Source of the DNA: a virus
Length of the DNA stretch: 34,691 nt
Reading direction: 5' to 3' (one strand)
Virus record (IMG/VR): IMGVR_UViG_3300033153_003943
Coordinates: 1-34,691 of that record
The notes beneath the pieces are model-generated. The model saw only the letters and a program-made list of their open reading frames with translations. It was not told the origin of the DNA and did not search any database. Of this stretch, positions 1 through 34,691 are shown in pieces (positions within the stretch are counted from its first letter, which is position 1; every line of letters begins with the position of its first letter). The position numbers and the translations under genes were made by a program.

Positions 1-48
1 CTTCTTTTTTCTTCTTTTTTTGTTTGTTTTTCTTCTTTTTTGTTGTTT
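1..48. other. Polypyrimidine tract at window edge
   Basis: On the + strand this stretch is almost only T and C with a few G. It precedes the first rightward promoter. On the + strand it could be a T-rich archaeal terminator for a gene lying to the left. On the minus strand it is a purine run with no stop codon. The packaging start site of tailed viruses often lies just upstream of the terminase genes, so this could also be part of such a site. Nothing here decides between these readings. Confidence 0.4.
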
Positions 49-72
49 AAACTTTGGGAGTTATCCTTTAGG

Positions 73-91
73 TTACCGAAAGCTTTATATA
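73..91 (+). promoter_or_regulatory. Archaeal BRE/TATA promoter for the late region
   Basis: The sequence TTACCGAAAGCTTTATATA reads as a TFB-recognition element (ACCGAAAG) followed by a TATA box (CTTTATATA). The expected start of transcription, about 25 bp downstream of the TATA box, falls at about 112-116, on or just before the ATG at 115. The first gene would therefore be leaderless or nearly so. Almost the same 19-mer recurs before 21249 and, on the minus strand, at 30179-30198, which supports it as the virus's own strong promoter form. Confidence 0.8.
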
Positions 92-114
92 GTTGTTGTT
101 CTTTCTTATTACTT

Positions 115-330
115 ATGGGTAGTATTGATGTTAGGGTTAAGGAGCATGAGTGTTCTTTTGCTAAGGTTCTTAAGGGTAGTCGTTATGTTTATCGTTGTTC
201 TAATGATGATTATTGTGATTATAAGTATAGGGAGACTTCTCGTGTTGTTAGTTGTGATTTGTTGATGTGTTATAATATGGTTAATAAGGTTGGTGATTAT
301 ATTCCTCCCGGAGATGTTAAATGGCTGTAG
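115..330 (+). CDS. Small cysteine-rich protein, possibly zinc-binding (71 aa)
   Basis: I do not recognise the family. The ATG at 115 is preferred because it lies where transcription from the 73-91 promoter should begin, giving a leaderless message; upstream in-frame starts lie inside or before the promoter. The protein has five cysteines (in EHEC, RCSNDDYC, VVSC and LLMC), compatible with a small metal-binding fold, and ends in GDVKWL. Codons are strongly T/G-ending, as in the two following genes. It overlaps the next gene by 10 nt and sits two genes upstream of the large terminase, the usual place of a small terminase, but no helix-turn-helix is visible. Function unknown. Confidence 0.6.
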   Translation: MGSIDVRVKEHECSFAKVLKGSRYVYRCSNDDYCDYKYRETSRVVSCDLLMCYNMVNKVGDYIPPGDVKWL

Positions 331-653
331 TTAAGATGAGTAGTAATGGTAAGTCAGTACAGTTTGTTGATGACTACGGCAACTTGTATATTACTAGTAA
401 GTCTTTTTTGGTTACTTTTTTGTATGGTAGTGGTGGGGGTGCTCCTTTGTTGTTGACTCGTTTGCCTAATCGTGTTGCTCCTGGTCGTTTTAAGATTAGT
501 CCTTTGTGGGATGTTGCTAGTGGTGAGAAGGTTGATATGGTTGAGCCTCCTGGTTTCGAGTCTGGTGTTCGTCTTGGGGATGATGCTTTGAGTGCTAAGG
601 TTGTTGTTAATTCTGAGGATAAGAAGATGTATGGTAAGAGGTTGGTTTTATAA
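321..653 (+). CDS. Hypothetical protein upstream of terminase (110 aa)
   Basis: Unrecognised 110-residue protein. The ATG at 321 overlaps the end of the previous gene, and a GGAG-type ribosome site (about 309-312) lies just before it; ATG 336 is an alternative start. The stop TAA shares its last A with the ATG of the terminase gene (TAATG), so the two are translationally coupled. The middle carries a glycine-rich run (GSGGGAP) and a proline-rich part. By position it could be a small terminase subunit or a packaging accessory protein, but no domain supports that; treat as unknown. Confidence 0.6.
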   Translation: MAVVKMSSNGKSVQFVDDYGNLYITSKSFLVTFLYGSGGGAPLLLTRLPNRVAPGRFKISPLWDVASGEKVDMVEPPGFESGVRLGDDALSAKVVVNSEDKKMYGKRLVL

Positions 654-2254
654 TGGTTTTTGAGGAGATAGTTGTTGATGATGAGTTCATAAAGGATATG
701 GACTATTACCGAGAGATAGAGGAAGGTCATGACCTAGTGCAGGGCTCTAGTTATAACCCTAATTATTTTAGTGAGAAGATGTTGGGTATTAAGCCTTACT
801 CTTGGCAAGTGTATGTTATGGAGTTGTTCCGTCGTTCTATTGATAAGAGGGCTCGCAAGCTCAAGATTGATATGACAGAAATTGATAATTATGAGGGTGG
901 TAAGATTACTATTGATGTTGATGGTAAGGAGTTCGTTATTATTACTAGTCGTCAGATTGGTAAGTCTACTTTGATTGCTATAATGTCTATTTGGGTTACT
1001 ATGTTTAATAAGGTTAAGGGTACTTTGTTTGAGAATACCTCTATTATTATTGTGTCTGCATCGGATGACCAGGCTAAGAAGTTGTTGAGAGAGATTAACC
1101 GTTTGTTACTGGTCGGTGATGGTAAGATGGCATCCTACTTGGACGGGGAAGAGATGGTGTTTGGTAAGAACTACTTCACTAAGTTACTTAGTAAGGATGA
1201 CCCTAACAATACTACTATGATTACTTTTAATAAGCATGAGGATAAGCATGGTGATTATTTACTTAAAGGTAGTTTACATGGTTCCACTATCAAGAGTTAC
1301 CCTCCTACCTCTAAGGTATTGGGGGAGACTGCTTCGGTCATTTGGATTGACGAGGCTGCCTTTACCGATAAAATAACTGATACTTTCGTATTTGATTACT
1401 TGTACCCTGTTGGTAACTCTACTAATGCTATAAGAGGATATACTTCTACTCCTTGGGCTACGAGCGGGTTTTTTTATAAGATGGTTGACCCTGATGGTGT
1501 TTATGATAACGACCATGCCTTAGTGACTTGTTTTACCATAGATGCTATTCGTATTGAGAACATTAACCAGTACGATAATGTTATGAAGATAATTAACACT
1601 TTGAATCAGGATGGTAAGATTAATCAAGTTCAGAGAGCATATTATTGTAGATTCGTAAAAGGAGAAAAGAGTTATTTCAATCCCGAGAAAGTTACTAATT
1701 GTTTCGAGAACGAAGAAATCATGCTTGATAGGTTTGGTGGTTCTTGTGATTTAGGGGTTGACTTTGGTGGTCAGACTACAAGCAAGACAGTGCTTACTAT
1801 CAGTTACTTGGATGACCATGATGTTATACATCGTATATATCATAAGACTTATGGTGTTGGTAAGGATGATAGTATAATTTCTGATATCGAGGAGTTAATG
1901 ACTCGTTTCAAGATAGAAAGGATTGTTCCTGATGATTGTCCTCAGGGTGATTACTTGATTAGGGATATGAAGGATAAGGGTTGGAATGTTCAACCTATGA
2001 ATTTCCGAACAGATAAGATAAAGAAGTATGGTGCTTTTCGTAGTAAGCTCAACAGAGAGGAGATTTATACTTATCCTGATGAGGACTTAAAAACAGAGAT
2101 GTACTCTTTAGAGTTTATTGAGGGTGTTCGTAATACTATGATTCGTCATGCTCCTGGTTATGGGGATGACTTGATTGATAGTTTCTTACTATCGTGTTAT
2201 TTTTTCTTGAATGATACTGTTGGAGGTAATTATTATGACATGGATGATTACTGA
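653..2254 (+). CDS. terL: Terminase large subunit (packaging ATPase and nuclease)
   Basis: Motor that pumps viral DNA into the prohead and cuts it. The 533-residue length is normal for TerL. An adenine-binding region (KPYSWQVYVM, about residues 48-57) is followed by a Walker A-like SRQIGKST near 98-105, a Walker B with catalytic acid VIWIDEAAF near 228-236, and a coupling motif YTSTPW near 263. The C-terminal RNase H-like nuclease has its first acid in DLGVDFGG (about 366-373), a second acidic patch IVPDDCPQGDY (about 424-434), and a last one GDDLIDS near 503-509. It is the first large late gene, directly downstream of two small genes and upstream of the portal, the usual head-packaging order. 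Codons are unusually T/G-ending compared with the genes from 2.7 kb onward. Confidence 0.96.
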   Translation: MVFEEIVVDDEFIKDMDYYREIEEGHDLVQGSSYNPNYFSEKMLGIKPYSWQVYVMELFRRSIDKRARKLKIDMTEIDNYEGGKITIDVDGKEFVIITSRQIGKSTLIAIMSIWVTMFNKVKGTLFENTSIIIVSASDDQAKKLLREINRLLLVGDGKMASYLDGEEMVFGKNYFTKLLSKDDPNNTTMITFNKHEDKHGDYLLKGSLHGSTIKSYPPTSKVLGETASVIWIDEAAFTDKITDTFVFDYLYPVGNSTNAIRGYTSTPWATSGFFYKMVDPDGVYDNDHALVTCFTIDAIRIENINQYDNVMKIINTLNQDGKINQVQRAYYCRFVKGEKSYFNPEKVTNCFENEEIMLDRFGGSCDLGVDFGGQTTSKTVLTISYLDDHDVIHRIYHKTYGVGKDDSIISDIEELMTRFKIERIVPDDCPQGDYLIRDMKDKGWNVQPMNFRTDKIKKYGAFRSKLNREEIYTYPDEDLKTEMYSLEFIEGVRNTMIRHAPGYGDDLIDSFLLSCYFFLNDTVGGNYYDMDDY

Positions 2255-2281
2255 AGAGGTGTTTTTTTGGTAGGTAAGTAT

Positions 2282-2416
2282 ATGCAGAGGAGAAAGTTCT
2301 TTATTCCTAAAGGAGAGATTTTTCGTGATTACAGGGATGGTCACGAGAAGGATGCTGTTAATTATTTATTCGCTTGTGACTATATAGAGGTTGAAGATGA
2401 AGATAGCTTTAATTAA
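2282..2416 (+). CDS. Small hypothetical protein (44 aa)
   Basis: An intact 44-codon frame begins MQRRKFFIPKGEIF and ends with an acidic stretch (EVEDEDSFN). It continues the T/G-ending codon style of the terminase and fills the gap between terminase and the 2397 gene. The start may be the ATG at 2282 (AGGT 6 nt before it) or the TTG at 2267 (AGAGGTG 6 nt before it), which would add MVGKY. It overlaps the next gene by 20 nt. No family recognised. Confidence 0.5.
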   Translation: MQRRKFFIPKGEIFRDYRDGHEKDAVNYLFACDYIEVEDEDSFN

Positions 2417-2642
2417 GAGCGACGGTAACATGAACAACAATCAGTACTCTTTGGAAGAACAGAAAGAAATTTATGATAACCAGTTGGAAGAGTTGTTGTT
2501 TCGTACCAGGTGGTATCTTGATAACGTGGAGATAATGCAACCATACTTCGTGGCTTGGAAGAATTATCGTAACAAAAGACCTACAATTCCTTACGAATAC
2601 ACTAGAAAAGGCTGTGAAAAAGAAACCTTTATAAAAGAATAA
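2397..2642 (+). CDS. Hypothetical protein (81 aa)
   Basis: Unrecognised protein beginning MKIALIKSDGN. The ATG at 2397 is chosen because an AGAGG ribosome site (2386-2390) lies 6 nt upstream; an in-frame TTG at 2391 and an ATG at 2430 are alternatives. The rest is rich in charged and aromatic residues (RTRWYLDNVEIMQPYFVAW) and looks helical. Here the codon style changes from T/G-ending to A/C-ending, which continues through the portal and capsid genes. It lies between terminase and portal, where packaging accessory genes sit, but no role can be assigned. Confidence 0.55.
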   Translation: MKIALIKSDGNMNNNQYSLEEQKEIYDNQLEELLFRTRWYLDNVEIMQPYFVAWKNYRNKRPTIPYEYTRKGCEKETFIKE

Positions 2643-2676
2643 CTACTAAATAGAAGGATGAGGTTATAGCCCTACC

Positions 2677-2751
2677 ATGGTAAATATTCTAATTCTAAAA
2701 AAATCCTACGGGAGCTGCCACGAAAGTGGAGCATACAATAAAATAGTTTAA
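2677..2751 (+). CDS. Candidate leader peptide coupled to portal (24 aa)
   Basis: A 24-codon frame (starts MVNILILKKSYG) has an AGGTTA ribosome-site-like sequence about 10 nt upstream. Its TAA stop at 2749-2751 lies one base before the portal ATG at 2753. The portal gene has no Shine-Dalgarno match of its own, so this short frame could deliver ribosomes to it by termination-reinitiation. Evidence is positional only; the frame could be chance. Confidence 0.3.
   Translation: MVNILILKKSYGSCHESGAYNKIV
2714..2732 (+). promoter_or_regulatory. GNRA-loop hairpin in portal leader
   Basis: CCAC-GAAA-GTGG forms a perfect 4-bp stem closed by a GAAA tetraloop. It is extended by GCT/AGC across one bulged G (2717). 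It lies about 20 nt before the portal ATG and inside the candidate leader peptide frame, so it could modulate portal translation. No T-run follows, so it is not a terminator. Confidence 0.45.
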
Positions 2752-2752
2752 A

Positions 2753-4081
2753 ATGGACAAAGAAGAAATTATAGCAAGAGATAATAGTAAACAAGTCTTA
2801 CAAGAGTTCCTTTTAGGGAAAGATTCTTTTTCTAAACCATTCACTCCAGCGAAAGCAAGAGACATAGTTCGTAACGACCCTTTAATAGCAGCTAGTCTGG
2901 AAACAGAAGCAAACAAGTTATTAGAAGGAGGATGGGGTATTCGTAAGAATAAAAAGGACAATAAGAGACTGGAGACTAAATTCAAGAAAGACTATAAGTT
3001 CGATGACTTGTTACAAACACTAACCATGAACGTTAGGTTCCAGGATGGACTGATAGAGATAGCAAGAGAAAAAGGAACTGTAACAGACCTCAACTTACTA
3101 GACCCTCAAGTAATAGACGTAACCACTAAACCTAACGGAGACATCGTAGAGTACTACCAAGAATCAGCAGCACAAAACAAAGACGACCAAACAATTATTA
3201 AGTGGATGCCCCACAACGTAGTACATATTAAATTCAAAGACAGTATTCTTAATTTCTGGGGAGACAGCGACTTACAAGTAGCCTACGACACAGTATTAAT
3301 AAAAGATTATATAAGAAAATTTTTATCTTGGTTATTCGCTACTAATCAGTTCCGTAATCACATCAACTTCAAATCCATAGCTTCTACCGAGCAAATCAAA
3401 AGATTCGTATCTTTCTACAGAGAAGGAGAGAAGTCTTATGGTAAGCCTGTAATTAGTGATGGTGAAGTCGAGATTAAAGCTATGCGTACTATGCAAGACC
3501 TAAACTTACTAGTAGAGATACTTGATTGGTGCGACCACCAACTAATGATGTTATTGCAACAAACAGCTATCAGTCTAGGTAGTGGTGGTAGTTCGGGTCG
3601 TAGCGAAGGAGATTCGTTAAGCGAGACACAAAGAACAAGCGTTAAAGCACTACAAAGAAAATTAGCTAACGCTATCAATTATGATTTGTTTAGTAAGATG
3701 AATGTGGCTGAGGGAGTAGAGTTTTATTGGAAACCTTTAGACCGTATGACATCTAAAAGCGTGTTTGAAGTTATAGAGATTATGAAAAGAAGCATGTTCA
3801 CAGATGAAGCTATAGAAGAGTTCATGATTAAAGAAGGTATCAACTTCGAGACTAAAGAAATATTCAAAGAACCAGAACTACCAACAGCAGAAGGTGTTGG
3901 AATGCCTACTCCAGAGCAAAGAAGTAAAAAAGATGCTTCAGCAAGTAGAGTTAAGAAAGGAGAAGGAGAGAGTTCCAAAAACATAGGTACAGGTAAAGAA
4001 AGTACTACTAGGGAAGAACAAATAGTAAAAAGAGACTATTCAGGATACCCTTACACTTATGATTATGAGGTTTTAGAATGA
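2753..4081 (+). CDS. Portal protein
   Basis: Forms the dodecameric ring at the packaging vertex through which DNA enters and leaves the head. The 442-residue protein has the familiar portal start (DPLIAASLETEANKLLEGGW, residues about 43-62), a wing region with LLDPQVIDV and the HNVVHIKF strand, and a stem/crown region with long helices (LVEILDWCDHQLMMLLQQTA). The C-terminal part after about residue 370 is charged and low-complexity (KKDASASRVKKGEGESSKN), as is common in portals. It follows terminase and is joined to the protease gene by a 4-nt ATGA overlap. The call comes from family resemblance plus gene order. Confidence 0.85.
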   Translation: MDKEEIIARDNSKQVLQEFLLGKDSFSKPFTPAKARDIVRNDPLIAASLETEANKLLEGGWGIRKNKKDNKRLETKFKKDYKFDDLLQTLTMNVRFQDGLIEIAREKGTVTDLNLLDPQVIDVTTKPNGDIVEYYQESAAQNKDDQTIIKWMPHNVVHIKFKDSILNFWGDSDLQVAYDTVLIKDYIRKFLSWLFATNQFRNHINFKSIASTEQIKRFVSFYREGEKSYGKPVISDGEVEIKAMRTMQDLNLLVEILDWCDHQLMMLLQQTAISLGSGGSSGRSEGDSLSETQRTSVKALQRKLANAINYDLFSKMNVAEGVEFYWKPLDRMTSKSVFEVIEIMKRSMFTDEAIEEFMIKEGINFETKEIFKEPELPTAEGVGMPTPEQRSKKDASASRVKKGEGESSKNIGTGKESTTREEQIVKRDYSGYPYTYDYEVLE

Positions 4082-4713
4082 TTCCATCGTACGTAAAGAA
4101 CAAATCATCCGAAGTACAAGATAAATGGAAGAGTATAGTGTCTTCTTGTAGTAACGAGAATATAGGTTTAGTAGTTGCTAACAAATGGTTATCTAAACAA
4201 AAAGAAGAAATAGTTATGAGAGACTTTACTTTCGTTACAGATGAAGAACAAGTAGTATTCAGAAGTATAGGAGGTAACGAGTATGTTGACTTCTTACTGA
4301 CAGATACTGGTATAGATGGTTATGGTACCAGACACGCAAACGAGTTATTGATAGGAATAAACAAACTTATTAACTCAGGGAAAGTATCCTTAAAAGGAGA
4401 CTTCAACCACGATTTCCTTAGACAACTACAAGAAAGTGGTAACTCTAAAGAAGCTATAAAGAAAAAAATGCTTTCTTTAAAACAAGGAGTGGCTAAAGTA
4501 ATAAAAGCTATCTATGATAATGGTAAGCTATACTTAAGAGCACTTGTTAATCCTAGGTATAAAAAAAGAATTATGAAATCTAAAGGTGTTTCCATAGAAG
4601 GTTCCTTCATAAGAAAAGGTAATACTTTCGTAAGCGGAACTATATTAGGTTTTTCTTTTATAGATGCTGATAATAAAAAACTAGGCAACCCACGCTCAAA
4701 GATTTTAAGATAA
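4078..4713 (+). CDS. Capsid maturation (prohead) protease with ChaB-like N-terminus
   Basis: Serine protease expected to cleave scaffold and capsid N-termini during prohead maturation. The core begins at about residue 47 (MRDFTFVTDEEQVVF). It carries the expected histidine in GDFNHDF (His about 112) and the catalytic serine in GVSIEGSF (Ser about 172), the HK97-type/U9-like arrangement. The first 45 residues (IPSYVKNKSSEVQDKW ... ANKWL) resemble a ChaB-like cap often fused to phage head proteins. Length 211 aa is typical. The ATG overlaps the portal stop (ATGA), so translation is coupled. Confidence 0.8.
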   Translation: MIPSYVKNKSSEVQDKWKSIVSSCSNENIGLVVANKWLSKQKEEIVMRDFTFVTDEEQVVFRSIGGNEYVDFLLTDTGIDGYGTRHANELLIGINKLINSGKVSLKGDFNHDFLRQLQESGNSKEAIKKKMLSLKQGVAKVIKAIYDNGKLYLRALVNPRYKKRIMKSKGVSIEGSFIRKGNTFVSGTILGFSFIDADNKKLGNPRSKILR

Positions 4714-4724
4714 GGTGAAAAGAA

Positions 4725-4940
4725 ATGAATATTGAAGATTTGAAAGAAGAGATAAATTTATCTATGAGTGATGCTTTAACTCAAGGTGAAGGTAGGGCTG
4801 ACACAGCATCCGCTTATTACTTAGAAGCTATAGCTAAGATGATGTATTATAGGATGTTCCACGAACACTTCGTTTATGACGACCCTAGTGTAGTTGAGAT
4901 TCCTCAAAGAGTAAACCCTGAGGAAGATGAGACTTCCTAA
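4725..4940 (+). CDS. Hypothetical protein (71 aa)
   Basis: Small acidic, mainly helical protein (MNIEDLKEEINLSMSD...). A good ribosome site, AAGGTGA, lies just before the ATG at 4725. It sits between protease and glycosyltransferase, and its last 14 nt overlap the next gene. No family recognised; a head accessory role is possible only by position. Confidence 0.6.
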   Translation: MNIEDLKEEINLSMSDALTQGEGRADTASAYYLEAIAKMMYYRMFHEHFVYDDPSVVEIPQRVNPEEDETS

Positions 4941-5625
4941 AGTACTAGTATTCTCACCAACATACGAAGGTAAAGAATATTGCAGGGAAGAGTTCATAGA
5001 GAACATTAATAAACTTAATTATCCAAACCATGATTTTATTATGATTGATAACTCAGCAACTATTGATTATTATAATAAGTTGAAAGAGGTAGGTGTTCCT
5101 GTTGTAAGAGTACCTAGAGGTAATAACTCTAGGGATGCTTTGGCAGCAGCACAGAACTACGCACGAAGAAAAGCTATAGAAGAAGGTTACGATTACGTGC
5201 TTTCTGTCGAGAGCGATTTATTCCCACCAAAAGACTGTATACAAAAACTAATGGGTCATTTCAAACCTGTGGTTGGTGCTTTGTATATGATTGGTGGTAT
5301 AGGAAAAATTCCTAAACACCCTTGTGTTTTCCTACCAAAAAGTGATGGTAGTAACGGTACGAGGTTAATAACTAAACAAGAACACGAAAAATTAAAATTA
5401 GAAGGAGGAATTTTTAGAGTCCACGGTATGGGCGTAGGAACTACTCTTATAGACGTATCAGTACTAAAGAAACATGTTTTTTGGTGCGATAATCGTTTTG
5501 AAAACAAACACAGCGACGTATATTTTTATATGGATTTGTGGAACAAAAAGATTCCTGTATTCGTAGATTACGATATGGAAATTAGACATGAAAATTCCGA
5601 TTGGAAAAATGTCGAAGATAGGTGA
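4927..5625 (+). CDS. GT-A fold glycosyltransferase (GT2-like) in head module
   Basis: Predicted to transfer a sugar from a nucleotide-sugar donor. The N-terminus KVLVFSPTYEGKEYCREEF followed by FIMIDNSAT matches the first strands of GT-A enzymes. VESDLFPP (about residues 94-101) is the DxD-like metal site. RVHGMGVGTTLIDVSVL is the acceptor-side strand/loop seen in these enzymes, and a late histidine (IRHENSDW) may complete the metal site. It is 232 aa, with no membrane segment. GAGGAAG is the ribosome site. Its location between capsid protease and scaffold suggests that the acceptor is a virion protein, or that it is a morphogenesis-timed enzyme; this is inference. Confidence 0.75.
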   Translation: MRLPKVLVFSPTYEGKEYCREEFIENINKLNYPNHDFIMIDNSATIDYYNKLKEVGVPVVRVPRGNNSRDALAAAQNYARRKAIEEGYDYVLSVESDLFPPKDCIQKLMGHFKPVVGALYMIGGIGKIPKHPCVFLPKSDGSNGTRLITKQEHEKLKLEGGIFRVHGMGVGTTLIDVSVLKKHVFWCDNRFENKHSDVYFYMDLWNKKIPVFVDYDMEIRHENSDWKNVEDR

Positions 5626-5631
5626 ATTGAA

Positions 5632-6066
5632 ATGACAGATGAAAAAAATAAAAAATTAGTAGAAGATACTAAAGAAATGAGCCCTGCGGAAGCAGAGTTA
5701 TTGGAAGTACAGTTCGAGCGTGACTTAGCTAATGCTAAAGAAGAAAGAACAAGAGCTCAGTTAGTACTAACAGAACACGAAGTTTTATTAGTAGAGTTTG
5801 AAAAACTACAACCTTTAATAGAAGGCTACATGGATAATATTACTCCAGAGAACGTTAAGAAGATTGAAGCTGAGTATTATTATGAGAAAGATGATAATTA
5901 TTGGACTTTAATAGCTCAGGTACAGCGTATCGAGTGGTTACAAAAGTTCTTCTTTAATAAAGATAAAGCAATCAAAGGAATGACTGATACAGTAATTGCT
6001 AAGAGAGAGACTATAGCTTCTTTGACAGAAAAAATCTCTTTAATGGACGGTGATTCCGATGAGTAA
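5632..6066 (+). CDS. Coiled-coil head-region protein (144 aa)
   Basis: Unrecognised, highly charged helical protein. Residues about 18-60 (AEAELLEVQFERDLANAKEE...) and 110-140 have heptad-like spacing typical of coiled coils. An AGGTGA ribosome site overlaps the stop of the glycosyltransferase. It precedes the scaffold-like gene with an 8-nt overlap, so it may be a scaffold partner or head assembly factor. Confidence 0.65.
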   Translation: MTDEKNKKLVEDTKEMSPAEAELLEVQFERDLANAKEERTRAQLVLTEHEVLLVEFEKLQPLIEGYMDNITPENVKKIEAEYYYEKDDNYWTLIAQVQRIEWLQKFFFNKDKAIKGMTDTVIAKRETIASLTEKISLMDGDSDE

Positions 6067-6517
6067 AGAACCAGATACTAAAACCTTCACTGATGAAGAA
6101 GTCAAACAGATGGAAGCAGATATGAAGAAATCCTTAGACAAGGAGAATCAAGACCTTGTCGCTAAGACCATTGCGGAGACCAAAGAAAAGCTCGAGAAAG
6201 AGAAAAGGTTTTCTGAGATGGAAGAACAAATGAAAACAATACAGGCTGAGAAAGAAGCAGAGAAAGAGAAATACGCAAATGACTTAGAGGCTCTGAAAAC
6301 TTCCTTCAAAGAAGAATCAGAAAAAATGGTACGTGAGTTCCAAGATTCTCGACAAAGCACTGTGAATAACAATAACCCTTTCAAAAAAGATACCAAAGAA
6401 GCAGATGATATTCTTGATAAGTACAAAAACGATGAGGATTACAGAAAATCTCTCGACGTTGAGTCACGTAAGAAGTTCGCTGAATACACAGGTATCCCAG
6501 AAAGACTTTTAATGTAA
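6059..6517 (+). CDS. Scaffold-like coiled-coil protein
   Basis: Probable internal scaffold directing capsid assembly. The 152-residue protein is dominated by E/K-rich helix (KTIAETKEKLEKEKRFSEME..., about residues 40-100) with an Asn-rich linker (NNNNPF) and a small C-terminal head (KFAEYTGIPERLL), as in phage scaffolds that bind capsid through the C-terminus. It lies immediately upstream of the major capsid gene. The ATG at 6059 is preferred to the upstream GTG at 6050 because GGTGAT lies 4 nt before it. Confidence 0.75.
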   Translation: MSKEPDTKTFTDEEVKQMEADMKKSLDKENQDLVAKTIAETKEKLEKEKRFSEMEEQMKTIQAEKEAEKEKYANDLEALKTSFKEESEKMVREFQDSRQSTVNNNNPFKKDTKEADDILDKYKNDEDYRKSLDVESRKKFAEYTGIPERLLM

Positions 6518-6532
6518 AAAAAGGTAAAATAA

Positions 6533-7447
6533 ATGACAGAAGAAATCGTACAACGAAGTATTGATTCTAATGGGTTCATGACATCAGCAGCAAGTGCTGC
6601 TTATATCAACCCTGAAGTTTGGAATAAAGAAATTCTTAAGTTCCAGGAATCACAACTAGTTATTACAAAATTAGGAAAGATGTATAAAGACCTAATGGCT
6701 ATGCCAGGGGATACTTTAAACATTACTGTAGATGCAGAACCAACAAATGCAAGTGATTTAACAGAAAGTACAGACGTTACTATTGACGCACTAACATTCA
6801 CACAAATCCAATTCACACCTACCGAGCGTGGTAAGGCTTATCAGCTCCACGACAAAGAGAGACGAAGAACATTCTTAGACTTAATGGGTAACGTAACTAT
6901 GAAATTAGGATACGCTCTAGCTCTTAAGAAAGAGAAGTTAGTAATCGCTACTATCTTAGCAGGTGCAGGTAGTACAATTAACGCTAATGGTGTTGTTACT
7001 TCAGATATCGCTTCCAGTGATACTTTAGACGAAGATGACATTCTTAACGCGCGTGCTACTGTGAAAACTAATAAATACACGCCTACTGAATTAATCGTTT
7101 CAGTTGGACAAGAAAGAGCTCTTTTAGGACTTTCTCTTTTCAACAACGCTGATAAGTATGGTGCACGAGATGCTGTTCTTGGTGGATTCATCGGAGAAGC
7201 TTTCGGACTAAAAATTTATTGGTCAGACTTAGTAGAGCCTACAACTAGTGTTTCAAAAGCAATTGTTCTTGGACGTAGTAAAGGTGGTGAGCCTTCATTC
7301 GGTCTTGCTCAGATTGCTCTACCTAGAATCGAGTCTCAAAGAGAGGCTTTAGGACGTTACACAAGTATCGTTGCTGTTGAAGATTACGACGTACAAGTCC
7401 TTCACGCAAACGCTATCTGTTTAATTCAGACCTACGACGCTTACTAA
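6533..7447 (+). CDS. Major capsid protein (HK97 fold)
   Basis: Main shell protein. The 304 residues follow the order seen in HK97-fold coats: an N-terminal arm with NPEVWNKEILKFQESQLVI, a strand region ending in PGDTLNITV, an E-loop region (AEPTNASDLTESTDVTIDALTF), the spine helix (LMGNVTMKLGYALALKKEKLV), and a P/A-domain region with NARATVKTNKYTPTELIVSVG. The ribosome site is AAGGTAA. A hairpin plus T-run follows the stop, as befits a very abundant product. Codons are clean A/C-ending, without rare blocks. Upstream scaffold and protease support the call. Confidence 0.9.
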   Translation: MTEEIVQRSIDSNGFMTSAASAAYINPEVWNKEILKFQESQLVITKLGKMYKDLMAMPGDTLNITVDAEPTNASDLTESTDVTIDALTFTQIQFTPTERGKAYQLHDKERRRTFLDLMGNVTMKLGYALALKKEKLVIATILAGAGSTINANGVVTSDIASSDTLDEDDILNARATVKTNKYTPTELIVSVGQERALLGLSLFNNADKYGARDAVLGGFIGEAFGLKIYWSDLVEPTTSVSKAIVLGRSKGGEPSFGLAQIALPRIESQREALGRYTSIVAVEDYDVQVLHANAICLIQTYDAY

Positions 7448-7465
7448 AGCGTTATTTTCTTTTTT

Positions 7466-7499
7466 GGAGGGTTAATACCCCTCCTCCCTTTTATTTTTT
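7466..7499 (+). terminator. Hairpin/T-run terminator after capsid gene
   Basis: GGAGGG (7466-7471) pairs with CCCTCC (7479-7484) across a 7-nt loop, followed by TCCCTTTTATTTTTT. It stands 18 nt after the capsid stop. Archaeal termination mainly needs the U-tract; the stem may stabilise the capsid mRNA 3' end and reduce readthrough into the fibre gene. Confidence 0.75.
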
Positions 7500-7511
7500 G
7501 AGGAATAATAT

Positions 7512-7760
7512 ATGGCTAATGAAGTAGTAATCAAAGACCCTAGAGGGAATAAACCGACAGTAACTAATAATCGTTTTGATACAAACACTATTATAGATAG
7601 TAGTCTTGTTCCTGAGAAACATGATTATATTAGCCTAGGTTATACTGGTAATAACTTAACAACTGTTGTTTATAAGACTGGTGGTAGTGGGGGAGCTACT
7701 GTAGCTACACTTACTCTAGCTTACACTGGAGATAACTTAATAAGTGTTACGAGGTCTTAA
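7512..7760 (+). CDS. Small structural protein with repeated strand motif (82 aa)
   Basis: Unrecognised 82-residue protein. Two related hairpin-like units, LGYTGNNLTTVVYK and LAYTGDNLISVT, are separated by a Gly-rich linker (TGGSGGAT). This pattern is common in short beta-rich phage structural proteins. GAGG 8-9 nt before the ATG serves as ribosome site. The stop TAA is directly followed by the ATG of the long fibre gene, so it may be a fibre base or capsid decoration partner. Confidence 0.7.
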   Translation: MANEVVIKDPRGNKPTVTNNRFDTNTIIDSSLVPEKHDYISLGYTGNNLTTVVYKTGGSGGATVATLTLAYTGDNLISVTRS

Positions 7761-10700
7761 ATGACTAAGTATACTTTTAATCCTTTCACTGGTAATTTCG
7801 ACCAAGTTCTTAATCTTGAAAACCCTTTACAGTTCAAAGGTACTATTACTATATCTAGTGATTTTCCTACTAGCTCAGAAGTAAAGAGTGGTTGGTTTTA
7901 TAAAGTTACTGCTGATGTTACTGACGATGATGTTTCTAAGACTAATACTGGTCAGTCTTTTCAGAGTTATGATGAGATTGTTTGGAATGGTAGTTCTTGG
8001 GATGTTATGGGTAATCTTCGTGATGTTGATTATATACAATTTGATTTAGATGTAGAACACACTCACCAAGAGGGTAAATTAGCATGGAACTCCGATGATG
8101 GTACTTTAGAGGTTGGTATGCCTGGTGGAAATGTTGCTATTCAGATAGGTCAAGAAAGTGTTATTAAAGTTAAAGCAACTGAAGATATTTTAAACGGACA
8201 ACCAATATATATTTCAGGAGCTGTGGGTAGTAGACCTGAAGCTTCCTTAGCTAACGCAACAAATCACATAGTTGCAACTTCAACAATAGCTGTGGCTACA
8301 GAAGATATAGCTTCGGGACAACAAGGTTATGCAACATCTTTTGGTATAGTTAGAGGTATAGATACTTCTTTTGCTTTTAGCGACGGAGCTCCTGCTTTTC
8401 TTAGTACTACAGATGGCGTTTTATCAGGTAGTCTTCCAACACAACCAGACTCTCAAGTATTCGTAGGTGTTGTTCTTAGAAAACATGCTGATGAAGGAGT
8501 ATTATTTGTTAAGATTATTCCTCAACCAAATTTAGATGAACTTAGTAATGTTCTTATTTCATCTATTGCTGATAACGATTTTATTTATTGGGATAATGCA
8601 ACTTCTACTTGGAAGAATAAACAAATCACAGGTTCAGATATAGGTGGATTCACGGAAGGTAGTATTCCTTTCGCAAATAGTTCAGGTGTTCTTACAGAGG
8701 ATAATAGCGACTTATTCTGGGATAATACTAATAAGAGACTAGGTGTTGGAACAAATGTTCCTGGTAGAAAATTTTCTGTTGTTGATGGTTCTTGGGGTTT
8801 AGACCTTGGTGATGGTTATTTTGCAGGTGGTCAAATAGATATTATTGATTTTGCTTTTGATAGTTCTGAAATGAAATTCAATCATCCTGAATTAATATAT
8901 TTTGGAGATATTGAAGGAGAGAATGAAGAATTAATATTTACTATAGATTCCATTAATGGAAAGTATACTTTCGAGAATGGTAACATTGGTATAGCAACAA
9001 CAAGTCCTGAAGAAAAATTACACGTGTATTCAGGTAATATAAAATTAGGTTATGATGCTGGTTCTGATGTCGCTCTTCAATTAACAGGAGGAGGAAGCTC
9101 TACAAGAGCAATCGAATTTAATAGAGCAGGAGCAACAGACAATTCTATTTATCAAGATGATTCGGAAAGTTTATTTATTAATTATCAACAAACAGATTTT
9201 GGTGGTAGAAAACTAGAAATTTTAAGAGGCTCGGCTGGAACACAAGTTGCTACTTTTGACGAAAATGGTTATTTAGGTCTAGGAACTACAACTCCTTCTG
9301 TTTTAAACCATATAGATTCTACAATAGGTCATGCACCTATGACTTTAGGAACTGCTTCAGGTATGTTCGCTCTAACAGTTCAAGAATTATATGGGATGTT
9401 TACAGGTGTATATGGGACAGGAGATGTATGGACTCAAGTTGGAAGAATGGACGGAACACCAACAGCTTATAATTTACTCTTACAACCAAACGGAGGATTC
9501 GTTGGTATTGGAACCGGAACTGCAAGTCCTTCAAAAGAATTAGAAGTTCTTTCTACAACAACCAATCCTACAATAAGAATTAACAAAGACGTTCCTACTG
9601 GTGGTTATGCTGACTTAAATATGGGAACTGGTAAATTCAATATAGATATAAATGGAAACAGATATCTTACTATTTTAGATACAGGAGAAATAGGTATAGG
9701 GACATCTACTCCTGCTGATATATTGGAAGTGTCAACTTCAACAGTTGGAGAAGGTGCTATAATAGGAAATGCAAAAGTTGGTGTTTGGGATGCTAATGAT
9801 GCTTATGCAATGTTTAGACATAAAAGTGCAGGTGGAGGAGTAGGTGATTATGCTTTAATACAAGCTAGTGGCGGAGGTACTTTATTAAACTCAAAGGCAG
9901 GTCAAAGTTTAAAATTAAGAATAGGAAACAGCGATGCAATATTTATTGACAGTACTAAAAAGGTTGGTATTGGAACTAACCTTCCTGAAGCTTTACTGGA
10001 AGTTCAAAGCACAGTTGCTTATGGTGCAAAAATAAGAATCGACGATGCTTCTGCTATTGCGACATCTTTTGCTGCTTTAGAGTTTTATAATGATAACGTA
10101 AATTATGTTACTTCTCAATTAAGAAGTTATTATGGTTCAGGATATGTAAACCCTAAGTTTGAAATATGGGTAGCGGATGCATCCAAAGTAGGTCAAAATA
10201 GACTAACTATTAATAAAGAAGGATATGTTGGTATCGGAACAAATAGTCCTAATTATAAATTTGAAGTAAGAGATACTGTAGCTAGTGGAGCTGTTAGTAT
10301 GGCATCAAGAAATTTAGATAATACTGGTTATGCTAATCTTAGAGTTATAGCAGATGCTTCTGAATTAAAATTTTCAACTTATGGTTCAAACTACCCTTCA
10401 TCTCAATATAGAAATATTGGTTTACTTACAGTTACTTCTGATGAACTAAGAATATGCTCACAAGGTGTGGGCGGTGTAATAGGATTCTACACAGAAGGTA
10501 TTGATAGTTCAAAATTAAAGATGACTATAGATAGTGACGGTAATGTTATTATGCCTAGCGATTCAGCTAAATTATTCTTAGGTGTATCTAGTGATATGAG
10601 TATTGGATATGATGGAACAGATGCAATTATAGATACAGGAGTTGTTAACCCTTCTGATTTAATAGTTGATTGTGGAACAGAAAAGACTCTTGAATTAGCA

Positions 10701-11255
10701 GAAGCTGTATGGGATGACTTACTAATAAGTACAGGATTATTTAATTTTGCAGGAGTTACAGACCCTACGTGGAGAGATTGGCAACCAACTGGTTCAGGAA
10801 CAACATTCAAGATATTAAAATTTAATAAAAACGATGAAGTATTCTTTTCATGTCAGCTACCACACACTTACAAAGAAGGTACTGATATTAGACCTCACGT
10901 TCACTGGACTCCTTGCGACCAAGGAACAGCAGAGAGTGGTAGTTATGTTGGTTGGAAACTAGATTATTCATGGGCTAATATTAACGGTGACCCTTTCCCT
11001 GTAAGCGGAACAATCACTATGACAGATGCTTGTACAGGAACAGATGATTATCATGAAGTAGGAGGAAGTGAATCTCCTTATATTGATGGAACAGGTAAAA
11101 CAGTAAGTAGTATGCTTATATGTAGATTATATAGAGAAGATACTGGTGCAGATGATACATGGTCAGGTACTGGTGCAGATGCTCCTGCTATGTTACAATT
11201 TGATTTCCATCATGAAATTGACACTCAAGGTTCAAGACAAGAATGGGTAAAATAA
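7761..11255 (+). CDS. Long fibre/receptor-binding-type structural protein (1164 aa)
   Basis: Large beta-rich virion protein. The N-terminus (residues 1-95) looks like a particle-anchoring domain (TFNPFTGNFDQVL, WNGSSWDVM). The middle, about 320-840, has seven copies of a GIGT-x-x-P-x-x-x-LEV unit that forms intertwined trimeric shafts in many phage fibres. The last ~175 residues form a separate globular jelly-roll-like domain (GTDIRPHVHW, QFDFHHEID) that also occurs in other viral structural proteins. It lies directly after the capsid gene and before the connectors, not with the tail-tip genes, so it may be a head fibre rather than a tail fibre. No intramolecular chaperone signature is visible. 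Confidence 0.8.
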   Translation: MTKYTFNPFTGNFDQVLNLENPLQFKGTITISSDFPTSSEVKSGWFYKVTADVTDDDVSKTNTGQSFQSYDEIVWNGSSWDVMGNLRDVDYIQFDLDVEHTHQEGKLAWNSDDGTLEVGMPGGNVAIQIGQESVIKVKATEDILNGQPIYISGAVGSRPEASLANATNHIVATSTIAVATEDIASGQQGYATSFGIVRGIDTSFAFSDGAPAFLSTTDGVLSGSLPTQPDSQVFVGVVLRKHADEGVLFVKIIPQPNLDELSNVLISSIADNDFIYWDNATSTWKNKQITGSDIGGFTEGSIPFANSSGVLTEDNSDLFWDNTNKRLGVGTNVPGRKFSVVDGSWGLDLGDGYFAGGQIDIIDFAFDSSEMKFNHPELIYFGDIEGENEELIFTIDSINGKYTFENGNIGIATTSPEEKLHVYSGNIKLGYDAGSDVALQLTGGGSSTRAIEFNRAGATDNSIYQDDSESLFINYQQTDFGGRKLEILRGSAGTQVATFDENGYLGLGTTTPSVLNHIDSTIGHAPMTLGTASGMFALTVQELYGMFTGVYGTGDVWTQVGRMDGTPTAYNLLLQPNGGFVGIGTGTASPSKELEVLSTTTNPTIRINKDVPTGGYADLNMGTGKFNIDINGNRYLTILDTGEIGIGTSTPADILEVSTSTVGEGAIIGNAKVGVWDANDAYAMFRHKSAGGGVGDYALIQASGGGTLLNSKAGQSLKLRIGNSDAIFIDSTKKVGIGTNLPEALLEVQSTVAYGAKIRIDDASAIATSFAALEFYNDNVNYVTSQLRSYYGSGYVNPKFEIWVADASKVGQNRLTINKEGYVGIGTNSPNYKFEVRDTVASGAVSMASRNLDNTGYANLRVIADASELKFSTYGSNYPSSQYRNIGLLTVTSDELRICSQGVGGVIGFYTEGIDSSKLKMTIDSDGNVIMPSDSAKLFLGVSSDMSIGYDGTDAIIDTGVVNPSDLIVDCGTEKTLELAEAVWDDLLISTGLFNFAGVTDPTWRDWQPTGSGTTFKILKFNKNDEVFFSCQLPHTYKEGTDIRPHVHWTPCDQGTAESGSYVGWKLDYSWANINGDPFPVSGTITMTDACTGTDDYHEVGGSESPYIDGTGKTVSSMLICRLYREDTGADDTWSGTGADAPAMLQFDFHHEIDTQGSRQEWVK
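8728..10270 (+). repeat. Seven degenerate GIGT...LEV protein repeats in the fibre gene
   Basis: Repeat units occur near residues 323 (RLGVGTNVPGRKFSV), 407 (IGIATTSPEEKLHV), 503 (LGLGTTTPSVLNHI), 579 (VGIGTGTASPSKELEV), 641 (IGIGTSTPADILEV), 733 (VGIGTNLPEALLEV) and 821 (VGIGTNSPNYKFEV). Spacing is 60-100 residues. DNA identity among copies is limited, so these are old protein repeats rather than recent DNA duplications. Confidence 0.8.
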
Positions 11256-11256
11256 A

Positions 11257-11469
11257 ATGATTATTAAAAAAATAGAAAAAGAAATAGAGAACTCAGACCT
11301 TTTCGAGGTCTTTGAAGAAGTAGATATGACAACACCAGAAGGTAACACTGTAAAGGTTTTACAATCAAAAGGAACGTTTTCAAAAAACAGAATTGAAAAT
11401 GATATTAAAAACTATCAAGACATAACTGATGAGAAACAATTACTACTTGATGAGATTAATAAATTATAG
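11257..11469 (+). CDS. Small hypothetical protein (70 aa)
   Basis: Unrecognised acidic/lysine-rich protein (MIIKKIEKEIENSDLFEVFEEV). One base separates it from the fibre stop (TAAAATG), and no strong ribosome site is seen, so translation is probably coupled to the fibre. The C-terminus (DEKQLLLDEINKL) is helical. Many tailed phages have a similarly sized small protein following a fibre gene, but no function can be stated. Confidence 0.6.
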   Translation: MIIKKIEKEIENSDLFEVFEEVDMTTPEGNTVKVLQSKGTFSKNRIENDIKNYQDITDEKQLLLDEINKL

Positions 11470-11478
11470 GTGAATAGA

Positions 11479-11655
11479 ATGATGAAAAGTTTAGAAATGA
11501 GTAAAGAAGAAGCAAATGTATTAATACAACTATTAGACGTAGCTGTTAAAGCTCAAGGATTACAAACAGCTCCAAGTGCCTTACACTTCGTTAATAAAGT
11601 ACAAGCTTTATTTAAAGAAGAAGAGAAGGCTATAGAGCCTGTTAAAGAGGATTAA
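11479..11655 (+). CDS. Small helical hypothetical protein (58 aa)
   Basis: Unrecognised protein, MMKSLEMSKEEANVLIQLLD..., with two predicted amphipathic helices around a short turn (GLQTAPSALHFV). The ATG at 11479 is chosen over the GTG at 11470 because AGGTGA (11468-11473) would be its ribosome site. It is part of a run of three tiny genes between fibre and connector. Confidence 0.6.
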   Translation: MMKSLEMSKEEANVLIQLLDVAVKAQGLQTAPSALHFVNKVQALFKEEEKAIEPVKED

Positions 11656-11659
11656 GAAG

Positions 11660-11854
11660 ATGGATGAAGGTAAGAAGACATTTGTAAGAATAACTAACCA
11701 GCACATATTTGATAAGCTTGTAGATTTAGAAGCACACGTTATAAAAACTAACGGTAAAGTTAAGAATAATAGGTGGATTAGTACTACAGCTCTTACCTTA
11801 GTCACTTCTACAGTTATAGGTTTCATAATATTACTATCAACAAGAGGATTATAA
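11660..11854 (+). CDS. Small membrane protein, XhlA-like layout (64 aa)
   Basis: A charged helical N-terminus (FDKLVDLEAHVIKTNGKVKN) leads to one C-terminal membrane segment (TALTLVTSTVIGFIILL) ending in a short tail (STRGL). This resembles the size and layout of XhlA-type phage membrane proteins that help holins, but sequence resemblance is too weak to assert. It sits among head-connector genes rather than in the lysis module at 20.5-21.7 kb. Confidence 0.6.
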   Translation: MDEGKKTFVRITNQHIFDKLVDLEAHVIKTNGKVKNNRWISTTALTLVTSTVIGFIILLSTRGL

Positions 11855-11855
11855 A

Positions 11856-12503
11856 ATGACATACACGACAATAGAATACGTATCAGCACAATTAGGAGGT
11901 ATTGACATTAATAGTTCCTCCACCCCATCTAGTTCAGATATTACTACATGGATTGGTGAGGCTGAGAGCGAGATTAACATAAGAACAGGTAATCTCTACA
12001 GTTCAACACTAGTATCTTCCACAGTTTATGATTGGGAGAATAATGATAATATACTCCGAGTGGATGGTAATATACTTTCTGTTTCAGAGTTTCAGTATTC
12101 AGCTTCTGCTGCCGGTACTGCTCCTTCGTGGGTTGCTAAAACTGAAGATACTGATTTTTACGTTTATGGTGAGCATGGTGAGATTGAGTTCATACCTAGT
12201 AACTTTAAGCCTTTGGAAGGTAAGAAAAGGTTCAACGTGTCTTATATTAAGGGCTCTAATACTGTTCCTGGTTTAATTCAGCGTTTGGCTACTTTGTTGG
12301 TTGCTCAGCGTGTCGTTCAGACAGTTGTTCAGAACCAAGCTTATGCTAATTCCGGTGGAGAAGTACAAGTAGGTACTATTAAGGTAGGTAACCCTTCTGC
12401 TTTCTCAACAAATAGCTACTCTGCTATGGGAAGCGAGGTTGATGCTTTATTCGAGAAAGTGGTTGGTCAGAACAGAATACACCGAATAGAAAGGGTTTAT
12501 TAG
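11856..12503 (+). CDS. Head-tail connector (adaptor) protein
   Basis: Probable HK97 gp6-like adaptor that binds the portal ring from outside and receives the tail. The order TTIEYVSAQLGGI ... ITTWIGEAESEINIRTG (first helices), YDWENNDNILRVDGNILSVSEF (beta hairpin), FNVSYIKGSNTVPGLIQRLATLLVAQRVVQTVV (last helices) is characteristic of this family. Length 215 aa is somewhat long for it. Synonymous codons switch from A/C-ending (first ~50 codons) to T/G-ending (about 12050-12340) and back. It is followed by the stopper, terminator and gp10-like genes. Confidence 0.75.
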   Translation: MTYTTIEYVSAQLGGIDINSSSTPSSSDITTWIGEAESEINIRTGNLYSSTLVSSTVYDWENNDNILRVDGNILSVSEFQYSASAAGTAPSWVAKTEDTDFYVYGEHGEIEFIPSNFKPLEGKKRFNVSYIKGSNTVPGLIQRLATLLVAQRVVQTVVQNQAYANSGGEVQVGTIKVGNPSAFSTNSYSAMGSEVDALFEKVVGQNRIHRIERVY

Positions 12504-12543
12504 TAATCTTTATAAAGTAATGACAACTAAATAATAGGTTAGG

Positions 12544-12924
12544 ATGGCTACACTAACGAGTTTCAGACTAGCTCTGGATAATAAAATATGGAACGCAGGT
12601 ATATCAAGAACTGTAACTATACACGGAGTAGCGTCGTCCTCAACAGATGATTATGGTGACGTTTACGAAACACCGGATTCAGGTACTAGCTCTAAAGCAG
12701 TGCCTTATAATACTTTCTCTTATCAGAGAGATTTTTTAAAATGGGGTACCCTTGGTGACGGAGAAACCGAGATGGCTTTCCCTTACACGACTATTATCAA
12801 CCGAGAAGATATAGTTGTAGACACAAACGATACAATCAGCTCTTACGAAGTTATGGACATTGAAGATTTCAAGTTCGGTGACGGTATAGTAGCTAGGGTT
12901 GCACGGCTCAAGGAGTCACTTTAA
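12544..12924 (+). CDS. Probable head-completion/stopper protein (126 aa)
   Basis: A 126-residue beta-rich protein. Position after the adaptor and content (TVTIHGVASSSTDDYGDVYE ... SSYEVMDIEDFKFGDGIVARVARLKESL) fit a head-tail stopper that seals the portal channel. The ribosome site is AGGTTAGG. A TATA-like CTTTATAAA at about 12509-12517 lies 30 bp upstream; it lacks the CGAAA element of the three strong promoters, so I give it low weight. Confidence 0.6.
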   Translation: MATLTSFRLALDNKIWNAGISRTVTIHGVASSSTDDYGDVYETPDSGTSSKAVPYNTFSYQRDFLKWGTLGDGETEMAFPYTTIINREDIVVDTNDTISSYEVMDIEDFKFGDGIVARVARLKESL

Positions 12925-12940
12925 AACACGAGGTGTTAAC

Positions 12941-13363
12941 ATGTCAAGAACAAGTATATTTAGCAGTATCAAAACTGCCCTAACAGCTGCAAGCTTAACA
13001 ACTTCAGACTTATCGTCTTCTTCTCTTCCTGTAACTATAAAGGGAGTTTATAATAATAATAAAGACAAAAGAAGCCTTCCTGTTTTAGTAATTAATAAAG
13101 CCAGTATAGTTCCTGTAGATACACCTTTTTTTAATAGTGATAAGGCTTTTGATTCTCGTAGAGAGGTTCATGTATTATTGGATGTTTATGCTACTAAGAA
13201 TACTCATATTGACCAGTTGAGTGACCAGATTGATAATTATTTTACTCTTAATAGAGTTGGAGGTTTGTCTCTTATTGGTTTTGATGAAGATGATGAGTTA
13301 CAGACTCCTAATAGTAACTTGGCTCATCATAAATCTTTAATGTTGACGTTTAAATTAAGATAA
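12941..13363 (+). CDS. Tail terminator/completion-like protein (140 aa)
   Basis: Probable tail terminator or head-tail joining protein: N-terminal helix (SRTSIFSSIKTALTAA), central beta strands (LPVLVINKASIVP, REVHVLLDVYA), then a helix with HIDQLSDQIDNYF. This order is typical of minor tail proteins located between connector and tail tube. The ATG at 12941 has AGGTG 5 nt upstream and is preferred over an upstream TTG at 12899. The stop overlaps the next ATG (TAATG). Confidence 0.65.
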   Translation: MSRTSIFSSIKTALTAASLTTSDLSSSSLPVTIKGVYNNNKDKRSLPVLVINKASIVPVDTPFFNSDKAFDSRREVHVLLDVYATKNTHIDQLSDQIDNYFTLNRVGGLSLIGFDEDDELQTPNSNLAHHKSLMLTFKLR

Positions 13364-13785
13364 TGGCAAGAAGAGTAATTATAACTGATAATGCTGATAA
13401 GGTAGCTTATAATATGGCTAAGAGATATGGTAGAATGAAAAGTAAGGGTGCTGAGTCAGTTCGTTTCAGTGCTGAGTTTATGAAAAAATTAATGTGGTCT
13501 ATAGCACCTAAAGATACCGGTGCTACAGTAAGAGCCGTTAAGTGGACTAAAGGAAAAACACCTTCCTCTGCAACAGTTATTATAGGGGATGGACATCCCG
13601 AAACTAGAGGAAGAATAAATAATTTTACTAAGTATATGAATGAGGTACCTAAAGGTTCGGTTTATTATAGACATTTCAAGTCTAACAAAGAACCGCACTT
13701 TATAGATGCTTCAGTTGTTGAAACCAAAGTATTTTTTGGTAAGGCGGCAAGAAGAGTTGTTAACGCTTTCGTTAACGGTAAATAA
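13363..13785 (+). CDS. HK97 gp10-like tail completion protein (140 aa)
   Basis: Probable neck/tail-completion protein of the HK97 gp10 type. FMKKLMWSIAPKDTGATVRAVKW contains the P-x-D-T-G-x-x-x motif characteristic of that family, and the C-terminal half has KEPHFIDASV...AARRVVNAF, matching its usual closing helix. It is translationally coupled to the preceding gene by TAATG. Length is standard. Confidence 0.75.
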   Translation: MARRVIITDNADKVAYNMAKRYGRMKSKGAESVRFSAEFMKKLMWSIAPKDTGATVRAVKWTKGKTPSSATVIIGDGHPETRGRINNFTKYMNEVPKGSVYYRHFKSNKEPHFIDASVVETKVFFGKAARRVVNAFVNGK

Positions 13786-13801
13786 ATAGAGGATAACAAA
13801 A

Positions 13802-14323
13802 ATGACTGCAATAGACAGAGAATTTGTAACAATCTACGTAGTATCAGCTGACGTTGACGGGAGTGATGTAGCTTCCTCAGATGCTGTTAACGGAGAGATT
13901 ACAAGTCACAATTTAACTGGTGGAAACCAGGACGTAGAGAGTGTTCCAGCTTTCGGTGGGTTCATCGATAAACGGAAACCAAGAGAACAATTTGAATTAC
14001 AAATGGAAGTTATTCCAAAAATTAGTACTACTGCTAGTATTACTGACCGATGGGATATCTTTAAATATGGTACTACTGGTAAATCAACAGGTGAAGCTGC
14101 TGCTTACGCAATCTTCATAGAGGCTTACGATACAGAAACAAGTTCTTATAAGACATCAGGTTTTAATAACTGTAAGATGACTAACTGGGAACCTTCACAT
14201 GATGCTGATGATAACATGGGTGGTTCTGCTACTTTCAAGTTCTCTCCTGAGACTGACACTGGTGCTGCTAACCTAGCTACTAGTTCTTTAGCTAAGAGTG
14301 ATGCTTTTTTTAACTGGGTTTAA
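13802..14323 (+). CDS. Major tail tube protein
   Basis: Probable tube subunit. The 173-residue beta-rich protein has EITSHNLTGGNQDVESVPAFGG, then FELQMEVIPK, and late strands CKMTNWEPSHDADDNMGGSATFKF, which correspond to the loop and strands of a tail-tube fold. It lies just before the chaperone pair and tape measure. AGAGGATAACAA precedes the ATG. A T-rich tract after the stop suggests partial termination, appropriate for an abundant product. Confidence 0.75.
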   Translation: MTAIDREFVTIYVVSADVDGSDVASSDAVNGEITSHNLTGGNQDVESVPAFGGFIDKRKPREQFELQMEVIPKISTTASITDRWDIFKYGTTGKSTGEAAAYAIFIEAYDTETSSYKTSGFNNCKMTNWEPSHDADDNMGGSATFKFSPETDTGAANLATSSLAKSDAFFNWV

Positions 14324-14330
14324 AACCTAG

Positions 14331-14367
14331 TTAATTTTTTTTAATTTTAGGAGAGTTACTTAGTAAC
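14331..14367 (+). terminator. T-tract terminator and small hairpin after tail tube gene
   Basis: TTAATTTTTTTTAATTTT (14331-14348) is an archaeal-type U-tract terminator. It is followed by a hairpin GTTAC-TTA-GTAAC (14355-14367) in the leader of the next gene, whose ribosome site GGTGA is at 14376-14380. The same arrangement, T-tract then leader hairpin, recurs at 21704-21746. Confidence 0.6.
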
Positions 14368-14386
14368 GACCCAGCGGTGAAATGAA

Positions 14387-14692
14387 ATGGATAGACTAGA
14401 AACGGTTGACCACTTGGATGAGGTCTCAAAAACATTGTTTTTGAATATAAAATATAATAACACAAGCCCTAATAAGGCTGTTCATAAAGCTTTTATGAGT
14501 TTTGCTTGGCAAGAATGTGACGGTTCTTATTTACAGGCTTTAAAAAAGTTAATTGAGAATTACGCTTTAGACTATAAGTACGAATCGTTATTCTTACAGA
14601 TAGAAGATTTGAAGTCTTCTATTATTGGGTTGAGTACTAAACTTGAACCTATTGAAAAGAAAAAAGAACCTAAGTTCTTTGGAGAGAAATGA
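14387..14692 (+). CDS. Hypothetical helical protein between tail tube and chaperones (101 aa)
   Basis: Unrecognised. It has helical segments VSKTLFLNIKYNN, AVHKAFMSFAWQECDGSYLQALKKLIE and a C-terminal coiled-coil-like LQIEDLKSSIIGLSTKLEPI. The layout resembles small regulatory or chaperone proteins. It overlaps the next gene by ATGA. A leader hairpin and U-tract separate it from the tail tube gene, so it may be expressed at lower level. Confidence 0.6.
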   Translation: MDRLETVDHLDEVSKTLFLNIKYNNTSPNKAVHKAFMSFAWQECDGSYLQALKKLIENYALDYKYESLFLQIEDLKSSIIGLSTKLEPIEKKKEPKFFGEK

Positions 14693-15033
14693 AAATGTTT
14701 GAAATATATAAAAAAGAAGTAAAAATTAAAGATAGTATGGGTAATACTAATACTTACGTATTAAAGCCCTTAAGTGGTAAGCATTTACCTAAGTTATACT
14801 CTTTACTACAAGTATTGAGTACTTTAGAAGATAAAGGAACTAATGAGGACGTCCTTGCTATGATGGATGAGAAACTCGTTACTACTGTACATGAGTTAGT
14901 TTTAGTAACTTTATGTAAGAGTTATCCTAAAGAGTCTGAAGAGGACTTGGATGATTTTGTTAGTCAGAATCTGTTTCAGTTTATTTCTCCGTTAGTTGAA
15001 GTAAATGTAGGAAGCGGTTCTAATGAGCAATAA
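14689..15033 (+). CDS. Tail assembly chaperone (first of pair)
   Basis: Probable chaperone loading the tape measure: a small N-terminal strand region (FEIYKKEVKIKDSMGNTNTYVLKPLSGKHLPKLYSLL) followed by helices (DVLAMMDEKLVTTVHELVLVTLCKSYPK). This matches the layout of gpG-like chaperones placed directly before the tape measure. An in-frame ATG at 14695 has a better distance to GGAGAG (14681-14686). The next gene starts 11 nt before its stop, in another frame. I see no slippery heptamer, so reinitiation rather than frameshifting is likely. Confidence 0.65.
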   Translation: MKMFEIYKKEVKIKDSMGNTNTYVLKPLSGKHLPKLYSLLQVLSTLEDKGTNEDVLAMMDEKLVTTVHELVLVTLCKSYPKESEEDLDDFVSQNLFQFISPLVEVNVGSGSNEQ

Positions 15034-15256
15034 AGTAATAGACGCTGTAAAATTTTTAAATAATGTATCTAGGAAGAAGGATTTACCCTCAAACCTAGAT
15101 ACTACTTATTATATTTTACTTAAAGAGTTTAAGCTGTCTTTAAAAGATATTATTGAATTACCAGTACCTTACTTAGATGGTATACTGAAGACTCATAGTT
15201 ATTATGTTAAGAAGGAGCAAGCGGAGTTAAAAAGAAGTCAAAATGGCAGTAAATAG
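15023..15256 (+). CDS. Tail assembly chaperone (second of pair, 77 aa)
   Basis: Probable gpT-like partner: short all-helical protein (YYILLKEFKLSLKDIIELPVPYLDGIL) of the type encoded between the first chaperone and the tape measure. It overlaps both neighbours (11 nt upstream, 14 nt downstream), so the three genes are translationally linked. The hydrophobic YYILLKEF and LPVPYLDGIL resemble the small helical C-terminal domains of chaperone pairs in other siphoviruses. Confidence 0.6.
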   Translation: MSNKVIDAVKFLNNVSRKKDLPSNLDTTYYILLKEFKLSLKDIIELPVPYLDGILKTHSYYVKKEQAELKRSQNGSK

Positions 15257-16964
15257 TAATGAACAAATACTCATAAGGGTAGCTATGGAGTTTATAGACT
15301 CTCAAAAAAAGCTTAAAGGTCAGATAGCTAAGTCTACTAAAGGTATGAAGACTGAGCTTCAGGCTAAGATGAAAGTACTGAACAAAGACTTCTCTAAAGA
15401 ATTTAATAGCCTTTATAATGCTCCTATTCAGGCTACTAAGAAGCTTAACTTAGAGAAAAAGAAAGAGTTAGCTCAGGCTAATAAGTTAAAATCTCTACGT
15501 AAAACCCTTAAAGAGACTTTAGACCCTGCTGTATATCAGAAGGTACAAAAACAATATTCTAGTTTAAGAAGGTCTACTAAGAGTTATATGAGTGAAGCAG
15601 AGACTATGAATTTGGCTAATAAGAAAGTCAAGAAGAGTATGAGAGACTTAGCTAAGACTGGTAAGAAAGTAAAGCAGTCTTTTGATATGAATGCTTTGGG
15701 AATGATGTTCTTTGGTATGGCTATGATGAGAGTGTCTCAGCAGATATGGCAGTTTGGTACTAAAGCTTTCGATGAAGTATCTCACTCTGTAGAAGGTACT
15801 GTTACTATGTTCGATATGCTTAATGGTTCTATGAAGTTTCTTGGTTTCGTTGTAGGTCAGGCTCTTGAACCTTTGGCTGCTTTATTAATCCCTATTATTG
15901 ATTGGTTGGCTGAGTGGGTTATGCTTAACCCTGAATTAGTAAGAGGTATTACTGAATGGGGTATGATTCTAGGAGCTATTTTTATGGTTGGAGGTACTTT
16001 ACGTTTAGGTATTGGTGCTGTAATTGGTGACCTTAAAACACTCAAAGGTATGAATTTTGAAGGTTTAGGTGCTAAGATATCTAAAGGTATTGGTATTGTT
16101 GCTGTTTTATGGTCTCTTAAAGAGGCTAAAGATGCCTATGATTCTTTCAAAGAAGGTGCTTGGGTTGATGGTTTGTTAAAAGCTGCTAGTGCTGGTTTAA
16201 TGGCTGCCGGTGGTTATAGACTACTTAAAGGTAAGAAGGGTGGTGGTGCTTTATTCGTATTAGGTATTGCTTTCGATATGGTGGCTAAAAATACTTTATT
16301 TAATACTATAGCAAATACGCTAGGTAGAGTAGCTGCTTGGATTATAGCATTATTTGGAACTTCATTTAAGTATTTAGGAAAAAGTTTTAAGAATGTATTT
16401 CATAAAATATTTGCTTGGGCAGCAGAGCAATATGCTAAGATATTAGACGCGTTACCTTTTGGTATAGGAAAACCCGGAGCTAATGCTTTAAGAGAGATTG
16501 CGGCAGCTCAAAGAGGTAAAACTGTAGACAGAGGGGATTTCGGAGCAGATATGAATGAACTTTTTGCTAAATGGAATAACACAGTACAGTCTAACGCTGC
16601 AATGATGACTGAATGGTGGGGAAATATTCAAGCAGAATCACAGCAGACACAGATGCTTATAGCGGCACTAAGACAAGGACAAGAGATATTAAACTTACAA
16701 GAAGGAGGAACTCTTACTAGTCAGTTGGGACAAATGAGTCCAGCAGACCTATCCTTCTTAGCAAGTCAAGCACAATTCGGTACTTTTGCAGACGAAGAAA
16801 GTAGAAGTATACTGGCTGACATACTAGTAGCAATGGAAAGACAAGGGCAGGCTAACGAGCAAACATCAGCTGCTGTACTGGACAGACTACAAAGCGAGTT
16901 CGGAGGAAGCACGGAAGCATACCTAGCAAGTATACTTTCTGGGATGAACGCTTACGGGGCATAA
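15243..16964 (+). CDS. Tail tape measure protein (573 aa)
   Basis: Sets tail length and is ejected during infection. The N-terminal ~150 residues are Lys-rich coiled coil (KLNLEKKKELAQANKLKSL). Hydrophobic, membrane-like helices run from about 155 to 390 (e.g. LAALLIPIIDWLAEWV, WGMILGAIFMVGGTL, VAAWIIALFGTSF). The C-terminal ~130 residues are Gln/Ala-rich helix (AEQYAKILDAL; SSQQT-like stretches). By the usual rule of about 1.5 angstrom per residue a tail of roughly 85 nm is expected, suggesting a siphovirus-like particle; this is inference. The 3' end changes to A/C-ending codons. Confidence 0.85.
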   Translation: MAVNSNEQILIRVAMEFIDSQKKLKGQIAKSTKGMKTELQAKMKVLNKDFSKEFNSLYNAPIQATKKLNLEKKKELAQANKLKSLRKTLKETLDPAVYQKVQKQYSSLRRSTKSYMSEAETMNLANKKVKKSMRDLAKTGKKVKQSFDMNALGMMFFGMAMMRVSQQIWQFGTKAFDEVSHSVEGTVTMFDMLNGSMKFLGFVVGQALEPLAALLIPIIDWLAEWVMLNPELVRGITEWGMILGAIFMVGGTLRLGIGAVIGDLKTLKGMNFEGLGAKISKGIGIVAVLWSLKEAKDAYDSFKEGAWVDGLLKAASAGLMAAGGYRLLKGKKGGGALFVLGIAFDMVAKNTLFNTIANTLGRVAAWIIALFGTSFKYLGKSFKNVFHKIFAWAAEQYAKILDALPFGIGKPGANALREIAAAQRGKTVDRGDFGADMNELFAKWNNTVQSNAAMMTEWWGNIQAESQQTQMLIAALRQGQEILNLQEGGTLTSQLGQMSPADLSFLASQAQFGTFADEESRSILADILVAMERQGQANEQTSAAVLDRLQSEFGGSTEAYLASILSGMNAYGA

Positions 16965-16966
16965 AA

Positions 16967-17452
16967 ATGACTAATCTAACTAAAGTAACCTTAAAACACT
17001 CCACTATAAACAGTGGTGCAGAAGTACAAGTATTTTGTACAAAAGTAAACGTATCAATAAACAAAACAAACGATAAAAAACCTAACGCTAACTATAGCAC
17101 TGATACTGTTGCTCAAGTACAAAGCCTTAGTGTGGAGAACCCTAAGTATATCCTTAGCGGTGTAGTTTTAGGTGTTGGTGATTTAACCTACTCTATGTTG
17201 TTAGATTTTTTTAAGTTAGCTAACGACGCGGTAGACCCTATTTATTTAACAGTAGTATATGGTACTAGTGCTGCTTTGGCAGACCCTATAGCTGACAATT
17301 TCGAAGACTTAATAGCTTATGATGGTGTTACTACTGATATACCTGTAACTTTCGACGGTGCTTTATCTATTCCTTTCGATACTACAGCTACTAAGTACGC
17401 TTACAGACCTACTTTTAATATTAGTCTAATTGAAGTGAGGGAGACAGTATGA
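16967..17452 (+). CDS. Tail protein after tape measure (161 aa, possibly distal tail)
   Basis: Beta-rich 161-residue protein, not securely recognised. The position right after the tape measure and before the hub fits the distal tail or tube-extension proteins of siphoviruses. The strands VTLKHSTINSGAEVQVFCTKVNVSINK, NPKYILSGVVLGVG and YRPTFNISLIEVRETV fit a tube-like fold. It is coupled to the hub gene by a 4-nt overlap (ATGA). Confidence 0.6.
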   Translation: MTNLTKVTLKHSTINSGAEVQVFCTKVNVSINKTNDKKPNANYSTDTVAQVQSLSVENPKYILSGVVLGVGDLTYSMLLDFFKLANDAVDPIYLTVVYGTSAALADPIADNFEDLIAYDGVTTDIPVTFDGALSIPFDTTATKYAYRPTFNISLIEVRETV

Positions 17453-18663
17453 GTAGAATAGTTTGGAGGTTATCTTACGAGAAGTTTGACGGAGAAAGTT
17501 ATGCTTCTCCAGTAGACCTTACTGACTTTAGAGATATTAAGCTATCGTTATCTATTGGTGATGGTAGAGACTCTTTCTCCTTCGTAGTAAGTAATATAGA
17601 CGGTACTTACGATGACCATTTTACTCCAAACGATAAATTTACTATTTACAGAAAAGAATACGATGGTACTGATAACTGGACTGACTCTAATGTATTAATG
17701 AGAGGTTCTGTTAGTAATGACCCTTTAACACACTCTTATAGTAAGGAGGATGTTCGTATATCTGGTTATAATTTTTCAGAGACTTTGATGGGTGCTTTGA
17801 CTTTTATTGATGCTACTAATCTTCCTATTGATGTTGCTTTACAGGACAGTCTTACTAACGTAGAATTATTTAATGAGAATTTCAAGGTAGGTTGGGCTAG
17901 TACAAATCCTTCAGTTAAGTATTCTAACGGCGAAGCTTTTCCTGATTGTGGAGAAAGATTCTTCAATAAACCAGTTAAATATATTATAGAGAAGTACTCT
18001 GCTGGTAACAAAACAGAAGACGGTAACTATTACTGGTATGTTAATAGTAATAATGATTTAGTGTGGGATAAAAGAAGAAGTAATTCTACTGAGTCTTTTG
18101 ATGCAGAGACTGCTGATTACTCAGAGCTTAAGGTAAAGAAAGATATTAAGGATGTTAAGAACTTCGTTATAGTTAAGGGTGGTTACGACCCTAAAAGTAA
18201 TATTATACAGACTAGGTATGCTGATTACGTGTCTATAGCTAAGAACGGTTTTAAGTTTCATATTATGGTAGATGAGAATAAGACTGCTGCTACTGTACTT
18301 GAAAATGATAAGGTACAGTTTGGCGTTGATAATATGGCTGATGCTAGTTATCCTTTAACTCCTTACTGGACTACTCAATCACAAACATCATTTAATAATT
18401 ATGTAGGTGCTTTCAGAGCATACATTAAGGAGCAGTTAGAGATTATTGGTAAAGATTATATTGATTATAGAAAGTATGGTAGGGTTGCTGTTGACATAAT
18501 GGTAAAGCCTAGTAATGATTTGTGGGAGTTAGGGGCTGTTATAGCTTGTAATATACCTCAAATGGATGCTGTTAATACTGCTAAACTTATGAGGGTGGAG
18601 AATATTAGTTTAGGAACCTCCCAAGACTTATACGTTTTGAAAGAAGACGTAGGAACGATTTAA
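17449..18663 (+). CDS. Baseplate hub/tail-associated protein (404 aa)
   Basis: Probable hub of the tail tip. The first half, with DFRDIKLSLSIGDGRDSFSFVVSNIDGTYDD and KFTIYRKEYDGTDNW, plus VLMRGSVSND and EDVRISGYNF, matches gp27/gpD-type hub proteins, which place two small beta barrels around a helical insert. The later part (KDVKNFVIVKGGYDPKSNIIQTRYAD ... LWELGAVIACNIPQMD) continues the same fold. No lysozyme or peptidase domain is attached; the peptidase at 20466 may supply that function. Confidence 0.75.
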   Translation: MSRIVWRLSYEKFDGESYASPVDLTDFRDIKLSLSIGDGRDSFSFVVSNIDGTYDDHFTPNDKFTIYRKEYDGTDNWTDSNVLMRGSVSNDPLTHSYSKEDVRISGYNFSETLMGALTFIDATNLPIDVALQDSLTNVELFNENFKVGWASTNPSVKYSNGEAFPDCGERFFNKPVKYIIEKYSAGNKTEDGNYYWYVNSNNDLVWDKRRSNSTESFDAETADYSELKVKKDIKDVKNFVIVKGGYDPKSNIIQTRYADYVSIAKNGFKFHIMVDENKTAATVLENDKVQFGVDNMADASYPLTPYWTTQSQTSFNNYVGAFRAYIKEQLEIIGKDYIDYRKYGRVAVDIMVKPSNDLWELGAVIACNIPQMDAVNTAKLMRVENISLGTSQDLYVLKEDVGTI

Positions 18664-18665
18664 AA

Positions 18666-19022
18666 ATGATAAACGATTATTTATTAGGAGATTTAGCAGA
18701 CCATATTTATGACCAAACTATTTATATGGCTTATTCAGATTCATCTACACTTACTGCCGATGGTACAGCTACTTCCTTGACGGGAGAGGTTGGTTCAAGG
18801 GTTACTTGTGTTAACGCTATAGTAGATAACGTTACTACTATAAATGGTATCAGGTTATCTACTGAGGTTGTTGCTAGTGGTGGTGACCGTTTATATGGCG
18901 TTGCTTTGTTTGATGCTTTTACTGGTGGTAATATGCTTCAGATGTTTTTGACTCCTGGTATTTTACATACTACTACTTTTGATTTGGAGAGCGAGATTAA
19001 TATTGAGGTTGATAGAAGTTGA
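18666..19022 (+). CDS. Tail-tip/baseplate accessory protein (118 aa)
   Basis: Unrecognised 118-residue beta-rich protein. The pattern INDYLLGDLADHIYDQTIY ... SLTGEVGSRVTCV ... RLYGVALFDAFTGG is common for small phage tail proteins that decorate the hub. It starts two bases after the hub stop and shares TTGA with the next gene. High T/G-ending codon use sets it apart from genes further upstream. Confidence 0.6.
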   Translation: MINDYLLGDLADHIYDQTIYMAYSDSSTLTADGTATSLTGEVGSRVTCVNAIVDNVTTINGIRLSTEVVASGGDRLYGVALFDAFTGGNMLQMFLTPGILHTTTFDLESEINIEVDRS

Positions 19023-19300
19023 GTATTGCTGATGAGATTGGTATACTTATAGGTCAGATGTCTTCTGACCAAGCTACTACTAGAGAAAACCTATCGGGTG
19101 ATGAGGCTGGTGGACAACTTACTATTTTTAGTAGTGAGAGAATTATACTTACAGGAGACACAGAACTGGTTAGTCTTGGTTTAGGCTCCTCTTCTTTTGT
19201 TATTGACCACCCTGTTTATGGTGACATTGATAGTAGTGTTTTACATATTGATGGTGGTTATGGTGGTGGTACTTCCACTTTATTCGAAGGTACTTTTTAA
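19019..19300 (+). CDS. Small tail-region protein with TTG start (93 aa)
   Basis: Unrecognised. The frame opens at a TTG overlapping the previous stop (TTGA), with GAGGT 9 nt before it; an ATG at residue 14 is the alternative start. The protein is beta- and glycine-rich (ILTGDTELVSLGLGSSSFVID ... HIDGGYGGGTSTLF) and might be a duplicated accessory of the preceding protein or a short receptor-tip protein. Confidence 0.6.
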   Translation: MSIADEIGILIGQMSSDQATTRENLSGDEAGGQLTIFSSERIILTGDTELVSLGLGSSSFVIDHPVYGDIDSSVLHIDGGYGGGTSTLFEGTF

Positions 19301-19317
19301 ATTTATGGTGATAAGAA

Positions 19318-20466
19318 ATGACATTTATAACAATTAATCCAGGAATAGACACAGGTTTTTCAACAAAACTAAATTCAAATTTTAATACTACAGCTTATAA
19401 CATGACAGTACTCTACAAGAAGTATACTAGTGATTATATTGATGCTGGAGATTTTACTGCTTGGTTATCTAACGCTGTAGCAGTATCTTTAGATAACTCA
19501 GCTACTACAATACTAAGAACTATTGATAGTGGTAGTAATTGGGTTAGTAAAACAACAGGCTTAGATGCTGATAGTGTTTTATATGTTAATCCTAACGATT
19601 GTAATTATATGATTGTTTTTGGTAGTGCTTATAATGGTGTTGCTAAATATAGTGATGATGCAGGAGATACTTGGACAACGGTTGTAGCTCCTACTGATGC
19701 AGACCAGAATTATATAGCTTATAGTATTACTGATAGTGGTAGAATTTATGCCTTATATGATGATGGTGGAAATATTGAAATTGGTTATACTGATGATAAT
19801 AGTGCTTGGAGTGTTTGTGCTGTTGACCCTTCAGCAGAAGGAACTAGTGTTGCTATGCAAATTGCTAGCCCTAAAGACAGCGTTATAGTTTATTTTGCTA
19901 CATTTACTGACCACTGGGCTGGTTACTCTTTAGATAATGGTGCTACTTGGGAAGAAGACGAGCTAATTTCTGGTGGAAGTGATATCGGAATTTTACATGC
20001 TTTATATATAGATAGTGATAATTATTTAATAGATATTTGTTTTGATGAATCATCTACTGGTAATGGTCTTCATAAGATTGTTTGGCAAGGAAATGTTATT
20101 TCAGAAGATATTCAAGTATGGGGATACGAATATTCAGCAACAAGTGAACAACTAAGAAACAGAACCTTATTGAAATTCACAACTACAGAGTTCACTTATC
20201 AACAGTTATTCGAAGACAGTACTTGGAATGATAACACATTTACAAGACAATACTTACAAATAATTTATAGTTATAGGTCTGACGTGTCTACAGAAAACCC
20301 TTTAATAATGCCTTTAGGAAGTGTTGGTTTTATAGATACTAGATATCTAGGTGTTGGTCTTAGTAGTTTTAGTAGAGTTCAAGGTAACGAGGATGGTTTA
20401 TCTTTCTTAAGCACTGCTAATAATGCTTATAATTCTATTCTTTATAATCGTTGGGGTGAGGAATAA
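19318..20466 (+). CDS. Asp-box beta-propeller tail protein (probable receptor binding)
   Basis: A 382-residue protein with BNR/Asp-box repeats S/T-x-D-x-G-x-x-W: TIDSGSNW (about 68-75), SDDAGDTW (112-119), SLDNGATW (204-211), with a degenerate one (TDDNSAW) between. Such boxes mark sialidase-type propellers and other glycan-binding propellers. No sialidase FRIP motif or arginine triad is evident, so binding rather than hydrolysis is favoured. It is the last structural gene before the peptidase, the position of receptor-binding proteins. The C-terminal ~120 residues form another, non-repeat domain. Confidence 0.7.
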   Translation: MTFITINPGIDTGFSTKLNSNFNTTAYNMTVLYKKYTSDYIDAGDFTAWLSNAVAVSLDNSATTILRTIDSGSNWVSKTTGLDADSVLYVNPNDCNYMIVFGSAYNGVAKYSDDAGDTWTTVVAPTDADQNYIAYSITDSGRIYALYDDGGNIEIGYTDDNSAWSVCAVDPSAEGTSVAMQIASPKDSVIVYFATFTDHWAGYSLDNGATWEEDELISGGSDIGILHALYIDSDNYLIDICFDESSTGNGLHKIVWQGNVISEDIQVWGYEYSATSEQLRNRTLLKFTTTEFTYQQLFEDSTWNDNTFTRQYLQIIYSYRSDVSTENPLIMPLGSVGFIDTRYLGVGLSSFSRVQGNEDGLSFLSTANNAYNSILYNRWGEE

Positions 20467-21188
20467 TGAAATGGTTAAATAATTTAATAGAAACATTTAA
20501 TAAAGGTAAAGATTATGATTTCTTACTTAAAGAACATAAAGATTTACAAAAAATAAACAAGGATAACACTAAGAGATATGAGCAAGAAATAAGTGACTTA
20601 TTGAAAGCTAACAAAATACTAACTGAAGATTTATATAACTGTGAAGACTCAGAATCTAAACTTAAAGAATACTGGTACAATAAATTTATAAAGAAAGTTA
20701 AATACTCCTATGGTGGTAAAGACTTAAAGAAATATTGTACTACTCAGAATAGTAATGTCCCTTTAGTAACTGGTAAAGATATAGATACTATTGCAAACAA
20801 AGCTTTACTTAAAGTATATTCTATGGTTAGGTATACTTCTGACGTTAAGGAGCATTGGCAGTTTGCTGACGAGACTGTAGAGAGAGGTCTCGGTGATTGT
20901 GAGGACGGTGCTATACTAATGTATAATATTATGGTTGCTTCTGGTGTTCCTGCTTGGAGAGTAAGACTTAATGCTGGTGACGTTCAAGGTGGAGGTCATG
21001 CTTACGTAACTTATTTAAGAGAGAAAGATAGTACTTGGTATGTTATGGATTGGTGTTATTGGTTTAACGAGTCTCGTTTTTATAGGAAGTCTTGGAAAGA
21101 AGCAGAGAAGTACTTCGGTATTTGGTTCTCGTGGAATGAAGATTATACTTTCTTTAAACCAGACTACAAACAACCGAAAGCTTTATAA
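20466..21188 (+). CDS. Transglutaminase-like cysteine peptidase (candidate endolysin)
   Basis: Cysteine peptidase fold. After a coiled-coil N-terminus (about residues 15-60) the C-terminal domain has all three catalytic residues in order: Cys145 in GLGDCEDGA, His178 in GGGHAYV and Asp195 in WYVMDWC. This is the transglutaminase-like arrangement that also includes pseudomurein endopeptidases of methanogen viruses, so cleavage of envelope peptides is plausible. It starts at a TAATG overlap with the propeller gene and is followed by a promoter and a holin-like gene. It could be an endolysin or a tail-borne peptidase; host wall type is unknown. Codons QPKAL at the 3' end double as promoter sequence. 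Confidence 0.75.
   Translation: MKWLNNLIETFNKGKDYDFLLKEHKDLQKINKDNTKRYEQEISDLLKANKILTEDLYNCEDSESKLKEYWYNKFIKKVKYSYGGKDLKKYCTTQNSNVPLVTGKDIDTIANKALLKVYSMVRYTSDVKEHWQFADETVERGLGDCEDGAILMYNIMVASGVPAWRVRLNAGDVQGGGHAYVTYLREKDSTWYVMDWCYWFNESRFYRKSWKEAEKYFGIWFSWNEDYTFFKPDYKQPKAL
21172..21188 (+). promoter_or_regulatory. Upstream copy of tandem BRE/TATA promoter
   Basis: AACCGAAAGCTTTATAA is embedded in the last codons of the peptidase gene. It matches the core of the 73-91 promoter (ACCGAAAGCTTTATA). It lies about 31 bp before the second copy, so transcripts would begin near 21210. Confidence 0.55.
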
Positions 21189-21202
21189 AGAAAACTGTTT
21201 AT

Positions 21203-21220
21203 TACCGAAAGGTTTATATA
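21203..21220 (+). promoter_or_regulatory. Archaeal BRE/TATA promoter of the lysis genes
   Basis: TACCGAAAGGTTTATATA lies about 30 bp before the ATG at 21249. Transcription should start near 21240-21246, giving a leader of only a few bases. It shares 17 of 18 positions with the left-edge promoter and should give extra late expression of the two small genes that follow. Confidence 0.8.
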
Positions 21221-21248
21221 TTAGAAGACACATATATAATAGAGTAGA

Positions 21249-21509
21249 ATGAATAAAAAAAAGTTTACTATAGATGATATTCTTCCAGAAGTAAAGAAAT
21301 ACTCTAATAAAGATTTAAGAGAATTGGAAGATAAGTTCTGGGATGAAACCTGGAATAAAAAACACATTACTAATAATGCTCTGGGTACTTATTTAGTTTA
21401 TATGAACTACATTCGTAACTGCGAGCGTTATAATATTCCTTACCGTGCCAGACAAAAAGAATTAATACATGGCTGGTATAATAAACATAAAGGTGAAAAC
21501 AATGGTTAA
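21249..21509 (+). CDS. Hypothetical lysis-region protein (86 aa)
   Basis: Unrecognised, basic/aromatic helical protein (DDILPEVKKYSNKDLRELED ... YLVYMNYIRNCERYNIPYRARQKEL). It is the first gene behind the tandem promoter and almost leaderless. It overlaps the holin-like gene by 8 nt. The promoter-proximal location with a holin suggests a role in late lysis control, but there is no domain evidence. Confidence 0.6.
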   Translation: MNKKKFTIDDILPEVKKYSNKDLRELEDKFWDETWNKKHITNNALGTYLVYMNYIRNCERYNIPYRARQKELIHGWYNKHKGENNG

Positions 21510-21699
21510 TATTTTTAAAGAGTATAAAAATTTTTGGCAGAGTAAGACTTTCTGGCTTTCTGTATTACAGTTCGGAATTGGTGTTGCTAGTGCTATCGAA
21601 GGTCAGTTGAACATGGGTATTGCTTTGACTGTTAGCGGAGTATTGACAATAATTATGAGAACCTTAACTAGTTCTAAGATGAACTGGAAGATTAAATAA
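21502..21699 (+). CDS. Holin-like small membrane protein (65 aa)
   Basis: Two hydrophobic segments (FWLSVLQFGIGVASAIEG and MGIALTVSGVLTIIM) in 65 residues, with a charged C-terminus (SSKMNWKIK). This is the size and topology of small two-span holins that open the membrane for a lysin. It is preceded by the peptidase and one small gene. The ATG at 21502 is chosen for AGGTGA (21491-21496); an upstream in-frame start at 21469 would be inside the previous gene. A T-tract follows the stop. Confidence 0.65.
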   Translation: MVNIFKEYKNFWQSKTFWLSVLQFGIGVASAIEGQLNMGIALTVSGVLTIIMRTLTSSKMNWKIK

Positions 21700-21703
21700 A
21701 TAA

Positions 21704-21746
21704 AATTTTCTTTTAATTTTGCTACTTATAGGTTTACCTATGTAGC
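21704..21746 (+). terminator. T-tract terminator with leader hairpin
   Basis: ATTTTCTTTTAATTTT ends the lysis transcript. It is followed by a hairpin with outer arms GCTAC/GTAGC (21721-21725, 21742-21746) and inner arms TAGG/CCTA, in the leader of the next gene. GGAG at 21747-21750 is the ribosome site for 21761. The hairpin sits one base from it and could affect access. Confidence 0.55.
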
Positions 21747-21760
21747 GGAGATATAATAAA

Positions 21761-22357
21761 ATGGTAAAAAAACAAGAAGAAGGCTCGTCCTTCATTAAAA
21801 AAGCACTAACAATCGGTGCAGTTGCTCTAGTTAGTATTGGTGTGGGTGTTGGTGGTGTTTATCTACTTGACAATCCTGAACCTATTACTAAAACAATTAC
21901 AAATACAATCACTCTACAGGGTGAAACAATTTATGAAGATGTTATCGTAGAAGTTCCTTATAACGTTACAGTTATTGAGTATGTTGATAACGGTGACTTA
22001 GAGTTTACTCTAGAACGTCTTGAAGACCAAGGTATCATTGCTGATGCTGACGAGATTGTTGCAGAGCTTAAAGCTGAAGATTTAGCTTTAGAGTTAGCTG
22101 TTGCTGAAATCTCTAATGGTGATTTATTTGAGATGATGGAAGACGCTGGTCTATTAGTAGACGATGACGAAGCTTTCATTAAAAGAATTAAGGGTGACTA
22201 CGATGAAGTGGTTGTTGTTAATGCTAACTTCGATGATAACGAGTACTCTTTCGATATAGATGTTAAAGTTTATGATGAAGATACAGAGGACTATGTTTAC
22301 TCAACTGTTTTTGTTGAAGTTATCGAAGGAGAAGCAGAACTTATAAGCGTAGTTTAG
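21761..22357 (+). CDS. Membrane-anchored acidic surface protein (198 aa)
   Basis: Unrecognised. A short basic N-terminus is followed by one membrane segment (LTIGAVALVSIGVGVGGVYLL, about 16-36) and a very acidic outside domain of about 160 residues (EDVIVEVPYNVTVIEY; DDDEAF; DEDTEDY). The charge is much more negative than in any neighbour. Most likely it is anchored in the host membrane and exposed outside. Superinfection exclusion, a late-stage membrane role or a virion component are all possible. It is the last rightward gene, with its own hairpin leader and a terminator after it. Confidence 0.65.
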   Translation: MVKKQEEGSSFIKKALTIGAVALVSIGVGVGGVYLLDNPEPITKTITNTITLQGETIYEDVIVEVPYNVTVIEYVDNGDLEFTLERLEDQGIIADADEIVAELKAEDLALELAVAEISNGDLFEMMEDAGLLVDDDEAFIKRIKGDYDEVVVVNANFDDNEYSFDIDVKVYDEDTEDYVYSTVFVEVIEGEAELISVV

Positions 22358-22394
22358 AAGTTCCCAGAGTTAATTTCAGTTATTTAAATTTTTT

Positions 22395-22427
22395 GAGGGA
22401 TTATTTCCCTCTTCTTTTATTTTCTTT
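22395..22427 (+). terminator. Terminator of rightward genes at the convergent junction
   Basis: GAGGG (22395-22399) pairs with CCCTC (22407-22411) across a 7-nt loop, followed by TTCTTTTATTTTCTTT. The stem overlaps the last codons and stop of the leftward gene ending at 22401. It closely resembles the stem after the capsid gene. Confidence 0.7.
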
Positions 22428-22814
22428 ACTCATATAAGCTACAAATTTTTCTGCTGTTAATCTTCTACTTAATCTATGTTTTAAGTATTCTGATGCCATT
22501 AAATTAAATAAGGTTGCACAAGCATGGTCTTCGTCATCAATATTATGATACCATTGCATAAAATGTCTCATAGCACTACTCTTGAATCTTACTAGTTCTT
22601 CTTCGCTGTTTGCTTTCTCCCAGTTTCTTAACCCATACTTCTCTTTACCTTTAGTCATGTGTGTAGCAAACCTAGTTAGTAGTTGGTCTTCGTATGGTAT
22701 TCCTTTAGGGAATAATAATGTGAAGTCTGGTTTACCCTCGGTAGTGTCTCTTATCATACCAGAGGCATATTCTGCTCTCTTACCACTGTCCTTAATTACA
22801 TATTTTTTCTTCAT
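22401..22814 (-). CDS. MazZ/DUF5664-like dATP/dGTP diphosphohydrolase
   Basis: All-alpha nucleotide pyrophosphohydrolase of the MazG superfamily, expected to convert a purine deoxynucleoside triphosphate to the monophosphate. Family markers in order: GMIRDTTEGKPDFTLLFPKG, then HMTKGKEKYGLRNWEKA, then SAMRHFMQWYHNIDDEDHACATLFN with the metal-binding acids. In some phages such an enzyme (MazZ) supplies dGMP for the 2-aminoadenine (Z) pathway together with PurZ and a special PolA; no PurZ is in this window. The 137-residue length is normal. It is the last gene of the leftward operon, coupled by ATGA. Confidence 0.8.
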   Translation of the reverse strand: MKKKYVIKDSGKRAEYASGMIRDTTEGKPDFTLLFPKGIPYEDQLLTRFATHMTKGKEKYGLRNWEKANSEEELVRFKSSAMRHFMQWYHNIDDEDHACATLFNLMASEYLKHRLSRRLTAEKFVAYMSKENKRRGK

Positions 22815-23392
22815 TTTGTTTCCTTCTTAAATATCATCATGTTCTTCCACAAATAACTATAAGCTGGAAGTATCTTTTTACTTAACTCTAATCTTAACTT
22901 ATCAGTTACTTCTTTATCGTAAGAGTATTTTCTTTCTTTGAATAAGTCTATCCAGTAACTCTGTGGTTGACAGTTAAAGTGACTGTATCCTTTCTCATTA
23001 CTAGCTGTTATTAATATGTTGTCCGAGCACATAGTTAGGTTTTTAACAAACACTTTAGCATACTTTTCTTCTAAGTGTTCTGCTACCTCTATACTTACTA
23101 CCAAGTCATCCTTATCACTTATAGTTAAGGATTCTCTTAGGTCAAATTTGTAACAAGATATTCCTCTTTCTAGGCATGCTTTTACTCCTTCATCAGAGCC
23201 TTCGAAGCCTATGTATGGGCAGTTGAATCCTCTGCTTAGTACTCCGTTTCCACATCCCATGTCTGTTACGCGAAAGGGTTTGAAGTGTTTGTATATTGTT
23301 TCTCCTAGTATTTTGTAGGTTGTTTCTTTCCATCCCATTCTTTTGTTTCCATAGTATTCTTTTCCGTAGTAATCGTTTAGTTTGTATTTCAT
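22811..23392 (-). CDS. Class I SAM-dependent methyltransferase (193 aa)
   Basis: SAM-binding motif I is VTDMGCGNGVLSRGF, preceded by TTYKILGETIYKHFKP. Then FEGSDEGVKACLERG carries the second-strand acid, and VVSIEVAEHLEEK is the motif IV region. There is no DPPY/NPPY signature of DNA amino-methyltransferases, so a small molecule, glycan or protein substrate is likelier. The start at 23392 is chosen since GGAGG lies 6 nt upstream and the ATG overlaps the glycosyltransferase stop (ATGA); an ATG five codons upstream exists. Pairing with the glycosyltransferase suggests glycan methylation (inference). Confidence 0.75.
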   Translation of the reverse strand: MKYKLNDYYGKEYYGNKRMGWKETTYKILGETIYKHFKPFRVTDMGCGNGVLSRGFNCPYIGFEGSDEGVKACLERGISCYKFDLRESLTISDKDDLVVSIEVAEHLEEKYAKVFVKNLTMCSDNILITASNEKGYSHFNCQPQSYWIDLFKERKYSYDKEVTDKLRLELSKKILPAYSYLWKNMMIFKKETK

Positions 23393-23979
23393 TTGTGTCC
23401 TCCCCATTCAAACATTGTCATTGGTTTAATACTTATACCTTTACTCCATTTAACGTATTGTGTTATTAACTGGTCTCTTTTTATACCGCTTCTTTCGAAG
23501 TACTCCCAGCTCTTTTCATTCCATAGTTTACTTACTGGGTGGTTTGCTCTTATTATACATCCGTTACAGAATAATCCGTAGTTTACAGGGAAACCTACTA
23601 ATTTATAAGAATACATTAGTTTTTGTAATATTGACCTGTCTACCATTCCTTCTACTGCTCTTGCTTCATCGTATAAGCATTTTCTTGTTGGGTGTGGTTG
23701 TTGTCCTATAGCTAATCCTTTTAATTCTTCTACTAAGAATTGGGGGGTTTTTATTAGTGTTCCGTGTGCGTCTATGTATATAGTGTAGTCTGTTTGAGGG
23801 AATAATAAGTGTGAGTGGAACTTATAATATCTGTTGTGCTTGTCTGCTTTCCTTAACTCCCATCCATTAGCTTCTATGTTCATGTTGTCTGTGAAGCATA
23901 CGTATCTTACTTCTTTGTCAGTAATTACTTGTTTTAGGTCATCGTAGTTGTTTGTTATTACAGTATACACTACAATCAT
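23389..23979 (-). CDS. DUF616-like glycosyltransferase (196 aa)
   Basis: Looks like the TOD1/DUF616 type of GT-A glycosyltransferase: MIVVYTVITNNYDDLKQV at the start, VRYVCFTDN, RYYKFHSHLLFPQTDYTIYID with the acid, then the diagnostic GQQPHPTRKCLYDEA and a late YGLFCNGCIIRANHP. The donor and acceptor are unknown; such genes in viruses often modify surface glycans of the virion or host. It lies between two methyltransferases and overlaps both by 4 nt, so the three probably act together. Confidence 0.75.
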   Translation of the reverse strand: MIVVYTVITNNYDDLKQVITDKEVRYVCFTDNMNIEANGWELRKADKHNRYYKFHSHLLFPQTDYTIYIDAHGTLIKTPQFLVEELKGLAIGQQPHPTRKCLYDEARAVEGMVDRSILQKLMYSYKLVGFPVNYGLFCNGCIIRANHPVSKLWNEKSWEYFERSGIKRDQLITQYVKWSKGISIKPMTMFEWGGHK

Positions 23980-24395
23980 TTTAAAGCCTCAAGTATCACT
24001 ACAAGTTCTATTCCTACTCTTCCCATTCTTACTATCTTATATTTATAATCACCGTAAGACTGGTAATCATCGTTGATTAAAGCGTTAACCATTTCTTCAT
24101 TCCAGTAACTCAGGTGGTCTGGGTAGAAAGCGTAAGGTGTTGAAGCGTGAGGTACTCTTATGATGAATTGACATCCTTTTTTTAGTACTCTGTGTACTTC
24201 GCTCATTACGAAGTATATTTCTTCTCCTCTTTCTATGTGTTCCATGAAGTGACTAGTGTATACTTCTTCCAGGCTGTTGTCTCCGTATGGTATCCCTCTT
24301 TTTACGTCTCTAACGATTTCTTGTCCCCAGTCTCTTAAGTCCATTCCTATGTATCCTTCTTTTTTCTTGTCTGCACATCCTAAATCTAATTTCAT
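23976..24395 (-). CDS. Small SAM-dependent methyltransferase (139 aa)
   Basis: Compact Methyltransf_11-like protein: motif I at the very N-terminus (MKLDLGCADKKKEGYIGMD), SLEEVYTSHFMEHIERGEE (motif IV region), MSEVHRVLKKGCQFIIRVPH (motifs V-VI). The first residues of a typical family member appear to be missing, but homologous short forms occur in glycan clusters. There is no DNA methyltransferase catalytic motif. It is coupled by ATGA overlap at both ends. Confidence 0.75.
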   Translation of the reverse strand: MKLDLGCADKKKEGYIGMDLRDWGQEIVRDVKRGIPYGDNSLEEVYTSHFMEHIERGEEIYFVMSEVHRVLKKGCQFIIRVPHASTPYAFYPDHLSYWNEEMVNALINDDYQSYGDYKYKIVRMGRVGIELVVILEALK

Positions 24396-24535
24396 TCTAT
24401 CTCCTCATCAAACCTATAACCTAATGCTAGACAGACATCATTAAAGTAATTTCTTACGTCTTGTAATCCTATATCTTCCTCATATATTTCTACTTTTATA
24501 CTTATTCTTTCATTTACTTTTTTTGCTTTGTTCAT
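24392..24535 (-). CDS. Tiny hypothetical protein (47 aa)
   Basis: A 47-codon frame MNKAKKVNERISIKVEIYEE..., with basic start, beta-like middle and acidic end (RFDEEIE). It joins both neighbours by ATGA (24392-24395 and 24532-24535), the same junction used by every gene of the operon, which is the main reason to accept it. No family recognised. Confidence 0.55.
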   Translation of the reverse strand: MNKAKKVNERISIKVEIYEEDIGLQDVRNYFNDVCLALGYRFDEEIE

Positions 24536-24636
24536 TTCTTCTTACTCCATGTCATTATTTGGTTCTCCACAAACATAGGGTATTCTTTCCTTAGTCTGTT
24601 CATGAACATTTTGTCTGTCATTACTTCATTGGTCAT
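24532..24636 (-). CDS. Tiny hypothetical protein (34 aa)
   Basis: A 34-codon frame MTNEVMTDKMFMNRLRKEYP... ending in KKK, with six methionines. It overlaps the downstream gene by ATGA and the upstream zinc-finger-like gene by 11 nt. Support is the unbroken overlap chain; there is no domain. Confidence 0.45.
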   Translation of the reverse strand: MTNEVMTDKMFMNRLRKEYPMFVENQIMTWSKKK

Positions 24637-24742
24637 TTCTACACACCCAGTCATCGTAGGTTTTTTTGAAATTACTACATCCTTTTGCTCTTTCTGAGCT
24701 AGCGTATTCTCTGTTGCATGTTTTACATTTGTATTCGTTCAT
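24626..24742 (-). CDS. Tiny zinc-finger-like protein (38 aa)
   Basis: MNEYKCKTCNREYASS followed by KGC and DDWVC gives four cysteines (CxxC...C...C) in 38 residues, a plausible single zinc knuckle. It starts by ATGA overlap with the upstream gene. Possibly a nucleic-acid- or protein-binding small protein; many early viral host-takeover and anti-defence proteins are this size. Confidence 0.6.
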   Translation of the reverse strand: MNEYKCKTCNREYASSERAKGCSNFKKTYDDWVCRNDQ

Positions 24743-25005
24743 TTTGTGTAATCCCTCGTGTTTTTTGGTGCTATATAGTTAGGTTTAATATAGGTCACCC
24801 AAAAATGATAAGCAGTCTCATAACCCTTACCGTCATAACTGTTAGTGTACCCTAAAGCATCAAGGTTTCTTACATAACTATGGTACGATTCCCACGCCCA
24901 TTGTGCTGGGTTTACGTGCTTTTTCTCGGTTGGGTTTGCTTTCATTCTTTTTGCTTTATCCCAGAATATTAGTTCTAGGTTTTTACATACTTTTTTTTGT
25001 TTCAT
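24739..25005 (-). CDS. Hypothetical protein (88 aa)
   Basis: Unrecognised basic/aromatic protein (LIFWDKAKRMKANPTEKKHVNPAQWAWESYHSYV...). It has many Trp and Tyr residues and probably a helical fold. It overlaps both neighbours by ATGA. No function can be assigned. Confidence 0.6.
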   Translation of the reverse strand: MKQKKVCKNLELIFWDKAKRMKANPTEKKHVNPAQWAWESYHSYVRNLDALGYTNSYDGKGYETAYHFWVTYIKPNYIAPKNTRDYTK

Positions 25006-25361
25006 TTTTTCTTACCATATATGTCACAGTGCCTATCAATTATGTTAAAAGCTTTGTTACTATACTGTAGTCCTATGTCTTGCCAGTCCATATAGAATTG
25101 TTTACTGTTATGATTTCTCATTTTAAGATAGTCTCTACTCTGATGTTTTGTTATTAAGTCGTAGTAGTTATCTTGTATACTTGTTACTTTCATGTAGTCT
25201 TCTGTATGTAATGCTATTGCTTGGGGTTCATATCCTTTCTTTTTCATGTACCATGAGCCTATTCTTATGTAGTCTGTTATTACTTCTCCTAGTGTTTTCT
25301 TGTGGTCTTTACATAGTTCTTCTATGTTTTTTTGTTCTTCTTTTGTTATTACGAAACTCAT
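25002..25361 (-). CDS. Hypothetical protein (119 aa)
   Basis: Unrecognised. The N-terminal MSFVITKEEQKNIEELCKDH...GEVITDYIRIG resembles a short helical dimer or ribbon-helix-like start but is not conclusive; the C-terminal half is Tyr/His/Asn-rich. A GGAGA ribosome site lies 8 nt upstream. It is the first gene of the tightly overlapped 9-gene operon running to 22401. A leader of about 12 nt separates it from the HNH gene, so it probably belongs to the same transcript. Confidence 0.6.
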   Translation of the reverse strand: MSFVITKEEQKNIEELCKDHKKTLGEVITDYIRIGSWYMKKKGYEPQAIALHTEDYMKVTSIQDNYYDLITKHQSRDYLKMRNHNSKQFYMDWQDIGLQYSNKAFNIIDRHCDIYGKKK

Positions 25362-25373
25362 TTTATTATCTCC

Positions 25374-25901
25374 TTATTTACTTTCATTATAATTTTCTAA
25401 TAATTTTAATACTATTTCATTTTCTTTTTCTAATCTTACTTTGTAAACTTCTTCTATATCATTATACAGTCCTAAACTTATTTGTTTATGGTCTAACATT
25501 ATAAAAGCTCTCCATTTTTTACGTTGACTATGCCATGCTACTCCTTTATACCCTGAAGAATTATTTTTATTTAATCCTCTATTAAAATTATTTATTTGTC
25601 TATTAACAATACGTAAATTAGACCTAGTATTATTTGATTTATCTCTATTAATGTGGTCTACTTCTTTATCTGAGTTACTTTCATTTATATTTAATAAAAA
25701 ATTATGTAGTTTAATTTTTGTTTTCCAGTTTATTACATATCCATTTGTTTCTTTAGACCAGTAATGATATTTTACTTTATCATAATCTGATTTAGAAATA
25801 CATCCTATGCTTTTAAATCCTTCACTACATTTTATTTCAATAATATCTTCATCTGGATATTTTAAAAAAGTATTTATTTTTCTATTATTTTGCTTCTCCA
25901 T
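25374..25901 (-). CDS. HNH homing-type endonuclease with AP2-like DNA-binding domain
   Basis: Free-standing mobile nuclease. The HNH core is in KIKLHNFLLNINES then KEVDHINRDKSNNTRSNLR (about residues 70-107); the C-terminus SSGYKGVAWHSQRKKWRAF is an AP2-like DNA-binding unit, the normal pairing in phage HNH genes. The ATG at 25901 is chosen because GAGGTGAT lies 6 nt before it. The gene overlaps the end of polA by 17 nt and uses plain AT-rich codons unlike polA's, as expected of a recently inserted gene. Confidence 0.85.
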   Translation of the reverse strand: MEKQNNRKINTFLKYPDEDIIEIKCSEGFKSIGCISKSDYDKVKYHYWSKETNGYVINWKTKIKLHNFLLNINESNSDKEVDHINRDKSNNTRSNLRIVNRQINNFNRGLNKNNSSGYKGVAWHSQRKKWRAFIMLDHKQISLGLYNDIEEVYKVRLEKENEIVLKLLENYNESK

Positions 25902-27792
25902 AATTATCACCTCTCTCAATTTCAGCTACTAAAGGAACAACAAACTTATTACCAACATCTTCAAATGCTTTCTTAACAAGAATTTCAGCCTCTTTTAAAT
26001 ACTGCTCCTTTACAACATAAATATTTTCGTCATGTACTGTCATTATTTGTTTTAAATCCCAGGCTTTATAAATGTTTCTTTTATAAACATTAATACTTGC
26101 TGCTCTAATCATGTCAGCTGCGAATCCTTGAATCTTAAAATTGAATCCTTGTCTTAAATCTCTATTACTATAATGTCCAAAGGTGTTCTTCTCGAAGTGT
26201 CTGTATCTTCCTGCTAAGTTACGAACGAACCCATTCTTCTTAATCTCTTTATGACTTACGTCTATAGCTTCCTTAAGCTTAGGCATACCTTCAAAGTAAT
26301 CATCTACTATCTTCTGTGCTTCATCTTCTGTTATACCAAAGTCTTTAGAGAAACCATAAGCTCCTTTACCAAAGGCTAATCCGAAGGTTATAGTTTTAGC
26401 CTTACCTCTCTCGTTACTAAACTTTTCTTTCCACACCTTGTGGTCTTTATGTTCTTCGCTTAAACATTCTTCTGGTATACCTAAGTTATAAAATTTATTA
26501 GCGATAGCTAGATGCATATCGTAACCATTATGTAATGATTTGATTAGTGTTGGGTCTTTGCTTTGTTGTGCCATAACACATATCTCTTGACTCTTATAGT
26601 CTGCACTGAACATCTTATATCCTTTAGGTGCTCTGAATATACTACGAACATTAACATCTACTTTTTTATTACAAGACTCACACATACCTTCTTTGACTTT
26701 AGGACTACCACAAGAGTAACATTTAGGTTTAGGGAGTTGTTGTAGGTTTGGTTTGGAGCAACTTAGTCTTCCTGTTCTTGCTCCAGTATCATTAAAAGAT
26801 GGTCTTACTTTACCATCTCCTTGTATCTGTCCAGGTAAAGGGTTAATAAAGCCTGCTAGTAATTTGCTTACTATTTTGTATCTTATTAGTAGGTTAACAA
26901 ATGGATGGTCTTTGTTGTCTTGTAAGGTCTTCTTACCTACACTAGGGTTACCTGTGTCTGTCTTCTCTATTATTTCTATTCCTTGTTCTCCGAATACTTT
27001 AATCAACTGGTGACTACTATTGAAGTTAATGGAGGGTATCATTATAACGTTATTGTCTAAGGTGAATTGCATTTCGTATGGTGCTTTAAGATTATCACAC
27101 ATCTGAACTATAAGGTCTTCTTCTGCTTTCTTAAGAGCTTTACTCTGAAAGTTCATTAAGTTCTTGTCTACCAATACTCCTTCAATAGCCATCTCGAATA
27201 AACATAATTGGTAAGGCATCTCTATTTTAAACATTAAGTATTCTAATTTCTTGTTATATATTTGTGGTTCGAATAGTTGGTATAAGTCGTAGGTGTATGA
27301 CGCGTCGTCTAAACCATACTCATAGAAATCCTTATTATAATGGTTCTGACCTACTTCCTTAAAGGTAGTTACTTCGACGTTTAGTAGTTTACTAGCTAGA
27401 CTCTTAAGTGCTTTCTCTTGGTTCTCATCTATTAGGTGTGCGGCTACTGCTGTGTCAAAGTACTTTATTCCTCTAACATCCACACCATGCTTGTATAGTA
27501 CTCTGGCATCAAACACCCAGTTGTGGCATATCTGAGCCTTAACCCTAGAAAAGAAATCTTTTAAGTATGAAGAAACAACTGATATGTCTAATGCTTTAGC
27601 ACTATTATAGTTTATGGAGGAATCAATGACAATGTAGATAACTTTGTTACCATCACATATTGACATACCAGTCATTTCTAATGAGTATTGTTCTAAACCT
27701 GTGGTCTCTGTGTCCCACGATATTAATGTAGTATTTAGTGTTTCCAGTTCTTTTAGTAGTTGTTGTTCATCATTAACTACTACTCTTTTCAT
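25885..27792 (-). CDS. Family A DNA polymerase with 3'-5' exonuclease and inserted zinc ribbon
   Basis: Replicative polymerase. Exo domain: ExoI WDTETTG (Asp27, Glu29), ExoII ICHNWVFDARV, ExoIII YGLDDASYTYD (near 155-166), so proofreading is intact. Polymerase: GRLSCSKPNLQQLP, motif A SADYKSQEICVMA (Asp398; the usual SQIELR is changed), motif B RGKAKTITFGLAFG (Arg about 460; Phe where Tyr is usual), motif C TVHDENIYVV (587-589). There is no 5'-3' exonuclease; 635 aa is normal for such forms. Between NLQQLP and RSIFRAP, where cellular PolA has a short loop, residues 358-374 form CYSC...CESC, a zinc-ribbon insertion. Family A polymerases are bacterial-type and uncommon in archaeal viruses. Confidence 0.93.
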   Translation of the reverse strand: MKRVVVNDEQQLLKELETLNTTLISWDTETTGLEQYSLEMTGMSICDGNKVIYIVIDSSINYNSAKALDISVVSSYLKDFFSRVKAQICHNWVFDARVLYKHGVDVRGIKYFDTAVAAHLIDENQEKALKSLASKLLNVEVTTFKEVGQNHYNKDFYEYGLDDASYTYDLYQLFEPQIYNKKLEYLMFKIEMPYQLCLFEMAIEGVLVDKNLMNFQSKALKKAEEDLIVQMCDNLKAPYEMQFTLDNNVIMIPSINFNSSHQLIKVFGEQGIEIIEKTDTGNPSVGKKTLQDNKDHPFVNLLIRYKIVSKLLAGFINPLPGQIQGDGKVRPSFNDTGARTGRLSCSKPNLQQLPKPKCYSCGSPKVKEGMCESCNKKVDVNVRSIFRAPKGYKMFSADYKSQEICVMAQQSKDPTLIKSLHNGYDMHLAIANKFYNLGIPEECLSEEHKDHKVWKEKFSNERGKAKTITFGLAFGKGAYGFSKDFGITEDEAQKIVDDYFEGMPKLKEAIDVSHKEIKKNGFVRNLAGRYRHFEKNTFGHYSNRDLRQGFNFKIQGFAADMIRAASINVYKRNIYKAWDLKQIMTVHDENIYVVKEQYLKEAEILVKKAFEDVGNKFVVPLVAEIERGDNYGEAK

Positions 27793-27995
27793 TCTGGTTT
27801 CTCATATATAACGGTTACTACTTCCATTATTTGATACATATTACCTAACTTGTCTACAAATATACCTGCGTCCGGGTCACATACTTTATGGAACTCTTTT
27901 TCATCGTCCATTACTACGTGGTTTCCGTGCATGAATGACGCTCTGTTTATTTTTATGTATGTAAATTCTACTTTTTCTTCTTTTCTTTTCTTCAT
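27789..27995 (-). CDS. Hypothetical protein (68 aa)
   Basis: Small basic-then-beta protein (KVEFTYIKINRASFMHG ... AGIFVDKLGNMYQIMEVVTVIYEKPE). It joins polA by ATGA overlap and overlaps the upstream GIY-YIG gene by 4 nt. No family recognised; a polymerase accessory is conceivable by coupling only. Confidence 0.6.
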   Translation of the reverse strand: MKKRKEEKVEFTYIKINRASFMHGNHVVMDDEKEFHKVCDPDAGIFVDKLGNMYQIMEVVTVIYEKPE

Positions 27996-28390
27996 CTTTT
28001 CCTCCTGCTTAATCTACAGTTAATAATTCCATTATATGATTCTTTGTCAAATAGTACATTCATGTCAAATTGTTGTTTGGCTTCGTAGTAACTTACTTCC
28101 CACTTAGTTTTATATGCTCTAATTATAACTCTACTAAAGTATCTCTTACCATACTTATCAATATCTTCTTGTAAGTAAGCTGATGAACCCCAGTAATCTT
28201 TCCAATCACTCTCTTTAATAACTCTTCTTTTCTTCTTCTTACCTTTAAGAGGTTTAAGTGTTCTTCTGCTCCAGAAACTCTTCTTACCTATGTAATACTT
28301 ACCAGTAATATTATTAGTAATAACATACACAAACCCTTCAAATTGGTCTATGTGTGCAGGTAAGTTCTTCCATCTACTTATAACTTCCAT
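27992..28390 (-). CDS. GIY-YIG-type nuclease (phage putative endonuclease)
   Basis: GIY-YIG core: FVYVITNNITGKYYIGKKSF (residues about 20-39), then the conserved ESDWKDYWGSSAYLQEDIDKYG, the catalytic-region arginine in FSRVIIRAY, the Glu in VSYYEAKQQF, and a closing YNGIINCRLSRR. This combination is typical of the phage family related to Seg-type endonucleases. It overlaps the HNH gene upstream by 17 nt. It may be a homing nuclease or a DNA-processing enzyme. Confidence 0.8.
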   Translation of the reverse strand: MEVISRWKNLPAHIDQFEGFVYVITNNITGKYYIGKKSFWSRRTLKPLKGKKKKRRVIKESDWKDYWGSSAYLQEDIDKYGKRYFSRVIIRAYKTKWEVSYYEAKQQFDMNVLFDKESYNGIINCRLSRRKR

Positions 28391-28778
28391 TTCTTTTTCT
28401 ATTTTTAAAATTATAATTTAAACCAAGTCTTTTTGCATGTTGATTATTTTCTGTCCATGTAGCCCACTCTAAATTGGATAAAATATTATTGTGCTTATCT
28501 CCATCTATATGATTAACAGTTTCTTTTTGTCCTTTAATAAAAGCAAATGCTACTAATCTATGAACTTTTAACTTTTTAGATTTGGGAGCATCTCTTAAAT
28601 GAACATATAAGTAACCATATCTATCCTCATGCTGTTTCATTAACCTACCTTTTACAGGTTTCTTTGTTTTCCATTGAGTATTTACTAATCTATTAAGACT
28701 TCTAATCCTACCTAAATTAGATACTTCATAAATACCTTCCCAGCCTATGACTTGTTTAAACTTTTCTATAATTTCCAT
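28374..28778 (-). CDS. HNH homing endonuclease with NUMOD4 domain
   Basis: NUMOD4 at residues ~10-30 (IGWEGIYEVSNLGRIRSL), then the HNH region KVHRLVAFAFIKG...ETVNHIDGDKHNNILSNLEWAT, and a C-terminal stretch with ENNQHAKRLGL. Its 134-residue length is typical. It overlaps the phosphoesterase gene (13 nt) and the GIY-YIG gene (17 nt) without a clear ribosome site of its own. AT-rich, plain codons mark it as a mobile insertion between older genes. Confidence 0.88.
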   Translation of the reverse strand: MEIIEKFKQVIGWEGIYEVSNLGRIRSLNRLVNTQWKTKKPVKGRLMKQHEDRYGYLYVHLRDAPKSKKLKVHRLVAFAFIKGQKETVNHIDGDKHNNILSNLEWATWTENNQHAKRLGLNYNFKNRKRNGSYK

Positions 28779-30106
28779 TTTCTTTTTATTGAGTTTAATA
28801 GCTGTACAGTACCGTTGTTATATAAAACACCGTTTGTATTTGTCCAATTACTGAATCCCCTATTATAGTCTAACCTTAAATGTGTACTAGTGCCAACACC
28901 ATACGTATTTCTTATTTTCATAGCAGAATGTCGATGACCAGTAATACTCTTAGCGTTATCGTGCTCTATACTTCGTGGACTTCCTCTACCACCATTAGCT
29001 CCTAAGTCACCATGATTACCAAGTTCATATCCTAATACTTTGTGTCCTTCGTCTCTTTCTATGAACTCTACTCTGGGATTTAAGGCTCCTACATATCTTA
29101 GTCCAAATTCTAATGGGTTGTATCCTTCTAAGTCTGCTGCGTATAATATAGCCCCTAAATGACTGTTACCTTTGTCTCCTACAAACCTTCCTTCTTTTAA
29201 GTATCTGTGTAAGTGCTCATCGTGGTTACTTGCCACTATGTATGTTTTTCCCCATGTTGACTCAGCGTATTTATTGATAGCTTTAAGAGTGTGTTCTAGT
29301 TCTTTTTCTAAGTTTAGTCCTTGTTCTTTGAATACTTCGTGCTGTCTAATAAAATCATTTTTGTAATGGTGACTTATACTACGTCCGTTGAAAGTATCGT
29401 GTAAGTATAGGTCTACATGTTTCCCTAAGTGTTTTATCTGCTCGAAAGTATTCTTCTCATGTATTGGGTTTGTATCGTAAGGGTGTAAGTCTCCTATGAT
29501 TAAAGAGTTAGCGTTTAAATCTTTATATTTCTTACCGTTTCTGTAAGTTCCTAAGATGTCTGTGAAGTTACCATTCTTTAATGCTTTCACTTGTCGGAAG
29601 TGAAAATAACTATTACTTTGTTTCTCTACTACTACGAATCCCATCTCGTGGTCTTCTTTTGCTATACGTCCAATACGGTTGTCTCTATAGTTAGGTTTAG
29701 TGATTGCTCCTGTGGTCATTATAGCTTTAGGTATAGTATCGTAACTGTTAGCTACGTATTTTAGTACTTGTTTTGTTCCTGCGAATATGAATGATTTGTC
29801 TCCTTGTGCGAAACGTTCAATTCCTGTTAAAGGGTTTATTTGTTGTGGTGTAATATGATGGTTCTTTATTTTTATATTTTTGTTTATGTTGTAGTCTTGT
29901 TCTACTACTGTTCTTATTTGTAGGTCTCTGTGTATTTCTTCTTCTGTTATGCTTTTACCTGCCATCGGTAAGATTATTAGTTCTGCATCGTGGTCTTTGC
30001 AATACTTATCTATGTTGTTTAGTAAGTTTTTGTTATATCCGACTCCTTTTTGTGCTGAAGTCACTACGTATCTTGTTACCATTTTGTTTATTAATTCCTC
30101 TAACAT
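28766..30106 (-). CDS. Calcineurin-like metallophosphoesterase, phage type (446 aa)
   Basis: Two-metal phosphoesterase. Motifs in order: SLIIGDLHPYD (near residue 202), YLHDTFNGRS, IVASNHDEHLH (near 292), LGNHGDLGANGG, and ITGHRHSA (near 386). The ~195-residue N-terminal part (MVTRYVVTSAQKGVGYNKN...) is a separate domain, and the whole arrangement resembles the two-part phosphoesterases of T5 A1 type found in several phages. That resemblance is from memory, not alignment. A DNA or nucleotide processing role in early infection is likely. AGGTGA lies before the ATG; the triple promoter region at 30138-30228 is directly upstream. Confidence 0.78.
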   Translation of the reverse strand: MLEELINKMVTRYVVTSAQKGVGYNKNLLNNIDKYCKDHDAELIILPMAGKSITEEEIHRDLQIRTVVEQDYNINKNIKIKNHHITPQQINPLTGIERFAQGDKSFIFAGTKQVLKYVANSYDTIPKAIMTTGAITKPNYRDNRIGRIAKEDHEMGFVVVEKQSNSYFHFRQVKALKNGNFTDILGTYRNGKKYKDLNANSLIIGDLHPYDTNPIHEKNTFEQIKHLGKHVDLYLHDTFNGRSISHHYKNDFIRQHEVFKEQGLNLEKELEHTLKAINKYAESTWGKTYIVASNHDEHLHRYLKEGRFVGDKGNSHLGAILYAADLEGYNPLEFGLRYVGALNPRVEFIERDEGHKVLGYELGNHGDLGANGGRGSPRSIEHDNAKSITGHRHSAMKIRNTYGVGTSTHLRLDYNRGFSNWTNTNGVLYNNGTVQLLNSIKRKWKL

Positions 30107-30137
30107 TTGTTCACCTAACTTATTATTTAGGTGTTTT

Positions 30138-30157
30138 GTACTTATAAACCTTTACTA
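30138..30157 (-). promoter_or_regulatory. Proximal BRE/TATA promoter for the phosphoesterase gene
   Basis: On the minus strand this reads TAGTAAAGGTTTATAAGTAC. The TATA box GTTTATAA is about 40 nt before the ATG at 30106, so transcription would start near 30118, just ahead of the AGGTGA ribosome site (30111-30116). The BRE is weaker than in the other copies (no CGAAA). Confidence 0.6.
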
Positions 30158-30166
30158 TGGTTATTT

Positions 30167-30182
30167 ATAGTTAATTAACTAT
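30167..30182. promoter_or_regulatory. Perfect 16-bp palindrome, candidate operator
   Basis: ATAGTTAATTAACTAT is a perfect inverted repeat. It touches the downstream side of the TATA box of the middle leftward promoter and lies 10 bp upstream of the proximal promoter's BRE. A dimeric repressor bound here could block the middle start and possibly the proximal one. No equivalent palindrome occurs at the late promoters that I can see. Confidence 0.55.
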
Positions 30183-30198
30183 TTAAACCTTTCGGTAA
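30179..30198 (-). promoter_or_regulatory. Middle BRE/TATA promoter (strong consensus)
   Basis: On the minus strand this reads TTACCGAAAGGTTTAAATAG, with the same TTACCGAAAGGTTTA block as the late promoter at 21203. The expected start of transcription is near 30160, inside or just past the palindrome, so it looks like a regulated early promoter. Confidence 0.7.
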
Positions 30199-30209
30199 TA
30201 ATGTTTTGA

Positions 30210-30228
30210 GTTTATAAATCTTTCGTTT
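30210..30228 (-). promoter_or_regulatory. Distal BRE/TATA promoter
   Basis: The minus strand reads AACGAAAGATTTATAAACT, a BRE/TATA pair covering the stop codon and last codons of the primase gene. The expected start of transcription is near 30188. Together with the two downstream copies this makes three staggered promoters within 90 bp. Confidence 0.65.
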
Positions 30229-31114
30229 TTTGTTGTTCTGTTACTCCCAAATCATCCAGTAAATTACGAATATAACCTATTCCAGGCTTATAAGGTCTAT
30301 TGTATTGTTGGTCTATCTTGTTCTTAATCTCCCAAGTAGCTAATCTCTTACCTCCACTATATTTATACCAGTCAACAAGGAAGGCTGTCAACTCCTCCTT
30401 AGTATCATATTGTCCTTTAAGGACGTGTATTAAGACCCACAGGCTACGTTCTCTACCATCCCCTACCTCTCTTATCTTTATAGTGTTTAGTAGTAATTTG
30501 ACCTCTTTACTGTTGGCTAACTCCTTAGTGTTCCAAACTGCTTGATTTGCTATACTAATCTTCTTTCTTCTTTGGTATTCATCCCATACTGGTTGAGGAA
30601 CCTTACCTTTATAAGGATACTCCTTATCTTTAGACACTAGCTTCTTACGATTACCAGTCTTCTCATTGACACCATACTCCATACGTATAAGGTGAGGACT
30701 ACATAACTGCATGTCAGGTCTAGGTAAATCTTTAGTGAAGAAAGACATGAAACTTCTTTTTAGTAATGCTATGTCTGTTGCTTCTTTAACGTTAACTATA
30801 CAGTGTAAGTGGTAGCTTTTACCCCCTGAATACCATTTACTCCATTTAATGTTGTTTTCTGTTAGTCTTCGTGCTATAATGTCTACTAGTCTCTTGTTTT
30901 CTTTTAAATCGTCAAAGTCGTACTCGAATACTATTTCTTCGTCTAGTACCATTCTGTGGTTGTATTCTTTTCGAGGTTCAAATTCTTTGCTTAGGAATAA
31001 TACTCTGTCTGACCATGTGTGTTTTAAAGTAGGTCTATAAGCTAACAGAATGTTCTTCTGATAGTTAGTATAGTACTTCTTCAGTAGTGGTCTGACTCTG
31101 TATTCCTTTCCCAT
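30212..31114 (-). CDS. Archaeo-eukaryotic primase (PriS-like, 300 aa)
   Basis: Primase that makes the starter oligonucleotide for replication. Catalytic motif I FEYDFDD (Asp66, Asp68), motif II SGGKSYHLH (about 96-104) and motif III LIRMEYGVNEKTG (about 142-155) follow the order of archaeal small primase subunits. A C-terminal helical part (ERSLWVLIHVLKGQYDTKEELTAFLVDWYKYS) resembles a PriCT-type domain. There is no fused helicase; the AAA+ protein at 34627 may serve. GGAGA precedes the ATG. Host primase acts as a two-subunit complex; this one may act alone. Confidence 0.85.
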   Translation of the reverse strand: MGKEYRVRPLLKKYYTNYQKNILLAYRPTLKHTWSDRVLFLSKEFEPRKEYNHRMVLDEEIVFEYDFDDLKENKRLVDIIARRLTENNIKWSKWYSGGKSYHLHCIVNVKEATDIALLKRSFMSFFTKDLPRPDMQLCSPHLIRMEYGVNEKTGNRKKLVSKDKEYPYKGKVPQPVWDEYQRRKKISIANQAVWNTKELANSKEVKLLLNTIKIREVGDGRERSLWVLIHVLKGQYDTKEELTAFLVDWYKYSGGKRLATWEIKNKIDQQYNRPYKPGIGYIRNLLDDLGVTEQQKTKDL

Positions 31115-31124
31115 TGTTCTCTCC

Positions 31125-31232
31125 TTAAAAAATCCAACTAAATGCCCATATACCTAGTTTAATTGTTAATCCAAAAACTATTAGCATAAACATTGCTGCT
31201 AGTATGTAAGCTGGTAGGTCTTCTATTTTCAT
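31125..31232 (-). CDS. Tiny single-span membrane protein (35 aa)
   Basis: A short frame MKIEDLPAYILAAMFMLIV... with one hydrophobic span of about 20 residues and a short aromatic tail (WAFSWIF). It joins the upstream gene by ATGA and leaves a GGAGA ribosome site for the primase. One of two tiny membrane proteins in this region. Confidence 0.55.
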   Translation of the reverse strand: MKIEDLPAYILAAMFMLIVFGLTIKLGIWAFSWIF

Positions 31233-31465
31233 TTTATTACCTCGTGTTTTACAACAGGAGATTTAACCTCTTCCTTACCTGCTTCAAAAGTAGCCTCTAG
31301 TCTGTTCTGAACGTCTAAGTTTTGTTGTAATACTTTCTCGAAGGGTAGGTTTAGGTCTGCTGCTTGATTCATACACATTCCAAAGAATGCTCCTCCTCCT
31401 CCGTAACCAGCCTTTACTTTCATGAAGGCTTTTGTTTGTTCCTCGTTTAATTCATATTTTTCCAT
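31229..31465 (-). CDS. Hypothetical protein (78 aa)
   Basis: Unrecognised acidic/helical protein MEKYELNEEQTKAFMKVKAGYGGGGAFF..., with a glycine patch (GYGGGGAFFGM) and a helical C-terminal half (QNRLEATFEAGKEEV). It is coupled to the tiny membrane protein that follows. No function assigned. Confidence 0.55.
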   Translation of the reverse strand: MEKYELNEEQTKAFMKVKAGYGGGGAFFGMCMNQAADLNLPFEKVLQQNLDVQNRLEATFEAGKEEVKSPVVKHEVIK

Positions 31466-31466
31466 T

Positions 31467-31568
31467 TTATGCCTCTAATATTTTTAGTACAAATACTACT
31501 CCCCAAACAATTATGTTTATTGAAAATAATATCCAAAAAGTTAATACAAGTCTATTAAATTTTTCCAT
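31467..31568 (-). CDS. Tiny single-span membrane protein (33 aa)
   Basis: A frame MEKFNRLVLTFWILFSINII... of 33 codons, mostly one membrane segment (VLTFWILFSINIIVWGVVFVL-type). AGAGG precedes the ATG and the next gene (31465) begins right after the stop. Perhaps an early membrane effector; unknown. Confidence 0.5.
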   Translation of the reverse strand: MEKFNRLVLTFWILFSINIIVWGVVFVLKILEA

Positions 31569-31569
31569 T

Positions 31570-31707
31570 TTATAATAACCTCTTTAGGCTGTTTAAAGCT
31601 CCGTCAATAGATTTTTGAGAAGAAAAAAACATCTCTTGCATGTGATTAAATAAATTCCATTTATCACTATCTTCTAGCAGGTTAAACTCTTCTTTAGTTA
31701 ATTTCAT
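31570..31707 (-). CDS. Tiny helical protein (45 aa)
   Basis: A frame MKLTKEEFNLLEDSDKWNLF... of 45 codons, charged and helical, ending in SLKRLL. It overlaps the upstream gene by 14 nt and is followed by the tiny membrane protein. No family. Confidence 0.5.
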   Translation of the reverse strand: MKLTKEEFNLLEDSDKWNLFNHMQEMFFSSQKSIDGALNSLKRLL

Positions 31708-31912
31708 TTTTCAACTCTTTTAATATATTTAAATAAGTTATTGCTTCTCCTTTAGTTTCAAAATCTAACGGTTCATCATAATTATAATAAGAATACTCTA
31801 AAGGAATCCAACCAAACCATTTCTTTTGTTTAATAACCCAACTAGTATGAGTATAGGGTTGATACTCAGAGTAAATTATCCTACTTGTTTTCTTAATTAT
31901 TTTATATTTCAT
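31694..31912 (-). CDS. Hypothetical protein (72 aa)
   Basis: Unrecognised basic, aromatic-rich protein (IIYSEYQPYTHTSWVIKQKKWFGWIPLEYSYYNYD). The sequence AGGTGTGAAGAATG at its start is shared with two neighbouring starts (32050 and 32187), a repeated leader motif in this operon. Confidence 0.6.
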   Translation of the reverse strand: MKYKIIKKTSRIIYSEYQPYTHTSWVIKQKKWFGWIPLEYSYYNYDEPLDFETKGEAITYLNILKELKNEIN

Positions 31913-31921
31913 TCTTCACAC

Positions 31922-32050
31922 CTATTCTTCTTCGCAAGAACACTCGTCATTATCTTGCCATTCATATTCAACTAATGTTCCACAATTAATACATTCATAA
32001 CACTGCTTACCTATGAAGTGTTCTTCTCCTCTACTTTCCGGACTACTCAT
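31922..32050 (-). CDS. Tiny zinc-ribbon-like protein (42 aa)
   Basis: MSSPESRGEEHFIGKQCYEC... contains CYECINC and, later, ECSCEEE, five cysteines in 42 residues, plausible zinc-binding. AGGTGTGAATAATG is the ribosome-site context. It begins on the last base of the next zinc-ribbon gene (TAATG). Confidence 0.6.
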   Translation of the reverse strand: MSSPESRGEEHFIGKQCYECINCGTLVEYEWQDNDECSCEEE

Positions 32051-32187
32051 TATTCACACCTATCAGGTATTAATATGATGTCTTCGCCACATTCATAACA
32101 TTCTGCTTCTGTATTAAGAAATCGTGGTTGTGATTTAAAAGATATTTTATTCTTACAATGAGGACACGTCATAACATATTCTTTCAT
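32050..32187 (-). CDS. Tiny zinc-ribbon protein (45 aa)
   Basis: MTCPHCKNKISFKSQ ... AECYECGEDIILIP has CPHC and CYEC pairs about 20 residues apart, a classic zinc ribbon. The ATG overlaps the nuclease stop (ATGA), with AGGTGTGAAG upstream. Likely a regulatory or protein-binding early gene. Confidence 0.7.
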   Translation of the reverse strand: MKEYVMTCPHCKNKISFKSQPRFLNTEAECYECGEDIILIPDRCE

Positions 32188-32888
32188 TCTTCACACCTGT
32201 TCTTAGTATCTAACCTATAACTAATAAGCTCCTGTCTCAAAACCTTATCAACAGGATACTTAATAACAACATACTTATCATCCTTAAGCCACACTAACTG
32301 TAACTCCTTAATAATAACACCTTTAGTCTTCTCAATGATATAACTATACATTAACAACTGTAAGTAATAAAGATTAATCTTACTATTATATAAATGCTTT
32401 ACTGGAGGAGCTAAACCATAGTCACCTTCTTCGTATGGTTTACTATTCATCTTAGCGTTGGTTTTCCAATCTACCAGTGTTACTGTTCCATCATCGTTGT
32501 GAGCTACCAAGTCTATGGTTCCTGCTATCATTATCTCTTCATCACATACTCTTAACTCACTATCAACCTTATTTGTATGTTCATCTAAATAATCTATAGC
32601 TCTTTTAGTCTTCTCTTCCATACTGGTTAATTTACTTTTATCATTTATAAAGTCTTCTATTTCGTTATGAACAAGAGTACCATAATCAGCCCTCTCCTTC
32701 CAATCCTTCAACCAATACCTTACTCCTTTCTTCTGAGCCTTAGCCCAAGCATAGTTTGCTAGCTTACGGGCTAGTCCTTTAGCATCGAAAGGTTTGAACA
32801 TGCTACCTACAAACTGTGTTACACTTAGAGCTTTCTCTCCATTAATGTGATATTCATGTTTTTTTTCATCAAATTTTAGTATTACCAT
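32184..32888 (-). CDS. PD-(D/E)XK nuclease, RecB/Cas4-like (234 aa)
   Basis: RecB-family exonuclease fold with the full motif set: GTLVHNEIEDF (His74), MIAGTIDLVAH (Asp126), TLVDWKTNAK (Asp140, Lys142) and LYYLQLLMYSY (Gln177-x3-Tyr181). It lacks the cysteine cluster of Cas4. Likely DNA end-processing or recombination exonuclease during replication. The N-terminus LKFDEKKHEYHINGEKALSVTQFV is that of phage RecB-like exonucleases. Coupled to a zinc-ribbon gene downstream. Its codon style changes from A/C-ending to T/G-ending and back within the gene. Confidence 0.85.
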   Translation of the reverse strand: MVILKFDEKKHEYHINGEKALSVTQFVGSMFKPFDAKGLARKLANYAWAKAQKKGVRYWLKDWKERADYGTLVHNEIEDFINDKSKLTSMEEKTKRAIDYLDEHTNKVDSELRVCDEEIMIAGTIDLVAHNDDGTVTLVDWKTNAKMNSKPYEEGDYGLAPPVKHLYNSKINLYYLQLLMYSYIIEKTKGVIIKELQLVWLKDDKYVVIKYPVDKVLRQELISYRLDTKNRCEE

Positions 32889-32889
32889 T

Positions 32890-33099
32890 TTACCATAGTT
32901 CTCCTAAAGGATTAAGTTTTATTTTTGTTTTAATTCTTTCTAATCTCTTATTCATAGCTTTAAGTGTGTACCTATGTCCTACTCCATATTCTTTTGCAGT
33001 AAAAGTTATATTTATAGTTGCAGGCATAGGAGCACCTTCATCTACAATAACAAAACCTTTTGTGTTTGTATAATTAATTGCTGTGTTTGTACCTACCAA
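32890..33099 (-). CDS. Hypothetical protein with TTG start (69 aa)
   Basis: Unrecognised. The frame opens at a TTG (33099) overlapping the previous stop, with GGAG about 9 nt before it. It has a beta-rich N-terminal half (AINYTNTKGFVIVDEGAPMPATINITFTAKEY) and a basic helix (YTLKAMNKRLERIKTKIKL). This is the only continuous frame in this space and it has an AGGAG just before the next gene. Confidence 0.5.
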   Translation of the reverse strand: MVGTNTAINYTNTKGFVIVDEGAPMPATINITFTAKEYGVGHRYTLKAMNKRLERIKTKIKLNPLGELW

Positions 33100-33230
33100 T
33101 TTGCATACTCCAAAGGATTTTTTTCTTCCTTTTTTAAAGGGAAATTTATTCCAGCATTAGACAACCTAGACAAATATCCTTTATAAAATTTCATTAATTC
33201 CTCATAAGTAATAGTACTACCTCCTACCAT
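33093..33230 (-). CDS. Tiny hypothetical protein (45 aa)
   Basis: A 45-codon frame MVGGSTITYEELMKFYKGYL... with a perfect GGAGGT ribosome site 6 nt before the ATG, the best in this region. It overlaps the AAA+ gene upstream by 7 nt and the next gene by 7 nt. No family recognised. Confidence 0.6.
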   Translation of the reverse strand: MVGGSTITYEELMKFYKGYLSRLSNAGINFPLKKEEKNPLEYANW

Positions 33231-34627
33231 CTTGTTACCTCCTTAGAATGAACAACATCCGAATAACAACTACACATAACATTACGGTTAGCAAACAAAG
33301 ACTCATCCTTAACCTTACGCAAATAAGTAACCTTATGAGCAATAGATTCCTTACCACTACCATTAGAGTTCTTACCCCTAGCTAACAAATAATTAATAGC
33401 AAAGTCCACATTATAACTCTTACCATAAACACTAGAAGGAATACCTAACTTGTTCATAAGAACAATGAAGTGTTCAGGAAACTTAAGCATATCATCATAA
33501 TCCTTAATAGCATTACGAACTACACCAAACCACATAATATACTCCTCCTCTGTATCAGAGTAAACGTTCAATCCTTTAAGTATCCAAGCTAAATTGTTTC
33601 TCCATCTTTCAGGATACTTAGTAAGGTCAGGAACAACAAACCTTTTCTGCTCGTTATTAAGTTGCTCTATGTAATAGAATGTACTACTTGCTATGTCTTT
33701 ATAGAAAGAGAAATTGTCCTTTATAAAGGCTTTAACATCAACTGTTGTTATCTCCTCAAAAGATTCATCATACCTACCATGCAATCTAAGAGGAAGGTAT
33801 CTGTCTTTAGCATTATCATCAGTCTTGTTATCGAAGAATTTAGAAGTGTTAGCGTAAGTAGAAATGTCGTTGAAGAATAGACTTAGGGATAGCTTAGATA
33901 AGTCTATTATTTCTTTAACTCCTCTACTCCTCTTGAACGTGCTTGGTTTGAAGTCTCCCGTATCTAGTAGGAACTGTTGTATTACATCCCATTCTGATTT
34001 ACGGATACTGCTTACTTCGTTAATAACGAGGTGATTGAGATAAGTCATGTACTCCAACTTAGCTACTGTAGGGTTAGTAACACTACCACAACCGCCTATA
34101 ATGTTGTCTAGTATAACTATCATACTATCTTTTCCGAATCCGGGGGGTGTACATATACGAACGTTAGCTCTATAAATTCTTTGTATTAAAGTGATTATTG
34201 TGTTTAGTATTTGGTGTCTTTTGTTAGTGTGACTTGATGATGATAGGGTATCTACTAGTTGTCGAAAGCTCATCTTTCTTTCTGGTGATATACGTGCAGG
34301 AACTGGTTTGTTTATTAGCCTGTATGCTTGTCCTCTGTGAGCTACGTCTTCCAATCCTTCTTCGTCTTCGGGACTGGGAAATATAGGTAGTAGTTCTTTT
34401 AGCATTACTTCTTTTCCTTTATCATCTATGCTACTTAGTAGGTATTTCGTTTTGTCTTTTTCTAATGTGTATCCCCAGAAGTCGTAGTTGTCGTTTGTTT
34501 CTCCTCCTGGAAAGGTTACTTTGTTGATGTGTATTTTGTCACTTGTTACGTTTGAGCTTGTTAGTAGTCCTTTGTATTGTTGTTTTTTGTATTCTTCTAC
34601 TAGGCTGTAGTGTAGTTTAGTTACCAT
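33224..34627 (-). CDS. AAA+/SF3-like ATPase, candidate replicative helicase (467 aa)
   Basis: P-loop ATPase. Walker A is TPPGFGKDS (residues 160-168, a degenerate GxGK[D]S form), Walker B HLVINE (199-204), a sensor-1-like Asn in LSLFFNDIS (253), and a candidate arginine finger in KDRYLPLRL (276). The ~150-residue N-terminal part and ~180-residue C-terminal part flank the ATPase. No MCM or DnaB signature is clear. With the primase and polymerase genes downstream, a helicase or loader role is likely. GGAG precedes the ATG. The N-terminal third uses A/C-ending codons, the C-terminal third T/G-ending. Confidence 0.7.
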   Translation of the reverse strand: MVTKLHYSLVEEYKKQQYKGLLTSSNVTSDKIHINKVTFPGGETNDNYDFWGYTLEKDKTKYLLSSIDDKGKEVMLKELLPIFPSPEDEEGLEDVAHRGQAYRLINKPVPARISPERKMSFRQLVDTLSSSSHTNKRHQILNTIITLIQRIYRANVRICTPPGFGKDSMIVILDNIIGGCGSVTNPTVAKLEYMTYLNHLVINEVSSIRKSEWDVIQQFLLDTGDFKPSTFKRSRGVKEIIDLSKLSLSLFFNDISTYANTSKFFDNKTDDNAKDRYLPLRLHGRYDESFEEITTVDVKAFIKDNFSFYKDIASSTFYYIEQLNNEQKRFVVPDLTKYPERWRNNLAWILKGLNVYSDTEEEYIMWFGVVRNAIKDYDDMLKFPEHFIVLMNKLGIPSSVYGKSYNVDFAINYLLARGKNSNGSGKESIAHKVTYLRKVKDESLFANRNVMCSCYSDVVHSKEVTRW

Positions 34628-34691
34628 GGTCTAACTCCTTAGTCCTCAAATTACTATGAAACCATCTCATAAAATCATCGTAGTATATTAG
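34617..34691 (-). CDS. 3' end of a gene cut by the window edge
   Basis: A frame open from the right edge, ending LRTKELDHGN and stop, overlaps the AAA+ start by 11 nt, the same kind of junction used through this region. It contains DDFMRWFHSN. If real, it is the C-terminus of an upstream early gene. Only 24 codons are visible, so the call is tentative. Confidence 0.45.
   Translation of the reverse strand, partial: LIYYDDFMRWFHSNLRTKELDHGN

Follow-up and report, generated by a model that had tools for sequence, protein, structure and literature searches.

The family A DNA polymerase of an uncultivated tailed phage carries a lineage-specific insertion just ahead of motif A, which, judging from sequence comparison and predicted structures, is probably a zinc ribbon; the insertion itself is real. 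The window, that is, the whole stretch of DNA that was analyzed, is a virus record of 34,691 bases (IMG/VR IMGVR_UViG_3300033153_003943). The four cysteines of the insertion, C358, C361, C371, and C374, are spaced as C-x2-C-x9-C-x2-C in KPKCYSCGSPKVKEGMCESCNKKVDVNV, between NLQQLP and R383, which opens the segment RSIFRAP. The initial annotation had pointed to a four-cysteine element at 26650–26740. Translation of the minus strand from 25885 to 27792 places the cysteines at 26671–26721, corresponding to residues 358–374, CYSCGSPKVKEGMCESC, which form the predicted ribbon core on the basis of this translation, the spacing found in ribosomal protein bL32, and the hairpin present in both structural models.

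The Phage and Its Polymerase

The plus strand of the window encodes the terminase, portal, major head protein, and tail fibre within the first 22 kb, and the minus strand carries a block of replication-type genes from 25 to 34 kb. The large subunit of the terminase (653–2254, plus strand) gave no tblastn match among 50,697 phage records, and the polymerase is only about 29% identical to the best phage records listed, so the lineage, as far as sequence comparison goes, is poorly sampled. The phage is a divergent tailed phage, and the product of polA is presumably its replicase.

The polA gene (25885..27792, minus strand) encodes a family A DNA polymerase of 635 amino acids with a 3'-5' exonuclease, as identified from Pfam, PHROG, and the aligned catalytic acids. 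The Pfam matches are DNA_pol_A (PF00476, 2.6e-73) and exo1 (PF01612, 2.8e-16), the PHROG match is PHROG 17 (5e-113), and the Pfam domain search gave no 5' nuclease domain. The exonuclease residues D27, E29, D95, Y159, and D163 (DxE, D, and YxxxD) are invariant in the alignment, as are the polymerase acids D398, D588, and E589, which include the aspartates of motifs A and C. Within the phage clade of this polymerase, these five exonuclease residues and D398, E403, R462, K466, F470, D588, and E589 are all kept.

The AlphaFold2 model, built from a 30-row alignment, has a mean pLDDT of 91.3 and a Klenow-like fold, with a Foldseek E-value of 1e-39 to 8oo6 and a VIA-align Z of 38.9 to 6vdd. It overlays Klenow-type structures at Z 36–39 over about 560 residues and 2.2–2.6 Å. 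A viral fold search with the full model returned phage polymerases only and was uninformative on the insert. Apart from the insert, the sequence is that of an ordinary proofreading Pol I-type enzyme with complete catalytic sites, and the protein is most likely a working proofreading polymerase. The large fragment of bacterial Pol I (Klenow and Bst) has in common with it the whole fold, the catalytic residues of both domains, and the order of the motifs; it differs in a nine-residue loop without cysteine from NLQNIP to R..F, in the motif A segment SQIELR, and in the tyrosine of motif B.

Motifs A and B had been described in the initial annotation as altered, which is correct for individual residues and overstated for the motifs as a whole. 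In motif A (SADYKSQEICVMA, residues 396–408, 26569..26607, minus strand, located by alignment), the catalytic D398 and E403 are retained and correspond to D705 and E710 of Klenow, and the oddities are K400 and C405. The segment ADYKSQE resembles ADYSGQE of its own clade and ADYKGQE of the crAss-like phage cr111_1, and the less usual point is C405, where the nearest relatives have arginine. Motif B retains R462, K466, and F470 and has F474 in place of the tyrosine found in Klenow (Y766) and in the relative L041, a single conservative change. Because the catalytic and other key residues are kept and the unusual points are few, the changes in both motifs are only mild at the sequence level.

Insertion in the Loop before Motif A

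The loop between P354 and R383 comprises 28 residues (355–382; 26647..26730, minus strand), compared with 5–10 residues (median 9) in 27 other full-length phage and bacterial rows of the alignment. The suggestion that the element is an insertion relative to the short loop of ordinary PolA is therefore borne out. The six nearest polymerases, all from IMG/VR (L041, L024, L025, L026, L027, and L043), are 34–39% identical and have loops of 9–10 residues. When the nearest relatives are aligned to the polymerase of the window, a gap of 18–19 residues opens at the loop, and the cysteine ribbon coincides exactly with the inserted residues. In the maximum-likelihood tree, the polymerase and these six form one clade with 100/100 support. 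Since the other six members all have the 9–10 residue loop, the simplest reading of the sequences is that about 18 residues were gained once, on the branch of the window itself.

The residues on both sides of the insertion are conserved. K355 (26728..26730, minus strand) directly follows NLQQLP and is invariant across the phage clade. R383 (26644..26646, minus strand) lies 15 residues ahead of the catalytic D398 and is nearly invariant across all rows. The six clade members resemble the polymerase of the window in K355, in R383, and in the motif A pattern D[YF]..QE, and they differ from it in the short loop without a ribbon.

Several trivial origins of the insertion were considered. In shuffled versions of the polymerase, two CxxC pairs separated by 2–20 residues arose in 126 of 200,000 trials (6e-4); this low frequency, together with the coincidence of the cysteines with the insertion, rules out a chance arrangement. 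The looser pattern CxxC..[CH]..[CH] is absent from every other open frame longer than 60 codons in the window. The reading frame continues through the insert and the flanks on both sides are conserved, which makes a frameshift or an assembly artefact unlikely. The insert is too small for an intein or an unspliced intron, although homing endonuclease genes adjoin polA.

Evidence for a Zinc Ribbon

Identical cysteine spacing is found in ribosomal protein bL32, whose zinc ribbon aligns in register in phmmer, with an E-value of 0.25. This value is below significance; the agreement in spacing and predicted hairpin likely reflects a common fold type, and no kinship is claimed. The double zinc ribbon profiles of Pfam all stay under their cut-offs; DZR_2 matches the insert at 7e-4 and 19.8 bits, which is below the curated cut-off of 27.

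In the full model, the insert has a pLDDT of 71–77 and forms a β-hairpin, V366-K367/M370-C371, between the two cysteine pairs. When a 37-residue fragment containing the insert was modelled by itself, this hairpin formed again, with a pLDDT of 86–87 in the ribbon. In Foldseek, the fragment matched for the most part zinc ribbons and knuckles, in ribosomal proteins, MetRS, HscB, ZRANB2, TFS4, and RanBP2; the best E-value is 0.34, and none is individually significant. The fragment superposes on the MetRS knuckle at 1.5 Å over about 25 columns in Foldseek, and its VIA-align Z is 2.4 at best. The sequence and both models thus show a pair of CxxC knuckles with a short β-hairpin linking them. The structure prediction that had been proposed as a check on the ribbon yielded a ribbon-like hairpin, and the assignment made from the look of the sequence is supported by both the cysteine spacing and the predicted fold.

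Taken together, the spacing and the models strongly suggest that the four cysteines hold one zinc ion and form a rigid β-hairpin. Zinc binding as such is considered very likely, a grade that expresses judgement and is not a computed value. The same four cysteines could suit an iron-sulfur cluster, for which the cysteine-rich iron-sulfur site of B-family polymerases is a precedent, or might form redox disulfides. However, two CxxC pairs nine residues apart with a short hairpin between them are the standard layout of a zinc ribbon, and the element is zinc-site-like in both sequence and fold, which makes an iron-sulfur or redox role highly improbable.

Rarity among Polymerases

To date, the insert is carried by one sequence only. 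Scans of 2.9 million viral contigs of IMG/VR were carried out with the pattern Asn-[Leu/Phe]-Gln-[Asn/Lys/Gln/His]-x-Pro followed by 1–11 residues, CxxC, 2–12 residues, and CxxC, covering all codon combinations for Asn-Leu, and a scan with the exact spacing was added. All in-frame matches were translated, and no polymerase other than that of the window has the ribbon behind NLQ[NKQH]xP in these scans, whose coverage may omit the closest kin of the window. tblastn searches of the 50,697 phage records with the loop of the window and with a made-up ribbon consensus gave, among the matches listed, shortened loops of about 48–65 codons against up to 75. No other PolA with the ribbon appeared in the single-protein search, none of the PolAs from bacterial genomes with a readable loop has it, and the plasmid records gave only PolAs of about 30% identity. 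A common insertion of phage PolAs is ruled out, as no second case was found with the IMG/VR patterns, by tblastn of phage records, or among the bacterial PolAs. The initial annotation had named wide occurrence in known PolA families as a finding that would refute its reading; such occurrence was looked for, and the insertion was not found in the other families examined.

Few enzymes have been studied as thoroughly as family A polymerases, and the literature searched yielded no report of a zinc element in their catalytic domain; zinc is named a single time in a survey of bacterial polymerases.

Proposed Role at the Primer End

According to published numbering, the insertion site is that of insertion loop 2 of Pol θ and Pol ν, between motif 2 and motif A, a loop that Pol θ enlarged independently. 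The hinge of loop 2 in Pol θ is a β-hairpin, and in the Lates calcarifer enzyme its residues K2395 and R2448 touch the end of the primer, and full extension activity depends on them (PMC9841435). When R2448 is lost through a deletion, the Km for dATP rises 13-fold and extension is severely impaired; adding R2448 back restores the enzyme (PMC9841435). In human Pol θ, R2254 is a contact with the primer end (PMC9841435, PMC5042397), and loop 2 has been linked to the extension of single-stranded ends and to lesion bypass (PMC5042397, PMC9962433). This work, which places the hinge of the loop on the primer end, agrees with the earlier suggestion that the loop lies close to the primer-template.

Through the same numbering, K355 may be equated with R2254 of human Pol θ and K2395 of the Lates calcarifer enzyme, and R383 with R2448 of the latter. 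The likeness to Pol θ and Pol ν is one of site, namely the insertion point and the basic hinge residues on both sides, and is taken from published numbering. Compared with the phage loop, that of Pol θ is longer; it is also disordered and has not been described as a zinc binder. The exonuclease of Pol θ is inactive, and the two enzymes are not closely related. Because the exonuclease residues of the phage polymerase are intact, it is not classed as theta-type.

On this basis, it is proposed that the zinc ribbon was gained at the tip of the β-hairpin loop that connects motif 2 (TGR..NLQQLP) to motif A, where the hinge residues K355 and R383 would grip the primer end in the manner of the loop 2 hinge of Pol θ. 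Since K355 and R383 are equated with the Pol θ hinge positions, the ribbon would cap the primer-gripping hairpin. Its basic surface (K357, K365, K367, K376, and K377) would stiffen the hairpin and add a contact to the upstream duplex, with a probable effect on DNA holding and processivity and not on the chemistry of the reaction. The proposal as a whole, a proofreading replicase that has gained a zinc ribbon with a hinge grip and a basic cap for holding DNA, is put forward with chances that appear evenly balanced.

The cap need not matter, because Pol θ of Lates calcarifer is little affected by removal of the middle of loop 2 or by mutation of the basic cluster in that loop (PMC9841435). The insert might then be a neutral, metal-stabilized loop that is tolerated and has no role beyond folding. 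This would be in line with the dispensability of the middle of loop 2 in vitro in that one species, with the variable length of the loop in other phage PolAs, and with the fact that the insert is known from one genome only. The variation in length is exemplified by Thermus phage P74-26, whose loop has about 19 residues and no cysteine in a separate alignment. The enzymes of Thermus phages G20c and P74-26 are family A phage polymerases like the one described here, and that of G20c is active in proofreading; they differ in the lack of loop cysteines, and the special motif of G20c lies in the exonuclease domain. However, the four cysteines, the standard spacing, and the basic surface are all present in the insert, and an insert of 18 residues that served no purpose, close to the active site of an enzyme that is probably essential, would be expected to erode or disappear. 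A neutral loop is accordingly judged unlikely; if the insert does prove neutral, it would still demonstrate that this position, 24 residues ahead of the catalytic aspartate, accommodates a folded module.

The five lysines on or next to the ribbon may serve either to contact the upstream duplex or to dock a partner. Zinc ribbons often act as docking modules, and the ribbon might mainly bind another replication protein, such as a primase, a helicase, or a single-strand binding protein, while hardly touching DNA. A precedent is the zinc domain of the T7 primase, which binds in the DNA channel of the polymerase at primer hand-off (PMC9841435). The block of replication-type genes at 30212–34627 adjoins polA and includes one protein with a primase-like motif pattern recognized by eye. 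However, this candidate partner has no database match, and a position of the loop beside the primer end fits DNA contact at least equally well, so that docking as the main function is possible but doubtful. The T7 precedent also allows a reading in which the ribbon would be a built-in stand-in for a T7-like primase zinc domain, holding the end of a short primer for hand-off and starting synthesis, as a device for primer acceptance or processivity at the loop 2 site of Pol θ; this seems decidedly improbable.

Under the proposed capping of the hinge hairpin, a folded ribbon at this site would be an ordered counterpart, open to deletion, of the disordered Pol θ loop. It would therefore allow a clean test of how enlargement of the hairpin affects primer holding, mismatch extension, and processivity, and it could point to a transferable module for polymerase engineering.

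Genes around polA

The primase-like gene (30212–31114, minus strand) encodes a protein of 300 amino acids with motifs resembling, by eye, those of archaeal-eukaryotic type primases (EYDFDD and YSGGKSYHLHCIV); searches of Pfam, PHROGs, NCBIfam, PDB sequences, and phage records matched nothing to this protein. A protein of 467 amino acids (33224–34627, minus strand) contains TPPGFGKDS, a stretch resembling a P-loop, but matched no family, and its sequence suggests that it may be a helicase or another ATPase of the replication block. Near polA, the gene at 28766–30106 (minus strand) has a strong match to PHROG 1745, "DNA transfer protein" (1e-91).

Genes of homing-type endonucleases are clustered around polA on the minus strand: an HNH gene at 25374–25919, a GIY-YIG gene (SegE-like) at 27992–28390, and a NUMOD4-HNH gene at 28374–28778. 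The first of these overlaps the 3' end of polA, and its first listed start is TTG. Elsewhere in the window, two methyltransferase-like and two glycosyltransferase-like genes are found at 22811–24395 (minus strand) and 4927–5625 (plus strand).
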